Origin: Candidatus Reidiella endopervernicosa
Lineage (GTDB): Bacteria > Pseudomonadota > Gammaproteobacteria > GCF-013343005
Direction of reading: 5' to 3'
Length of the DNA stretch: 64,000 nt
Assembly (NCBI RefSeq): GCF_013343005.1
Contig: NZ_CP054491.1
Location: 1,470,501 to 1,534,500, forward strand
Each line of letters opens with the position of its first letter. The stretch's first letter is position 1. Positions 1 to 64,000 of the stretch are shown here, piece by piece. The notes under the pieces are model-generated. The model worked only from the letters and a program-made list of their open reading frames with translations. It did not search any database and was not told where the DNA came from. The position numbers were made by a program, and so were the translations under genes.

Positions 1-1
1 G

Positions 2-1741
2 GGGCTCTCCGATGACGCCCTGTTCGAGGGTGATACCGATCTGAAGATCAGGGTCGCCTTCGATAAAGAGGCACGAACGGTCACCATTAGTGATAACGGT
101 ATCGGTATGAATCGCCAGGAGGTGATCGATAATATCGGCACCATCGCCAAATCGGGAACCCGCCAGTTCCTCGATTCACTGACTGGCGATCAGGCCAAAG
201 ATGCCCATATGATTGGCCAGTTTGGTGTCGGCTTCTACTCTGCCTTTATCGTCGCCGACAGGGTGACGGTGACCACCCGTCGTGCCGGTCTGACTGCCGA
301 GCACGGTGTGCGATGGGAATCGACCGGTGAGGGTGAGTTCACCCTCGAGACCGTCGACAGCGCACAGCGCGGCACCGAGGTAGTACTGCATCTGCGCGAG
401 GAGGACGATGAGTTCCTCGACGGTTGGCGTCTGCGCTCCATTATTCGTAAATACTCCGATCACATCACCCTGCCGATCATGATGGATAAAGAGGCAGGAG
501 CTGAAGATGAAGAGGCGCCTGAGGAAGAGGAGAAGGTCAATAGCGCCTCTGCACTCTGGGCGCGCTCACGTAGCGAGGTCAGTGAGGAGGAGTACACCGA
601 GTTCTACAAACATGTGAGTCATGACTTTGAAGAGCCGCTGACCCATATCCATTCTCGTGTCGAGGGCAATCTTGAGTACACCTCGCTGCTCTATATCCCC
701 AAACGAGCACCGTTTGATCTGTGGGATCGCGATCGTCGCAATGGCATTAAGCTTTATGTGAAGCGGGTCTTCATTATGGATGATGCCGAACACCTGATGC
801 CCAACTACCTGCGCTTTGTGAAGGGCGTGATCGACTCCAGCGACCTGCCGCTAAATGTCTCGCGTGAGATTCTGCAGCACAACAAGGCCGTTGATTCGAT
901 GCGTAACGGCTCGGTGAAGAAGGTGTTGGGTTTGCTCGAAGGTGTTGCCAAGAACGATGCGGAGAAGTATGCGATCTTCTGGAAGGAGTTCGGCAAGGTG
1001 ATGAAGGAGGGGCCAGCAGAAGATTTTGCCAACCGTGAACAGATCGCCAAGCTGCTGCGCTTCTCCACTACTGAGACCGACAGCGAGGAGCAGGACGTTT
1101 CACTCGAGCAGTATCTCTCTCGCATGAAAGAGGGGCAGGATAAGATCTACTATATCGCTGCCGAGAGTTTTGCCGCAGCTAAGAATAGTCCCCATCTTGA
1201 GATCTTCCGCAAGAAGGGTATCGAGGTGGTGCTGCTGACCGATCGTGTTGATGAGTGGCTGGTCTCGAGCCTGACCGAGTTTGACGGCAAGGCGCTACAG
1301 TCTGTTGCGCGTGGTGAGCTCGACCTTGGCGAGCTGGAGGATGAAGAGGATAAAAAGGCCAAGGAGAGTGTCGAGAAGGATTTCTCTGAGCTGCTCGGTC
1401 GCGTTAAAGAGAGCCTTGGTGAACAGGTTGATGAGGTTCGCATCACTCACCGCCTGACCAGCTCTCCAGCCTGCCTGGTGAGTGGTGAGGGCGGTATGGG
1501 AGCCAATATGGAGCGTATCCTGCAGTCGGTGGGGCAGGAGATTCAGGCCTCGAAACCGATCCTCGAGCTCAATCCCGAGCATATGCTGGTGAAACGTCTT
1601 CGCGATGAGCAGGATGGTGATCGCTTCGGTGACTGGAGTTCGATTCTGTTCGATCAGGCGCTATTGGCCGAAGGTGGTCAGTTGGAAGACCCCGCCTCAT
1701 TTGTGGCGCGTCTCAACCAGCTATTGATCGAACTCTCCTAA
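2..1741 (+). CDS. htpG: Molecular chaperone HtpG (Hsp90), 5' end missing
   Basis: Bacterial Hsp90, a cytosolic ATP-driven dimeric chaperone. The frame is open from base 2 and enters inside the N-terminal GHKL ATPase domain. Visible Hsp90 signatures are TISDNGIGM (ATP-binding N-box), [11 protein letters not shown], and the glycine-rich lid [12 protein letters not shown]. The middle domain has [14 protein letters not shown] and the near-invariant [14 protein letters not shown]; the C-terminal dimerisation domain ends at LLIELS. About 579 residues are present; family members are around 630, so roughly the first 50 residues lie outside the window. A stable hairpin terminator follows immediately, so htpG ends its transcript here. 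Identification is secure. Confidence 0.98.
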
Positions 1742-1764
1742 GTATTAAAAATGTGATCGTTATA

Positions 1765-1790
1765 CGAGGGCGGCTTCGGCCGCCCTCGTT
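1765..1790 (+). terminator. Rho-independent terminator after htpG
   Basis: Perfect 10-bp GC-rich stem, CGAGGGCGGC / GCCGCCCTCG, closed by a UUCG-type tetraloop. It lies 24 bp after the htpG stop codon. The T-tract is short (GTTG), so the strength is uncertain, but the stem and position fit a terminator. Confidence 0.8.
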
Positions 1791-1826
1791 GTGCGTGGCG
1801 ATCATTTGAATAGTAGTGATGAATAG

Positions 1827-2276
1827 ATGGAAGAGGTTATGCATACACGAGGATCGAATATTCGAGCATTTCTGACGCTTCTGTTGATGGTGGTGCTGTT
1901 AAGTGGCTGTAGTGCCGGTGTCGATCTGATCGAAGGAAGTTTTACCGCGTTGGGTGATATTTCAGCCAATCCTGCTGCCTTTGAGGGAAAAAAGGTGCGA
2001 GTGAAGGGTAGAGTCGTCGTCTCAGGCAAGATGCCGTTTGCCTCAACCAGCTTCTTTACTCTAGTCGATGAACAGGGTGATGAACTGAGCGTTATCACCG
2101 AGCAGGGAACACCGGCAAACGAGATGCAGCTCTGGAGCTATGGCGTGATCGAAAATATAGCCATCGTTCAAGGCATAGGTATGGGGGGTCATTTAAAGGA
2201 GCAGCGCCGTATCTGTCAGCCAAACTGGGGTGATTGGCATACAACGCAATTGCTCTCCTGTTGGCTCGAAGAGTGA
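1827..2276 (+). CDS. Small predicted lipoprotein with a nucleic-acid-binding-like (OB-fold) domain
   Basis: 149 residues. An N-terminal hydrophobic stretch (AFLTLLLMVVLL) runs into the lipobox LSGC followed by SAG, so this is probably an exported lipoprotein. If translation begins at the second Met (MHTRGSN, base 1839) the signal peptide has a more typical length. The mature part (SFTALGDISANPAAFEGKKVRVKGRVV...FFTLVDEQGDELSVITEQ) has the layout of small secreted OB-fold domains in which a strand 'GKKVRVKGRV' precedes a 'LVDEQG' turn. That domain reading is by eye only. It stands alone between htpG and the Wsp operon. Function unknown. Confidence 0.6.
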   Translation: MEEVMHTRGSNIRAFLTLLLMVVLLSGCSAGVDLIEGSFTALGDISANPAAFEGKKVRVKGRVVVSGKMPFASTSFFTLVDEQGDELSVITEQGTPANEMQLWSYGVIENIAIVQGIGMGGHLKEQRRICQPNWGDWHTTQLLSCWLEE

Positions 2277-2422
2277 AGCTCTAGTTGCAATAGAGACACA
2301 ATCTGAGCGCAAAGGGCCATATTTTCTTCGAAATCGAACCGTAATCGCCTTGCATAGGCTGTGGCTAAAAGGTAGTTTATCCCGTTAAATCAACGATTAA
2401 TAACAGCAAGTAGAGTAGGGAT

Positions 2423-4480
2423 ATGACACTCAGGGCTCGTTTTACCTCAATCTCCATTATTTCAACAATTCTGACAGCATTGATTGTCTTTTTTGCCGGT
2501 CAGATGTTGTTGGAAGATGCCGAGGGGCGCTTTAATGATGCGACGGTTCGAGGCAAGAGTGTGCTCTGGTCCAAAATTGTTGCCAATCGCCTGAGTGGTT
2601 TTGAAACGGCCATTGCCGATGTGACGCGAGACCACGCCACCCTTGAGGCGTTGATGACAGGTAATGGCGATGTGGTCAAAGAGAGTCTTGATACCACTCA
2701 TCTGGCTCTCTCCTCGGCCGGCATTTTAGAAAAACTCGCAATCCTCGACCTAGAAGGCAACGTGATCTATGCGGCGGGCAGTAGTTTTAGTGGTAGGACT
2801 CAAGTTCCGCTGTTTCAGGATGCGATCGCTGAAGAGAAGATCATGCTCGGTATGGTGCGCGATGACGATGGTGATATCTCCAATGCAGTCGCCTTTCCCC
2901 TCTATCTGCGCGGTAAACTGCTCGGTATCGGCCTCTATCTGAAGAGCCTGCAGTCATCCATTGACGATTTCCAACGAAATGACTCCTCAGAGGTGTTTGT
3001 CTACAGCGAGGCGGGTGAGGTGGAGCTGGTGGGAGGGCAGAACTTCCTCTCTGAGGTGGCGGTTGAGATGCCGGCACTGGGGGAGCGTATCGCGCAGATC
3101 CTGGATGACGGTGACGATATCTACACCGTCAGCATTATTCCCGTCAGTGACTACACGGGTATCCCCTTTGGCCATCTGGTGATCGCTCACAATTCAACTG
3201 AGGCCTATGCACAGCGCAAGGAGTTTCAGGAGATTGAGTACAGCGTTATTGTCATTACCATCCTACTGGCTGCGGTCATACTGCTTTGGTATATCCGCCG
3301 CTCCTTCCTGCCGCTTGATGAGTTGATTTATGTAAGCAAGCGTATCGCGGCCGGTGAGACCACCGCACGGGTCGATATCAAATCGACTGATGAGATCGGT
3401 AAACTCGGTTACGCTTTCAACAATATGGCACAGCGAATGCAGAGCAATATCGAGCGTGAGCGTGAGACGACGGAAGTGATGCACGGCAAGGTGGAGACGA
3501 TTTTAAATGTAGTTATTCCCGCCTCAGAGGGTGATCTCACCGGCGAGATGATGAGCTTTAGTGGTGATGACAGTATCGATCACCTTGGATGCTCTATTGC
3601 TGTCATGATCAGCAATCTCGAGGCGCTTGTCGCCAAGGTGCAGGAGTCGGGCTTTATGGTCGGCTCATCGGCGACCCAGATCGCAGCCACATCGAAGCAG
3701 CATGAGGCGGCGGTTACCGAGCAGGCAGCCACTACTACCCAGATCAAGGCGACGGTCTCTGAAATCTCGACCACTGCGCGTGAGCTGCTCGATACCATGA
3801 GTAATGTGACTCAGGTCTCCGAGGAGACCGCCAATGCGGCTACCGATGGTCAATCGGCACTGATGTCGATGGAAGAGACGATGCACCATATGATGGAGGC
3901 AACCTCAGCAATCAGCGCCAAGCTGGCCGTACTGAGTGAGAAGGCTGGCAACATCAACAGCGTTGTTACGACCATCACCAAGGTGGCCGATCAGACCAAC
4001 CTGCTCTCACTCAACGCCGCCATCGAGGCGGAGAAGGCGGGTGAATATGGCGCAGGCTTCTCGGTGGTTGCAACTGAAATTCGACGTCTGGCCGATCAGA
4101 CGGCTGTCGCGACCTGGGATATCGAACAGATGGTTAAGGAGATGCAATCAGCCGTCTCCTCTGGCGTGATGGGTATGGACAAATTCTCTGATGAGGTACG
4201 CCAGGCGGTTGAGAACGTACATCAGGTCGGCTCACAGCTGGCACAGATCATCGATCAGGTACAGATGCTGACCCCCAGCTTCGAGCAGGTGCATGATGGC
4301 ATGCAGTCGCAGTCACTCGGCGCGGAGCAGATCAACGATGCGATGAGCCAGCTGAGTGATGTGGCACAGAACACCGCCGAATCGCTGCGTCAGTCGGGTA
4401 CCGTGATAACCCAGCTCAACGATGCTGCCCGAGGGCTGCAGGATGGTGTCTCCCGCTTCAAGGTGAAGAAGAGCAGCTGA
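2423..4480 (+). CDS. wspA: WspA-like methyl-accepting chemotaxis protein
   Basis: 685-residue transmembrane chemoreceptor. TM1 is at about residues 7-29 ([18 protein letters not shown]), followed by a ~240-residue periplasmic sensor region, TM2 at about 273-292 ([19 protein letters not shown]), a HAMP domain, and a long cytoplasmic coiled coil. The signalling tip contains [18 protein letters not shown] and [18 protein letters not shown], the variant typical of WspA receptors. It heads an operon with CheW, CheR-TPR, WspD, CheA-REC and CheB in Wsp order. In Pseudomonas, WspA senses surface contact and drives c-di-GMP production through WspE and WspR. The receptor itself is intact here although its partners are broken. 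An RBS-like AGTAGGG precedes the start. Confidence 0.9.
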
Positions 4481-4490
4481 GGCCCTCTCA

Positions 4491-4964
4491 ATGCAACTGC
4501 TGCTTTTTCGCATCGCTGATCAGCGCTACGCCCTGGATATCAAACAGGTTGCGGAGATAGCGCCATTGACGCGACTCTCACATCTGCCCCAGGCCCCGGA
4601 TTACATTGCTGGGGTGATGAACTATCGGGGCGAGCCGGTACCGGTAGTCGATATCTGTCATCTGGCTACCGGCAGCACCTGCGCAAAACGGATGAGCACC
4701 CGCACCGTACTGGTTAACTACCCACTCACCGATGGTGATATCCGTGTGCTGGGATTGTTGGCGGAGGGTGCAACTGAAATCCTGCAACGCGAGCGTGATC
4801 AGTTCAGTGATCCCGGCGTAGTACAACCCAATGCGCCCTATCTGGGTGATGTACTCAATGAGGCGGGTGAGATGATCCAGCTGGTCGATGTTGATGCGCT
4901 GCTTAATGATGAGGTGCGCGCCATCATTTTTACCGATCGTGCTGATGTGAGTGGCGCTTCATGA
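4491..4964 (+). CDS. wspB: WspB-like CheW coupling protein
   Basis: 157-residue CheW-domain protein that would couple the WspA receptor to the WspE kinase in the cytoplasm. It begins MQLLLFRIADQRYALDIKQV, the usual first strands of a CheW domain, followed by the conserved PDYIAGVMNYRGEPVPVVD turn. It starts 10 bp after wspA and its stop overlaps the wspC start (ATGA-type overlap), indicating translational coupling. Length and motifs are normal, so this member of the operon seems intact. Confidence 0.88.
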   Translation: MQLLLFRIADQRYALDIKQVAEIAPLTRLSHLPQAPDYIAGVMNYRGEPVPVVDICHLATGSTCAKRMSTRTVLVNYPLTDGDIRVLGLLAEGATEILQRERDQFSDPGVVQPNAPYLGDVLNEAGEMIQLVDVDALLNDEVRAIIFTDRADVSGAS

Positions 4965-6581
4965 GTCAGCAAAAGATCGAGTCACTACTAAAACAGCGGA
5001 TTGGTCTAAATCCGTCCTCAGTCGGTTCGGTGACGATTGAACATGCGGTTCGCAAGCGTATGTCGAGTGGTGGGATAGAGGATATTACTCGCTACGTCGA
5101 GCTGGTGAGTGAGTCGCAGAAGGAGTTCGAACTACTCATTGATGAGGTGGTGGTTCCTGAAACGTGGTTTTTCCGCTCAGCCGAGGCGTTTGATTCGCTG
5201 GTGCGCTATGTGCGAGATGAGTGGTTGTTGCAGAACCCTGGAAAGTGTTGTCGTCTGCTGAGTATCCCCTGTTCCAGCGGTGAAGAGCCTTACTCAATGG
5301 CGATGGCCCTGCTCGGTGCGGGGGTGCCGGCAGGTAGTTTCCATATCGATGCGGTCGATGTCAGTCAGCATAATCTGCACAATGCGAAAAAAGCGATCTA
5401 CGGTAACGGCTCGTTTCGTTCGCAGGATCTGAAGTTTCGTGATCGTTATTTTAGCCGCAATGATGAGCATCACTATCGACTGCATCGCTCGGTTAGTTCA
5501 GTGGTCAGCTTTCACCACGCCAACCTGTTTGATACCGACCTGATGCGAGATGCGGCCAGTTATCAGGTGATATTCTGTCGCAATCTGTTGATCTATTTCG
5601 ATCGCAGCACGCAAGTACGTGCCGTCTCCGTGCTACGAGGATTATTAGACGCCGAGGGTGTGCTCTTTATGGGGCATGCCGAAACGGGCTCCTTTCTCAA
5701 GGGTTGGCATCCGTCAATCGCTGACCGCCATGGAGAGCGAAGTGAGGGCGGTTAGTCCCCGATAGTCGACGCCGTCTGCCTATTCGTAGTTGAGAGCGCG
5801 AGCGAACGACGGAGAAGATGCAGCAGCGGCTTTATGTCGGCGTAGAGTCACTGAGGGAGTTGTGTAGAGCAGCGAAGAGGTGATTACGCAACGAACGCAG
5901 GACGGTCGGGGCGCCGCAGGCATAAACGGTCGCGTGAAGTTTTGCTGTTTGCTTGGGCTTGGATGCCCAAAACAAACTTTCGCAAAAATAGCGACTCCCC
6001 GGCGTTTTCCGCTCTCCTTTGCCTATCGAAAATTTGATGATGGGGCGTTGAGTGGCCGCAAAAAACGTCTCTTCCAGCCGCGCAGCCTAAAGAGTCAGCT
6101 GGAACCAACAAGATCAACAACAGCGCATACGAAAACAGCAGTTAGTGATGCGCCTCTACCCTTTGCAGGTGAGGCTCCCAAGCAGCGTTCAGCTTCGGAA
6201 GAGCCGCTGCAGCGAGCGGCCCGGGTGGCAACGGTTGAGGTGGAGGTGAATCAAGAAATCTCAATCGAGCAGGCTCGTGCTCTTGCCGATAATGGTGATA
6301 TGCAAGCTGCTTCAGTCTGCTGTCAGCAACTTATCGATATCAACGGCAGTGATGCAGAGGCATTTTACCTGCTCGCTACCATCCATCAGGCGGATGGGGA
6401 TCTTGGCGGTGCTGAGAGTCTGCTGCGCAAAGCGCTCTATCTCGATCCTGGACACTATGAGGTGGTAGTTCACCTGGCAACCATCATGGAGCGTCAGGGT
6501 GACCTGGATGCCTCAAGGCGTTTTCGCCAGCGCGCAGAGCGCCTGGGTGATCGCCTCAACAGTGGAGTGTCGGTCGAATGA
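4961..6581 (+). pseudogene. wspC: WspC-like CheR methyltransferase with TPR tail, interrupted by the 284-bp element
   Basis: The N-terminal part (bases 4961-5718) is a CheR-type receptor methyltransferase with the SAM-binding LLSIPCSSGEEPYSMAMALL and the later IFCRNLLIYFD motif. The 284-bp element then enters after GWHPSI and brings an in-frame stop (ADRHGERSEGG, stop). After the element the sequence resumes as RFPLSFAYRKF, a low-complexity linker and a TPR region (EAFYLLATIHQADGDLGGAESLLRKALYLDPGHYEVVVHLATI), exactly the WspC domain order. Deleting 283 bp joins the two halves in one frame. Apart from the insertion no decay is visible, so insertion is probably recent. Full-length WspC would need removal of the element; as DNA it is a broken gene. 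Confidence 0.88.
5719..6002 (+). repeat. 284-bp element, copy 1 (inside wspC)
   Basis: Begins CGCTGACCGCC and ends GCGACTCCCCGG. It is close to copies 2, 3, 4 and 7 (subgroup with GACGGAGAAGATG). It lies in the sense direction within wspC. No direct duplication is seen between the left flank (CCGTCAAT) and the right flank (CGTTTTCC). Confidence 0.95.
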
Positions 6582-7316
6582 TATCGGAACAGGAGAGCGA
6601 TCTGACAACGATCGACGACTGCTGGAACCGGATTGGTGTCTGGAGCCGTGAAGAGTCACGCTGTCCGGAGCTTGAGCGCTACGTGCACTGTCGCAACTGT
6701 CCCACCTTCGCCAGAGCCGGACGACATGTGCTTGAGAACCGGGTTGCCGATGACTATATGCGCGAGTGGGCCGATATCTACGCGCAGAACAAACAGACCC
6801 GCGCCATCGATAACCGGATCTCGACTGGTGATCTTCCACTCAGGGGAGTGGTTTGCGTTGCGAACGTGGAGAAAAATTCGGGAGATCTCAGCAACTGGTG
6901 AGATCCACCACCAAATTTCCCACACCTCTTCCAAGGGATGTCTGTGCCACTTAGGAGGATCTTAGTGAAAGTGGATGGAGGCTACCTGTGTTCCGCTGGA
7001 AATTGGCGGCACTGATAGCAGGCCCGTGAACCAACCAGATGGTCGATCAACTAAATCACACCAGCGGATGATATCTTTACCAGCTAGAGGAGGGCTTTTC
7101 TTCCGGTGGTGATCAGCGGTACCTATGCTTCCATTCAAGAGAGTGGGCACCGCATACCCGCCATGCAAGGGTCTGGCGCTCGAGGGATGCCAGATGCCGT
7201 TAACGGATCGCGTTGATGGGGAGCTACTCGATTCACTGCTGCAGAGAGGGCTTGCGTCGAGCGTGATGGAAGATCTTGGGCGCAATTTCGTGACGTTCGC
7301 TGGGTCTTCAAGCTAG
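6578..7316 (+). pseudogene. wspD: Decayed WspD-like CheW protein
   Basis: The intact opening, MISEQESDLTTIDDCWNRIGVW...CPELERYVHCRNCPTFARAG, carries the Cys-rich N-terminus diagnostic of WspD. Reading then fails: a frameshift near 6845 moves the CheW domain into another frame (GEWFALRTWRKIREISATGEIHH), which stops near 6963. Beyond that only scraps of a CheW C-terminus can be followed in shifting frames, for example GDQRYLCF (about 7113) and DGELLDSLLQRGLA (about 7214), which resembles the usual last helix. Several independent lesions show this gene has been non-functional for some time. It overlaps the wspC stop by 4 bp, as in an intact Wsp operon. Confidence 0.75.
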
Positions 7317-8848
7317 GAGGTAGGGAAGTCATGCTAACAGACCCTGAATGAGAGGGTTGCTGGCGCTGAGGATCCCAGGCGCGTTGAGGGATCGATGCGT
7401 TGATGCGAGCTGCTCACTCGATCAAGGGTGCTGCACGCATGGTCGGCGTCGAAGCTTCGCAATCGTCCCTTGCCATTGTCGATGGAAGTCTGGATGGTTG
7501 CCGCACAGATGGTGACCCTCAGATGGGTACTGGCACTCGATGCAGTGCTCATGGGGTCGACTGCTGGAGCGAGATCGGACGCCTCGATGAGGGTGCGGTT
7601 GCTGGTTGGTGATCAGCGAGCCCTTGAGGCGTAGCGCCAACTGTAGGATTTGTTGCGCCGATGCTCGACAACCCGTAGCTGCTAAGGCCATCGCTGACAG
7701 TCTCCGACGTGAATTAGTCCAGCGTGGAAATCGCGAGTCCCGCTAAGCGCTGCTCGGTGGACGCGAAAACCAATGTTGGGACGTTCCGCCAGGAGGCATG
7801 GGCCGATGCACACCTCCTTTCCGGTGAGATGGCCTCCTGGGCTGGCACTGGAGCAGACCCCTGGATCGGCGGAAGATCTGGAGTCGATGATGCGTGCCGC
7901 CCACTCGATCAAGGGTGCGGCACGGATGGTCGGTGTCGATGCAGCGGTGGGCGTGGCGCACGTGATGGAGGATCTGTTTGTTGCAGCCCAACAGGGGCAG
8001 CTCCTGCTTGCGACAGAGCATGTCGATGAACTGCTGAAGAGTGTCGATCTGCTTGGGGCAGATGGTGAACCAGTGAGTTGATGCGAGTTGGTAGCGAGCA
8101 GATATGAACGAGGTTGCGACACGAGTCACCAGCTTGCAGCGCTGCTGGCGGTGAGAGCCGAGCAGAAATCAGCTCAGAACCTGTTGTGAGCAGTGCAGCG
8201 CCAGCTAGCAGTCAGACTGGCCGATGCCACCATGCTCAGTCGGCCTGTGAGATCGGCACTCAACAAGACCCTCACCGAGGCACTGCTGGCACTGGAAAAG
8301 GCCCCCTCGTCGGCGGAAGATCTGGAGTCGATGATGCGCGCGGCCCACTCGATTAAGGGTGCTGCGCGGATGGTCGGTGTTGATGCCGCTGTACGAGTCG
8401 CGCATGTGATGGAAGACGTTTTTGTCGCTGCACAGAAGGGTGAACTAGATCTACTTGAGTGGCATATCGATACGTTGTTAAAAGGCGTCGATATGTTGGG
8501 GCAGATTGGTGCGCAGGATGATGCAGTACTGATTAGCTGGCAGCACGATAACGCCAACGAGGTTGCGGCACTTGAGTCGCAGTTGCAGCGACTGCTTGAC
8601 CCTGATGCCGAGCCTCCCGCCGCCCCGGCGGTTGAACAGCTGGCTCCAGTAGAGACAGACGCTGAAAGGAGCGCTCTCATCACGGCTGAATCTGATTCGG
8701 CCACATCAGAAAGAAGCGCCTCTCCCGCCGCTGACAAACCCTCAGCGAAAAAGAGTAGTGACAGTTCGCTACGCGTTACCGCCAGCGTGCTTAATCGCCT
8801 GATGGGTTACGCCGGTGAGGCGCAGGTCGAGGCGGGTAATCTGCGCCC

Positions 8849-9131
8849 CGCTGACCGCCATGGAGAGCGAAGTGAGGGCGGTTAGTCCCCGATAGTCGAC
8901 GCCGTCTGCCTATTCGTAGTTGAGAGCGCGAGCGAACGACGGAGAAGATGCAGCAGCGGCTTTATGTCGGCGTAGAGTCACTGAGGGAGTTGTGTAGAGC
9001 CGCGAAGAGGTGATTACGCAACGTACGCAGGACGGTCGAGCGCCGCAGGCATAAACGGTCGCGTGAAGTTTTTGCTGTTTGCTTGGGCTTGGATGCCCAA
9101 AACAAACTTTCGCAAAATAGCGACTCCCCGG
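8849..9131 (+). repeat. 284-bp element, copy 2 (inside wspE, sense)
   Basis: 283 bp, inserted between GNLRP and FAESLLKL of the kinase dimerisation region. The start is CGCTGACC and the end CCCCGG. It carries GGTCGAGCGCC where most copies have GGTCGGGGCGCC. The left flank CTGCGCCC and right flank TTTGCTGA show no target duplication. Confidence 0.95.
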
Positions 9132-10102
9132 TTTGCTGAGTCGCTGCTGAAGCTGCGTCATCGTCAGGTTGAGCTGCTCGGTGTGTTGGAGGAGCTCAAT
9201 GAGGCGATGGAGGGAGCCGAGGTTGATGAGTTCGGTCTCAGTCTGCTCGGTACGGCGATAGACAAGGCGGGCGAATGTCGTCAGATCCTGACCGAGCGCC
9301 TGACCGATCTCGACGCCTTTGAGCGACGTAATACCCGACTCGCTGATCGACTCTCACGAGAGGTTATCTCTAGCCGCATGCGCCCCTTCATTGAGGGTGT
9401 ACACGGTTTTAACCGCATGGTCCGTGATATCTCCAAGTCGCTCGGTAAAGAGGTGAAGTTCGAGATTCGCGGCAAGGATACCAAGGTCGATCGTGACATC
9501 CTCGACAAGATTGAGGCGCCGCTCAACCACATGGTGCGTAATGCACTCGATCATGGCCTGGAGACCCCCGAGGAGCGTCTGGCGGCGGGTAAACCGGCCG
9601 AGGGACGGTTGCTGCTTGAGGCAGTACACAACTCCGGCATGCTCTCCATTATCGTTAAGGATGATGGGCGCGGCGTCGATCAGGAGGCGCTGCGTAAAAA
9701 GATAGTGGCGCGCGGCATGGTGAGCGAACAGATGGCGACAGACCTATCGGAGTCAGAGCTGCTCGATTTTCTGTTCCTGCCCAGCTTCTCCACCCGTGAG
9801 CAGGTCTCGGAGATTTCGGGGCGTGGTGTTGGCCTCGATGTGGTGCACAGTACGATGCAGGAGATGCGCGGTGTGCTGCACGCCACCTCAACCCTGGGTG
9901 AAGGGATGCGCATCCATCTGCAGCTACCACTCAGCCTCTCAACGATACGTGCCCTGATGATTGATGTGGGTGGTGAGAGTTATGCGGTTCCGCTGGCGCG
10001 CATCGAGCGGACCATGATGGTGCCGCGCGATCAGCTCAAGATCATGGAGGGGCGCCAATATGTGATTGTCGATGAGGCGAGTATTGGGCTGCTGCAGGCG
10101 CA

Positions 10103-10384
10103 CCGGGAGTCGCTATTTTGCGAAAGTTTGTTTTGGGCATCCAGCCCAAGCAAACAGCAAAAACTTCACGCGACCGTTTATGCCTGCGGCGCCCCGACCG
10201 TCCTGCGTACGTTGCGTAATCACCTCTTCGCGGCTCTACACAACTCCCTCAGTGACTCTACGCCGACATAAAGCCGCTGCTGCATCTTCTCCGTCGTTCG
10301 CTCGCGCTCTCAACTACGAATATACAGACGGCGTCGACTATCGGGGACTAACCGCCCTCACTTCGCTCTCCATGGCGGTCAGCG
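10103..10384 (-). repeat. 284-bp element, copy 3 (inside wspE, antisense)
   Basis: The only copy on the minus strand, 282 bp; it reads CCGGGAGTCGC at its left edge and GGTCAGCG at its right edge on the + strand. It sits between LLQAH and QVLEVEGH of the CheW-like domain. With copy 2 it forms an inverted pair flanking 971 bp of wspE. Confidence 0.95.
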
Positions 10385-11099
10385 TCAGGTGCTTGAGGTT
10401 GAGGGGCATACGAATAGCAACGAGCTACTGCCGGTGATTGTCATTGGTGACCGTAACCGCCATTACGGCGTCGTCGTCGAACAGTTCCTCGGTGAGCGTA
10501 ATCTGGTGGTACAGGTGCTCGACGCCAGGCTCGGCAAGGTACAGGACATTGCAGCGGCCTCGATTCTTGAAGATGGTACGCCGACGCTGATTATTGATGT
10601 CGACGATATGCTGCGCTCGATTGAACTGCTTATCTCCGGTGGTCGCCTGATGCATGTCGGCGAGGGCGTGGGTGAGAAGGCCGCGCCGCAGCAGGGTAAA
10701 CGGATTCTGGTGGTCGATGATTCGATCACGGTGCGTGAGGTTGAGCGCAACATGCTCGAGACCAAGGGTTACAGTGTCGATGTGGCTGTCGATGGCATGG
10801 ATGGCTGGAATGCGATCCGTGTCGGTAACTACGATCTGGTCATCAGTGATGTCGATATGCCACGCATGAATGGCATCGAGTTTGTTAGCAAAATCAAGAG
10901 TGATGCCCGTCTCAGTAGCACACCGACGATGATCGTCTCCTACAAGGATCGTGAGGAGGATCGTCAGCGCGGGTTAGAGGCTGGTGCTGACTACTATCTG
11001 GCCAAGGGTAGCTTCCACGATGAGACCCTGATCGAGGCCGTGGTCGATCTGATAGGAGAGGCGTAGCGCTCGGTAGTAGGGATAGGCTACGATTCCATT

Positions 11100-12146
11100 A
11101 TGCGAATAGCGATTGTTAACGATTCAGTACTTGCGCTGGAGGGTCTCCGGCGCGTTATCTCCATGGTTCCCGAGTACCAGCTCATCTGGATGGCGCACGA
11201 TGGTGCCGAGGCGGTAGAACGCTGCGCTGAGGATCTGCCCGATCTGATCCTGATGGATCTGATTATGCCGGTAATGGACGGTGTTGAGGCGTCACGGAAG
11301 ATTATGCAGGCAACCCCCTGCGCAATTCTGGTGGTCACAGCAACGGTCAAAGGCAATGCTGCACTGGTCTTTGAGGCGATGGGGGCGGGTGCGCTCGATG
11401 CGGTCAATACGCCCGTGCTGGGTGCCGATGGAAATGCTGAGGGTAAGGATGCCCTGCTGCGAAAGATTAAGCTGGTTGGCACCCTGATTTCGCAACACAG
11501 CGAAAGTACGGTGGCGGCCGTTGACAGCAACCTCCCTGCCGTCAGCGATAGTAGCTGTCTGATTGCCATTGGCGCATCCACCGGTGGTCCCGCTGCACTC
11601 GCCGACCTGCTGGCCAAGCTGCCAGCTGACTTTCCCGCCGCGATTCTGATCTCGCAACATGTTGATGAGCAGTTTGTTGAGAGTTTCGCCGTGTGGCTCG
11701 ACGGCCAGACCGATCTGAAGGTCCGTCTGGCCGCGGAAGGTGACAAGGTTGAGACGGGCACGGTGCTGATATCACCCTCAAACCATCACATGATTATGCA
11801 AGATGGATCACATGTCCGACTGAGTGAGCAGGTCAGTGATGCTCCCTACCATCCCTCGATCAACGCACTGTTTGATAGTGTTGCCTATAACTGGCGCGGT
11901 TGCGGTTACGGAGTGTTGATGACTGGCATGGGCTGGGACGGCGCTGCTGGGTTGCTCTCGATGCGGCGTGAGGGTTTCCACACCATCGCTCAGGATCAGA
12001 CTAGCTGTGCCGTCTATGGCATGCCAAAGAAGGCCGTTGAGCTAGGTGCAGCCGATGAAGTGGTTGCGCTGGATGCATTGGCCAGTCGCCTGATTGCCCT
12101 GGTTACCGGGCGACAGAGTGGATGCAAGATTCCACAGGCACTCTAG
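11100..12146 (+). CDS. wspF: WspF-like CheB methylesterase / response regulator
   Basis: 348 residues: an N-terminal receiver (LILMDLIMPVMDGVEASRKIM, phospho-acceptor Asp in the LMDL context) and a C-terminal CheB methylesterase domain with catalytic Ser in CLIAIGASTGGPAAL, the His in ISQHVDEQF and the Asp in GMGWDGAAGLLSM. The sequence begins MRIAIVNDSVLALEGLRRVI, as in WspF rather than a generic CheB. In Wsp systems it demethylates WspA and damps signalling. It is intact and starts 33 bp after wspE. Because the kinase gene upstream is broken, its phosphorylation partner is probably missing. Confidence 0.92.
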   Translation: MRIAIVNDSVLALEGLRRVISMVPEYQLIWMAHDGAEAVERCAEDLPDLILMDLIMPVMDGVEASRKIMQATPCAILVVTATVKGNAALVFEAMGAGALDAVNTPVLGADGNAEGKDALLRKIKLVGTLISQHSESTVAAVDSNLPAVSDSSCLIAIGASTGGPAALADLLAKLPADFPAAILISQHVDEQFVESFAVWLDGQTDLKVRLAAEGDKVETGTVLISPSNHHMIMQDGSHVRLSEQVSDAPYHPSINALFDSVAYNWRGCGYGVLMTGMGWDGAAGLLSMRREGFHTIAQDQTSCAVYGMPKKAVELGAADEVVALDALASRLIALVTGRQSGCKIPQAL

Positions 12147-12177
12147 TTCAAGCCTCAAACAGATACCCCGTTTATTT

Positions 12178-12576
12178 ATGCCCGAGCAAGACTCCAAACT
12201 GAGACTCGATAAGTGGCTCTGGGCCGCACGTTTTTTCAAGACACGGCGTATTGCTGTTGAGGCGATTGATGGTGGTAAGGTCCATCTCAACGGTGCCCGG
12301 ACCAAAGCGTCACGGACGGTTAAAGTCGGAGACGAGCTGAGTATCCATCGTGGTCATGAGGAGTACATAGTGACTATCGACGGACTCGCTGAGCGTCGCG
12401 GTCCGGCCAAAGAGGCGCAGTTGCTCTATAGCGAACATGAGCAGAGTCGTGAAAAACGTGAGCGGGAGGCCGAGCAGCGACGACTGCTCGCCAGCACCAT
12501 GCCACCCTCCGACCATCGCCCCGATAAACGTGCGCGGCGAAAGATCGTCCGTTTCACGCGACGTGAACGTAAATAA
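12178..12576 (+). CDS. hslR: Heat-shock protein 15, S4-domain RNA-binding protein HslR
   Basis: 132 residues from ATG at 12178. The N-terminal S4 RNA-binding domain reads LRLDKWLWAARFFKTRRIA then GGKVHLNGARTKASRTVKVGDELSI, and a basic C-terminal tail (RPDKRARRKIVRFTRRERK) follows, exactly the Hsp15 layout. Hsp15 binds stalled 50S subunits carrying nascent chains and helps recycle them. Start chosen at 12178 because the S4 domain begins within the first 10 residues; an upstream in-frame extension to 12094 overlaps wspF and lacks similarity. Confidence 0.93.
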   Translation: MPEQDSKLRLDKWLWAARFFKTRRIAVEAIDGGKVHLNGARTKASRTVKVGDELSIHRGHEEYIVTIDGLAERRGPAKEAQLLYSEHEQSREKREREAEQRRLLASTMPPSDHRPDKRARRKIVRFTRRERK

Positions 12577-12737
12577 GAAAACGCTTATACTGTCGTCAGA
12601 TATCAGAGAGAGTGGGGTGTGAAGATTACGCCACCATTCGCAACTATTGGTGGGCAGGGTGCGGTAAATAGATCGTACGCTACTGAATTTATTGGACTTC
12701 ATGGCTTTGAAGTCACGACTTACGGAGTTAACTTGCA

Positions 12738-13118
12738 ATGGCCTCTATTGAACTCACTCAGGACAATTTTGACGAAATTATTACTAACAATGAGATCGTA
12801 TTGATCGATTTCTGGGCAACCTGGTGCGGTCCGTGCCAGACATTTGGCCCCATTTTCGAGGAGACTTCAGAGAAGTATCCCGATGCCATCTTCGCCAAGG
12901 TCAATACCGAAGATCAGCAGGAGATTGCCGGACACTTTCAGATCCGCTCTATCCCGACCCTGATGATTTTCCGTGAGCAGATTATCGTCTTCTCACAGGC
13001 AGGCGCACTGCCAGCCAGTGGTCTGGAGCAGGTGATCGACAAGGTTAAAGATCTCGATATGGCAGATGTGCGTAAGCAGATCGAGTCCCAGATGGCGGAT
13101 CAGCAACAGGAGGGTTAA
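12738..13118 (+). CDS. trxA: Thioredoxin
   Basis: 126-residue cytosolic thioredoxin-fold protein. The redox centre is WATWCGPC at about residues 29-36, with the cis-proline loop SIPTLMIF. The C-terminus is ~15 residues longer and more charged than classical thioredoxin 1 (ADVRKQIESQMADQQQEG), so this may be one of the secondary thioredoxins rather than the main TrxA. It is a single-gene unit with its own terminator 20 bp after the stop. Confidence 0.9.
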   Translation: MASIELTQDNFDEIITNNEIVLIDFWATWCGPCQTFGPIFEETSEKYPDAIFAKVNTEDQQEIAGHFQIRSIPTLMIFREQIIVFSQAGALPASGLEQVIDKVKDLDMADVRKQIESQMADQQQEG

Positions 13119-13138
13119 TTTCCCTTAGCTGGTAGAAG

Positions 13139-13162
13139 AACCCGGCATCGGCCGGGTTTTTA
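13139..13162 (+). terminator. Rho-independent terminator after thioredoxin
   Basis: AACCCGGC-ATC-GGCCGGGTT hairpin followed by TTTAT, 20 bp after the trxA stop. Confidence 0.85.
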
Positions 13163-13186
13163 TGGTTTATTAACGGTTGTAGCGTT

Positions 13187-13470
13187 CGCTGACCGCCATG
13201 GAGAGCGAAGTGAGGGCGGTTAGTCCCCGATAGTCGACGCCGTCTGCATATTCGTAGTTGAGAGCGTGAGCGAACGACGGAGAAGATGCAGCAGCGGCTT
13301 TATGTCGGCGTAGAGTCACTGAGGGAGTTGTGTAGAGCCGCGAAGAGGTGATTAGGCAACGTACGCAGGACGGTCGGGGCGCCGTAGGCATAAACGGTCG
13401 CGTTAAGTATTTGCCGCTTGCTTGGGCTTGGATGCCCAAAACAAACTTTCGCAAAATAGCGACTCCCCAG
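13187..13470 (+). repeat. 284-bp element, copy 4 (intergenic)
   Basis: Starts CGCTGACC 25 bp after the thioredoxin terminator and ends CCCCAG rather than CCCCGG. Intergenic; no gene is visibly hit. Together with the next ~240 bp this fills the thioredoxin-to-AAA ATPase gap. Confidence 0.95.
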
Positions 13471-13580
13471 TTATTGCTTTTAACATGATATTGCTGAGGT
13501 AGGGCAGTCAATCGAGAGTAGTGAAGACAAGTTGTTATCAAATATTGGCAGTTATAGACGAGCGCGATCCTAAGCTTGTA

Positions 13581-13600
13581 ATTGAGGTTATAACCTCAAT
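13581..13600. promoter_or_regulatory. Perfect 20-bp palindrome upstream of the MoxR-type ATPase
   Basis: ATTGAGGTTATAACCTCAAT is an uninterrupted dyad (each half the exact complement of the other), 109 bp before the ATPase start and 111 bp after repeat copy 4. It is not followed by a T-tract, so it looks more like an operator than a terminator. The cognate regulator is unknown. Confidence 0.45.
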
Positions 13601-13708
13601 AAATCTAATCCATAATGGTAATGTCTGGATCGCTCGGGCATTATTGAGTGTAATAGTAGGATATAGCTGTTTTCTAACGTAGTAGCGTGAATTAGAGGTA
13701 GAGAGAGT

Positions 13709-14755
13709 ATGCGGCCATCGCAACTGTTGACCGTCCTGGAGCGTGAATTTCTGAGTGCACGCACCGGTCAGCACACCCCTGTCATGATGTGGGGCGCCCC
13801 TGGCGTCGGAAAGTCTCAGATCGTCTCCGAAATCGCCGAGAAACACGGTGTACCACTGGTCGATATTCGTCTCTCGCAGATGGAGCCGAGCGACCTGCGC
13901 GGTATCCCGTTCCGCAGCGATGAGCATGTTGAGTGGGCAATCCCCTCGATGTTGCCCGATGCCGAGCGTCATGGTGCCGAGGGCATCCTGTTTCTCGATG
14001 AGATCACCTCGGCACCACCGAGTGTTTCGGCCGCCGCCTATCAGCTGATTCTCGATCGTCGCCTCGGTGAGTACTACATTCCCGAGGGGTGGGCGATCTT
14101 TGCCGCCGGTAATCGCCAGGGTGACCGCGGTGTGACCTACAGCATGCCGGCACCGCTAGCCAACCGTTTCTCCCACTTTGAGCTGGAGGTTAACCTCGAC
14201 GACTGGGTCTCCTGGGCCTATGCCAACGGCATTGATGAGCGGTTGATCGCCTTCCTGCGTTTCCGCCCCGAACTGTTGTTCGATTTTGATCCGGCACACA
14301 ATCCAGTCGCCTTCCCCTCGCCACGTACCTGGGAGTTTGCCCATCGTGGTCTACAGAAGTTTGGCGATCACAATGAGCTGCTCTCACCGGCGCTGCAGTC
14401 GTGTGTGGGGCCTGCGGCCGGTATCGAGCTGGCCGCCTTTATCGACAATATGGAGAAGCTGCCCGATATCGATGCGATCATCAGTGGCGATAGTCTCGAT
14501 GTACCCAAGGAGGTCGATCTGCAGTACGCGGTCGCCTCGGCGTTGGTCGCCCGTGCGCTGCAGGCGAAGGGGAGTGAGAATGCCAACACCACCTTTGGTC
14601 ATATCCTCGACTATGCCAGAGGTTTTCGTCAGCGTGAGATGGGAGTGATGTTGGTTTCTGATATGCACCGGGCGATTGGTCAGGACCTCTTCAGCGTGCC
14701 GCAGTTCTCGCACTGGGCGAAGGCGGTCGCTGACGTAATGTTGTTCGAGGGGTAG
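13709..14755 (+). CDS. MoxR-type AAA+ ATPase
   Basis: 348 residues. Walker A is GAPGVGKSQ near residue 31 and Walker B is ILFLDEITSAP near residue 93; sensor-1 Asn lies in FAAGNRQGD. This is the AAA+ MoxR/CbbQ-like group, which typically acts as a chaperone with a VWA-domain partner to insert metals or assemble complexes. The VWA partner starts 3 bp downstream, and a DsrS-like gene follows, so they may form one operon. The substrate complex cannot be named from sequence. Confidence 0.88.
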   Translation: MRPSQLLTVLEREFLSARTGQHTPVMMWGAPGVGKSQIVSEIAEKHGVPLVDIRLSQMEPSDLRGIPFRSDEHVEWAIPSMLPDAERHGAEGILFLDEITSAPPSVSAAAYQLILDRRLGEYYIPEGWAIFAAGNRQGDRGVTYSMPAPLANRFSHFELEVNLDDWVSWAYANGIDERLIAFLRFRPELLFDFDPAHNPVAFPSPRTWEFAHRGLQKFGDHNELLSPALQSCVGPAAGIELAAFIDNMEKLPDIDAIISGDSLDVPKEVDLQYAVASALVARALQAKGSENANTTFGHILDYARGFRQREMGVMLVSDMHRAIGQDLFSVPQFSHWAKAVADVMLFEG

Positions 14756-14757
14756 GC

Positions 14758-15966
14758 GTGGCCGATTCTGTCGAGACCAAACTGAGCGCGGCCCGCACGC
14801 GCCTGATTCTCGACAAACCGTTTCTCGGTGCGCTGGTGATGCGTTTGCCGATGGTCGAGGCCAATCCCGACTGGTGTGCGACGACTGCCACCGATGCACG
14901 TAGCTTCTACTTCAATCGCAGCTATATCGAAGATCTCTCGGTCTCACAGACTCAGTTTGTGCTCGCTCATGAGGCGCTGCACTGCGCATTGTCACACTTC
15001 TCTCGCCGACAATACCGGGTCAAACACCGCTGGGATCTCGCATGTGATTTCGCTGTCAATCCGTTACTGCTTCGCGATGATCTGATTCCTCCGCCTAACG
15101 CCATCGTTATCGAAGAGTATGACGATATGACGGCCGAGGAGATCTACCCCCTTATCGACGATAAGGATGATTCCGAACTACTCGATCAGCACCTCTATGA
15201 TGGTGACAATGAGGGCGAGGAGCAGAACAACAGCCAGGGTAGTCAGGGTGGTAGTGGCTCTGAGAAGGAGCTCGATGATAACGAACCCGGCGGTTCCAAA
15301 GGGGCCAAGGCGCCACCACCACTCTCGGTCGAGGAGCAGCAGCAGCTTGAGGTGCAGTGGCGTCAGCGAATGGCGAGTGCCGCCCAGCAGGCGCTACAGG
15401 CGGGCAAGCTGAGTGGGGCGATGGCGCGCATGGTCGATCACATGCTGCAGCCACAGCTGCCGTGGCGCATGCTGCTGGCGCGTTACATGACCGCCACCGC
15501 TCGTGATGACTACAGCTATTCTCGCCCCTCGCGGCGTGAGGGCGATGCGATCTTCCCGTCGCTGCGTAGTGCCGAGATTGAGGTGGTGGTGGTGCTCGAT
15601 ACCAGCGGTTCAGTGAATGATCGAGAGATCAGTGAATTTCTCTCCGAGGTGAACTCCATCAAGGCGCAGACCCGCGCCAACATTACCCTACACGCCTGTG
15701 ATGCCGCGCTCTCACCCAAGGGGCCCTGGTCCTTTCAGCCGTGGGAGGAGTGCGCCCTGCCTGAGGAGCTGGAGGGCGGTGGCGGATCCGATTTCCGTCC
15801 CATTTTCGAGTGGCTCGATCGTGAGGGGCGGAGCCCCAATCTGCTGGTCTACTTCACCGATGCGCTGGGCGATTTCCCTGAGATTGAACCCAATCTGCCG
15901 GTAATCTGGCTGGTGAAGGGTAAGGCCAGGGTGCCCTGGGGGCAGCGCGTACAGCTCAACCGCTGA
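14758..15966 (+). CDS. VWA-domain protein with putative metallopeptidase N-domain (DUF2201-like)
   Basis: 402 residues, GTG start 3 bp after the ATPase. The N-terminal domain has a metal-binding helix LAHEALHCALSH (HExxH). A Gly/Ser/Asp-rich linker at about residues 150-190 (NNSQGSQGGSGSEKELDDNE) leads to a C-terminal VWA-like domain with the MIDAS motif VVLDTSGSVNDREIS. The pairing with a MoxR ATPase is typical. The natural end appears to be ...RVQLN then TGA: the 284-bp element is inserted precisely there and its first bases CGCTGA supply an Arg codon and a replacement stop, so the protein gains one residue and stays functional-looking. Confidence 0.85.
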   Translation: MADSVETKLSAARTRLILDKPFLGALVMRLPMVEANPDWCATTATDARSFYFNRSYIEDLSVSQTQFVLAHEALHCALSHFSRRQYRVKHRWDLACDFAVNPLLLRDDLIPPPNAIVIEEYDDMTAEEIYPLIDDKDDSELLDQHLYDGDNEGEEQNNSQGSQGGSGSEKELDDNEPGGSKGAKAPPPLSVEEQQQLEVQWRQRMASAAQQALQAGKLSGAMARMVDHMLQPQLPWRMLLARYMTATARDDYSYSRPSRREGDAIFPSLRSAEIEVVVVLDTSGSVNDREISEFLSEVNSIKAQTRANITLHACDAALSPKGPWSFQPWEECALPEELEGGGGSDFRPIFEWLDREGRSPNLLVYFTDALGDFPEIEPNLPVIWLVKGKARVPWGQRVQLNR

Positions 15967-16245
15967 CCGCCATGGAGAGCGAAGTGAGGGCGGTTAGTCC
16001 GCGATAGTCGACGCCGTCTGCATATTCGTAGTTGAGAGCGCGAGCGAACGACGAAGAAGATGCAGCAGCGGCTTTATGTCGGCGTAGAGTCACTGAGGGA
16101 GTTGTGTAGAGCCGCGAAGAGGTGATTACGCAACGTACGCAGGACGGTCGGGGCGCCGCAGGCATAAACGGTCGCGTTAAGTATTTGCCGCTTGCTTGGG
16201 CTTGGATGCCCAAAACAAGCTTCCGCAAAAATAGCGACTCCCCGG
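15961..16245 (+). repeat. 284-bp element, copy 5 (at the stop codon of the VWA gene)
   Basis: 285 bp, CGCTGACC to CCCCGG, of the GACGAAGAAGATG subgroup with ATTTGCCGCTTG in the 3' hairpin foot. The left flank ends CTCAAC and the right flank begins TGATGG, so excision would give AAC-TGA, the inferred original stop. Confidence 0.95.
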
Positions 16246-16294
16246 TGATGGTGTATGGTTTGTCTGATGGCAGAGATGATTTCAGGAGTGATAG

Positions 16295-17410
16295 TTGGAA
16301 CTGAGTAGTGAAGATTCGCTGCGCCTCAACGTGATGCTCGTGACCGCCGAGGCGATCCGCATCGACGAACATGCGATGGTTGTTCACGGCCTCACCGGTG
16401 AGGATGAGGCGCGTGTGAAGCTCAATCCGACCGGGCGCGATGAGCAGTATCTGAGCGCTGTGCGCGAACTGCTCTCCACCCATGCGCTCGACTCCCCGCA
16501 GGGTTATCCCGTCTTTCTGCGCCGCTGGGCGCGGATGGGGCAGATCTCCAATTCACCACTCGACAAACTGCTGCTAATCGGCGAGCCGGAGGCTGTGATT
16601 GCAGTCGCCTGCGCACCTGATTTGACCGATGATCTGGCTCGTCTCGCCTGGTGGGCCTCGCCGACTGCTGAGGTGGCGGGGCGCATGCTTGAGAATGAAG
16701 CGGTGCGTGATGGGGTGATGGGACCGGTGCTGGCTGAATATCTGGCCGAGTTTCTACCCTTTGAGAGTGAACCAGAGCAGATGCTGCGCAGCGTGAGGCT
16801 GATTCTGCGCCCCGGTCTGATCGATGAGAAGATGCGCGCCAAACTGTGGGACACCGGTCGTACCCGCAAGGCCTATCGGGTCGGTTTTCTGGAGAAAATG
16901 CCCAATGAGCTACCGCAGCAACTCACCCCACGTAGCGACTACCCACGCTACCTCGAGCAGCTGCAGCAGCTACAGCAGCAGGGCAATCGTACCGCTGGGG
17001 TGATGCTGCGCGCACTCGATCAGCGCGGCCAGAGTTTTCTCGATGCCTGCCAGGATGTGCTGCGCCGTCCCGGTGATCAGGATGTTGTGGCTGCGCTGTT
17101 TGATGCGATCGGTAGTTACTTTGCAGAACTGCGTAGTGATGTGGAGCAGTTCCGCGATATGTCACTACTGCTTGAATACGCTGCTCAGGTACTCGAGTCG
17201 GAGGATGAGCGTGTGTCGTTAATCTCAGCTATTCCCGAGCTTCGTGAAGAGCTGCTTGCGGCAGTGGCCTTGGCTCATATCGATGAGGGGGTGCTGATTC
17301 CGCTCTTCTCCCACTCTGATGCAGTTGGTACTCTACTGCGCAAGAAGCTGATCCCGATTACCGATCCGCTGGTCGAACTGTTCCAGACGCTACGTACACC
17401 ACGAGATTAG
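16295..17410 (+). CDS. dsrS: DsrS-like protein (sulfur-oxidation associated, tentative)
   Basis: 371 residues, soluble, TTG start, no membrane segment. The opening MELSSEDSLRLNVML...AIRIDEHAMVVHGL, the PTGRDEQYLSAVRELLSTH stretch and the DLARLAWWASPTAEVAGRML motif match my recollection of the cytosolic protein named DsrS in purple sulfur bacteria and other sulfur-oxidising gammaproteobacteria. Its biochemical role is unknown even there. A Gln-rich tract (LEQLQQLQQQ) lies mid-protein. It follows the MoxR/VWA pair, now separated from it by repeat copy 5. I cannot confirm the family without a search. Confidence 0.55.
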   Translation: MELSSEDSLRLNVMLVTAEAIRIDEHAMVVHGLTGEDEARVKLNPTGRDEQYLSAVRELLSTHALDSPQGYPVFLRRWARMGQISNSPLDKLLLIGEPEAVIAVACAPDLTDDLARLAWWASPTAEVAGRMLENEAVRDGVMGPVLAEYLAEFLPFESEPEQMLRSVRLILRPGLIDEKMRAKLWDTGRTRKAYRVGFLEKMPNELPQQLTPRSDYPRYLEQLQQLQQQGNRTAGVMLRALDQRGQSFLDACQDVLRRPGDQDVVAALFDAIGSYFAELRSDVEQFRDMSLLLEYAAQVLESEDERVSLISAIPELREELLAAVALAHIDEGVLIPLFSHSDAVGTLLRKKLIPITDPLVELFQTLRTPRD

Positions 17411-17416
17411 AACATC

Positions 17417-17983
17417 ATGCCTCCCCATATTGAGATCGTCCGTGTTGCTCTTATTGTCGAAGTGAGGTTGCTACCGGAGACTCTTGAGGAGCACGTCGGT
17501 TACCCACCGTTGCATCTGGGCGAGGTGTTGGCGAGTCAGGTAGATGCATCGGTCAACGCCAGTGGCATGGGCTACTATCCACCGCTGAAGCAGTTGCAGG
17601 GTGATCCGGCGATCGAGTCCGATCTGCTGGGGCTGCTCGAGGAGCTTGCCTGGCATGCGAGTGAATATGCACGTGTAGAGTTTCGTCGTCATTTGCGCCC
17701 AGCCTTCTCCTACCTCAAGATTGAGTCGGTACAATCGACCTCCTATACCATGCCGCGTGCACGCCCCGGTCGCGCCAATGCGTTAATTGAGCTGGCCAGA
17801 CACTACGCGCCCGACTCGGTGAGGGTTGAATTGATGACGAGCTCACTGACCCGTGATGAGGGGGGGGATGAGAGTCACGCGGCGATGGTGGAACTCACCT
17901 CACAGAAGGTTCAGCGTAGCCTCTCGCAGTATTTCGATCAGATTGAGGTATGCAACGCCCGAGTGGTAGACCCTACTAGTTAA
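17417..17983 (+). CDS. Conserved-looking hypothetical protein downstream of the DsrS-like gene
   Basis: 188 residues, 7 bp after the preceding gene and so very likely co-transcribed. No signal peptide, membrane segment or recognised motif; the C-terminal half is predicted helical (VELTSQKVQRSLSQYFDQIEV). Codon use resembles neighbours. Function unknown; linkage to the MoxR/VWA/DsrS-like genes is the only clue. Confidence 0.65.
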   Translation: MPPHIEIVRVALIVEVRLLPETLEEHVGYPPLHLGEVLASQVDASVNASGMGYYPPLKQLQGDPAIESDLLGLLEELAWHASEYARVEFRRHLRPAFSYLKIESVQSTSYTMPRARPGRANALIELARHYAPDSVRVELMTSSLTRDEGGDESHAAMVELTSQKVQRSLSQYFDQIEVCNARVVDPTS

Positions 17984-18078
17984 GTAGATGCTGATAGACC
18001 CTGGAAACTGTGACCTGTGCACGGACCTGACAGGTTGCTGACATTAGTATTAAGAACAATAAGAACAGGAGTTTCACT

Positions 18079-19506
18079 ATGGCGATTTCGTCGACGATAA
18101 GAAGGGAGCTTGACGGACTAGGCGTCGCCTATCGTCAGATAATTCATCCGCGCACCATGAGTCTTGAACAGGCAGCTGAAGCGGCCGATGTTGAGCAGCA
18201 GGAGATGGCGCGTGGGGTACTGCTCAAAGATGAGCAGGGTATCGTAATGGCGGTACTGCCGGTCAGCCATGTCATCAACTTCCACTCCCTCAAGGAGCTG
18301 CTCGGCCGCACACTCGAGATGAGTGGGGTAAACGGCATGAGTGAACAGTTCTCCGATTGCGAGGAGGGTTCGATCCCGCCCTTTGGCAGTCTGTTTGGTA
18401 TTGAGACCATTGTCGATGAGTCGCTTGCGGGGCTCAGCAAGGTCTATTTTGAACCGGGTAGCCACACGACCCTGATTGAGCTGGGCGGCACCGATTTTGG
18501 CAATTTGCAGAAAAGCGCCCGTTTTGCCAGCTTCTCCACCTCATCGCACGATCTAAAAGTCAGGCAGGCGAAAGAGCAGGGTGGCCCGATCGTGCTGCCC
18601 GAGGTTGAGGGGCTTACACCTCTTGCCGAGGTAAAAAAACGGATCGAGGGGCTCTATAAACTGCCTGCGATGCCGGAGATGGCGCGTCGTATTCTCAAGC
18701 TGCGTGATGATCCAAATGCGGGTGCCAAGGAGCTGGCCTCGATCGTTGAACTCGATCCCAGTCTCGCCGCGCAGGTGATTCGCTACGCCAACTCGCCGCT
18801 GTTCGGTTATGCCGGCAAGCTTGATACCCTGCAGGAGGCGATCGCCAGGGTGCTCGGTTTTGAGGCGGTACTCAATATGGCTCTGGGTCTCTCTGCCGGA
18901 GGTACGCTACGCAATCCGCCCGACGGCCCACTCGGACTCAACGCCTTCTGGAAACACGCCACCTACTGTGCCGCCGCCTGTCAGATGCTAGCCAAGATGA
19001 TGCCCAAGGGTAAGCGGCCAAAACTTGGTATGGCCTACCTCACCGGTCTTTTGCACAACTTCGGTTTCCTGATGCTTGGCCACATCTTCATGCCAGAGTT
19101 CTTCCTGCTCAACAAGATGGTCGCCGCGAATCCCGAAACCCCCATCACGGTGCTGGAGAAGCGCATGATCGGTATGGGTGATGCGCAGAATGTACTTAGC
19201 ATGGGGCACGCTGAGGTGGGTGCCTGGTTGATGGAGAGCTGGGAGATGCCGGAGGAGCTGATCGTCAGTATGCGTGAGCATCATAATGCCGACTACACCA
19301 GTGAGTACGCCGTCTACGCACAGCTGATTCTGCTCGCCAATACCCTGCTCAAGGGGCACGACATCGGCGATGCCGATAGTGATGAGATCTCACCTGCGAT
19401 ACTCGAAGCGCTTGGGCTTGAAGAGGATCAGGTAATTGAGGCGATGGTGGAATTCATGGAGAACTCTAGCAACCTGGACGATCTGGCCTCTCAGTTAGCT
19501 GCCTGA
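18079..19506 (+). CDS. YbaK-type editing domain fused to an HDOD domain
   Basis: 475 residues. Residues 1-165 resemble the YbaK/ProX aminoacyl-tRNA deacylase fold (LDGLGVAYRQIIHPRTMSLEQAAEAADV...GVLLKDEQGIVMAVLPVSH), and the rest is an HDOD domain (LYKLPAMPEMARRILKLRDDPNAGAKELASIVELDPSLAAQVIRYANSPLFGY). HDOD proteins are signalling outputs without phosphodiesterase activity. The combination suggests a ligand-sensing front end recruited from a tRNA-editing fold; that is inference. It has its own terminator. A good RBS (ACAGGAG) precedes the ATG. Confidence 0.85.
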   Translation: MAISSTIRRELDGLGVAYRQIIHPRTMSLEQAAEAADVEQQEMARGVLLKDEQGIVMAVLPVSHVINFHSLKELLGRTLEMSGVNGMSEQFSDCEEGSIPPFGSLFGIETIVDESLAGLSKVYFEPGSHTTLIELGGTDFGNLQKSARFASFSTSSHDLKVRQAKEQGGPIVLPEVEGLTPLAEVKKRIEGLYKLPAMPEMARRILKLRDDPNAGAKELASIVELDPSLAAQVIRYANSPLFGYAGKLDTLQEAIARVLGFEAVLNMALGLSAGGTLRNPPDGPLGLNAFWKHATYCAAACQMLAKMMPKGKRPKLGMAYLTGLLHNFGFLMLGHIFMPEFFLLNKMVAANPETPITVLEKRMIGMGDAQNVLSMGHAEVGAWLMESWEMPEELIVSMREHHNADYTSEYAVYAQLILLANTLLKGHDIGDADSDEISPAILEALGLEEDQVIEAMVEFMENSSNLDDLASQLAA

Positions 19507-19519
19507 TTAACAGTTAGCA

Positions 19520-19559
19520 AAAAAAGCGGCGACGGCCTGTTGGCCCCGCCGCTTTTTTA
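19520..19559 (+). terminator. Rho-independent terminator after the YbaK-HDOD gene
   Basis: AAAAAAGCGGCG stem arm, loop, then CGCCGCTTTTTT; 14 bp after the stop. Flanking A and T runs make it potentially bidirectional. The following 200 bp up to adk hold no gene. Confidence 0.9.
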
Positions 19560-19718
19560 TTGCCTGGTATTTATTAGATAAATAACAATAAGATAGTGTT
19601 TGTTTGTGGGCTTGAAGCCGAATGATTGATGGCCTGTTCAGCCGTTGTTATACCCATAAAGTGAGTGGATTCCCGCATCCAAACAGTGAATAGGTGGCGC
19701 AGCCCTCGGGTGGCATAA

Positions 19719-20420
<702 letters not shown>

Positions 20421-20449
20421 TCGCACCGCTAGTGTGATCTACACTGAGG

Positions 20450-20477
20450 AACGCCCCAGCGATGGGGCGTTTTTTAT
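20450..20477 (+). terminator. Rho-independent terminator after adk
   Basis: AACGCCCC-AGCGAT-GGGGCGTT stem followed by TTTTATT. Confidence 0.92.
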
Positions 20478-20516
20478 TGGGGATTGTTTTGTATTAGGCT
20501 GTTGGCAAAGCATGCG

Positions 20517-21572
20517 GTGTCTAGGGATTTGAAACTGAAAATAATAATAAAACTGGTTGTGATAGTCGGGCTGCTGTTAGGAGCGGGCTATCAACTGTTG
20601 CCCCTTCTCGAGCAGAATGTGGTAACCCTCCATCATGCGCCAGACTCACAGATACAACTGGATGCTGATCTGACGCTCAATATCACCGGTACAATCGCAG
20701 GCCCTCAGCGGGATCTGCACTACCGTATTAATGGTAGCGCCTGGCAGCCGATCCCTCACGACAAGCTTCGCGCCTCATTCCCCAATTTCACTCTGGAGAT
20801 CGCCTCATCGCAATTGATGATAGGTGAGAACTGTATCGGCTTTGACGTGCCAGTTACCTATCAGTCGATGCAGTTAGAGGGGCGGCAGCGCTGTTTCGAC
20901 TACCAGCCACGTGCGATGCAGTTACCGTTCACCGTCGACTGGGCAGATGAAACGCTGAATGTTCAGGATGGACATTGGGAGGTGGTGCGGGATCAGCATG
21001 GTGCGACTGTTCGACCAGTACCCGGTAGTGAAGACTATGACCGCATTCTACTTGTCAGTGGGGCGTTTGCGGGTCCACGACGTGTCGAGACGCAGTTGGT
21101 TTTTCGCCAGGCGACGAATGGTAAAAAACCGTTCGGTTTTGGTGTGTTGCCGCTCTGGGGTGGTCATCCCGATCAGCCGGGGCACTACCCGAGACGTGGC
21201 TGGCGTTTTGGGCTTGGCTGGTACTACTCCAGATATCCAGGTATCGGAGTGGAGCTGTCAGAACAACTGGTGGATAGTCCAGCGCGGTTTGCCAAGCAGT
21301 TACAGAATTTCACCATCACGCCCAACCAGCCCTATAACCTGATCATTGAAGCGGAGTGGCAGCGGGACCAGCAACCCGCCGTTGTCGAGCTCAGGATGAA
21401 GTGGTGGCCTGAGGGTGAGTCCGAGCCCGTCCATTGGATCAGTGTGCAGGAGAGGGCTGAGGATGTGCTGCCTTCACACGATTACGCTGTGGCGCTGCTG
21501 GCACATAGGACTCAGGTTGAATTTGGGTCCGTCAGAGTGATGCCGATTGTGTCTGCGCATGGAGGGGAGTAG
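20517..21572 (+). CDS. Membrane-anchored periplasmic protein of unknown function
   Basis: About 351 residues from the GTG at 20517; TTG starts at 20484 and 20529 are alternatives and no RBS is decisive. One N-terminal membrane anchor (IIIKLVVIVGLLLGAGYQLLPLL) leaves the rest outside the cytoplasm. The body is beta-rich with many aromatic residues (WYYSRYPGIGVELSEQ; NFTITPNQPYNLIIEAEWQ), reminiscent of concanavalin-like jelly-roll carbohydrate-binding folds, which would suit its place just before a sugar-nucleotide cluster. The fold is an impression only. Confidence 0.6.
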   Translation: MSRDLKLKIIIKLVVIVGLLLGAGYQLLPLLEQNVVTLHHAPDSQIQLDADLTLNITGTIAGPQRDLHYRINGSAWQPIPHDKLRASFPNFTLEIASSQLMIGENCIGFDVPVTYQSMQLEGRQRCFDYQPRAMQLPFTVDWADETLNVQDGHWEVVRDQHGATVRPVPGSEDYDRILLVSGAFAGPRRVETQLVFRQATNGKKPFGFGVLPLWGGHPDQPGHYPRRGWRFGLGWYYSRYPGIGVELSEQLVDSPARFAKQLQNFTITPNQPYNLIIEAEWQRDQQPAVVELRMKWWPEGESEPVHWISVQERAEDVLPSHDYAVALLAHRTQVEFGSVRVMPIVSAHGGE

Positions 21573-21623
21573 TCGCGTGAATATCTACGGCGTAGCTACG
21601 GTTTCTGCTGGAATCGATTGTTT

Positions 21624-22388
21624 ATGATGAAGGTCGCAATCCTTGCGGGAGGGAAGGGAACTCGTTTGAGTGAAGAGACGACGATCCGGCCCAAGCCGAT
21701 GGTAGAGATTGGGGGTGAACCGATTCTGCACCACATCATGCGTTACTACGCCGCCCATGGTTTTTCTGAATTTGTTATCGCGACGGGCTATCTGGGCGAA
21801 CAGATTGTCGACCACTTCTGTTCCAGGGGTGAGGTTGTTGATGGACCGGCCGGCGCTGTACGGGTGGTAGGTTGCGATGATGAAGCGTGGATCATCGATC
21901 TGGTTGATACCGGCACTGAGACCAATACTGGTGGGCGTATTAAACGCCTGGCACCCTATCTGAGTGACGCAACCTTTATGCTCACCTGGGGTGATGGTCT
22001 GGCTGATGTCGATCTCGCTGCGCTGACGGCCTTCCATCGTCAACATGGTGGCCACGCCACGGTGACCGCCGTGCATCCTCCGGCGAGATTTGGCAGACTG
22101 TCGCTCGATCAGGAGAGGGTCACCGCCTTTGCGGAGAAAACGGTTGATCCTGACGAGTGGATCAATGGCGCTTTCTTTGTGCTGGAGCCTGCTGTGTTTG
22201 GCTATATCGAAGGTGATTCAACCCTCTGGGAGGGGGCGCCGCTTGAAGAGCTGAGCCGTGACGGTCAGCTGCTGGCCTATCGTCACGAGGGTTTTTGGCA
22301 GTGCATGGATACGCTCCACGAAAAAGAGATGTTGAATAAGATATGGAGCCGCGGCGATGCACCGTGGCTCGTGAAAGGAAATCATTAG
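21624..22388 (+). CDS. rfbF: Glucose-1-phosphate cytidylyltransferase
   Basis: 254 residues from the ATG giving MMKVAILAGGKGTRLSEET. The nucleotidyltransferase signature LAGGKGTRLSEE, the TIRPKPMVEIGG motif and HHIMRYYAAHGF are those of CTP:glucose-1-phosphate cytidylyltransferase, which makes CDP-glucose for dideoxy- and branched sugars of surface glycans. It leads a tight cluster with an epimerase and three C-methyltransferases. No CDP-glucose 4,6-dehydratase (rfbG) is adjacent, which is unusual; the downstream epimerase may fill a related role or the dehydratase lies elsewhere. Confidence 0.9.
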   Translation: MMKVAILAGGKGTRLSEETTIRPKPMVEIGGEPILHHIMRYYAAHGFSEFVIATGYLGEQIVDHFCSRGEVVDGPAGAVRVVGCDDEAWIIDLVDTGTETNTGGRIKRLAPYLSDATFMLTWGDGLADVDLAALTAFHRQHGGHATVTAVHPPARFGRLSLDQERVTAFAEKTVDPDEWINGAFFVLEPAVFGYIEGDSTLWEGAPLEELSRDGQLLAYRHEGFWQCMDTLHEKEMLNKIWSRGDAPWLVKGNH

Positions 22389-22390
22389 TA

Positions 22391-23434
22391 ATGAAAGTTT
22401 TGATTACTGGCCATAACGGTTATATAGGCACTCTGCTTACGCCAATGCTGCAGCAGGCAGGACACGAGCTTTTCGGTATCGATAGCTATCTCTTTGAGCC
22501 CTGTTGGTTTGGTCCTGAAACAGCCGATATCCCCTCGTTGCGGCTCGATATTCGTGACATTGAGCTACACCATCTCAATGGATATGACGCAGTGATACAT
22601 CTCGCCGGGCTCTCCAATGATCCGCTCGGCGATCTCAATCCCGAATGCACCTACGCGATTAACCATCGCGCTTCGGTACGTGTCGCTCAGCTCGCCAAAC
22701 AGGCGGGTGTCAGCCGCTTTATCCACGCCTCCACCTGCAGTCTCTATGGTGCGGCAGGTAATGAGTTCCTCGACGAAGGCGCGGCATTTAATCCCGTTAC
22801 ACCCTACGGTGAGGCGAAGCTGCTGGTGGAGCAGGATCTGATGCCGATGGCGGATGATGATTTCAGCCCGGTCTATCTACGCAGTGGAACCGCCTACGGC
22901 AGCTCACCCAAGTTGCGTGGTGATCTGGTAATTAACAACCTGCTTGGTTACGCCATCACCACCGGTGAGATTCTGCTCAAGAGTGACGGCACACCCTGGC
23001 GACCGTTGGTTCACGTCGAGGATATTGCGTTGGCGTTCAAGGCAGCACTTGAGGCACCACGCGAGGCGATTCATAACCAGGCCTTCAATGTCGGTCTTAC
23101 CGAAGAGAACTTCCGTGTGAGTGAGTTGGCAGAGATCATCGCCGCCGAGATTCCCAGTAGCAAGATTCGTATCGATGACGGGGCTGGCCCCGACAGGCGC
23201 AACTACCGCGTCAACTGCGACAAGATTGCTGAGATGCTGCCCGGCTTCAAGCCGAAGTGGCGTGCCGAGACCGGCATCGCCGATCTGGCACGAGACTACG
23301 TGCAGCATCAGACATCCCTCAAAGAGTTTCTCAGTAGTCGTTACCTGCGTATCAAACATGTGAAGGAGCTGCAGGATTCGGGTGAACTGAACAGCGATCT
23401 CTTCTGGGCTCAGGCTGTCAAAAGGGCGGTCTAG
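22391..23434 (+). CDS. NAD-dependent sugar-nucleotide epimerase/dehydratase
   Basis: 347-residue extended SDR protein. The Rossmann motif GHNGYIG is at residues 8-14, the catalytic S/Y/K set is ASTCSLYG and YGEAKLL, and the C-terminal FNVGLTEENFRVSELA is typical for nucleotide-sugar epimerases. It starts 2 bp after rfbF and its stop overlaps the GTG of the next gene by one base, so the cluster is translationally coupled. It probably modifies the CDP-sugar produced by RfbF or its derivative; exact stereochemistry cannot be read from sequence. Confidence 0.88.
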   Translation: MKVLITGHNGYIGTLLTPMLQQAGHELFGIDSYLFEPCWFGPETADIPSLRLDIRDIELHHLNGYDAVIHLAGLSNDPLGDLNPECTYAINHRASVRVAQLAKQAGVSRFIHASTCSLYGAAGNEFLDEGAAFNPVTPYGEAKLLVEQDLMPMADDDFSPVYLRSGTAYGSSPKLRGDLVINNLLGYAITTGEILLKSDGTPWRPLVHVEDIALAFKAALEAPREAIHNQAFNVGLTEENFRVSELAEIIAAEIPSSKIRIDDGAGPDRRNYRVNCDKIAEMLPGFKPKWRAETGIADLARDYVQHQTSLKEFLSSRYLRIKHVKELQDSGELNSDLFWAQAVKRAV

Positions 23435-24657
23435 TGCCGGTCTGTTGTCGCTCATGCGGTGAGCCAATCTCGTCGCCGTTCCTGCGTCTGGGTGATCTAC
23501 CGCTGGTCGATCGTCTGGTTGATCTGGACGGTTCGTACGATGATGAGCCGCGCTTCCCGCTGGAACTCGTCCTGTGTGAAGTGTGTGGCTTGGTACAGAT
23601 CACTGAGACGGTCGAGCCTGAACGGCTCTTCTGCGACGACTATCCGTACTACTCCTCCTACTCCAGCTCCTGGCTCGATCACGCCCAGCACTATGCCGAG
23701 GCGGTGATCGCGGAACATAAACTCAATGCAGAGAGCCTGGTGGTGGAGCTGGCGAGTAACGACGGTTACTTACTGCGTAATTTCAAACAGGCGGGAATTC
23801 CGGTGCTCGGTATCGATCCTGCTGAGGGTCCGGCTGCGGTTGCCAATAAGCAGGGTATCGAGACGCGGGTCGAGTTTTTCGATACAGCACTCGCAGCCCG
23901 TATGGCTGAGCAGGGGCAGAGCGCCGACCTGATCGTGGCCAATAATGTGTTGGCCCATGTGGCCGACCTGAACGGCTTTGTTGCCGGAATGGCTACGCTA
24001 TTAAAACCGACGGGAGTGATCACCATCGAGGTCCCCTATCTCGATGATCTGGTGCAGAAGTGCGCCTTCGATACGATCTACCACGAGCACTTCTGTTACT
24101 TTTCGGTCACGGCGCTCAACAATCTTTTTACCCGACATGGGCTCTCACTCAACCGCGTGGACCGGCTGCGCTCACATGGCGGATCGTTGAGGCTTTACGT
24201 AGAACATATGGTTCAGCCCGATGCCTCGGTGGATGGGTTGCTTGAGCGTGAGGTGCAGATCGGTATAACACGCCCCGACTACTTTAAGAGTTTTACCGAA
24301 CAGGTTTCGGTAAAAACTTCTGAACTGAAACAGCTTCTCAAGAGGCTGCGGGGTGAGGGTAAAAAGATTGCGGCCTACGGTGCGGCGGCCAAGGGCGTCA
24401 TCATGCTGGAGGTTGCGGGTATCGGCAGTGAGTTGATCGACTATGTGGTCGATCGCAATCCCAATAAACAGGGCAAGGGAATGCCTGGTAGTCACATCCC
24501 GATCTATGCCCCTGAGCATATGGATGTGCAACCGGTCGATTGCCTGCTGATTCTGCCGTGGAATCTCAGAGATGAGATCGTCGCGCAGCTGGATGATTTC
24601 AGCGCGTCTGGTGGAGCATTTATCGTGGCGTTGCCAACGCTGGAGCTGTTCGAGTGA
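23434..24657 (+). CDS. SAM-dependent sugar C-methyltransferase 1 (NovU/TylC3 type)
   Basis: 407 residues, GTG start. The N-terminal zinc site is CCRSCG...CEVC (putative zinc-binding domain of this family), then a class I SAM domain (VVELASNDGYLLRNFKQAGIPVLGIDPAEG) with the NNVLAHVADLNGF catalytic loop, and the C-terminal domain beginning KKIAAYGAAAKGVIML. This three-part layout is that of C-methyltransferases that make branched deoxysugars. It is the first of three tandem paralogues and overlaps both neighbours by 1-4 bp. Confidence 0.88.
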   Translation: MPVCCRSCGEPISSPFLRLGDLPLVDRLVDLDGSYDDEPRFPLELVLCEVCGLVQITETVEPERLFCDDYPYYSSYSSSWLDHAQHYAEAVIAEHKLNAESLVVELASNDGYLLRNFKQAGIPVLGIDPAEGPAAVANKQGIETRVEFFDTALAARMAEQGQSADLIVANNVLAHVADLNGFVAGMATLLKPTGVITIEVPYLDDLVQKCAFDTIYHEHFCYFSVTALNNLFTRHGLSLNRVDRLRSHGGSLRLYVEHMVQPDASVDGLLEREVQIGITRPDYFKSFTEQVSVKTSELKQLLKRLRGEGKKIAAYGAAAKGVIMLEVAGIGSELIDYVVDRNPNKQGKGMPGSHIPIYAPEHMDVQPVDCLLILPWNLRDEIVAQLDDFSASGGAFIVALPTLELFE

Positions 24658-25841
24658 CAGCCACTGAATGCTCCTGTGCCTGCTGCGGTGCCGAAAACCT
24701 TACTGGTTTCTATCGGGTCGATGGGGTGCCGGTCCACAGCGTATTGTTGATGGCTTCCAGAGAAGAGGCGCTTGCCTATCCGCAACAGGATATTGAGCTG
24801 GCGATCTGCAAAAGTTGTGGCTTTATTCAAAACATCCATTTTGATCCGAGTTACCACGAATACTCCGAACGTTATGAGGAGACGCAGGGCTACTCGGCCC
24901 ACTTTCGTAGCTTCCTGAATGAGTTTGTGGATGAGTTGATTGAGCGCCATCAGCTGCACAACAGAACCGTCGTTGAGATCGGCTGTGGCAAGGGTGAATT
25001 TTTAAGCCTGCTTTGTCGGCAGGGAAACAACCGTGGTATCGGTATTGATGCCAGCTATGTACCGGGACGGATTGCAGAACATGCCGATCTCGATCTCACC
25101 TTTATCCAGGGATTCTTTGAAGAACATACCGATGTGATCGCCGTGGCCGAGGTAATTATCTGTCGTCACACCCTGGAGCATATCGCCCGGCCCGCCGAGT
25201 TTATGCACAAGCTGCGTGAGGCGATTCCCGAGGGAAGCAGACCGCTGATTATCTTCGATTTGCCCGATACCACGCGGGTACTCGAAGAGCGTGCTTTCTG
25301 GGATGTCTACTATGAGCATTGCGCCTACTTCACGCCGACTTCTCTGGCGGCGCTATTCAGGCAGGAGGGCTTGGCACCGCAGACACTCTACCGACGTTAC
25401 GGTGAACAGATGTTGGTGGTTGAGGCCTATCCGGATGAGACGGGTGACAAACAGACGTTCTCGTTGGAGCGACCAGTCGCTGAACTGGTTACGCTAAGTG
25501 ATGAATTTTCCCAAAGCGTGGAGAGAACTGTGGATGGGTGGTCTCAGCGTGTACAGAGGGCCAATCAGGCTGGGCAGCGGGTGGTGCTTTGGGGTTCCGG
25601 TTCCAAGGCGGTCTCCTTTATCAGTGCGCTTGGCAATGGGTGTCGTATCGATGCGGTGGTTGATATCAACCCTCATCGGCAAGGCTCCTACATGGCGGGT
25701 TCGGGTTATGAAATTAGTGCGCCCGCATCGTTAGCGGCCTTGCAACCCGATCTGGTGATTGTGATGAATCCTGTTTATGAACAGGAGATTGCAGCTGAGC
25801 TAAAGCAGCTGGGTGTTAAGACTGAACTGGTGAGTCTCTAA
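24654..25841 (+). CDS. SAM-dependent C-methyltransferase 2 (paralogue)
   Basis: 395 residues, GTG start overlapping the previous stop. Zinc-binding CSCACCG and CKSCG, SAM motif VVEIGCGKGEFLSLLCRQGN, catalytic-loop equivalent RHTLEHIARPAEF, and C-terminal RVVLWGSGSKAVSFI. Clearly homologous in layout to genes 1 and 3 but diverged, so it may act on a different sugar or on a non-sugar acceptor. It is co-transcribed with its neighbours. Confidence 0.85.
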   Translation: MTATECSCACCGAENLTGFYRVDGVPVHSVLLMASREEALAYPQQDIELAICKSCGFIQNIHFDPSYHEYSERYEETQGYSAHFRSFLNEFVDELIERHQLHNRTVVEIGCGKGEFLSLLCRQGNNRGIGIDASYVPGRIAEHADLDLTFIQGFFEEHTDVIAVAEVIICRHTLEHIARPAEFMHKLREAIPEGSRPLIIFDLPDTTRVLEERAFWDVYYEHCAYFTPTSLAALFRQEGLAPQTLYRRYGEQMLVVEAYPDETGDKQTFSLERPVAELVTLSDEFSQSVERTVDGWSQRVQRANQAGQRVVLWGSGSKAVSFISALGNGCRIDAVVDINPHRQGSYMAGSGYEISAPASLAALQPDLVIVMNPVYEQEIAAELKQLGVKTELVSL

Positions 25842-25843
25842 CC

Positions 25844-26998
25844 GTGATTAGGGCGTGTCCATGCTGTGCTACGGTGCTACCAGAGCCTTTCTTTCGGCTC
25901 AGTCAGTTACCACTCTTCTGTAATGTGCACTACGCCGATGCCGACTCTGCCCGCGCTGCGGCACGGGGCGATATTGAACTGGTGCTCTGTCCTGAGTGTC
26001 AGCTGATTACCAACCGGGCATTCGATTCAATGCGACTCGAATATAGTGATAGCTATGAAAATGCACTCCACTTCTCTCCGGTGTTTCGTGACTACGCATC
26101 ATCGCTTGCGGCAGATTTGATCGAGCGTTTTGAACTGCAGGGTAAACGGATTGTTGAGTTGGGCGCGGGTGATGGCCATTTCCTCGGACTGCTCTGTGCA
26201 GACGGAATCAATCGCGGGGTCGGTTTCGATCCGGCCCTTCGTATCAGTGGTGAGACACCGCCCTGGTTAGAGCTTCACGTGGGTGAACATAATGCGCGGC
26301 AGCAGGGTGGTGAGGCCGATCTGATTGTTGCAAGACATCTGCTAGAGCATCTTCAAGCACCACTTCCCTATGTTAAATATCTACTCAATGAGTCGATGCT
26401 AAAAAATGATGGCGCACTCTACCTAGAGGTTCCAGATGGTCGTTACATGCTGGAACAGTTCGCCTTCTGGGATGTAATCTATGAGCATGTGCTCTACTTC
26501 TCCGATGTATCGCTTGGCAGGCTATTACGACGTGCCGAGGCTGGTGAGTACCGAATAAGTCGCGCCTTTGGTGATCAGTTCCTCTACGCGGAGGTCGATC
26601 GAGAGGGAGGGTTGTCAGTCAGTGAACCAAGCGGTGATCTGCAGCTGTTGGCTGAACGATTCGCTGCCGAGTGGAACAGTCAACTCTCCGTACTTGAGCA
26701 ACGCATTGCAGTGTTGAGTAGTGAAAGTCGTAAGATTGCCATCTGGGGTGCAGGCTCTAAGGGTGTGACCTTCTCAAACCTCGTTAACGATCAGGGCGCT
26801 ATTAAGGCCTTTATCGATATTAATGAGCGCAAACAGCACAGCTACGCAGCGGGCAGCGGCGTGCCGATAATGCCGCCTGAGTATATAAAACAGCACGATA
26901 TTGATACGATTCTGATTATGAATGCCAACTACCAGCATGAGATTAAGGCGATGGTTCGCGATCTCGGTGGTTCGGCGGAATGCATAACAATTAAATAG
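25844..26998 (+). CDS. SAM-dependent C-methyltransferase 3 (paralogue)
   Basis: 384 residues, GTG start 2 bp after gene 2. Zinc motif CPCCATVLPEPFF and CPEC, SAM motif IVELGAGDGHFLGLL, catalytic-loop equivalent RHLLEHLQAPLPY, C-terminal KIAIWGAGSKGVTFSNL. Third of the tandem set. RHLLEH here and RHTLEH in paralogue 2 are closer to each other than to NNVLAH of paralogue 1, suggesting that copies 2 and 3 share a more recent duplication. Confidence 0.85.
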   Translation: MIRACPCCATVLPEPFFRLSQLPLFCNVHYADADSARAAARGDIELVLCPECQLITNRAFDSMRLEYSDSYENALHFSPVFRDYASSLAADLIERFELQGKRIVELGAGDGHFLGLLCADGINRGVGFDPALRISGETPPWLELHVGEHNARQQGGEADLIVARHLLEHLQAPLPYVKYLLNESMLKNDGALYLEVPDGRYMLEQFAFWDVIYEHVLYFSDVSLGRLLRRAEAGEYRISRAFGDQFLYAEVDREGGLSVSEPSGDLQLLAERFAAEWNSQLSVLEQRIAVLSSESRKIAIWGAGSKGVTFSNLVNDQGAIKAFIDINERKQHSYAAGSGVPIMPPEYIKQHDIDTILIMNANYQHEIKAMVRDLGGSAECITIK

Positions 26999-27017
26999 AA
27001 ACAGCAGACAAACAGCT

Positions 27018-27929
27018 ATGTCCACGCAACATAATCGGTGCAGCGATGCACCCAGAGTCACTATCGGTCTGCCGGTCTATAACGGTGAGGACTTTCTTGC
27101 CGCTGCGTTGGAGTCATTGCTTGAACAGTCGTTCACCGACTTCGAACTGATTATCTCCGATAACGGCTCCGATGATTCCACTCAGGCGATCTGTGAAAAA
27201 TTCGCAGCCGAAGATAGACGGGTGATCTACCTGCGTGAGCAGATCAACCGAGGTGCAGCGTGGAACTATAACCGCCTTGTCGAGAGGGCGAGGGGTGAAT
27301 TCTTCAAATGGGCCGCTCATGATGATCTCTGTTCACCCGGCTACCTTGAGCAGACAGTGGCCGCGCTCGATGAAAATCGAGATGCAGTGCTCGCCTTTTC
27401 ACACTCGATATTTATCGACGCCGAAGGTCGTGAGGTGGGTCTCTACTACGACCGGCTCGATATTAACCATCACAAACCCCATCGCCGTATGAAGCGGCTG
27501 GTGCGTACGCTGCACTTCTGTAATTCCGTATTTGGTCTGATCAGGCTCTCAGCGTTGAAAAAGACCCACCTCATCGGTACTCATCTCTCATCTGACAAAA
27601 CGCTACTGACCGAGCTGGCGCTGCTGGGACATTTTCATCAGGTTGAGGACTTTCTCTTCTATCGCCGCCAGCATGAGAAGATGTCGGTGGCCGCCAATCG
27701 CAAGGCTAGCGACCTGCGAGCATGGTTCGATCCTGCCGAGCGAGATGTAAGGGATTACAAGGTGAAAGGACGACTACGACGCGAGCAGTATCGGGTGATC
27801 TGGCGTTCCGATTTGACGTTAACGGACAAGCTGCTCTGTTCTACTTCAACCTGTGTTGATCGATTTTATCGCAAGTGGTTTAAGCGCAACTTTCATGCGG
27901 ACTTTCAGCGTCTATTGCCAGTTGAATGA
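27018..27929 (+). CDS. Family 2 glycosyltransferase
   Basis: 303 residues. GT-A fold opening VTIGLPVYNGEDFLAAALESLL, nucleotide-sugar binding IISDNGSDDSTQAICEKFA, and the catalytic-region motif KWAAHDDLCSPGYLEQTV. No membrane segment. It follows the methyltransferases by 19 bp and probably transfers the modified sugar onto a surface glycan. Its 3' end (TCVDRFYRKWFKRNFHADFQ) reappears twice downstream as fragments, showing that this gene was once duplicated. Confidence 0.9.
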   Translation: MSTQHNRCSDAPRVTIGLPVYNGEDFLAAALESLLEQSFTDFELIISDNGSDDSTQAICEKFAAEDRRVIYLREQINRGAAWNYNRLVERARGEFFKWAAHDDLCSPGYLEQTVAALDENRDAVLAFSHSIFIDAEGREVGLYYDRLDINHHKPHRRMKRLVRTLHFCNSVFGLIRLSALKKTHLIGTHLSSDKTLLTELALLGHFHQVEDFLFYRRQHEKMSVAANRKASDLRAWFDPAERDVRDYKVKGRLRREQYRVIWRSDLTLTDKLLCSTSTCVDRFYRKWFKRNFHADFQRLLPVE

Positions 27930-27965
27930 GTATTGTTTAACGGCGGGCTGCTGCCTGACTATTGT

Positions 27966-28638
27966 TTAAATGTGATCAGGGTTTTTCAATATCCATATAT
28001 AGCCAGGGACTAACCAAATCATATATTTCGAAATAAAAGCTGCGATTTTCTGCTTGTTTGATCCTGGCTTAACCATATATTCGGTTTTGTATTTTTCAGG
28101 TTTGGATAGAATTAAGGGTGTGTAATCAATAACCTCGAACGCTCTCACGAGTCTCTTGAGGCCCCAGTAGGTAAAGTGTTTTTCATAATAGTGGTCACCT
28201 CTGCCGCTCATCTTTAAATAGAGATGTGCCAAAGGTCGTGGGAGTACTGAAAGCAAGGGGAGGTTGTAGTGAGGTTCGTTGAACATTAATCGGTTGCCTG
28301 CTGAAAAATAGATTGCTCCACCAGGTTTTAATACCCTGAACATCTCTTGCATTAGCATTGCCGCGTCGGGTACATGTTCGTAAACTTGAGAGCAGATAAC
28401 GACATCAAATGAATTCGCCTCGTACTTCATGTTCATTGCGTCACCAATTTCAAATGTTAACCCTTCTTTTGAAAGTTGGTCTTTGCATACAATATCGCTT
28501 TTCATCAATATCAATGCCGGTCACATGACTGAAATATCTAGACAGATACTCATCGATAATCCCCGCTGATCCGCCGACATTAAGGGTGGTAAGGTTTTCA
28601 AGAGGTTTGTTTATTGCGTCAGATAAAACACTAATCAT
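27966..28638 (-). pseudogene. Class I SAM-dependent methyltransferase, frameshifted
   Basis: Minus strand. The N-terminal half reads LTTLNVGGSAGIIDEYLSRYFSHVTGIDIDE, a SAM-binding motif I region, then the frame changes near 28508 and continues as EGLTFEIGDAMNMKYEANSFDVVICSQVYEHV...MFRVLKPGGAIYFS, the Methyltransf_11-type core. One frameshift separates the two overlapping frames; the N-terminus also seems short. It faces the glycosyltransferase operon. GC content is visibly lower than in the neighbouring operon, suggesting foreign origin. Either a pseudogene or a single-base assembly error. Confidence 0.75.
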
Positions 28639-28764
28639 GGTGGCGGCTTTTTCTGTCTGCCCGCGTGGTCGAACATAGCAGTGCCATTGTCAGAAAACCA
28701 TGTTGATAGTCTCGATCCATATTGTTCTCTATTGTAGAGTTGAAATGCGGTGAGTATATCGGAT

Positions 28765-28922
28765 TGTCTTGGTTAGTGGTGTTGGTCTCTACACGATTGT
28801 ATTTGTTCTGCTCTGTACGGAGTCAACTTGTGTTGGTAGATTCCACCGAATGTGGTTTAAGGCGTAACTTTCATGTGAGTATTCAGCGGTTGGTTTCGTC
28901 CGAAGAGACGAGCGCTGAGTGA
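28765..28922 (+). pseudogene. Remnant 1 of a GT2 glycosyltransferase 3' end
   Basis: The stretch around 28826-28905 (ACTTGTGTTGGTAGATTCCA, then GTGGTTTAAGGCGTAACTTTC) aligns with the last ~85 bp of the intact glycosyltransferase (27846-27929). A stop interrupts the equivalent of WFKRN. This is a decayed tail fragment. The surrounding 28.64-29.57 kb contains no other recognisable gene. Confidence 0.6.
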
Positions 28923-29424
28923 GGTAGGGTCGGTAATATGTCTGTGTCCATGCTACCGGGGTATTGTTGCGAGTTGATTGAGGAGGTTTCCGGAGAAGCT
29001 ATCGCACTTTGAGTAGCTCGATATCCCAGTACGCCCGCCTTGATGGTTTCTCGAACGCGCTGTCAGCTCTCGTTGTGCCAGGCATCAAGCAACGACTCGT
29101 TGTTAAGACCGCCTAAGGTGTTTTTACCTGGCGCATCGTTGCAACAGAGGCTCAATTTCCCACCGGGTCGGTCCACCATCTGGATTAACGGGAGCAGGCA
29201 TGAGGCCTTGAGTGGTTGCAGGATGCCCTTGTTGGGCGTCACGCCTGAGTGAGAGGAGGGACTTTATCCACCTTTCTGGCCAGAAAATTGATGCGTTGTT
29301 CTGTTTGTTAATTAGGCGTTATGGTTTCGGATGGTGTTGGTGCGGAAGAGAGTCGATACTAGTGTAAGCTGGGCCAGAGAGTGTTTTCTCTAATATCTGT
29401 AGTAATTGCTCTCGGACCTGGTTT

Positions 29425-29517
29425 TTAACCTGTGTTGATCGATTTTATCGCAAGTGGTTTAAGCGAAGTTTTCACGCCGATTTTCAACAGCTTGTTTCGG
29501 TCGATAGCAATAAGTAA
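29425..29517 (+). pseudogene. Remnant 2 of a GT2 glycosyltransferase 3' end
   Basis: From 29430 the DNA ACCTGTGTTGATCGATTTTA and onward encodes TCVDRFYRKWFKRSFHADFQQLVSVDSNK then stop, nearly identical to the C-terminus of the intact glycosyltransferase at 27846-27929. No matching upstream glycosyltransferase sequence is present, so this is a 3' fragment left by deletion or recombination between duplicated genes. Confidence 0.75.
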
Positions 29518-29579
29518 TCCATAGTGGTAGGCGCGTTTATTCGAAAGCGTGCCGCAACCTTGAATCATGGAGAAGTGAA

Positions 29580-30080
29580 GTGAGTATGATCCATGTCATC
29601 ATTGCAATAACCATTGGTCTATTAGCGACGGCGCTTTTGGATGTTTTTAGCATCCTCATGGCAAAGTATTTTGGTACGCCAAAGACTGAATGGCGTTTTA
29701 TTGGTAGGTGGTTTTTGTTGATGAGAAAAGGCCAGTTTACCCATGGTCACATATCGAAGTCAGAGCAGGTGCAGGGTGAATTGGCATTTGGCTGGTTTAT
29801 GCATTATTTGATTGGAGTCTCCTGGTCGCTGATATATTTTTTCTTAACGTATGTGGTGAGAGATGCCTCGCCCACGCTCTTGTCTGCGTCGCTGTTTGGT
29901 GTCGTAACTCTCGTTGTGCCCTATCTAATATTGCAGCCCGCATTGGGTCACGGGTTTTTTGCTCAAAAACACCCAAGACCCGTTGCAATGCCAATTTTAA
30001 GTTTTTTGTCTCATTTGACCTTTGGTCAGGCGATGTATCTCTTTTATCTGCTTTCTGGTCTGCTTGCGCTAAAGGGCTGA
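29580..30080 (+). CDS. DUF2938-type small membrane protein
   Basis: 166 residues with about four hydrophobic segments (HVIIAITIGLLATALLDVFS, YLIGVSWSLIYFFLTYVV, LLSASLFGVVTLVVPYLIL, SFLSHLTFGQAMYLFYLL). The spacing of WRFIGRWFLLMRKGQF, ELAFGWFMHYLIG and QPALGHGFF matches what I recall of DUF2938, an uncharacterised inner-membrane family. RBS ATGGAGAAG precedes the GTG; ATG at 29586 is an alternative. Function unknown. Confidence 0.7.
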   Translation: MSMIHVIIAITIGLLATALLDVFSILMAKYFGTPKTEWRFIGRWFLLMRKGQFTHGHISKSEQVQGELAFGWFMHYLIGVSWSLIYFFLTYVVRDASPTLLSASLFGVVTLVVPYLILQPALGHGFFAQKHPRPVAMPILSFLSHLTFGQAMYLFYLLSGLLALKG

Positions 30081-30158
30081 ACGTAACCTGGTCTGATCAA
30101 CAGGCAGCGCTATATGGACGATGGGATTGAATGTTTGAAAGGAAGTCTTGTTAACGAT

Positions 30159-30377
30159 CGCTGACCGCCATGGATAGCGAAGCAAAGGCGGTTAGTCCGC
30201 GATAGTCGACGCCGCTTTTTCGCGCGGAAGTGGCGGTTTTGTCGGCGTAGAGTCACTGGGAGCGTGAGAGCGAAGAGTGATTACGCAACGAAGCGGCAGT
30301 CGGGGCGTAGGGATAAATGGTCGCGTTAAGTTTGCTGTTTGTGTGATGCCCAAAACAGCTTTCGCAAATACGACCGA
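30159..30377 (+). repeat. 284-bp element, diverged short copy 6
   Basis: About 219 bp. The first 50 bases and several internal blocks (GTCGGCGTAGAGTCACTG, GTGATTACGCAACG, GGTCGCGTTAAGTTTGCTG) match other copies, but the loops are shortened and the 3' end is altered (CGACCGAGGA). The complementary arms are kept: AGTCACT/AGTGATT, CTGTTT/AAACAG, TTTGC/GCAAA. Oldest or separate subfamily member. Confidence 0.88.
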
Positions 30378-31104
30378 GGATTCTGTTTACGCCTGAAGGC
30401 GCTCTGTTTCGTCTGAATTCGCGTTGTTGCTGTGGTGCGTTCCCGGGCTTGTGAGTGCCTGCATAATAATCGCCGCGTGGTCAAGAAAATCAAATCAATC
30501 TCCGTCTGTCGAGGATGGAAAGCGAGTGTGTTTATCGCGTGTAATGGATCAGCGCTATGTTTGTATCGATTTAGCTCAATCTAGCCTCGTGCTGACAGCC
30601 GATTGTTCTAGTTATTCACCGCCACAGTCTCCCTGCCTGCTACTGTCCCTCATGAACTAACGCCTGCCGTGGTCGGACCAGTCATCCTACGCCGCGCAAT
30701 AAGAGATTGGGGCCAAGAAGCGTAGTTTTCGGTGTAAGGAGTGATCAGTACGGCGGTAACCGATCGTTTGATTTCATCTGCTCAGTCCTGAGTTTGTGTC
30801 CTGCTGTTGTCGACAGTACTCTGATCCTTGTTTAATAGTTATATCATCGCCACATTCTCATTCCCACCTGCCCCTCGTCGCTATCAAAGTGAATAACTAA
30901 CCTTCAAGCTCCGTGATGTACGGCCTCTGTCCGCGTACCGGCCTGCCATAATACGTTCAGAATCTCATTCAGAGGAGGAGACATGCAACGGCGGGTAATG
31001 ATCAGTTTTTGTTTCACGCTAGTTCCCTTGAGTTTGGTTGTCCCTGTTGGTGTGCGTCGATCAAGTGCTCTGAGCCTTTGATTTAATGACTTGTTATGTG
31101 GGTT
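30378..31104. other. Gene-poor interval
   Basis: No convincing gene on either strand. Open frames here lack RBS, domain content and typical codon use. The one noteworthy item is a strong RBS (AGAGGAGGAG) before ATG at 30983, which opens a 32-codon frame with a signal-peptide-like start (MQRRVMISFCFTLVPLSLVV) and stops at 31081; it may be the truncated start of a lost exported protein. The composition suggests accessory or decayed DNA. Confidence 0.5.
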
Positions 31105-31541
31105 CTATTCGCCAATATCTTCATTCCACAGCTCTGGATTGTTTTCAATAAACGTCTGCATAAGTTCATGATATTCCTGGTTATCAATAACTATCACTTC
31201 AACGCCTCGTGACTTTACATAGCTCTCTGGTCCGCAAAATGTACGGTGCTCTCCTATAACTATCTTTGGGATCCCATAGAGGAGGGCGGCACCGTTGCAC
31301 ATATCACAGGGAGATAATGTTGAATACAAGGTTGCTCGACGATAATCTGCTGCCTTAATTCGCCCCGCATTTTCCAGGCAATCCATTTCTGCGTGCAATA
31401 CTGCGCTTCCATTTTGCACTCGCTTGTTATGACCTCGCCCAACTATTCTTCCATCAATAACGAGTACCGATCCGATTGGAACACCACCCTCGGCCATCCC
31501 TTTTTCGCTTCATCAATTGCGGCCTCTAGAAATTTATCCAT
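31105..31541 (-). pseudogene. Cytosine/nucleoside deaminase, frameshifted near its start
   Basis: Minus strand. The body has the zinc-dependent deaminase signature: HAEMDCLENA and the TLSPCDMCNGAALLYG PCxxC motif. The ending ENPELWNEDIGE fits the yeast-type cytosine deaminase group. The natural N-terminus MDKFLEAAIDEAKKG is encoded at 31541-31497 but is one base out of frame with MAEGGVPIGSVLVIDG, with the shift in the A/G run near 31498-31503. Internal initiation at Met (31497) could give a protein lacking the first helix. Either a recent pseudogene or a single-base assembly indel. It would convert cytosine to uracil or act on a related base. Confidence 0.75.
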
Positions 31542-31551
31542 ATTAATTCCT

Positions 31552-32472
31552 TCACATGACGTCTGCCTTGAGAGTATTGGCGCGTAGTGCAAAATACTTC
31601 TCCAAGGCTTTGTTACCATCGGTACCGTAGTACTGCTCCATGTGTCGCTTCAACCGAATGGCAATCGGATGATCTTGACCCAATGCTCTCAGCGCTTCAG
31701 TGGGATCAACTAGATCGCCATATGGATTACTGTCGTAAAACGAAGCGACCTCCTCAAACATTACTGTCGCGTCAGATTGCTGCCCGATCCAGAAAAGACA
31801 CTCTCCCTTTTGCTCCTGGAGTTTGACGTATCGCCAGAGGGTACTCTTGGCGAAGACGACCGGTATCCACTAAGTCATATTCTTGGAGCGCCTCTTGATA
31901 ACGCTTCTTGTCATGGTGGCAATGTCCTGAATATAGATGAGCCATGTAATGGGGTCGATTTCTTTGGATTGCTGCGGCGAAATGCAGCAGTGCCAGATCA
32001 GTATCGCCCGCTGACCGCCATGGAGAGCGAAGTGAGGGCGGTTAGTCCCCGATAGTCGACGCCGTCTGCCTATTCGTAGTTGAGAGCGCGAGCGAACGAC
32101 GGAGAAGATGCAGCAGCGGCTTTATGTCGGCGTAGAGTCACTGAGGGAGTTGTGTAGAGCCGCGAAGAGGTGATTACGCAACGAACGCAGGACGTCGGGG
32201 CGCCGCAGGCATAAACGGTCGCGTTAAGTTTTTGCTGTTTGCTTGGGCTTGGATGCCCAAAACAAACTTTCGCAAAAATAGCGACTCCCCGGATCCTCTT
32301 CACATTCACGATCATATACCAACAATCCCATTATATAGGGGACGTCGCCGCTGGGATCCTCTTCCGGAAGAAGTCCCTCGAGATCACTAATGCAGTCAAG
32401 CAGAACCGACGGCTCCATGCTGCAGGACCAGCGGTTGTATATTTCTCGTGCTGTTTCTCGGTTTTGGTTCAT
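31552..32472 (-). pseudogene. TPR-like protein interrupted by the 284-bp element and frameshifted
   Basis: Minus strand, start MNQNRETAREIYNRWSC at 32472. After 60 codons (...LVYDRECEED) the element interrupts; beyond it the frame resumes exactly as GDTDLALLHFAAAIQRN...LYSGHCHHDKKRYQEALQEYDLVD, a TPR-like helical repeat. A one-base frameshift near 31830-31840 then moves the rest (LQEQKGECLFWIGQQ, FEEVASFYDSNPYGDLVDPTEAL) to another frame ending at 31552. Without the element the gene would encode about 212 residues. Function unknown; the deaminase follows 11 bp downstream and may have been co-transcribed. Confidence 0.75.
32009..32292 (+). repeat. 284-bp element, copy 7 (inside the TPR gene, antisense to it)
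   Basis: 284 bp, CGCTGACC to CCCCGG; nearly identical to copies 1 and 2. It is inserted between GAT and GGC codons of the minus-strand TPR gene; deletion of exactly these 284 bp restores the frame. No duplication: flanks are TATCGCC and ATCCTCTT. Confidence 0.95.
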
Positions 32473-32516
32473 TCTGGCTGGCTTTGTTAGGCGGGGTGCA
32501 CATACTCTGGCACAGC

Positions 32517-33145
32517 TTAATTACGAACCACCTCATACTTTGTGAAGGCAATACTAGATTTTAAAACATTGACCTCAGATTCATAAGAACATAGATACTT
32601 AGCCACCTGATCAATATTTAGATTGCAGCGTGGCCCAAGTATTACTCTTGAAGCTCCATATTTCCTTTGAAGTCCGTGAAGTAAAACCCAGATGGGTCTT
32701 TCTCTTCAAGAGGGACAATTACTCGAACTTCATTTTCGTATTTCCATCCAATGTACTTTGTACACATTAGATTTACGACAATATCCTCGGTAAGGCCGCC
32801 ATACTTCTTTTCCATATCCACTTCTGGGGCCATTCTTTCCGGAAAATACGTGACTTCTTTAATATGGGAATCATGAATGTCAAAGCCGAGGCACATGCCT
32901 TTATGCTTATCTCCATAGTGCGCCCACATAAGTGGGTTATTCCAATCTTTAGAGAAGCTGATGATGCCGCATTCTTTGCTGCGGCATCTCCCTGCCTTAA
33001 ATGCCTGGCGGAAAGATTTATTTGATAAATCTACACCTAGAAACTCAAAAGGATCATTTAGATCATCAATCAATGAGATCTTAATTCTCTCATTGATAAT
33101 GTTTGAGAGAGCAAATTCTTCAGCGGTGTAGTAATAGACTCGCAT
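32517..33145 (-). pseudogene. DUF2971-type protein, frameshifted near the C-terminus
   Basis: Minus strand. MRVYYYTAEEFALSNIINERIKIS...LNDPFEF and the block FSKDWNNPLMWAHYGDKHKGMCLGFDI are the hallmark of DUF2971, a family often found in accessory and defence-linked islands. The open frame ends early at 32642 (NMELQE stop). One base shift near 32650 would continue as RVILGPRCNLNIDQVAKYL to a stop at 32517, and ILGPRC-like endings are usual in this family, so the stop is due to a frameshift. Low GC relative to the core genes suggests horizontal origin. Activity unknown. Confidence 0.7.
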
Positions 33146-33319
33146 GCTTTATCGCATAACAGTAGATTATGTGGCCGGCACATATATTGTGATATGCGGA
33201 TGGCTCATATAACGCGTTATGAAGCCAAGAGTTCTCCCTTTGGCAGCCCGGTTTATTGTGTGTGTGGTGTGGTGGCGTTTTGCATCCTGCTGCCTCTCTC
33301 CTGTTCCCTGAATGATTTT

Positions 33320-34219
33320 CTAGCTTCTAGCCTCTACTCTATGGCCTATCTGTTCACCCATGCGGGTTGGGTGTTGATGATTGGTGAAATCGGGTAGCCA
33401 CTTCGTTTTGCCGTTGGCGAAGAGGAGGATGACGGTGGAGCCCATGTTGAAGCGTCCCATCTCGTCGCCTTTGTTGAGGGTGACGGCCTCTTTCCCTTCG
33501 TAGCTTTTGCTCCACGGCTGCGGACCACGTGGGCCGATCTCGCCATGCCAAACGGTTTCGGTGCTGGAGACGAAGATAGCGCCGACCTTGATCATCGCCA
33601 TCGGTCCCGCTTCGGTGTCGAAGATGGAGATGACGCGTTCGTTGCGGGCGAAGAGTTGTGGGATCGCGCGAACGGTGGCGGGGCTGACGCTGAAGAGGCG
33701 GCCCGGTACGTAGTGCATTTCGCGCAGTGTGCCGGTGATCGGCATATGGATGCGGTGGTAATCCTGCGGTGAGAGGTAGATGTTGAGAAAGTCACCCCCC
33801 TCGAACTCTTCGGTGAGTGTATCGCTGCCGCCGAGCAGCTCGAAGAGGCTGAAGGCGCGCCCCTTGGCCTGGAAGATAGAGCCGTCGTTGATGCCGCCGC
33901 CCTGGCTAACGTGGCCGTCGACGGGGGAGGCGATTGTGTTCTCACCCTCACAGATCGGACGGGCGTCGGATTTCAGGGCACGGGTGAAGAAGCTGTTGAA
34001 ATCGCGGAAGTTGGCAGGGTCGGTGTTGACCGCCTCTTCCATGTCGATCTTGAACTTGCGGGCGAACCAGCGGGTGAAAGGGATGCGCAGGAAGGCGGCT
34101 TCGATACGAGTGAAGCGGTGCATCAGCCCTGAAAGCAGGTGGCCGGGGAGCAGGATCTGTGGGGCGCCCTTGATGTAGTCGAGCAGGCTTGCGCCGGGTG
34201 CGTTGGTGCGCTTGTCCAT
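33320..34219 (-). CDS. psd: Phosphatidylserine decarboxylase proenzyme
   Basis: Minus strand, 299 residues from the ATG at 34219 (MDKRTNAPGASLLDYIKGA); a longer frame to 34297 lacks family similarity. Conserved FNSFFTRALK, SPVDGHVSQGG, DYHRIHMP and the self-cleavage site GST in FNMGSTVILLF, where the Ser becomes the pyruvoyl cofactor. It makes phosphatidylethanolamine at the inner membrane. The usual LGST is MGST here, still compatible with processing. It is transcribed divergently from prmB, about 125 bp away. Confidence 0.95.
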   Translation of the reverse strand: MDKRTNAPGASLLDYIKGAPQILLPGHLLSGLMHRFTRIEAAFLRIPFTRWFARKFKIDMEEAVNTDPANFRDFNSFFTRALKSDARPICEGENTIASPVDGHVSQGGGINDGSIFQAKGRAFSLFELLGGSDTLTEEFEGGDFLNIYLSPQDYHRIHMPITGTLREMHYVPGRLFSVSPATVRAIPQLFARNERVISIFDTEAGPMAMIKVGAIFVSSTETVWHGEIGPRGPQPWSKSYEGKEAVTLNKGDEMGRFNMGSTVILLFANGKTKWLPDFTNHQHPTRMGEQIGHRVEARS

Positions 34220-34344
34220 GGTGTCCGTTTGGTTGTTGTTTGCGCCGATTCTAGCCCGACTATGCCCACGCTGTCTGTAGTGGTGCTCTGTCGCCATTTC
34301 TCGCCATCGTTTATGATGGGCGACTTTCCAGCCGGGCCGGCACG

Positions 34345-35262
34345 ATGAACGAAACTGAACAGACGATTCAAGACCTGCACACCATCAGCGACTTCATTCG
34401 CTGGGGCATGAGCCGTTTTCTCGAGGCGAAGCTCTATTTCGGTCACGGCACCGATAATGCGCTCGATGAGGCGGCCTATCTGGTGCTGCATGCGCTGCAT
34501 CTACCGCCAAAGATTCCAGAACAGTATATGGATGCACGCCTGACCATGAGTGAGCGGCGTGCAGTGATGGAGCTCCTGCTACGCCGGGTGATTGAGCACC
34601 GTCCCGCCCCCTATCTGACCAACGAGGCGTGGTTCCTCAATATGCCGTTCTACGTTGATGAGCGGGTGTTGGTGCCGCGCTCGCCGATCGCCGAGCTGAT
34701 CGAGAACCACTTCGAGCCGTGGATCGAGTATGAGCAGGTGGGGCGAGTGCTCGATATGTGTACCGGTAGTGGCTGTATCGCGATCGGTTGTGGCTACGCC
34801 TTCCCCGAGGCGCAGGTCGATGCGGTCGATATCTCCATCGATGCGGTTGAGGTGGCGAAGGTTAATGTGCAGAAGCACAAGCAGGGCGAGCAGGTACACC
34901 CGATACAGTCAGATCTATTTGAGGCACTCGGTGATCAGAGCTACGACATCATTGTCAGCAATCCCCCCTATGTTGATGCTGAAGATATGGCCGCACTGCC
35001 GCAGGAGTATCGGCATGAGCCGGAGTTGGGGTTGGCAGCGGGTGATGATGGACTCGATGTAGTGGCGCGAATGCTGCGTGAGGCACGGCGTCACCTCAAT
35101 CCAGGCGGTATACTGATCGTCGAGGTCGGTAATAGCGAGCATGCGCTGGCTGAGCGTTATCCGCAGGTGCCGTTCATGTGGCTCGATTTTGAGCGCGGCG
35201 GGCACGGTATCTTCCTGCTCACCGCCGAGCAGCTCGATGAGCATCAGGCCGATTTCGAATAA
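34345..35262 (+). CDS. prmB: Ribosomal protein uL3 glutamine N5-methyltransferase
   Basis: 305 residues. The SAM motif is [20 protein letters not shown] and the catalytic NPPY is in [17 protein letters not shown], the two hallmarks of the PrmB/PrmC family. The helical N-terminal region and [22 protein letters not shown] fit PrmB (L3-specific) rather than PrmC (release-factor specific); the latter normally sits next to prfA. Cytosolic. Confidence 0.93.
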
Positions 35263-35307
35263 GTGAATAGAGTTAGTTTTGTAGATTTAGCGAGGCGAGA
35301 GTTTTCC

Positions 35308-35628
35308 ATGATTAAACGACCCAAGACAGCAGAAGCGTATGTAAGCCTGGTCGATCAGGCGATCGATGAAGTTGAGGAGCTGCGTTTTGCCTGTGAGTAT
35401 GATGGTGAGTCGATGGGGACGATGCCGTTTCTCGAACCACTGGAGCAGATGGTGAAGGAGCTGCGTCAGTCGATGGCTGATGGTAGCTACCAGTTCGAGA
35501 ATGAAGACCTGAATTTTATCGCGGTGGTCGATGCTGCACCCGATCGTCAACTGCCTTTCAAGTTTCTATTTCGCATGATCAATGAGACCCACCGCAAGGG
35601 GCTGGGTGTTGAAGAAGAAGAGGAATAA
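35308..35628 (+). CDS. Small acidic hypothetical protein between prmB and hemN
   Basis: 106 residues from ATG 35308 (MIKRPKTAEAYVSLVDQAIDEVEEL), preceded by a purine-rich GAGGCGAGAG. Acidic, no cysteines of note, no signal peptide; the C-terminus is a run of Glu. The stop is 3 bp before the hemN start, so it is co-transcribed with hemN. I do not recognise the family. Confidence 0.6.
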   Translation: MIKRPKTAEAYVSLVDQAIDEVEELRFACEYDGESMGTMPFLEPLEQMVKELRQSMADGSYQFENEDLNFIAVVDAAPDRQLPFKFLFRMINETHRKGLGVEEEEE

Positions 35629-35631
35629 TTG

Positions 35632-37014
35632 ATGGATCAGAGTCTCACTTTTGATATTGAACTGATTCGTCGATACGACAAATCGGGTCCGCGTTATACC
35701 TCCTATCCGACGGCGGTGAAGTTCCATGACGGCTTTGCCGAGGCCGAATATATCGAGTGGGCCAAACGCAGTAATGAGAAGGGCGGACCGATCTCGCTCT
35801 ACTTCCATATCCCCTTCTGTGACACCGTCTGCTTCTACTGCGGCTGCAACAAGGTGGTGACCAAGGACCGCACCAAGGCATCGCCCTATCTGCAGCGTCT
35901 GCACCGTGAGATGGAGCTGCAGGCGGGGCTGTTTGATCATCAGCGCACCGTCGACCAGCTCCACTGGGGCGGCGGTACGCCGACCTTTATCAGCCATGAT
36001 GAGATGCGTGCGCTGATGGACAAAACCCGCGAGTGTTTCAAGCTGCATGATGACGATACCGGCGAGTACTCGATCGAGATCGATCCACGTGAGGTTCAGA
36101 CCGATACCATCGCTTTGCTGCGTGAACTCGGCTTCAATCGCATGAGTCTCGGTGTACAGGATTTCGATCCCAGGGTGCAGAAGGCGGTTAACCGTATCCA
36201 GAGCGAGGAATCGACCCTTGGCGCACTCTCAGCGGCACGCTCGGAGGGCTTTAAATCGATCTCACTCGATCTGATCTATGGTCTACCGTTCCAGAGCGTG
36301 GCCAGTTTCGATGCCACCCTCGACCGCATTCTGACCATCGATCCCGACCGTCTCTCAGTCTTTAACTACGCCCATCTGCCAGAGCTGTTCAAGCCGCAGC
36401 GTCGTATCAATGAGGACGATCTGCCGGCCCCGCAGGAGAAGCTCGATATCCTGCAGTTGACCATCGAGAAGCTGACCAAGGCGGGTTACGTCTATATCGG
36501 CATGGACCACTTCGCCAAGCCTGACGATGAGCTGGCGGTGGCGCAGCGTGAGGGGAGTCTCTACCGTAACTTCCAGGGCTATTCGACCCATGCCGACTGC
36601 GACCTGCTTGGACTCGGTATTACCTCGATCGGCATGGTTGGCGACAGCTATAGCCAGAATTTGAAAGATCTCGAGGGCTACTACGCCGAGATCGATGCAG
36701 GACGTCTGCCGGTGTTCCGCGGCATCGAACTTAATGCCGATGACAAGCTACGCCGTGAGGTGATTACCCAGCTGATCTGCCACTTCGAGCTCGATATGAA
36801 CAAGATCGCCTCCGATTTTTCCATCGACTTCGCCAACTACTTCAGCACTGAGCTGGGTGAGTTGCAGACGATGCAGGCGGATGGGCTGTTGGCGCTGGAG
36901 GGTAATATGATTCGTGTGCTTCCTGCGGGCAAGCTGCTGATTCGTAACGTCTGTATGGTGTTCGATCGTTACCTGCGTGAAAAGAGTGAGCAGCGTTTTT
37001 CTAAAGTGATCTAA
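35632..37014 (+). CDS. hemN: Oxygen-independent coproporphyrinogen III oxidase
   Basis: 460-residue radical SAM enzyme of haem synthesis. IPFCDTVCFYCGCNK contains CxxxCxxC for the 4Fe-4S cluster, with the conserved HWGGGTPTF following. The N-terminal RYDKSGPRYTSYPTA marks true HemN rather than HemW-like paralogues. The window has no view of the oxygen-dependent HemF. Start at ATG 35632; a TTG 3 bp upstream is less likely. Confidence 0.97.
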   Translation: MDQSLTFDIELIRRYDKSGPRYTSYPTAVKFHDGFAEAEYIEWAKRSNEKGGPISLYFHIPFCDTVCFYCGCNKVVTKDRTKASPYLQRLHREMELQAGLFDHQRTVDQLHWGGGTPTFISHDEMRALMDKTRECFKLHDDDTGEYSIEIDPREVQTDTIALLRELGFNRMSLGVQDFDPRVQKAVNRIQSEESTLGALSAARSEGFKSISLDLIYGLPFQSVASFDATLDRILTIDPDRLSVFNYAHLPELFKPQRRINEDDLPAPQEKLDILQLTIEKLTKAGYVYIGMDHFAKPDDELAVAQREGSLYRNFQGYSTHADCDLLGLGITSIGMVGDSYSQNLKDLEGYYAEIDAGRLPVFRGIELNADDKLRREVITQLICHFELDMNKIASDFSIDFANYFSTELGELQTMQADGLLALEGNMIRVLPAGKLLIRNVCMVFDRYLREKSEQRFSKVI

Positions 37015-37039
37015 GGCTTCACCACTGTGGCGGCGGTAG

Positions 37040-37055
37040 TGTGATCGCCGTCACA
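37040..37055. promoter_or_regulatory. Perfect CRP/Vfr-type box upstream of the rhodanese gene
   Basis: TGTGATCGCCGTCACA matches TGTGA-N6-TCACA exactly and lies 83 bp before the rhodanese start. The position suits class I or II activation. A CRP-family regulator is expected to bind; hemN ends 25 bp upstream. Confidence 0.6.
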
Positions 37056-37137
37056 GTTACTGTTTTGTTATTCACCGTTCATCCCCTTACAATTGGTGAG
37101 TAATTATAAAAAATAATAAAAGAACAGGGGGTTCACG

Positions 37138-37557
37138 ATGCTACAAAAATGGCTTTTTGTGGTTCCGTTACTTTTCATCGCAACACCGCTCTATGCCGAG
37201 AAACCGCTGGCACCAGAGAGCATTCCAGGTGCCACTATCGTCACCGCTGAGCAGCTGGTCGATCTGATTATCTCCAATCCAGAACTGATTATTGTCGATG
37301 CTCGTAAAAATACCGAGTACGCCAAAGGGCATATCGAGGGGGCCATATTCCTGCTCGATACTGAGATGACCCCGGAGAAACTCGACGCTGTTGCCCCAGA
37401 ATTCACCACGCCGATTGCCTTTTACTGTAACGGACCGCGTTGTCTGCGCAGCAGCAACTCGGTGCGGCGTGCGTTGGGCTGGGGTTATGGAAACATCTAC
37501 TGGTTCCGAGGCGGTTGGAAAGAGTGGATCAACAAGGAGCTGCCGATTGTGCAGTGA
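37138..37557 (+). CDS. Exported single-domain rhodanese
   Basis: 139 residues with a signal peptide (MLQKWLFVVPLLFIATPLYA) and one rhodanese domain. The active-site loop reads IAFYCNGPRCLRSSNSVRRA, with FYCNGPRC supplying the catalytic Cys. It probably moves sulfane sulfur or acts as a persulfide carrier in the periplasm. RBS AGGGGG lies before the ATG. A perfect CRP-like box upstream suggests regulation by carbon or redox status. Confidence 0.88.
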   Translation: MLQKWLFVVPLLFIATPLYAEKPLAPESIPGATIVTAEQLVDLIISNPELIIVDARKNTEYAKGHIEGAIFLLDTEMTPEKLDAVAPEFTTPIAFYCNGPRCLRSSNSVRRALGWGYGNIYWFRGGWKEWINKELPIVQ

Positions 37558-37627
37558 GGTTGATAAACGCTGATGGATCTATCTTTGTTAATAATGGACT
37601 ACTGCATCAATCGACAGGGAGTTGTTG

Positions 37628-39214
37628 ATGAGGATTGAACGCGTCTCACTGAGAGTGCTCTCTATCGGCATTTTGCTCATCCTGGGTGGTTCCTCTGCCT
37701 TTCTTTCGCTCGTTGCGGGCAGTCACTTTCGTGAGGCTGCGCTCGGTTCACAGATCAAATCGCTCTCGCGTGTGATTGAGGTGGCGGGAGGCGAGGTGAT
37801 CAAGAGTCTGCGTTCGCAGGTGGTCTCGGTCGGTTTCTCGCTACAGAAGCGCGATGAGTTTCGTGACAGTCTGCAGCAGCTGGCTGAAGAGGGGGGACGC
37901 AAGCGCCTGCTCGATGTGCTCGATGATCCCTTTATCACCGGCTTTGTCGGGGTGGCCGATGTTGAGCTGGTGAAGCTGCGTGTTTTCGATCTTGAGCTAC
38001 AGCAGTTGGCCGAGAGTCGGCGTGGCAGTGCCGATCTGACTCAGGGATTGCCACCCTTCCTCTATACGCGTGCGAAGCCCCGGAGCGGTGCCGATCGGCT
38101 CAAGGCCGTAGGCGGACTGTGGGTGTCGCCTATCGGTCCGCTCTACTCGGTACTAGTGCCGGTGGGTGGGTTGAGGGTGAAGGGTTATCTGGAGCTGGTA
38201 GTGCAGCCGAATTTTAATCTGCCTCGTGTTGCAGAGATTATTCAGATGCCATTAGAGATCTTTAACATGAGCGGCACACCGATCTATCAGAGTCATGGTA
38301 GTGGTCGGGAGCAGTTCGAGTGGTTGCCAGTCGAGTACGTGATGATGAGCGACAATGGTGAGCCCGCCTTCCGTCTGGTAGCGATGGAGAATGTCGAAGA
38401 GCTCAACGCTGAGATGTATGACACCCAGTTGCGCACCACATTCGGTTTTCTCTCGCTTACGCTCGCTTCGCTGCTGTTAGCGTTATGGCTCTTTAATCGC
38501 TTCCTGTTCCGGCCGGTAGAAAATATGATGGGACAGATCGAACGCTGTACCCGCGGCGACCTCGATACACAGATTGAGGGACGTTCGTTGAAAGAGTTTC
38601 ACGCCCTGGCCAAAGCCTTTAACGGCATGACGAAAAAACTCAGGGATAGTATTAAGGAATTACAGAAGCTCTCTTCGCTTGACGGCCTGACCGGTATCGC
38701 CAATCGTCGTCAGTTCGATGCGGCACTGGAGAATGAGTGGAAGCGTTCGTTGCGTGGTGGCGAGTATGAGGTCTCGCTGATTCTGCTCGATATCGACTAT
38801 TTCAAGCAGTTTAACGACACCTACGGCCACCAGTCGGGAGATGATTGTCTGAAGCGCGTTGCCGCTGCCCTGCAGCAGGCAACGCAGCGCCCTGCTGATT
38901 TGGTGGCACGTTATGGTGGCGAGGAGTTTGTGGTGCTGCTGCCTGCTACCGGCACTCAGGGAGCACTCAATCTGGCTGCACAGATCCAGAATGAGGTGGC
39001 CAAGCTGCGCATCCGTCATAGTTCCTCAGATGTCTCCACCTGTATCTCTGTCAGCCTGGGTATTACCACGCTCACCCCAACGGCCGAGACCCCTCCCTTT
39101 TTGCTGATTGGCGAGGCAGATGAGGCGCTCTACTACGCCAAGGAGCGAGGGCGAAATCGCGTTGAACTGAGTGAGAAGCTGCGTAATGGCGGCGCGAGTC
39201 AGCAGCACGGGTGA
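37628..39214 (+). CDS. Membrane-bound diguanylate cyclase (periplasmic sensor-HAMP-GGDEF)
   Basis: 528 residues. TM1 at about residues 9-30, a ~230-residue periplasmic sensor region, TM2 (FGFLSLTLASLLLALWLFNRFLF), HAMP, then a GGDEF domain. The active site is RYGGEEFVVLLP, so it should make c-di-GMP, and RPAD five residues before GGEEF is an intact RxxD inhibitory site. ATG 37628 is favoured because GGGAG lies 7 bp upstream. It has no receiver domain, so it is not WspR. Confidence 0.92.
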   Translation: MRIERVSLRVLSIGILLILGGSSAFLSLVAGSHFREAALGSQIKSLSRVIEVAGGEVIKSLRSQVVSVGFSLQKRDEFRDSLQQLAEEGGRKRLLDVLDDPFITGFVGVADVELVKLRVFDLELQQLAESRRGSADLTQGLPPFLYTRAKPRSGADRLKAVGGLWVSPIGPLYSVLVPVGGLRVKGYLELVVQPNFNLPRVAEIIQMPLEIFNMSGTPIYQSHGSGREQFEWLPVEYVMMSDNGEPAFRLVAMENVEELNAEMYDTQLRTTFGFLSLTLASLLLALWLFNRFLFRPVENMMGQIERCTRGDLDTQIEGRSLKEFHALAKAFNGMTKKLRDSIKELQKLSSLDGLTGIANRRQFDAALENEWKRSLRGGEYEVSLILLDIDYFKQFNDTYGHQSGDDCLKRVAAALQQATQRPADLVARYGGEEFVVLLPATGTQGALNLAAQIQNEVAKLRIRHSSSDVSTCISVSLGITTLTPTAETPPFLLIGEADEALYYAKERGRNRVELSEKLRNGGASQQHG

Positions 39215-39286
39215 GCGGCTCAGCTCTCGGTAATATGAGCCAAAAATTACAGGACGACTTCCGCGTTTGTCGCTACAATAGCCGCC

Positions 39287-40384
39287 ATGTCAGGAAATAG
39301 CTTCGGAAAACTCTTCACGGTGACCTCCTTTGGCGAGAGTCACGGTCCCGCAATCGGCTGTATTGTCGATGGTTGCCCCCCCGGATTGGCGCTTACGGTC
39401 GAAGACCTGCAGGGCGATCTTGATCGACGTAAGCCGGGTACCTCGCGCCACACTACGCAGCGTCGTGAGGCCGATGAGGTACAGATCCTCTCGGGTGTGT
39501 TTGAGGGTGTGACTACCGGCACGCCGATTGGGCTGCTGATTCACAACACCGATCAGCGCTCCAAGGACTACTCCAATATTGCCGCGACCTTTCGTCCCGG
39601 CCATGCCGACTACACCTATCAGCAGAAGTATGGGCTGCGTGACTACCGCGGTGGTGGGCGCAGCTCTGCGCGTGAGACGGCGATGCGGGTTGCGGCTGGC
39701 GCGGTGGCGAAGAGATATCTCGCCACGCTCGGGATCGAGATTCGTGGTTATGTCGCGCAGCTTGGTCCGATCAAGGCGGAGGCGTTTGACTGGAGTGAGG
39801 TTGGACAGAACCCCTTCTTCTTCCCCGATGCCAGCAAGGTCGAGGAGTTAGAGGCGTACATGGATGCACTGCGCAAGGATGGCGACTCGATCGGGGCCAG
39901 GGTCAATGTTGTTGCCAGTGGTGTACCGGCCGGTCTGGGTGAGCCGATTTTTGATCGTCTCGATGCCGATCTGGCCCATGCACTGATGAGCATTAATGCG
40001 GTTAAGGGTGTCGAGATTGGTGCGGGTTTTGACTGCGTGGAGCAGCGCGGTACCGAGCATCGCGATGAGATTACCCCCGAGGGATTCCTCAGTAATCACG
40101 CCGGTGGTGTACTGGGCGGTATCTCCAGTGGTCAGGATCTGCTCGCCTCGATTGCGATGAAGCCGACTTCGAGTCTGCGCATTCCCGGTCGCAGCGTCGA
40201 TCTCGACGGCAAGCCGATCGAGGTGGTGACTCAGGGGCGTCACGATCCCTGTGTCGGTATACGCGCTACGCCGATTGCCGAGGCGATGATGGCAATGGTG
40301 GTGATGGATCATCTGCTGCGCCACCGTGCACAGAACTTCGATGTCGATTCGAAGACACCGCAGATCCCTGCCTCACCCAAGTAG
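39287..40384 (+). CDS. aroC: Chorismate synthase
   Basis: 365 residues. [33 protein letters not shown], then [34 protein letters not shown], and [23 protein letters not shown] are the three family signatures. It converts EPSP to chorismate using reduced FMN, the shared precursor for the tryptophan genes found 14 kb downstream. Normal length. Confidence 0.98.
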
Positions 40385-40413
40385 AAGCGTATGGCGTTTG
40401 CCAAGCACACCTT

Positions 40414-40697
40414 CGCTGACCGCCATGGATAGCGAAGCGAAGGCGGTTAGTCCGCGATAGTCGACGCCGTCTGCATATTCGTAGTTGAGAGCGCGAGCGA
40501 ACGACGAAGAAGATGCAGCAGCGGCTTTATGTCGGCGTAGAGTCACTGAGGGAGTTGTGTAGAGCCGCGAAGAGGTGATTACGCAACGTACGCAGGACGG
40601 TCGGGGCGCCGAAGGCATAAACGGTCGCGTTAAGTTTTTGCTGTTTGCTTGGGCTTGGATGCCCAAAACAAACTTTCGCAAAATAGCGACTCCCCGG
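40414..40697 (+). repeat. 284-bp element, copy 8 (intergenic)
   Basis: 284 bp, from 30 bp after aroC to 41 bp before the PKHD hydroxylase. It belongs to the GGATAGCGAAGCGAAGG / GACGAAGAAGATG subgroup. It may have separated the hydroxylase gene from its original promoter. Confidence 0.95.
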
Positions 40698-40737
40698 TTC
40701 AGATTATTTGAACGCCACGAATTAGAGGAGCGTCGAG

Positions 40738-41412
40738 ATGCTGTTGCATATCCCCAAGGTGCTGGAGAGCGAAGAGCTGCAGGCGGTGGTCAACGTGCTC
40801 AACCAGTCGCAGTTTGTCGATGGCAAGCTGACCGCAGGACAGGCGGCAGAACGGGTTAAATCGAATCTGGAGCTGGGTCGTGACCAGCCGCAGCGTGACC
40901 CACTGGCGAAGATTATTATCGGTGCACTGCATCGCAGCGAGATCTTCAATCAGGCGGCACTCCCCTACAAGATCGCCACACCACTATTTGCCCGCTACAC
41001 GGCTGGAATGAGCTACGGCAGTCACGTCGATGATCCGATCATGGGCGCACCCGGTCCGCTCTATCGCACCGACGTCTCCTTCACCGTCTTTCTTACCGAG
41101 CCCGACGCCTACGAGGGCGGGGAGCTAACGGTACGCACCAACTGGGGTGAACAGCAGGTGAAGTTCGCTGCCGGTGATGCGGTGATCTACCCCTCCGGAA
41201 CATTGCACCGCGTGGCTGAGGTGACCGGTGGAGAGCGTATGGTCGCAGTCGGCTGGGCGCAGAGTGTGGTGCGCGATCCGGCGCAGCGCGAGATCCTCTA
41301 TGAGCTGGGTCAGGCGCGTAACAGTCTGTTGAAGAGCTCGCCACAGAGTGAGGAGTGTGACTGGGTCGATCACAGCTATATCAATCTGGTACGTATGTGG
41401 GGTGAGGTCTAG
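40738..41412 (+). CDS. PKHD-type 2-oxoglutarate/Fe(II) hydroxylase
   Basis: 224 residues. The iron facial triad is visible as HVDD (residues ~101-104) and LHRV in YPSGTLHRVAEV, with the following RMVAVGWAQS giving the 2-oxoglutarate-binding Arg. The opening MLLHIPKVLESEELQAVV and AALPYKIATPLFARYTAGMSYGSHVDD match the YbiX/PiuC family, often linked to iron uptake. The C-terminal YINLVRMWGEV tail also fits. RBS GAGGAG at 40727. Substrate unknown. Confidence 0.92.
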   Translation: MLLHIPKVLESEELQAVVNVLNQSQFVDGKLTAGQAAERVKSNLELGRDQPQRDPLAKIIIGALHRSEIFNQAALPYKIATPLFARYTAGMSYGSHVDDPIMGAPGPLYRTDVSFTVFLTEPDAYEGGELTVRTNWGEQQVKFAAGDAVIYPSGTLHRVAEVTGGERMVAVGWAQSVVRDPAQREILYELGQARNSLLKSSPQSEECDWVDHSYINLVRMWGEV

Positions 41413-41483
41413 CCACCCACTATCCCTGAATGGGGCCTGGTTCGTTAACGATTTCCGAATAGATAATAAATAGCCGATAAACG

Positions 41484-42635
41484 ATGCCGTACTGGCGACT
41501 CTCCACCTTTTACCTCTTCTACTTCGCCAGTCTGGGCGCGTTGCTGCCTTACTGGAGTCTCTATCTGCAGCATATTGGTTTCAGTGCGCTGGAGATCGGT
41601 GAGTTGATGGCGGTGCTGATGGCGACCAAGATCGTCTCGCCCAACATCTGGGGATGGATCGCTGATCACACCGGCAAACGTATGGCGGTGGTACGGATCG
41701 GCTCGCTGCTCTCGGTGATCGCCTTTGTGGCGGTCTTCGTTGATACCTCCTACTGGTGGCTGATGGCGGTGATGCTGCTCTTCAGTTTTTTCTGGAATGC
41801 GACCCTGCCTCAGTTTGAGACGGTCACACTCAAACACCTGGGGAGCGATACCCACCGTTACAGCGCAATCCGACTCTGGGGCTCAATCGGTTTTATTGTG
41901 GCGGTGGCTGTACTTGGACCGTTGCTGGAGGGTGATTCGGTTACCCTGCTGCCCGCGATCCTGCTTTCGATCTTTATCGCTATCTGGGTGATGAGTCTGC
42001 TGGTGCCCGAGCAGCAGAGTCCTCCGCATCATGAGCGGCAGGGCTCGATTACCGAGGTGCTGAAACGTCCCGAGGTGATCGCGCTGCTGGTAGTCTGCTT
42101 TCTGATGCAGGCGAGTCATGGCCCTTACTACACCTTCTACTCGATCTACATGGAGGGCTACGGCTATAGCCGTACCCTGATTGGTCAGCTCTGGGCGCTG
42201 GGTGTGATTGCGGAGGTGGGGGTGTTTCTCATTATGCACCGTATGGTGAAAGGTGTCGGGCTGAAACGGCTCTTGATGCTCGCCTTCTCGTTAGCGGCGC
42301 TACGTTGGTGGCTGACAGGTGCGATGCCGGAGAGCCTCCCGGTGGTGCTCTTTTCCCAGCTCTTCCACGCCGCCAGCTTCGGAGTATTCCATGCCGTGGC
42401 AATTGCCTACTTCCATCGCCACTTCACCGGCCGTCATCACGGGCGAGGGCAGGCGCTCTACAGTTCGGTCAGCTTTGGTGCAGGCGGGGCGTTTGGTGCC
42501 TTCTACAGCGGCTATGTCTGGGATTCAATGGGGGGTTACGTCAGTTTCTATATCGCCGGACTGATGTGTCTGCTGGCGCTCTTTATCGTCTGGCGCTTTA
42601 TCGATGGCGCGCAGGGCGGTGAGGCGGCTTCGTAA
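41484..42635 (+). CDS. MFS transporter of the phenylpropionate-permease-like group
   Basis: 383 residues, 12 predicted membrane segments. The opening MPYWRLSTFYLFYFASLGALLPYWSLYLQ and ADHTGKRM (MFS motif A-like loop) are typical of the HcaT/MFS_1-like group. Substrate cannot be derived from sequence. A dyad that could act as a terminator follows. Confidence 0.88.
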   Translation: MPYWRLSTFYLFYFASLGALLPYWSLYLQHIGFSALEIGELMAVLMATKIVSPNIWGWIADHTGKRMAVVRIGSLLSVIAFVAVFVDTSYWWLMAVMLLFSFFWNATLPQFETVTLKHLGSDTHRYSAIRLWGSIGFIVAVAVLGPLLEGDSVTLLPAILLSIFIAIWVMSLLVPEQQSPPHHERQGSITEVLKRPEVIALLVVCFLMQASHGPYYTFYSIYMEGYGYSRTLIGQLWALGVIAEVGVFLIMHRMVKGVGLKRLLMLAFSLAALRWWLTGAMPESLPVVLFSQLFHAASFGVFHAVAIAYFHRHFTGRHHGRGQALYSSVSFGAGGAFGAFYSGYVWDSMGGYVSFYIAGLMCLLALFIVWRFIDGAQGGEAAS

Positions 42636-42671
42636 CGGATCACTTCCGCCTCGGCTGTAGTGCTCATGACT

Positions 42672-42717
42672 GAAAGGTAGGGGGCTTTACCAGATGCCCT
42701 GCATCCTCTACCTTTTC
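42672..42717. terminator. Probable hairpin terminator after the MFS gene
   Basis: GAAAGGTAG and CTACCTTTTC are complementary arms around a loop containing a GGGC/GCCC pair; 37 bp after the stop. The T-run is short, so only moderate confidence. Confidence 0.5.
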
Positions 42718-42816
42718 TGCACCACGTGCCGTCTTTACACACTCCTCTCTCCTCTTCATGGGCGGGGCGGTGCAGTCAGTACGGTTGCGATCGCTATCTT
42801 CCAGGTGGGGCACGCT

Positions 42817-43099
42817 CGCTGGCCGCCATGGATAGCGAAGCGAAGGCGGTTAGCCCCGATAGTCGACGCCGTCTGCCTATTCGTAGTTGAGAGCGCGAGC
42901 GAACGACGAAGAAGATGCAGCAGCGGCTTTATGTCGGCGTAGAGTCAGTGAGGAAGTTGTGTAGAGCCGCGAAGAGGTGATTACGCAACGTACGCAGGAG
43001 GTCGGGGCGCCGCAGGCATAAACGGTCGCGTGAAGTTTTTGCTGTTTGCTTGGGCTTGGATGCCCAAAACAAACTTTCGCAAAAATAGCGACTCCCCGG
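42817..43099 (+). repeat. 284-bp element, copy 9 (intergenic)
   Basis: 283 bp; begins CGCTGGCC (one change in the first hairpin arm, which weakens the stem) and has AGTCAGTGAGGAAG. The flanking 43100-43480 has no gene that I can support. Confidence 0.93.
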
Positions 43100-43489
43100 A
43101 CGATCGTTACGCGCCTACGGCAAATATAGACGATAAAGCGACTGATGATGTTGGATGGAGATTGTTGTTAATAGCGGTCTTTGCGATTGCGGGTGTGAGA
43201 TGTGCCTGTGCATCATAACGGTGCATGATACTCATTACATAAAGGCCACTCTTTGGGGTAGCCTTGCTCATTGCAGCTCAGATTTTATGACCCACGTCAT
43301 TTCCGTTAATGCATGATGCCATGCCGAGAATCATGAGGGTGGTAGGCCTGTTGACTCAAGCACCGGATATTAAGAGGGTCTGAGTGACTCTTGATGCTAC
43401 TCTTCCGATCGAGACTGATGTGCTCTGCCACTGAAGTGCTACGAGCGCTGTAAAAGATGGCTTTAAAGTAATGTTTTCCAGGAGTGAAA
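43100..43489. other. Gene-poor interval between repeat copies 9 and 10
   Basis: No convincing ORF. It contains a symmetrical site ATGAC-CCAC-GTCAT (43287-43300) of unknown meaning. A good RBS (CAGGAG) at its end belongs to the small gene that starts at 43490. Confidence 0.4.
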
Positions 43490-43927
43490 ATGAATAAGAA
43501 CACCGACGCTGACCGCCATGGATAGCGAAGCGAAGGCGGTTAGTCCGCGATAGTCGACGCCGTCTGCCTATTCGTAGTTGAGAGCGCGAGCGAACGACGA
43601 AGAAGATGCAGCAGCGGCTTTATGTCGGCGTAGAGTCAGTGAGGGAGTTGTGTAGAGCCGCGAAGAGGTGATTACGCAACGTACGCAGGACGGTCGGGGC
43701 GCCGTAGGCATAAACGGTCGCGTTAAGTATTTGCCGCTTGCTTGGGCTTGGGTGCCCAAAACATGCTTCCGCAAAAATAGCGACTCCCCGAGCGGGTTAA
43801 AGAGATGTTTGCCGAGCGCTATATGGAAGCGGTTTCGCTGATGCCAGAGCCGCCCCAGAGTCGCGGCCGGGATGTGGAAGCCGTCATGCGATTGCGTGAG
43901 CGCCTGCACACAGCGATGAACGGTTAG
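43490..43927 (+). pseudogene. Small hypothetical gene split by the 284-bp element
   Basis: An RBS (CCAGGAG) and ATG open a frame MNKNTD that runs straight into the element after six codons. After the element the sequence continues in frame as ERVKEMFAERYMEAVSLMPEPPQSRGRDVEAVMRLRERLHTAMNG and stops. Without the element this is a ~51-residue, mostly helical cytosolic protein. No recognised family. It is convergent with the LysR gene, whose stop lies at its 3' end. Confidence 0.65.
43507..43790 (+). repeat. 284-bp element, copy 10 (inside a small gene, sense)
   Basis: 284 bp; ends CCCCG followed directly by AGCGGG. It shares the ATTTGCCGCTTG foot with copies 4 and 5, and has ACATGCTTCCGC in the 3' hairpin. 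Flanks AACACCGA and GAGCGGG show no clear duplication. Confidence 0.93.
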
Positions 43928-44808
43928 AGAGCCTCGCTTGGTACGATCTCTAGTAGTAACTGTTTAAGGGCACTTGCCGCATTCGATAGGGTGCGCTGCG
44001 GGTGTTGCACCAACCCCAGAATCCTCTTCAGTTCGATCCCCTCTACATTCAGCACAGATACCTCTTCATCAACCATTGAACGAGGTAGCACGCTCCATCC
44101 CAGGCCGACTGAAACCAGCATCTTGATCGTCTCCAGATAGTTGGTCGCCATACTGACCCTGGGTGTGATACCGAGTGGGGCGAACTTCGCCTCGATGATC
44201 TGTCGGGTATAGGTCCCCTCGGAGGGGAGGATGGTGTCGTAGTTGGCCAGAGAACTAGCGGTGATTGCGCTCAGTTTTGTCAGCGGGTGATCGTGCGCGG
44301 CGATGAAGGCGAGCGGATCCTCCCAGATAGTATGTGTAATCAATCCGGCTGGTGATTCAGTTGGCAGGGTGATCAGTCCCAGCTCCAGTTCGCCGTGTAA
44401 TACGGCCTGCATGCCCGCTTCAGAGTCGAGAAAGCGGATATCGAGATCGACTTGCGGATAACGATCAACGTAGCTGCGTAAAATCGGTGGTAGCCGGTGC
44501 AGACCAATATGGTGACTGGTGCCGATGGTAAGTTGACCGCCGATGGTGCCAGAGAGATTGGTGAGGGTGCGCTTGCTATCTTCGATCTGTTCAAGAATCT
44601 GCCTGGCTCGTGGTAACAGCGCAGCTCCGGCCTCGGTCAGTGTGGTCTGTCGTGAGATGCGGTCGAACAGGCGGCAGTTGAGTTCGCTCTCCAAAGCGGT
44701 GATGCGTTTACTGATCGCGGGTTGGGTAAGGTGGATCAGTTCGGCGGCAAGGGAGAAGGAGCCAGATTCGGCAACGGTGACAAAGGCGTTCAGGGCAGGG
44801 ATGTCCAT
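43924..44808 (-). CDS. LysR-family regulator, probable control of leuCDB
   Basis: Minus strand, 294 residues. N-terminal winged helix-turn-helix (FVTVAESGSFSLAAELIHLTQPAISKRITALE) and a C-terminal periplasmic-binding-like effector domain (LTIGTSHHIGLHRLPPILRSY). It is transcribed divergently from leuC with a 115-bp gap that holds a clear T-N11-A dyad. Divergent placement and the site suggest it regulates leucine synthesis genes, but a LysR regulator of something else cannot be excluded. Confidence 0.9.
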   Translation of the reverse strand: MDIPALNAFVTVAESGSFSLAAELIHLTQPAISKRITALESELNCRLFDRISRQTTLTEAGAALLPRARQILEQIEDSKRTLTNLSGTIGGQLTIGTSHHIGLHRLPPILRSYVDRYPQVDLDIRFLDSEAGMQAVLHGELELGLITLPTESPAGLITHTIWEDPLAFIAAHDHPLTKLSAITASSLANYDTILPSEGTYTRQIIEAKFAPLGITPRVSMATNYLETIKMLVSVGLGWSVLPRSMVDEEVSVLNVEGIELKRILGLVQHPQRTLSNAASALKQLLLEIVPSEAL

Positions 44809-44825
44809 GGTAAATATCCAGTCAT

Positions 44826-44844
44826 CTATTCCAGCAAGGAATAG
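44826..44844. promoter_or_regulatory. LysR-type operator dyad between the regulator and leuC
   Basis: CTATTCC-AGCAA-GGAATAG is a perfect 7-bp inverted repeat with 5-bp spacer, containing the T-N11-A core (ATTCC-N5-GGAAT). It lies 18 bp upstream of the LysR start and 80 bp upstream of leuC, fitting joint autoregulation and activation. Confidence 0.65.
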
Positions 44845-44923
44845 ATTACATGATAAATATGAATTTGAGTAATCACTGTCGGCGCTCTACTATTGAAAGC
44901 GAATTCTGAAGAGGTCAAAGGCT

Positions 44924-46368
44924 ATGACTGCAAAAACACTCTATGACAAGTTGTGGGATGCCCACGTGGTGCGCACCGAAGAGGGTGGTACTGCTCTGCT
45001 CTATATCGATCGCCATCTCGTGCATGAGGTGACTTCACCGCAGGCCTTTGAGGGGCTGCGTCTTGCGGGACGCATGCCGTGGCGTAAAGAGTCGGTGGTG
45101 GCCACGCCCGATCACAATGTACCGACCACCGGTCAGAGTAGCGGCATTGAAGGTATCGAGGATCCGGTCGCACGTACTCAGGTGGCAACGCTTGATGCCA
45201 ACGTGAAGGAGTTCGACCTCACCTACTTTCCGATGAACGATCCGCGTCAGGGCATCGTGCACGTGGTCGGACCTGAGGAGGGTGCAACCCTGCCCGGTAT
45301 GACGGTGGTCTGTGGCGACTCGCACACCTCGACCCACGGTGCCTTCGGTGCGTTGGCGCACGGTATAGGCACCTCTGAGGTGGAGCATGTGCTCGCCACC
45401 CAGTGTCTGGTGCAGAAGAAGATGAAAAACATGCGTGTCACCGTGCAGGGCCATGTTGGTCCCGGTGTGACCGCCAAGGATATCGTGCTCGCCATCATCG
45501 GTGAGATCGGTACCGCAGGTGGTAACGGTCACGCCTTGGAATTTGCCGGTGAGGCGATTATGGATCTTTCGGTGGAAGGGCGCATGACGGTCTGCAACAT
45601 GGCGATCGAGGCAGGCGCTCGTGCTGGTATGGTGGCGGTCGACGAGAAGACCATCAACTACTTCGAGAGCAAACCCTTCGCGCCCAAGGGTGAGCAGTGG
45701 CAGCAGGCGGTCGAGGCGTGGCGTGATCTGAAGAGCGATGAGGGGCGGCGTTCGATACCGAGCTGATGATCGATGCCGCTTCGATCCAGCCGCAGGTTAC
45801 CTGGGGTACCTCACCTGAGATGGTGGTCGGTATCGATGCCAGCGTGCCTAATCCAGAAGATGAGACCGATGCGGTCAAGGCGGAGGGGATGCGTCGTGCG
45901 CTCGACTATATGAATCTCGATGCCGGGATGGCGATTAGCGATATTCCGATTGATAAGGTCTTTATCGGCTCCTGTACCAACTCGCGAATTGAAGATATTC
46001 GTGCGGCCGCTGTAGTGGCGCAGGATGCACTGGACAAGGGGTGCAAGGTATCGCCGACCGTGAAACAGGCGCTGGTTGTGCCGGGCTCCGGTCTGGTCAA
46101 ACAGCAGGCCGAGAGCGAAGGGCTCGACAAGATCTTTGTTGAGGCGGGATTTGAGTGGCGTGAACCGGGTTGCTCCATGTGTCTGGCGATGAATGCCGAT
46201 CGGCTCGAAGCGGGTGAGCGCTGTGCCTCAACATCAAACAGAAACTTTGAGGGGCGTCAGGGTAACGGCGGCCGCACCCACCTGGTTAGTCCTGCGATGG
46301 CGGCGATGGCGGCCTTTACCGGCCACTTCTACGATGTGCGCAAGATGGGGGAGCTTAGTAATGGATAA
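44924..46368 (+). CDS. leuC: 3-isopropylmalate dehydratase large subunit, with a frameshift
   Basis: Aconitase-family enzyme of leucine synthesis that works with LeuD. First part: [58 protein letters not shown]. Second part: [31 protein letters not shown] (iron-sulfur Cys), [13 protein letters not shown] (last two cluster Cys). The frames change near 45742-45745, where GATGAGGGG-CGGCG lacks one G compared with the expected D-E-G-A-A-F-D. If real, LeuC would stop at 45766 before its cluster ligands. Since leuD, leuB and the rest are intact, an assembly indel in the G-run is quite possible. Confidence 0.9.
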
Positions 46369-47002
46369 ATTCGAAAAGATGGATGCGCTCGTAGCGCCGT
46401 TGGATCGCTCTAATGTCGATACTGATGCGATCATTCCAAAGCAGTTCCTGAAGTCGATCAAGCGTAGCGGATTTGGTCCCAACGCCTTTGATGAGTGGCG
46501 CTATCTTGACCACGGTGAGCCGGGTATGGATAACAGCCAGCGCCCGCTCAATCCCGACTTTGTGCTCAATCAGGATCGATATCAGGGTGCCAATATTCTG
46601 CTGGCGCGTGAGAACTTCGGTTGTGGCTCTTCGCGGGAACATGCGCCGTGGGCCTTGGAGGATTACGGCTTTCGGGTGATCATAGCGCCCAGCTTTGCCG
46701 ATATCTTCTTCAACAACTGTTTCAAGAACGGCATCCTGCCGATCGTGCTCGACGAGACGAAGGTTGATCAACTTTTCAAAGAGGTTGAGGTAAGCGAGGG
46801 TTATCAGCTGGCGGTCGACCTTGAAACGCAGACGATCAACACCCCGGCAGGTGAGTCGATCACCTTTGAGGTCGATGCCTTCCGCAAGCACTGCCTGCTC
46901 AACGGTTTTGATGATATCGGCCTGACCATGCAGCATGTAGACGACATAAAGGCCTACGAGGTGCGCCGCAAGAGTGAAGCGCCGTGGCTCTTTGCTAACT
47001 GA
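46361..47002 (+). CDS. leuD: 3-isopropylmalate dehydratase small subunit
   Basis: 213 residues from ATG 46361, overlapping the leuC end by 8 bp (translational coupling). Swivel-domain motifs [36 protein letters not shown] and [17 protein letters not shown] are standard LeuD. Combines with LeuC to isomerise 2- to 3-isopropylmalate. Confidence 0.97.
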
Positions 47003-47028
47003 TTAAATTTGATAGACGGAAATTAGAG

Positions 47029-48108
47029 ATGACAAAGAAGATTGCAGTTCTGCCAGGTGATGGCATCGGCCAGGAGATCGTCGCTGAGGCGGTTAAGGTG
47101 CTTAATGTATTGAAGTCCGACTTCGGGCTCGATGTGGAGATGGAAGAGGGGCTGGTCGGTGGTACCGCCTACGATGCAACCGGCACACCGCTGCCCGATA
47201 CAACGCTCGATCTCTGCAAGGCCTCTGATGCGGTGCTGCTCGGTGCTGTTGGTGGTTACAAGTGGGAGTCGCTGCCAATCGAGGTGCGCCCTGAGAAGGG
47301 ACTGCTTGGTCTGCGCGCCGGTATGGAACTGTTTGCCAACCTGCGTCCAGCAATTCTCTATCCGCAGCTCGCTGATGCCTCAACACTGAAACCAGAGGTG
47401 GTCTCCGGGCTCGATATCATGATCGTGCGTGAGCTGACCGGTGGTATCTACTTCGGCCAACCACGCGGCGTGCGTGCGCTCGATAACGGCGAGCGCCAGG
47501 GTTACAACACCCTGGTCTACAGCGAGTCAGAGGTGAGTCGTATCGGTAAGGTCGCCTTCGATATTGCGATGAAGCGTGACAAGCGCGTCTGTTCGGTCGA
47601 TAAGGCCAACGTGCTTGAGTGTACTGAGATGTGGCGTGAGGTGATGATCGAGGAGGGTAGGGCGTTCCCCGATGTGGAACTCTCACACATGTATGTCGAT
47701 AACGCGGCGATGCAGCTGGTGCGCGCACCGAAGCAGTTCGATGTGATGGTCACCACCAACATGTTCGGTGACATCCTCTCCGACTGCGCAGCGATGCTGA
47801 CCGGCTCGATCGGCATGCTGCCCTCGGCCTCGCTTGATGCCAACAGCAAGGGCATGTATGAGCCGATCCACGGTTCGGCACCCGATATTGCGGGCCAGAA
47901 TCTGGCCAATCCGCTGGCGACCATTCTCTCGGTAGCGATGATGTTGCGCTACACACTCGATGAGCCGGCGATGGCCGATCGTATAGAAAGTGCGGTTAAT
48001 GCGGTGTTGGATCAGGGTAAACGTACGGCTGATATCTGGACCGAGGGTTGCGAGAAGATCGGTACCGATGTGATGGGTGATGCGGTAATCGCCGCGATGC
48101 GTGGTTAA
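47029..48108 (+). CDS. leuB: 3-isopropylmalate dehydrogenase
   Basis: 359 residues. [25 protein letters not shown], the substrate loop [14 protein letters not shown], the dehydrogenase signature [26 protein letters not shown], and [19 protein letters not shown] are diagnostic. NAD-dependent oxidative decarboxylation step in leucine synthesis. It follows leuD by 26 bp. Confidence 0.98.
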
Positions 48109-48138
48109 GCAGTAAAGAACAGGATTGAGGGTAAGACG

Positions 48139-49251
48139 ATGATGAGAGTAGGTCTGGTTGGTTGGCGCGGTATGGTCGGTTCGGTGTTGATGCAGCGTAT
48201 GCGTGAAGAGTCCGATTTCGAACAGTTTGAGCCGGTATTCTTTACCACCTCACAGGCGGGGCAGGCGGGACCGGATGTTGGTAAGGATGTGCCGGTGCTG
48301 AAGGATGCCAAGAATGTCGATGAGCTGAAGGCGATGGATGTGATCCTCACCTGTCAGGGCGGCGACTACACCAAGGAGGTCTATCCCGAACTGATCAAGT
48401 CTGGGTGGGACGGCTACTGGATCGATGCCGCTTCGACGCTGCGCATGGTTGACGATTCGATCATCGTACTCGACCCGGTCAACAAGGGTGTGATCGAAAA
48501 TGGGCTGGTCAACGGCATCAAGACCTTTGTTGGTGGTAACTGCACCGTCTCACTAATGATGATGTCGATCGGCGGCCTGTTTGAGAAGGATATGGTTGAG
48601 TGGATCACGCCAATGACCTACCAGGCGGCTTCGGGTGCCGGTGCGCAGAATATGCGTGAACTGATTAAGCAGATGGGTGCGATCAATAATGAGGTAGTCG
48701 ATCTCAACAACGATCCTGCCAGTGCCATTCTCGATATCGACAGAAAGCTCTCTGACTTTCTACGCTCTGAAACATATCCAAAGGATAAGTGGGGCGTGCC
48801 GCTGGCCGGCTCTCTGATTCCGTGGCTTGATGTTCAGCTCCCATCCGGTCAGTCGAAGGAGGAGTGGAAGGCGCAGGTTGAGACCAACAAGATTCTCGGT
48901 CGTTCTGATAAACAGATTCCGATTGATGGTATCTGCGTGCGCATCGGTGCGATGCGCTGTCATAGTCAGGCGCTAACTATCAAAATGAAGCAGGATGTAC
49001 CGCTTGATGAGATCCACGACATTGTCGCCAGCCACAATGAGTGGGTGAAGGTGGTGCCAAACGATCGCGACGTCTCGATGACCGATCTAACCCCGGCTGC
49101 GGTGACCGGTACCCTGACCATCCCGGTTGGACGGATGCGCAAACTGACCATGGGTGATGATTATCTCTCCGCCTTTACCGTCGGTGATCAGCTGTTGTGG
49201 GGTGCGGCCGAGCCGCTACGCCGCATGCTACGCATTCTTCTCGAAGCATAG
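48139..49251 (+). CDS. asd: Aspartate-semialdehyde dehydrogenase
   Basis: 370 residues, gammaproteobacterial long-type Asd. [21 protein letters not shown] gives the NADP-binding GxxGxxG; the catalytic Cys is in [16 protein letters not shown] and the active-site His in [15 protein letters not shown]. It supplies the Asp family (Lys, Met, Thr) and diaminopimelate. 30 bp after leuB, so probably one operon. Confidence 0.97.
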
Positions 49252-49263
49252 GTCGGATTGATC

Positions 49264-50298
49264 ATGACAGAAGGCGTCTCGGTTGCACTTTTAGGTGCGA
49301 CAACTCAGGCTGGTGAGTCGGTGCGTGAGCTGCTCGAGGAACGCGAGTTCCCGCTGGCAGCACTCTACTTTGTAGAACATGAAGAGCGTGCCGGTGGGAA
49401 GCTCTCGTTTGGTGGAAAGAACCTTGCGGTGCAGGATGCCGAAAAGTTCGACTTCTCCACGGTGCAAATCGCTATTGTGGTGGGTGATCGTACGCTTGCT
49501 GAACAGTATGCCGAGGTTGCAGCGACCGAAGAGGTGGTCGTTGTCGACTGCACCGGTCACTCTTGCGGTGCGCTGGATGTTCCGCTGGTGATTCCAGAGC
49601 TCAATCCCGAGGCGCTGGCCAACTATCGTCGACGCAATATTGTTGCGGCACCGAATAGCGTTTCGGTGGCGATGCTGTTGGCACTGAAGCCGATTCACGA
49701 TTCGGTTGGTATCAAATGCGTCACTGTGACGGCTTGTCAGGCGGTATCGGAGCTGGGGCAGCCTGGGATGGAGGAGCTGGCGACTCAGGCAACCAGCATG
49801 TTCAATCTCAAACCGATTGAATCAAATGTCTTCGCCAAACAGATCGCTTTTAATATATTGCCAGCAGTTGAGGTCGTAGATGAGAACGGCTACGCAGAAA
49901 GTGAACGGGCTTTGGTTCAGGCTGCGCAGCAGATCCTTGGTGATGAGACGATTGATGTCAGCCCGACGCTGATCTGGGGGCCGGTCTTCTTCGGTCACTC
50001 GATGAGTATCGATCTTGAGCTGAGTGGTCAGCTAGATGCAAATGCTGCGCAAAAACTACTCGATGTTGCACCTGGCGTGAGTGTCATGAATGGCGCTGAG
50101 CCAGCGCAGATGCCTACCGCAGTGACAGAAGCGGCTGGGAGTGATCTGGTCTATGTTGGTCGTATTCGCCAGCCAATCAGTGGTGGTGAACGTCTCAGTC
50201 TGTGGTTGGTAACCGATAATGTGCGTCGAGGCGTTGCACTCAATGGTGTTCAAATCGCGGAAATTTTGGTAAAAGAGCATTTAGAGTCAGGCAACTAG
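49264..50298 (+). CDS. usg: USG-1-like Asd paralogue without the catalytic cysteine
   Basis: 344 residues from ATG 49264. The fold is Asd-like (VALLGATTQAGESVRELL; NIVAAPNSVSVAMLLALKPIHD) but the position of the catalytic Cys (NC in true Asd) is Ser in APNSVS, as in the USG-1 family, so it should not be an active dehydrogenase. Its place between asd and fimV-truA is the conserved location of usg. Role unknown. Confidence 0.88.
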   Translation: MTEGVSVALLGATTQAGESVRELLEEREFPLAALYFVEHEERAGGKLSFGGKNLAVQDAEKFDFSTVQIAIVVGDRTLAEQYAEVAATEEVVVVDCTGHSCGALDVPLVIPELNPEALANYRRRNIVAAPNSVSVAMLLALKPIHDSVGIKCVTVTACQAVSELGQPGMEELATQATSMFNLKPIESNVFAKQIAFNILPAVEVVDENGYAESERALVQAAQQILGDETIDVSPTLIWGPVFFGHSMSIDLELSGQLDANAAQKLLDVAPGVSVMNGAEPAQMPTAVTEAAGSDLVYVGRIRQPISGGERLSLWLVTDNVRRGVALNGVQIAEILVKEHLESGN

Positions 50299-50407
50299 CG
50301 ACAGTTGTTCAGATAGTTTCACTGTTTAGAAAGTGGGATTTTTTCAGTGAACGGCTATTCTGAGCTATCAATACAAATAACAAGTCTTGCGTAATTAGGG
50401 GAAATGG

Positions 50408-53149
50408 ATGTTGCGAAAACTGGTCACGGTCATGATTGTCATGGCATTAACGTCGATCCAGGGTGTTTACGCTCTAGGACTTGGAGAGATCGATCTTCGC
50501 TCGGCTCTCAATCAGAAGCTTGATGCAACCATCAAGCTTCACTCCAGTCGCATGGACGAACTCAAAGGTGCAGAGGTGCGACTCGCCTCCCAAGCCGCAT
50601 TTGATCGTGCCGGTATCGAACGTCTTCCCATCCTGCTGAAACTCAAGTTCGCGGTTGCAGGTGTAGATCGCGGCGAGCCGGTTGTTGCGGTTTCGAGCGA
50701 CGGTACCATTGATGAACCGTTCCTCAATTTCCTGGTTGAGGTGAATTGGGCCAACGGTCGTCTGCTGCGTGAATACACATTGCTACTCGATCCGCCCTCG
50801 CTGATGCCAGAGCCTGCGCCGGTGATCGATACACCTAAGATTGAGCAGGTTGCGATTGAAGAGGAGATCGTCGCTACGCCGATTGAGGCACCTGTGAAGG
50901 CTGCGCCAGCACCTGCCCCAGTGAGAAAGGCTGCGCCGAAAGCCCCTTCCAGAATTACAGAGCATGGACCGACCAAAAAGGGTGAGACGCTGTGGGAGAT
51001 CGCCAGCAAGGTTCGTCCCGATAACTCCATCTCGGTCAACCAGATGATGCAGGCGCTACTGCGACATAATCCGGAAGCGTTTTTCAACAACAACATCAAT
51101 AACCTTAAGACCGGCTATGTGCTGCGTGTGCCCGATCGCCAGACAATCCTCGCATTTGATAACGCGGCTGCCCGGGCGGCAACACGTGAGCAGACACGTA
51201 AGTGGCGTGAAGATAAATCGGTAACGACAGCATCGCCTGAGGCGATCGAAGCAGATGCGGTGCCTGCAGAAGCTGCTGACGGTGATAGCGGTGGTCGACT
51301 GAAGATCGTTGCGCCGGCTCCAAAGGAGTCTGTGAGTGAGGCGGCGACAGGTGCTGATGGTGTTGAGAGTGCTTCATCGAACGATGCCGAGTTGCAGCGT
51401 GAACTTAATCTACTGGCCGAAACTACCGAGGCACAACGCCAGCAGAACGAAGAGCTGCAGGAGCGTATGTCTGAGCTGGAAAAGCAGCTCGAGACAGCCA
51501 AACGTCTGTTGGAGCTAAAGGATGATGAGCTGGCTGCGATGCAGGGGCGTGCAGCTGAGGAGCCCGTCGAAGCGGTGGTAGCGGTTGAGGTTGAATCAAC
51601 AGTGGCTATAGAGCCGGCTGAGACAACGGTTGCCGAAAAAGCCCCTGCAGTTACACCTGTGGCAGAGGCTCCCAAGCCTGTAGAGCCTGTAGCAGTTGCT
51701 GAGCCGGAGATTGAGGTCGGATCAGAAGAGGAGCTGGAGCTGGTCGACGAGATCCTCGAGCAAATTTCTGATTACACCGATGACACCATTGAATTTGTAG
51801 AAGATGCGATGGAGGATCCTACAGTGCTGGCGGGTGCGGGTGGCGCAATCGCTATCATCGCTCTGATCATCTGGCTTCTGGCACGTCGTCGTCGTATGGG
51901 AATGACCGAGTTCCAGGAGAGTATTTTGGCCGCATCACCAAAACCGTCTGGTTTTGGTGAAACTAGCGAAGCGGCTGCTGAGGAGCAGCTGGATACGCCG
52001 TCGCTAGAGCAGACCAATCTGAGTGAGTTCGGTTCTGTTAGTGGTATGGGTGATATTCAGAGCGAAGTTAGCGAGGTTGATCCGATTGCAGAGGCTGATG
52101 TTTATATCGCCTACGGTCGTTACCAGCAGGCTGAGGATATGCTCAGCGAGGCTGTTTCCAATGAACCAGATCGCAACGATCTTAAACTGAAGTTGCTTGA
52201 GGTCTATCACGCGACCAAGAATCAACGCGCCTTCGAAGAGAATGCTGAATCGCTCTACGCCTCTCTGGGCGGACAGAGCGATCCTATGTGGGATCGCGTT
52301 GTTGCGATGAGCAATGAGCTGGGCATTGATAATCCTATCTTTGGTGGTTCTGGCATCAGTACCGATGAGCTCTCTGCTGAGCTGGATACTATTTCAGGTG
52401 GCGCTGATATGACGGCCGCTGATGATGCGGCAGTGGTGAGTTCTGAGATTAGTGATGCTGATATCAGCTCAACCCTGGGCGCTGATGAGGAGTTCTCACT
52501 CGATATTGATCTCGATAGTGGTGAATTTGGTTCTGAAACTGTTGAGAGTGCCGATAGCGCCACGGCTGAGATCGATCTGGGTGAGTTTAATCTCGATGAG
52601 ACAGTTGAGAGTGATGTAACCCCGGAGGTTGTTGAAGAGAGTGATTTGAATTTCTCACTGGATGAGAGCGCGACTTCCGATCCAGTGGTTCCAAGTGTAG
52701 ATCCGGTGGCATCTGCTGATGAGGAGCCTGTATTCGATTTGGGTGATGTCGGTGAGCTGCAGCTTGATCTACCTGAAGAGGCAACTGCTGATGCAGCTGA
52801 TGAGGCAGTATCCGATTCAATGGGTGAGTTTGATCTGAGTAGCTTTGATCTGCCTGAGGAGGGCGGGGCTGATGAGATACCACTTAATGCCGGTGAATCC
52901 ACAGATATCTCGTTAGATGAAGTGCCCGAGTTTGATCTGGGTGAGTTGGAAACAGAGACAGCCGAGAGCGCGGACGAAGATAATCACTTGATGGGAAGTC
53001 TTGATGAAGTTGGCACCAAGCTCGATCTGGCCAAGGCCTACATCGATATGGGAGACCCTGATGGTGCGCGCAGTATTCTCAATGAGGTGCTCGAAGAGGG
53101 TGATGATACCCAGAAGGGTGAGGCAGAGGGGCTACTCTCACAGCTTTAG
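50408..53149 (+). CDS. fimV: FimV/HubP-type polar landmark protein
   Basis: 913 residues. A signal peptide (MLRKLVTVMIVMALTSIQGVYA), an N-terminal FimV domain (LGLGEIDLRSALNQKLDATIKL), a LysM peptidoglycan-binding motif at about 190-245 (GETLWEIASKVRPD...YVLRVP), a coiled coil at about 325-380, one membrane helix at about 472-490 (AGGAIAIIALIIWLLARRRR), a very acidic Asp/Ser/Glu cytoplasmic stretch, and a final TPR-like motif (DLAKAYIDMGDPDGARSILNEV). Such proteins mark the cell pole and organise type IV pili, chemotaxis and chromosome partners. Confidence 0.95.
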   Translation: MLRKLVTVMIVMALTSIQGVYALGLGEIDLRSALNQKLDATIKLHSSRMDELKGAEVRLASQAAFDRAGIERLPILLKLKFAVAGVDRGEPVVAVSSDGTIDEPFLNFLVEVNWANGRLLREYTLLLDPPSLMPEPAPVIDTPKIEQVAIEEEIVATPIEAPVKAAPAPAPVRKAAPKAPSRITEHGPTKKGETLWEIASKVRPDNSISVNQMMQALLRHNPEAFFNNNINNLKTGYVLRVPDRQTILAFDNAAARAATREQTRKWREDKSVTTASPEAIEADAVPAEAADGDSGGRLKIVAPAPKESVSEAATGADGVESASSNDAELQRELNLLAETTEAQRQQNEELQERMSELEKQLETAKRLLELKDDELAAMQGRAAEEPVEAVVAVEVESTVAIEPAETTVAEKAPAVTPVAEAPKPVEPVAVAEPEIEVGSEEELELVDEILEQISDYTDDTIEFVEDAMEDPTVLAGAGGAIAIIALIIWLLARRRRMGMTEFQESILAASPKPSGFGETSEAAAEEQLDTPSLEQTNLSEFGSVSGMGDIQSEVSEVDPIAEADVYIAYGRYQQAEDMLSEAVSNEPDRNDLKLKLLEVYHATKNQRAFEENAESLYASLGGQSDPMWDRVVAMSNELGIDNPIFGGSGISTDELSAELDTISGGADMTAADDAAVVSSEISDADISSTLGADEEFSLDIDLDSGEFGSETVESADSATAEIDLGEFNLDETVESDVTPEVVEESDLNFSLDESATSDPVVPSVDPVASADEEPVFDLGDVGELQLDLPEEATADAADEAVSDSMGEFDLSSFDLPEEGGADEIPLNAGESTDISLDEVPEFDLGELETETAESADEDNHLMGSLDEVGTKLDLAKAYIDMGDPDGARSILNEVLEEGDDTQKGEAEGLLSQL

Positions 53150-53183
53150 TCTTATAGATCGTCATACCGGTGATGAACACCGA

Positions 53184-53209
53184 GGACCGCCCAATCGGGC
53201 GGTCCTTTT
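53184..53209 (+). terminator. Rho-independent terminator after fimV
   Basis: GGACCGCCC-AATC-GGGCGGTCC stem followed by TTTTG, 35 bp after the fimV stop. Confidence 0.9.
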
Positions 53210-53271
53210 GCTTTGGCCTATTGGAAACTGATTAGTACCCTTGATGTTTGGTGAGAAGAAGTAGACGTCGA

Positions 53272-54051
53272 ATGAAGATTGCGCTGGGGATTGAATATAA
53301 CGGTAGTAGCTTCCATGGCTGGCAGCGCCAGCGCAGTGTTCCGAGTGTTCAGGAGTCGATCGAAGCGGCGTTGACAAAGGTTGCCAACCACCCGATCGTG
53401 GTGGTCTGTGCGGGCCGTACCGATGCTGAAGTTCATGCAACCGGTCAGGTGATCCATTTCGAGAGTGACGCCGAGCGGCGCGAGCGGGCCTGGATGTTGG
53501 GCAGTAACGCTAATCTGCCTGATGGCGTCAGCGTGACCTGGGCACAGCGGGTTAGTGATGATTTTCACGCGCGCTTTTCGGCCACTGGCCGACGTTACCG
53601 TTACGTTATTCTCAATCGCGATAGTCGCCCTGGGGTGATGAGTGGCCGGGTGAGCTGGATTTATGCCCCGCTAGATGCCAATCGTATGCACCGGGCGGCT
53701 CAGGCGCTGCTGGGAGAGTGCGATTTCACCTCGTTTCGCGCACAGGGCTGCCAGTCGAACACGCCATGGCGCAGACTCGATGAGATCAAGGTGACACGCA
53801 GCGGTGACTTTGTTGTGATCGAGGTGGAAGCGAACGCCTTTCTGCACCATATGGTGAGAAACATTGCCGGTGTGTTGATAGCCATAGGTTCGGGTGATCA
53901 GTCCGTTGAGTGGGCTGCAGAGGTTTTGGCGCTGCGTGATCGCACCCAGGCGGGAGTGACTGCACCACCCCATGGTCTCTATCTGGTGAAGGTTCGCTAC
54001 CCTGAGCAGTTCGCCATTCCCGATAGTGGCAGCGGGCCGCTGCTGCTCTGA
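53272..54051 (+). CDS. truA: tRNA pseudouridine(38-40) synthase
   Basis: 259 residues from ATG 53272 ([20 protein letters not shown]); the longer frame from 53248 adds only basic residues. The catalytic Asp lies in [18 protein letters not shown], and [18 protein letters not shown] is the C-terminal signature. It modifies the anticodon arm of many tRNAs. Confidence 0.97.
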
Positions 54052-54101
54052 AGCAGGGGCTGAATTCTGGTAGAGTTAGCTCCTTTGTCACGATCGATCT
54101 G

Positions 54102-54731
54102 ATGAGTAGAACACGCGCAAAAATCTGTGGGATTACCCGTGAGCAGGATGGGCTGACTGCGGTGCAGTATGGTGCCGATGCAATTGGTCTGGTCTTCTAT
54201 GCTCCCAGTCCACGAGCGGTGGGTATCGAGCAGGCACAGCGTATTACCGCTGCATTACCGCCATTTGTCACGGTGGTAGCGCTGTTTGTGAACCCCGACT
54301 CCGATGAGGTTCGTGAGGTGCTGCAGCAGGTACCGGTCACACTGCTGCAGTTTCACGGTGATGAGAGTCCTGAGTTCTGTGCCTCATTTGGACGCCCCTA
54401 TATCAAGGCGATCAGGATGGGTGAGGGTGTCGATCTGCATCACGAGGCGGAGCAGTTCGCCTCTGCGCAGGGATTGCTGCTCGATAGCTTCAGTGCCAAG
54501 GCACGAGGTGGCACTGGTGAGGTCTTCGACTGGGGGCGTATTCCGCAAGATGTCGCACTGCCGCTGTTGCTGGCAGGTGGTCTGCACCCGGCCAATGTGG
54601 CCGATGCGATCAGAGAGTCACACCCCTATGCGGTTGATGTGAGTAGTGGGGTTGAGATTGAGAAGGGGATCAAGGGTGAAACGATGATCTCCGATTTTAT
54701 GCGGGCCGTTGCTCGTGCTGATTCCGAATAG
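54102..54731 (+). CDS. trpF: Phosphoribosylanthranilate isomerase
   Basis: 209 residues, stand-alone TrpF. The catalytic Cys is in AKICGITREQDGL and the C-terminal Asp/phosphate-binding region is AVDVSSGVEIEKGIKG. LLLDSFSAKARGGTGEVFDW gives the second Asp. First of the trpF-trpB-trpA run. Confidence 0.97.
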   Translation: MSRTRAKICGITREQDGLTAVQYGADAIGLVFYAPSPRAVGIEQAQRITAALPPFVTVVALFVNPDSDEVREVLQQVPVTLLQFHGDESPEFCASFGRPYIKAIRMGEGVDLHHEAEQFASAQGLLLDSFSAKARGGTGEVFDWGRIPQDVALPLLLAGGLHPANVADAIRESHPYAVDVSSGVEIEKGIKGETMISDFMRAVARADSE

Positions 54732-54743
54732 AGGTTGAAGAAA

Positions 54744-55943
54744 ATGTCGTACCAAAATATGCCCGATGAGCATGGGCATTTCGGTCCTTACGGTGGTGTG
54801 TTTGCTGCCGAGACGTTGATGGAGGCGATCGATGAGCTGCGTGAGGCCTACGAGAAGTACAAGGACGATGACGAGTTCAAGGCGGAGCTGGCCCATGAGC
54901 TGAAGCACTTTGTCGGCCGTCCCTCACCGGTCTACCACGCGCAACGCTGGAGCGAGCAGCTCGGTGGTGCGCAGATCTGGCTCAAGCGTGAGGATCTCAA
55001 CCACACTGGCGCGCACAAGGTGAACAATACCGTCGGTCAGGCACTACTGGCCAAGCGTATGGGCAAAAAGCGGATTATCGCCGAGACTGGTGCTGGGCAG
55101 CACGGCGTGGCGACGGCGACTGTCTGCGCTCGTTACGGTATGGAGTGCATCGTCTACATGGGTGCGGCAGATATCGAACGGCAGAAGATCAACGTCTACC
55201 GCATGCGAGTGCTTGGTGCCAAGGTGGTGCCAGTTACCTCCGGTTCAGCCACCTTGAAGGATGCACTTAACGAGGCGATGCGCGACTGGGTGACCAATGT
55301 TGATGACACCTTCTACATTATCGGTACCGTGGCAGGACCGCACCCCTACCCAGCCATGGTGCGTGACTTCCAGACCGTCATCGGCGAGGAGTCTAAAGTG
55401 CAGTTGCAGGATGAGGTGGGTAAGCTGCCCGATGCGCTGGTTGCCTGTGTTGGTGGTGGTTCAAATGCAATCGGATTGTTCTACCCTTTCCTCGAAGATG
55501 AGAGCGTGAAGATCTACGGTGTTGAGGGCGGTGGACTCGGTATCGAGTCGGGAAAACATGCTGCTCCACTGTGTGACGGCAAACCGGGAGTACTACACGG
55601 TAACCGCACCTACCTGATGGAGGATGAGGCGGGGCAGATCATCGAAACCCACTCGATCTCGGCGGGTCTCGACTACCCCGGTGTGGGACCAGAACACGCC
55701 TGGCTCAAAGATTGTGGGCGCGCCAACTACGTGGCTGCGACCGATGATGAGGCGCTGGCCGCCTTCCATGCGCTGACCCGCATTGAGGGCATCATCCCGG
55801 CGCTCGAATCGAGCCATGCACTCGCCTATGCCGCCAAGCTGGCACCAACGATGGCAAAGGACCAGATTATCCTGGTTAATCTCTCCGGACGTGGTGATAA
55901 AGATATCCACACCGTAGCAGCACTGGAGGGGATTGAGGTATGA
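54744..55943 (+). CDS. trpB: Tryptophan synthase beta chain
   Basis: 399 residues from ATG 54744. The PLP lysine is in [19 protein letters not shown], the phosphate clamp in [12 protein letters not shown], and [14 protein letters not shown] binds substrate. Condenses indole and serine. 12 bp after trpF. Confidence 0.98.
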
Positions 55944-55989
55944 AATACACGACGTATGAATTTAGCGAGAGCCATGGAGGGCGGGAGCT

Positions 55990-56802
55990 ATGAGCAGAAT
56001 CAAACAGAAATTTTCAGACCTCAAGGTAAAGAATCGCAAAGCGCTAATACCGTTTATCACCGCAGGCGATCCCGAGCCGGGATTGACGGTGCAGATGATG
56101 CATGCGTTGGTCGAGGGTGGTGCCGACCTGATCGAATTGGGTGTTCCCTTCTCCGATCCGATGGCTGATGGTCCGGTGATTCAGCTCTCCTATGAACGGG
56201 CCCTGGAACACCATGTATCACTCGCGCAGGTATTGGAGATGGTGAGTGAGTTTCGCAGCAAGGATAGTGAGACCCCGGTGGTACTGATGGGCTATCTCAA
56301 TCCGGTCGAGCTGATGGGCTATGAGCAGTTTGCCGAGCGAGCAACCGCTGCCGGAGTTGATGGTGCGTTGATTGTTGATCTATCACCGGAGGAGAGTGAC
56401 AGTGTGGTCACTACCTTCCGTGACCGGGGACTCGATTCGATCTACTTGATTGCACCGACCAGCAGTGCGGAACGGATCAAAAAGATTACCGATTGCTCAA
56501 GTGGCTTTGTCTACTACGTCTCGCTCAAGGGTGTGACCGGAGCCGGTCACCTCGATACCGATGCGGTGGCCAATAAGGTCGCAGAGATACGCGGGATTAC
56601 AGATCTTCCCGTGGGCGTCGGTTTTGGTATAAAGGATGCTGATTCGGCACGACGTGTTGCGGGTAGCGGTGACGCGGTGGTAGTGGGTAGCGCAGTGATA
56701 CGACGTGTTGAGGAGCTGAGCGCAGACCCTGCTGCACTGTTGGCCGAATTGAGTCGATTTGCTACAGAGCTTCGTGGTGCGTTGGACGAGGCCGCCGCAT
56801 AG
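55990..56802 (+). CDS. trpA: Tryptophan synthase alpha chain
   Basis: 270 residues. The catalytic Glu is in [19 protein letters not shown] and the catalytic Asp in [28 protein letters not shown] completes the barrel. Cleaves indole-glycerol phosphate and channels indole to TrpB. 46 bp separate it from trpB. Confidence 0.98.
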
Positions 56803-56867
56803 CGGCATTATGTGGTCAGATAGTTGCTGGCCCTGGTTTAACTGAGAATAAGATCGAGACCGAGATT

Positions 56868-57725
56868 ATGAGCTGGTTCGAAAAATTGATGCCTTCGCGC
56901 ATTCGCACCGAAGGTGGTAATAAACGCACGGTTCCTGAGGGGCTGTGGATCAAATGTACGGCATGCAGTTCGGTGCTGTATCGCGCTGAGCTGGAGCGCA
57001 ACCTCGATGTCTGCCCCAAGTGTGATCACCATATGCGCATCGGCGCACGCCGCCGCCTGGAGGCGTTTCTCGATGCCGAGCTGCGTGAAGAGATTGGTGC
57101 TGAGATAGAACCGGTCGATGTGCTCAAGTTTAAGGACAGCAAAAAATATCGCGATCGCCTCGCCCAGGCACAGAAAAACACCAATGAGAAAGATGCGTTA
57201 ATCGTGATGCAGGGGCAGGTGAATGGTCTGCCGTTGGTTGCCGCAGCGTTTGAGTTCTCTTTCATGGGTGGTTCGATGGGGTCGGTAGTTGGTGAGCGTT
57301 TTGTGCGTGCAGCCAACGCCTCGCTCGAGCACGGTATTCCGCTGGTCTGTTTCTCGGCCAGTGGTGGTGCACGCATGCAGGAGGCGTTGATCTCGCTGAT
57401 GCAGATGTCGAAGACCAGTGCTGCACTGGCGCGGCTTTCAAGCAATGGGATTCCCTTTATCTCCATCCTGACTGATCCGACCATGGGCGGTGTCTCTGCC
57501 AGTTTGGCGATGTTGGGCGATGTGAACATCGCTGAGCCGAAGGCGCTGATCGGTTTTGCCGGTCCGCGAGTCATTGAGCAGACAGTGCGTGAGACGCTGC
57601 CAGAAGGATTCCAGCGCAGCGAGTTCCTGGTTGAGCATGGTGCGGTCGATATGATTGTCGATCGACGCGATATGCGCGACCAGGTCTCTGGCCTGCTTAG
57701 TATTTTGACCAAGCAGCCAGCCTGA
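56868..57725 (+). CDS. accD: Acetyl-CoA carboxylase carboxyltransferase subunit beta
   Basis: 285 residues. The N-terminal zinc ribbon is CTACSSVLY...CPKCDHHM (CxxC-x17-CxxC), followed by the carboxyltransferase core ([52 protein letters not shown]). Makes malonyl-CoA with AccA. Followed by folC in the usual accD-folC-dedD-cvpA-purF order. Confidence 0.98.
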
Positions 57726-57836
57726 AAATAAGGAGGCGGGTAGCAGGTTGCGGGAAACGAGTGGTGGATATGAACCGTTTGGTTGTCTGCCTTAATCCTG
57801 TTATCCGTCATCTGACACCTCTCATCTAGTCTTCCC

Positions 57837-59093
57837 ATGCGTTTCTCTACGCTTTCTGAATGGCTCTCCTGGCAGGAGGGGTTGCATCCGAGTGAAATCG
57901 AGCTGGGTCTGCAGCGAGTCTCCGAAGTCTGGTCGCGGCTGCGGCCTGAAGGGCACCGTTCCACGGTCGTTACAGTCGGCGGTACCAACGGCAAAGGCTC
58001 TACCGTGACGCTGCTTGAGTCGATGTTGCGTCGCGCCGGTTACCGCGTTGGAAGCTATACCTCGCCGCACCTGTTTCGCTACAACGAGCGTATCCGTATC
58101 GATGGGAAAGATGTTGGTGACGAGGCGCTCTGTCGTTCATTTGAGCGTATCGATCGGGCGCGCTGCACAACCTCACTGACCTATTTCGAATTTGGCACCC
58201 TTGCGGCACTTGATCTTTTTGCCGAGGCGCAGCTCGATATCGTACTGCTTGAGGTGGGATTGGGGGGGCGGCTCGATGCGGTCAATATTATTGATGCCGA
58301 TGTTGCGGTGGTGACCTCCGTCGATATCGATCACATCGCCTGGCTCGGCAATGATCGCGAACAGATCGGCTTTGAGAAGGCAGGCATATTTCGTTTTGGG
58401 AGAGCTGCTGTCTGCGGAGATTCCAATCCTCCACAGCGACTGCTTGAGCATGCTGAACAGATCGGCGCGGTGCTCTATCGTTTCGGTTCTGAGTTTGGTT
58501 ATGAGTGTGAAGATGGTGGCTGGCGTTGGTGGTCTGATGGTCAGAAGCTCGCTGACTTGCCGATTCCATCGCTCAGCGGGGAGTGCCAGCTCAACAATGC
58601 TGCAGTGGCGCTACAGGTACTACGGTTGTTAAACCCCCGTTTTATGGTTGAGCGTCAGGCGATTGCACAAGGGCTCGAAGAGGCGTCACTGCCGGGTCGT
58701 TTTCAGCGTATTCCTGGTGCGGTGGAGAAACTGTTCGATGTGGCGCATAACCCCCATGCCGCTCGCCAGTTGGCGGCTAATCTTCGTGCAAGCCGAGGTG
58801 GTGGGCGAACCCTGGCTGTGGTGGCGATGCTCGACGATAAAGATGTGGGGGGTGTCATCTCGGCGCTACAGGATGAGGTGGATCACTGGTATCTCGCTGG
58901 GCTTGATGTTGCGCGTGGGCTTGATCGCGATGCTCTCGCTCAACAGGCCAATCTGTCCGCCCAGCCGTTCGACTCATTTAATTCACTCACCGGGGCGATG
59001 CAGGCTGCTGAGGGAGAGAGCAAAGAGGGTGATCGAATTGTTGTCTTTGGCTCATTTTTTACCGTGGCGGAACTGTTGCCACAAGTCATATAA
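57837..59093 (+). CDS. folC: Bifunctional folylpolyglutamate/dihydrofolate synthase
   Basis: 418 residues. ATP-binding TVGGTNGKGSTVTLLESML, YTSPHLFRYNERIRI, EVGLGGRLDAVN and VDIDHIAWLGNDREQIGFEKAGIFR are the Mur-ligase-type signatures of FolC. Adds glutamate to dihydropteroate and folates in the cytosol. Confidence 0.97.
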   Translation: MRFSTLSEWLSWQEGLHPSEIELGLQRVSEVWSRLRPEGHRSTVVTVGGTNGKGSTVTLLESMLRRAGYRVGSYTSPHLFRYNERIRIDGKDVGDEALCRSFERIDRARCTTSLTYFEFGTLAALDLFAEAQLDIVLLEVGLGGRLDAVNIIDADVAVVTSVDIDHIAWLGNDREQIGFEKAGIFRFGRAAVCGDSNPPQRLLEHAEQIGAVLYRFGSEFGYECEDGGWRWWSDGQKLADLPIPSLSGECQLNNAAVALQVLRLLNPRFMVERQAIAQGLEEASLPGRFQRIPGAVEKLFDVAHNPHAARQLAANLRASRGGGRTLAVVAMLDDKDVGGVISALQDEVDHWYLAGLDVARGLDRDALAQQANLSAQPFDSFNSLTGAMQAAEGESKEGDRIVVFGSFFTVAELLPQVI

Positions 59094-59131
59094 TGCACGG
59101 GTGGGTGTGACCTTAATGGATGGTGGAAGCA

Positions 59132-59704
59132 GTGGATGATTGGCTTAAGCAGCGCCTTGTCGGCGCAGTGGTTCTGGTGGCGCTTGGCGTGATCTTTATT
59201 CCGATGTTGATCGAACCGCCGGAGCCTGAGCCAGAGGTGGCAGGGCGTCTCTACGACCCTGTTACACCCGAGGTCGATTTTCTAGAATCACCTGAGATCA
59301 CCGAGGTGACCATCCCGTTGCCTGAAGAGCCGCCCACGGTGGTCGATACGGGGCTGGCACCGATCGAGCCGAGGCCGACCGAGGTTGTTGCAGAGCCTGC
59401 ACCGGTAAAGGTCGAAACAGCGAATAAGCCAGCACCGGTAGAGGCCAAAGCCTCACAGGGTGATAGCCTGACCGCCTGGGTTGTTCAGGTGGGTAGCTTC
59501 AAACAGCAGCAGAATGCACTGGCGCTACGCGATAAGATTCGCAAACGCGGTTTTACCGCCTTTGTTGAGCGCATCAAATCGGCCTCAGGGGCGACCTACC
59601 GGGTGCGAGTGGGTCCCGAAATGTCATACACCAGGATCAAGCAGCGGCGAGATGCATTGAAGAGCAAGCTGAGCCTGAAGGGTGTGATTATGAAGCACCG
59701 CTAG
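59132..59704 (+). CDS. dedD: DedD-like inner-membrane SPOR-domain protein
   Basis: 190 residues with GTG start giving MDDWLKQRLVGAVVLVALGV (an ATG at 59120 is the alternative). One N-terminal membrane helix (LVGAVVLVALGVIFIPML), a long Pro/Glu-rich periplasmic linker, and a C-terminal SPOR domain (WVVQVGSFKQQQNALALRDKIRKRGFTAF) that binds denuded septal peptidoglycan. Cell-division accessory. The position after folC is conserved. Confidence 0.92.
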   Translation: MDDWLKQRLVGAVVLVALGVIFIPMLIEPPEPEPEVAGRLYDPVTPEVDFLESPEITEVTIPLPEEPPTVVDTGLAPIEPRPTEVVAEPAPVKVETANKPAPVEAKASQGDSLTAWVVQVGSFKQQQNALALRDKIRKRGFTAFVERIKSASGATYRVRVGPEMSYTRIKQRRDALKSKLSLKGVIMKHR

Positions 59705-59825
59705 CGGTGCTTCAGTGTTCAGTTCCCCTACCGGCTCTGTTAGAATCCGCCCATGAAACGCACCCCGCTCTCCCTGCTGCGAAATACCGACCGCACCTGC
59801 GCTTGGTACCTCTGAGAACCCTGTC

Positions 59826-60314
59826 ATGATCTGGATCGATTACGTCATCCTGACGATTGTTGCTATCTCCATGGTGATCAGTGTTTCACGGGGTTTTGTG
59901 CGCGAGGCGCTCTCGCTGGTGATCTGGATCGCGGCCTTCTGGATCGCGCTGACCTTCTCCAATGATCTCGCACTGAGACTGGAGGGGATGATCGATACCC
60001 CCTCAGCGCGTATGATCGCCGCCTTCGCAATCCTTTTTCTAGCCACACTGATTGTCGGTGGCTTGACCAACTTCCTGATTGGCCAGCTGGTGAAAAAAAC
60101 TGGCCTGGGGGGTACGGATCGTGCCGTTGGGATGCTATTTGGTATTGCGCGAGGCGTTCTGATTGTGGCCATTATTGTGGTCTTTGCGGGACTAACCCCG
60201 CTGCCGCAGGATCCCTGGTGGGGTGAGTCGACATTTCTGGTTCACTTCCAGCGTATGGCGATATGGATGATCAGCTTCCTGCCTGCGGAGTATGCAGGTA
60301 ACTTCTCCTATTAG
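59826..60314 (+). CDS. cvpA: CvpA family membrane protein
   Basis: 162 residues, four membrane segments; WIDYVILTIVAISMVISVSRGFVREALSLVIWI is the conserved start and GGTDRAVGMLFGIARGVLIV the central signature. Needed for colicin V export in E. coli; general role unclear. Co-located with purF as usual. Confidence 0.93.
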   Translation: MIWIDYVILTIVAISMVISVSRGFVREALSLVIWIAAFWIALTFSNDLALRLEGMIDTPSARMIAAFAILFLATLIVGGLTNFLIGQLVKKTGLGGTDRAVGMLFGIARGVLIVAIIVVFAGLTPLPQDPWWGESTFLVHFQRMAIWMISFLPAEYAGNFSY

Positions 60315-60373
60315 TTGATACGTGGCGGGGATGCCACTTTTCACTTCTGTGATATGTACGAGGAATTGAACTC

Positions 60374-61888
60374 ATGTGCGGGATAGTCGGCGTTGTAGCT
60401 ACATCACCCGTTAATCAGGCGCTCTATGATGGGCTCACTGTATTGCAGCATCGTGGTCAGGATGCCGCCGGTATTATGACCAGTGATAACGGTCAGCTCT
60501 TTCTGCGCAAAGATAATGGTCTGGTGAAGGATGTCTTCCGTACTCGCCATATGTTGCAGCTCAAGGGCAATATGGGTATCGGTCATGTCCGTTATCCGAC
60601 TGCCGGTTGCTCATCTTCTGCCGAGTCGCAGCCCTTTTATGTCAACTCCCCCTACGGCATCTCGCTGGCACACAACGGTAACCTGACTAACGCGGATACC
60701 CTCAAGGAGGATCTGTTCCGTGAGGATCTGCGCCATATCAATACCAGCTCTGACTCTGAGGTGCTGCTAAACGTCTTTGCCCATGAGCTGCATCGTCAGA
60801 ACAAGCTGCGCATTGATGAAAACGATGTGTTCGAGGCGGTGCGCGGTGTACATCGTCGCTGCAAGGGTGCCTATGCGGCGCTGGCGATGGTAACCGGTTA
60901 CGGCATAGTTGCCTTCCGTGATCCCAACGGTATTCGCCCGCTGGTAATCGGTAAACGCGAGGGTGAGATGGGGGTGACCGAGTATATGTTCGCCTCCGAG
61001 AGCGTGGCGCTCGATGTGATCGGCTTTGAGCTGATGCGTGATGTTGAGCCGGGTGAGGCGGTTTACGTCAGTGTCGATGGCAAGCTGCATAGCCAGCAGT
61101 GCGCCGACAATCCAGTTCACAGCCCCTGTATTTTCGAGTTTGTCTATTTCGCACGCCCCGATACCATCATCGATGGCATCTCTGTCTACAAGGCGCGATT
61201 GCGCATGGGGGAGACGCTGGCGCAAAAGATCAAGCGTGACTTCCCCGATCACGATATCGATGTGGTGATTCCGATTCCTGATACCAGCCGCACCTCGGCG
61301 GTCCAGCTCTCTGCAGAACTGGGTACTCTTTATCGTGAGGGATTCATTAAGAACCGCTACATCGGCCGCACCTTTATCATGCCGGGTCAGACACAGCGCA
61401 AAAAGTCGGTGCGCCAAAAGCTCAATGCGATCGATCTCGAGTTCCGCGGTAAAAATGTACTACTGGTTGATGACTCTATTGTGCGCGGTACTACCTCACT
61501 GCAGATTATTCAGATGGCCCGCGATGCTGGTGCCAACAAGGTCTACTTCGCCTCAGCAGCGCCGCCGGTGCGTTATCCCAATGTCTATGGTATCGATATG
61601 CCAACCTCCAGTGAGCTGATCGGTTTTGGCCGTAACGATCAGGAGATCGCAGCGGAGATCGGTGCGGATCGGCTCTTCTACCAGGATCTCGATGACCTGA
61701 TTGAATCGGTTCTCTACCGCAAGAACAAGACGGTGCAGCGCTTCGATACCTCGGTATTCAACGGTGAGTATGTGACCGGTGATGTGACCCCTGACTACCT
61801 CAATCAACTCGAGGCGAGCCGCAGTGATGGGGCCAAGGCGGAGCGGGATCAGCAGCAGATTCCGATCGATTTACATAACAACAGCTGA
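60374..61888 (+). CDS. purF: Amidophosphoribosyltransferase
   Basis: 504 residues. Mature N-terminal nucleophile Cys2 in [13 protein letters not shown] with no propeptide, glutaminase motif [13 protein letters not shown], and the PRPP-binding loop [16 protein letters not shown]. Commits PRPP to purine synthesis. Confidence 0.98.
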
Positions 61889-61890
61889 CG

Positions 61891-61925
61891 CCATGCAGTT
61901 GACATGCATGGGGCAGTTTTTCTAC
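61891..61925 (+). terminator. Probable terminator after purF
   Basis: CCATGCA-GTTGACA-TGCATGG hairpin with a downstream GGCAGTTTTTCT T-run; 2 bp after the purF stop codon. Confidence 0.7.
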
Positions 61926-61935
61926 TCTTTCAATC

Positions 61936-61990
61936 AAGCGCCGATTTGACTCAGCTTGCGGGCGCTAAATAAATCCAGCTAAAGAGAGGC
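61936..61990 (+). promoter_or_regulatory. Probable SAM-II riboswitch aptamer upstream of metZ
   Basis: The segment AAGCGCCGATTTGACTCAGC followed by TTGCGGGCGCTAAATAAATC and CAGCTAAAGAGAGG follows the SAM-II consensus: a P1 stem (AGCGCC 61937-61942 with GGCGCT 61961-61966), a U-rich GATTTGA loop, and the conserved AUAAAU...AGCUAAA 3' strand that forms the pseudoknot. It precedes a methionine-pathway gene, the expected target. SAM-II is best known from Alphaproteobacteria. The call is from memory of the consensus, not a covariance search. Confidence 0.78.
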
Positions 61991-61994
61991 GGTA

Positions 61995-62029
61995 ACCTGC
62001 TTCTGCTGGAAGGCTGAGCGGGTTTTTTT
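61995..62029 (+). terminator. Intrinsic terminator downstream of the SAM-II aptamer
   Basis: ACCTGCT (61995-62001) pairs with AGCGGGT (62017-62023), followed by a seven-T tract ending at 62029. It lies between the aptamer and metZ and has the right arrangement to be the riboswitch expression platform (attenuation when SAM is bound). Confidence 0.72.
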
Positions 62030-62114
62030 GTGCCCGCTTGAAAGTGATCGACAGAGCCATGCGGGGTGTTATTCGTGTGGTTGCAAAGGGCCAGAGAATG
62101 GCCGGAGGTTAACG

Positions 62115-63311
62115 ATGTTTGAAGATGGTCTAGACGATTTTGCACTGGAGACGCTTGCAGTCCGTGCTGGGCAGCAACGCACAGCTGAAGGGGAGCATGC
62201 AGAGCCGATATTCCCCACCTCCAGTTTTGTTTTTGCATCAGCCGAAGAGGCTGCAGCGCGCTTCTCGGGTGATCAACCCGGCAATATCTACTCGCGCTTC
62301 ACCAATCCAACCGTGCGCACCTTTGAGCAGCGCCTGGCTGCGATGGAGGGTGGAGAGCGTTGCGTGGCGACCGCGTCGGGCATGTCGGCGATCCTCACCA
62401 CCTGCATGGGGCTGCTGAAGGCGGGCGACCATGTCGTCTCCTCACGTTCGATATTTGGTACCACCACGGTGCTGTTCAACAACTACCTGACCAAGTTTGG
62501 TGTTGAGACCAGTTTTGTTGCGCAGACTGACTACAGTGAGTGGGAGGCGGCGATTCGTCCAGAGACACGCCTACTGTTTCTGGAGACCCCCTCGAACCCA
62601 CTCACCGAGGTAGCCGATATTGCGCGTCTCGCTGAGCTGGCACACGCCAATGGTGCGCTGCTAGTGGTCGATAACTGCTTCTGCACACCGGCGCTGCAGC
62701 AGCCGTTGAAGCTGGGGGCCGATATCGTGATCCACTCCGCCACCAAGTATCTCGATGGGCAGGGACGTTGTGTCGGCGGCGCGGTAGTTGGCAGCGAGGA
62801 GATTGTCGGCGGTGATGTCTATGCATTTTTGCGCTCGGCTGGCCCGACCATGAGTGCCTTTAATGCCTGGGTCTTTCTCAAAGGGTTGGAGACACTCTCA
62901 ATCCGCATGCGCGCTCACTGCGAGTCGGCGGGTGAGCTGGCGCACTGGCTAGAGTCTCAGCCAACAGTGAAACGTGTCTACTATCCCGGACTCGAATCGC
63001 ATCCGCAGCATGGGCTGGCGGCGAGTCAACAGCGTGGTGCGGGTGGCATCCTCTCGTTTGAGCTCGAAGGTGGTCAGGCAGAGGCGTGGCGCTTTATCAA
63101 TGCTACCGAGCTGGTATCGATTACCGCCAACCTGGGTGATGCCAAGACCACGATTACCCATCCGGCCACTACCACACACGGCCGTCTCACTGCTGAACAG
63201 TGTGCCGAGTCGGGTATTAGTGATGGTCTGCTGCGTCTCTCGGTGGGATTGGAAGATGTCGTCGATCTGAAAAACGACCTGGCCCGCGGTCTGGCGGCTG
63301 TGGCCGGATGA
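62115..63311 (+). CDS. metZ: O-succinylhomoserine sulfhydrylase
   Basis: 398 residues from ATG 62115 (MFEDGLDDFALETLAVRAGQ); an in-frame GTG at 62028 lies inside the leader and is rejected. Cys/Met-metabolism PLP enzyme: SGMSAILTTCMGLLKAGDHV, VDNCFCTPALQQP, and the PLP lysine in HSATKYLDGQGRCVGG. It makes homocysteine directly from O-succinylhomoserine and sulfide; MetB and CGS paralogues are close but the purF-metZ linkage supports MetZ. Likely repressed by SAM through the leader. Confidence 0.93.
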   Translation: MFEDGLDDFALETLAVRAGQQRTAEGEHAEPIFPTSSFVFASAEEAAARFSGDQPGNIYSRFTNPTVRTFEQRLAAMEGGERCVATASGMSAILTTCMGLLKAGDHVVSSRSIFGTTTVLFNNYLTKFGVETSFVAQTDYSEWEAAIRPETRLLFLETPSNPLTEVADIARLAELAHANGALLVVDNCFCTPALQQPLKLGADIVIHSATKYLDGQGRCVGGAVVGSEEIVGGDVYAFLRSAGPTMSAFNAWVFLKGLETLSIRMRAHCESAGELAHWLESQPTVKRVYYPGLESHPQHGLAASQQRGAGGILSFELEGGQAEAWRFINATELVSITANLGDAKTTITHPATTTHGRLTAEQCAESGISDGLLRLSVGLEDVVDLKNDLARGLAAVAG

Positions 63312-63348
63312 GTCGTCTCCCTCAGTCCGTTGATAGAGAAGGCGATCG

Positions 63349-64000
63349 ATGATCCAGAGTATTTTTGATCTGGCACGGGGCTGTCTTGATGCTTGTGATC
63401 CCGATGAGAAGATCGCCCTGACCAACGCCGCCAGTGCGGCATGGCAGGCGGGTGAGTGTGCGCTTGATGCGACGGTTGAAGCTGAGCCGATTCCCGATCC
63501 CGGTCGTCCCGCGCGACCTCTACTAGTGCGTCCACGTGAATTGCAGCAGCGTAAACCGACCACGGTTGAGGGGCGGGCGATACTGTTTCATGCGCTGGTA
63601 CATATCGAGTTTAATGCGATCAACCTCGGTTGGGATGCGGTCTACCGTTTTCGCGATATGCCGAATGACTACTATAGCGACTGGATTCAGATCGCCTTTG
63701 AGGAGGCGTACCACTTCGGTCTGCTGCGCGACCATCTGCGTACGCTCGGTTATGAGTATGGGGATTTCCCCGCCCATAACGGCTTGTGGGAGATGGCTGA
63801 GGAGACATCCTACGATGTATTGGCGCGTATGGCGCTGGTGCCGCGCTGTCTGGAGGCGCGCGGCCTCGATGTGAGTCCGGGCATTAAGGCCAAGCTGCTG
63901 AAGGTGGGGGATAGTGAAGGCGCGGCGCTACTCGATATTATTCTGCGTGATGAGATCGGCCATGTCGGAGTCGGCAATCGCTGGTTCCACTACCTCTGTA
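63349..64000 (+). CDS. DUF455 ferritin-like protein, 3' end cut off
   Basis: At least 217 residues; runs off the window. MIQSIFDLARGCLDACDPDEKIAL opening, then ferritin-like iron-binding motifs HALVHIEFNAINLGWDA, FEEAYHFGLLRDHL and LRDEIGHVGVGNRWFHYL (E/H ligands). This is the DUF455 family, related to the non-haem diiron MiaE/ferritin group. Substrate unknown. It follows metZ by 37 bp. Confidence 0.85.
   Translation, partial: MIQSIFDLARGCLDACDPDEKIALTNAASAAWQAGECALDATVEAEPIPDPGRPARPLLVRPRELQQRKPTTVEGRAILFHALVHIEFNAINLGWDAVYRFRDMPNDYYSDWIQIAFEEAYHFGLLRDHLRTLGYEYGDFPAHNGLWEMAEETSYDVLARMALVPRCLEARGLDVSPGIKAKLLKVGDSEGAALLDIILRDEIGHVGVGNRWFHYLC

Follow-up and report, generated by a model that had tools for sequence, protein, structure and literature searches.

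The repeat of which copy 6 is a short, diverged member is a non-autonomous, gene-less and mobile element of about 283 bp, and sequence comparison across its relatives establishes a selected fold at the level of the family. The element works like REP/REPIN sequences and IS200/IS605 derivatives and, on balance, we lean towards the reading that it inserts at replication forks as folded single-stranded DNA, through an HUH enzyme (Y1/RAYT-type) acting in trans. With its relatives, it would form a large family of non-coding mobile elements that is missing from Rfam and that combines a selected fold with a simple target rule.

Copies in the window and the genome

The window, i.e. the whole stretch of 64,000 nucleotides that was analysed, contains ten interspersed copies, of which nine are full-length (281-284 nt, found by BLAST) and 94-100% identical to the reference copy (13187..13469, + strand, 226 bits with the covariance model R1 described below). 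The cheR-like methyltransferase gene is broken once, by the copy at 5719..6001 (+, 229 bits), and a cheA-like gene is broken twice, by copies in opposite orientations (8849..9130, +, 222 bits, and 10104..10384, -, 223 bits). The remaining full-length copies all lie on the + strand, at 15961..16244 (224 bits), 32009..32291 (223 bits), about 40414..40696 (228 bits, just 3' of the chorismate synthase gene), 42817..43098 (200 bits, somewhat diverged) and 43507..43790 (209 bits). Copy 6 itself (30159..30381, +) has 70% identity to the reference copy, and R1 matches it with 100.5 bits and an E-value of 2.4e-27, which is rough, as are all R1 E-values. When up to three mismatches are allowed, a 26-mer motif of the element has 295 matches in the 3.45-Mb genome and none in the reversed control; some copies in this genome also stand head-to-tail in tandem. 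No relevant Rfam match to the element was found, either at the gathering threshold or at a relaxed E <= 5.

Two further features of the window were observed. The cheA-like region (7300-10384) has a decayed look, with its two oppositely oriented insertions and a duplicated Hpt-like stretch (7841-7996 and 8285-8440, 81%). In addition, 63-nt direct repeats (60-89%) are found at 27845-27907, 28822-28884 and 29424-29486, which derive from the terminal part of a glycosyltransferase-like gene and lie in otherwise gene-poor surroundings.

Fold and covariation

R1 was built from an alignment of eleven sequences with an 80-pair consensus, in which 33 of the 80 pairs had already changed on both sides. 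The top strand folds into a 5' hairpin (P1), a long-range helix (P2) around two branches (P3 and P4), and a 3' hairpin (P5) that stops a few nucleotides short of the right end of the element, while the junction nucleotides of this multi-branched fold are invariant. For the covariation analysis, 92 R1-aligned matches were reduced to 67 (<95% identity) and all column pairs (about 38,600) were scored with an APC-corrected G-test, against 100 alignments simulated on a FastTree tree with per-site rates (IQ-TREE AliSim), a procedure that imitates R-scape. The first-pass annotation had read copy 6 as evidence for a selected folded nucleic acid and had named covariation above the phylogenetic background as the check. 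Such covariation is indeed present: over the whole matrix, 23 column pairs are significant at E <= 0.05, and all but one of them (22) are pairs of the consensus structure. In the test of the given structure, 50 of the 80 pairs pass, with support in all five helices. Because an alignment fitted to a model leans towards the model's own structure, the analysis was repeated after these sequences had been aligned with MAFFT without reference to structure, which gave eight significant pairs, all eight within the structure.

Paired positions of the top strand hold 516 G.T against 84 A.C cells, which identifies this strand as the one that folds, be it in the form of RNA or of single-stranded DNA. G.T pairs make up 11.7% of the paired cells, a level that would be expected of an RNA fold. 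Of 68 representatives, 30 have GC-GAA-GC as the tip of P1, and 14 of 24 GC-GNNA-GC loops in the P3 region have a pyrimidine as their third nucleotide. RNA favours GNRA loops. Ultrastable DNA mini-hairpins are known to consist of a GNA or GNNA loop and two G-C pairs (PMC4686876), and by this comparison the P1 and P3 loops would match DNA better. The foot of P3 carries a conserved [AG]TAG (T 0.89, A 1.0, G 1.0, with G at the first position in only 41%), and P4 is mostly preceded by GTAG.

Copy 6 and its siblings

The earlier description of copy 6 as about 65 nt shorter than its siblings is accurate (219-223 versus 281-284 nt), and the arms quoted there are literally in the sequence. All family helices discussed here are on the + strand. 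P1 (30160..30196) pairs GCTGACCGCC (30160-30169) with GGCGGTTAGT (30187-30196) below an apical GC-GAA-GC mini-hairpin, and covaries at three positions (whole-matrix E=0). P2 (30197..30305) closes the P3 and P4 branches through CCGCGA (30197-30202) and TCGGGG (30300-30305), and four of its seven pairs have a set-test E < 0.01. P3 (30205..30246), a covarying family helix, consists of GTCGAC (30205-30210) and GTCGGC (30241-30246), above which the upper stem GCCGCTT/AAGTGGC is shortened, and the 3' hairpin P5 (30319..30375), also a family helix, has the base GGTCG (30319-30323) / CGACC (30371-30375) and the inner arms CTGTTT/AAACAG.

That the losses would fall mainly outside the stems holds as well: relative to the sibling at 40414-40697, copy 6 lost 51 of 129 unpaired versus 28 of 155 paired positions, and 56 of the 58 family pairs with bases on both sides are standard, counts that lean towards the structure since the alignment was fitted to it. 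When the partner is slid by 1-5 nt, the paired cells fall from 56 of 58 to 17-32. Copy 6 differs from the sibling at fourteen family pairs, 13 of which are standard pairs in it, versus a mean of 7.0 on shuffling (p = 0.0007). Both bases were replaced in four pairs, and P5 contains three of these. In this 3' hairpin, the reported arms TTGGGC/GCCCAA do form a covarying family helix and the switch to CTGTTT/AAACAG is real compensation. The proposed AGTCAC/GTGATT arm, by contrast, is no family helix, as three of its six positions pair in 0 of 26, 3 of 25 and 1 of 26 relatives, and the conserved partner of its GTC is the GAC of GCAGGAC. For ACGCCG/CGGCGT, the sequence is conserved as described, but the pairing is shifted, the covarying helix being GTCGAC/GTCGGC plus GCCG/CGGC. 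Folded by itself, copy 6 is not unusually stable (RNA z -1.35, DNA z -0.75), and single-sequence folding of one sibling was not significant either; it is therefore only the comparison that supports the fold. Since the family fold covaries and copy 6 obeys it, the proposal of a selected folded nucleic acid is supported, and copy 6 is best explained as an older or parallel member of a short subfamily under the same structural constraint. The alternative that was posed with it, i.e. a functional RNA or a single-stranded DNA recognised during movement, is still the right dichotomy.

Insertion site and boundaries

Within its own genome, the element is preceded by a C at position -4 of the left flank in 75 of 81 copies (93%), while the other left-flank positions are close to random. 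The same holds for 67 of 70 distinct insertions in other genomes (against a background of 23%), and also for copy 6, the left end of which is preceded by CGAT. The element thus stands 3' of CNNN^ (where ^ is the point of insertion), both within and outside genes. Neither the comparison of flanks nor the reading frames restored upon removal of the element point to a target duplication in general; a copy around 1501-1782 of locus L160, flanked by the 9-nt direct repeat CGTTTCCAG, is the sole case noticed that resembles one, and was treated as an exception. Terminal inverted repeats of the MITE type are absent.

Among relatives of the element, 16 insertions are informative; in 10 of them, a long reading frame reappears upon exact deletion of the element (e.g. 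in MCP-like and ChaC-like genes). The right end of the family is approximately C-N-M-T-Y-G. For the subfamily of the window, the same test places the right end one base past CTCCC(C)G in most informative cases, and this end is uncertain by 1 nt because most cases want that one further base. Empty sites were found neither among the fetched flanks of this genome (except at tandem copies) nor by searching the relatives with joined flanks.

Orientation and replication

The orientation of the copies was compared with the GC skew, which was determined from forty 5-kb samples and the window and changes sign at about 0.57 Mb (minimum) and 2.27 Mb (maximum). With forward copies counted completely to 1.84 Mb and reverse copies to 2.96 Mb, the region to the left of 0.57 Mb has 12 copies in forward and 40 in reverse orientation, and the region between 0.57 and 1.84 Mb has 78 and 14, respectively. 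Orientation thus follows the sign of the skew in 118 of 144 copies (82%; Fisher p 1.8e-13), in which the folding strand is the one with positive skew, and switches near 0.57 Mb, at the same place as the skew; beyond 2.4 Mb, past the end of the forward counts, reverse copies are frequent again. Assuming that positive skew marks leading-strand sequence, the folding strand would mostly be the lagging-strand template in this genome. A second genome (G248), in which the skew is irregular, has 18 of 28 copies following the skew (p = 0.18), and the replication-fork signature is therefore clear in one genome. Gene sense was considered as a source of the bias and is not supported, as orientation did not match the sense of the interrupted reading frames in a small, noisy, ORF-based and partly strand-selected sample.

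Proposed mechanism of insertion

Single-strand transposition by Y1 HUH enzymes is known to leave no target duplication, to use a short site on the left flank and to combine a strand-specific fold with a lagging-strand bias, and IS608, ISDra2 and related enzymes of the Y1 type work on the template of the lagging strand via folded single-stranded DNA (PMC6006769). For the present element, the lagging-strand template would become single-stranded during replication, allowing the element to fold, upon which cutting and joining of its ends would yield a single-stranded product that would enter exposed single-stranded DNA after CNNN. The putative enzyme would be a Y1-type HUH nuclease (a relative of TnpA-REP/RAYT or of the IS200/IS605 transposases) acting in trans, which is the weakest step. 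TnpA-REP cuts at CT or CA, and in one system a GTAG that lies 5' of the hairpin makes this choice through base pairing (PMC8266576). By analogy, the conserved RTAG and GTAG beside the feet of P3 and P4 may be guide sequences, and a target in which only the C is fixed would fit the G of such a guide.

The replichore-dependent orientation, the GNA/GNNA loops and the precise CNNN^ site favour single-stranded DNA over RNA, although each is compatible with RNA. Against a single-stranded DNA fold, the 11.7% of wobble pairs and the conserved interior look like RNA; this structurally conserved interior also goes beyond what the known Y1 elements require, and the orientation bias was not clearly reproduced in the second genome. 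Y1_Tnp genes are weakly enriched, being present in 43 of 55 carrier versus 198 of 314 other genomes (p = 0.03), and in 12 carrier genomes, some with several copies of the element, no Y1_Tnp was detected. The genes next to the copies are mostly ordinary host genes without enrichment, and no transposase is found in the 25 commonest neighbour families. As to individual loci, a truncated Y1_Tnp (RAYT-like) gene in the same genome as the window (L156, 1015-1899) lies about 156 bp from an element copy, an arrangement that chance could give; L158 holds a frameshifted Y1_Tnp relative and L157 an intact one beside repeats resembling its own REPs.

Alternatively, the element could be transcribed from outside, fold as RNA, enter single-stranded DNA at forks and be reverse transcribed, in the manner of a gene-less group II-intron-like or other ribozyme/ribonucleoprotein retroelement. 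Such an RNA route would account for the elaborate multi-branched fold with its invariant junctions and G.U-type pairs, as well as for the lack of a target duplication. Endonuclease-less group II introns such as RmInt1 also enter the lagging-strand template (PMC8914252), and because RmInt1-type introns share this strand preference, the orientation bias does not separate RNA from single-stranded DNA. Nevertheless, we consider this route rather unlikely: as nothing in Rfam matches, a group II or group I core of the types in that database is absent, the target is a single C at -4 rather than an intron-binding site, orientation does not follow gene sense (in the small and noisy sample), and the GNYA and GNA loops fit DNA better. 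Another enzyme of single-strand recombination, e.g. a tyrosine recombinase acting on folded single-stranded DNA as the integron integrase does on attC hairpins, would likewise explain a folded single strand, a strand bias and the absence of target duplications, and the dynamics of integron cassettes are also tied to the lagging-strand template (PMC5371416). The crossover lacks a GTT triplet, though, being CNNN^ with nearly random flanks, and no integrase occurs in the commonest neighbour families, which makes such an enzyme improbable.

The two remaining explanations seem very improbable. A classical MITE, i.e. what is left of a DDE transposon that moved in double-stranded form, the fold being a by-product, would be short, gene-less and high in copy number, as is the element, but neither the terminal inverted repeats nor the target duplication of DDE MITEs are found, and one-strand covariation throughout the interior and a strand-biased orientation do not fit it either. 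A regulatory RNA or DNA element adopted by the host, repeated by accident and with its structure selected for a host function, would fit the strong structural conservation. Equally far from probable, this is argued against by copies that lie inside and break genes (cheA twice, and cheR), by the varied neighbours and by identical copy sets in unrelated genomes. Insertion as folded single-stranded DNA by a Y1-type enzyme in trans hence stays our preferred reading, and both the identity of the enzyme and the action of the fold as single-stranded DNA or RNA become directly testable.

Relation to known mobile elements

REP/REPIN sequences, which are mobilised by RAYT, are like the element non-autonomous, high in copy number and folded as a single strand, and one C is central to the specificity with which they are cleaved, as it is to the target of the element. 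The RTAG/GTAG beside P3 and P4 may correspond to the GTAG/GTGG at the foot of a REP hairpin. REPs have a length of 21-65 nt, lie mainly outside genes and are often found on the flanks of their own RAYT gene (PMC6006769), whereas the element is ~283 nt, multi-branched, often intragenic and has no adjoining RAYT, so that the features of REP membership (20-65 nt size, mostly extragenic location, RAYT linkage) are not found in it. With IS200/IS605 elements (IS608, ISDra2) and their non-autonomous derivatives it shares the lack of a target duplication, insertion 3' of a short and fixed left-flank site, and structured ends; insertion into the lagging-strand template may be a further common feature, given the strand bias in the genome of the window. 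It differs in that it has no tnpA or tnpB, that one of four target bases is fixed with the other positions nearly free, and that an interior fold is conserved and not merely two end hairpins.

Group II introns that insert at forks (e.g. RmInt1) are also structured nucleic acids without target duplication and with a lagging-strand-template bias, but the element, at about 283 nt, has no Rfam group II match and no recognisable core (domain V etc.), no target resembling an intron-binding site, no sense bias in the small sample and no encoded protein. The HEARO and OMEGA RNAs of IscB/TnpB elements resemble it in being structured, RNA-like and associated with mobility without target duplication; in contrast to these, the element has no Rfam HEARO match, no IscB or TnpB in the commonest neighbour families and a target with one fixed base. 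Integron attC sites are folded single-strand recombination substrates that depend on the lagging strand, as the element would be. In contrast to attC sites, it lacks a GTT crossover and a cassette gene, the commonest neighbour families include no integrase, and its copies are dispersed, not arrayed.

It is conceivable, if doubtful, that the element represents an undescribed class of gene-less mobile nucleic acid in Gammaproteobacteria, in which the whole ~280-nt multi-branched fold would be the substrate of transposition or its active agent. In its strongest form, this would be a ribozyme-like mini-retroelement, capable of its own insertion into the single-stranded DNA of forks, 3' of any CNNN. 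No description of such an element family was found in open-access papers, which is no proof of novelty.

Distribution and variation of the family

The relatives of its chorismate synthase place the host of the window in the Gammaproteobacteria. With one copy as BLAST query, relatives were found in other families of the same class, and a relative's copy as query gave more. R1, for which at most four candidates were scored per genome, matched 55 of 369 sampled Gammaproteobacteria genomes (about 15%), in 44 of 272 genera, while in a phylum sample of 398 genomes from beyond this class there were just two weak or partial matches. Plasmid and phage collections searched with distant blastn gave no match, and a collection of viral contigs gave two contigs with the element and no more. 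Near-identical copy sets occur in the unrelated genomes G319 and G135, which suggests recent mobility. Complete R1 matches span roughly 200-370 nt, and no autonomous version with an internal gene was seen among them. Partial matches, including those to P5 only, were considered as separate forms but proved to be truncated copies or contig ends. R1 is ready for the annotation of otherwise unexplained repeats and broken genes.

Several variants were observed along the way. Copies in G248 (L236-L239) have the same 5' body with two different 3' hairpin modules, ending in GCGACTCCCTG or CTTGGCGCGCTTG, as if their right ends were exchangeable between copies, and the tip loop of P1 varies among them (GCTA, GATA, GCCA or GTTA). 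In G135 (L252-L255), a subfamily with a different 5' end (GAAGGAGCACAAGG) keeps the C at -4 upon insertion. Finally, two small genomes of one family (G314, of 1.0 Mb, and G094) each carry several diverged copies of the element.
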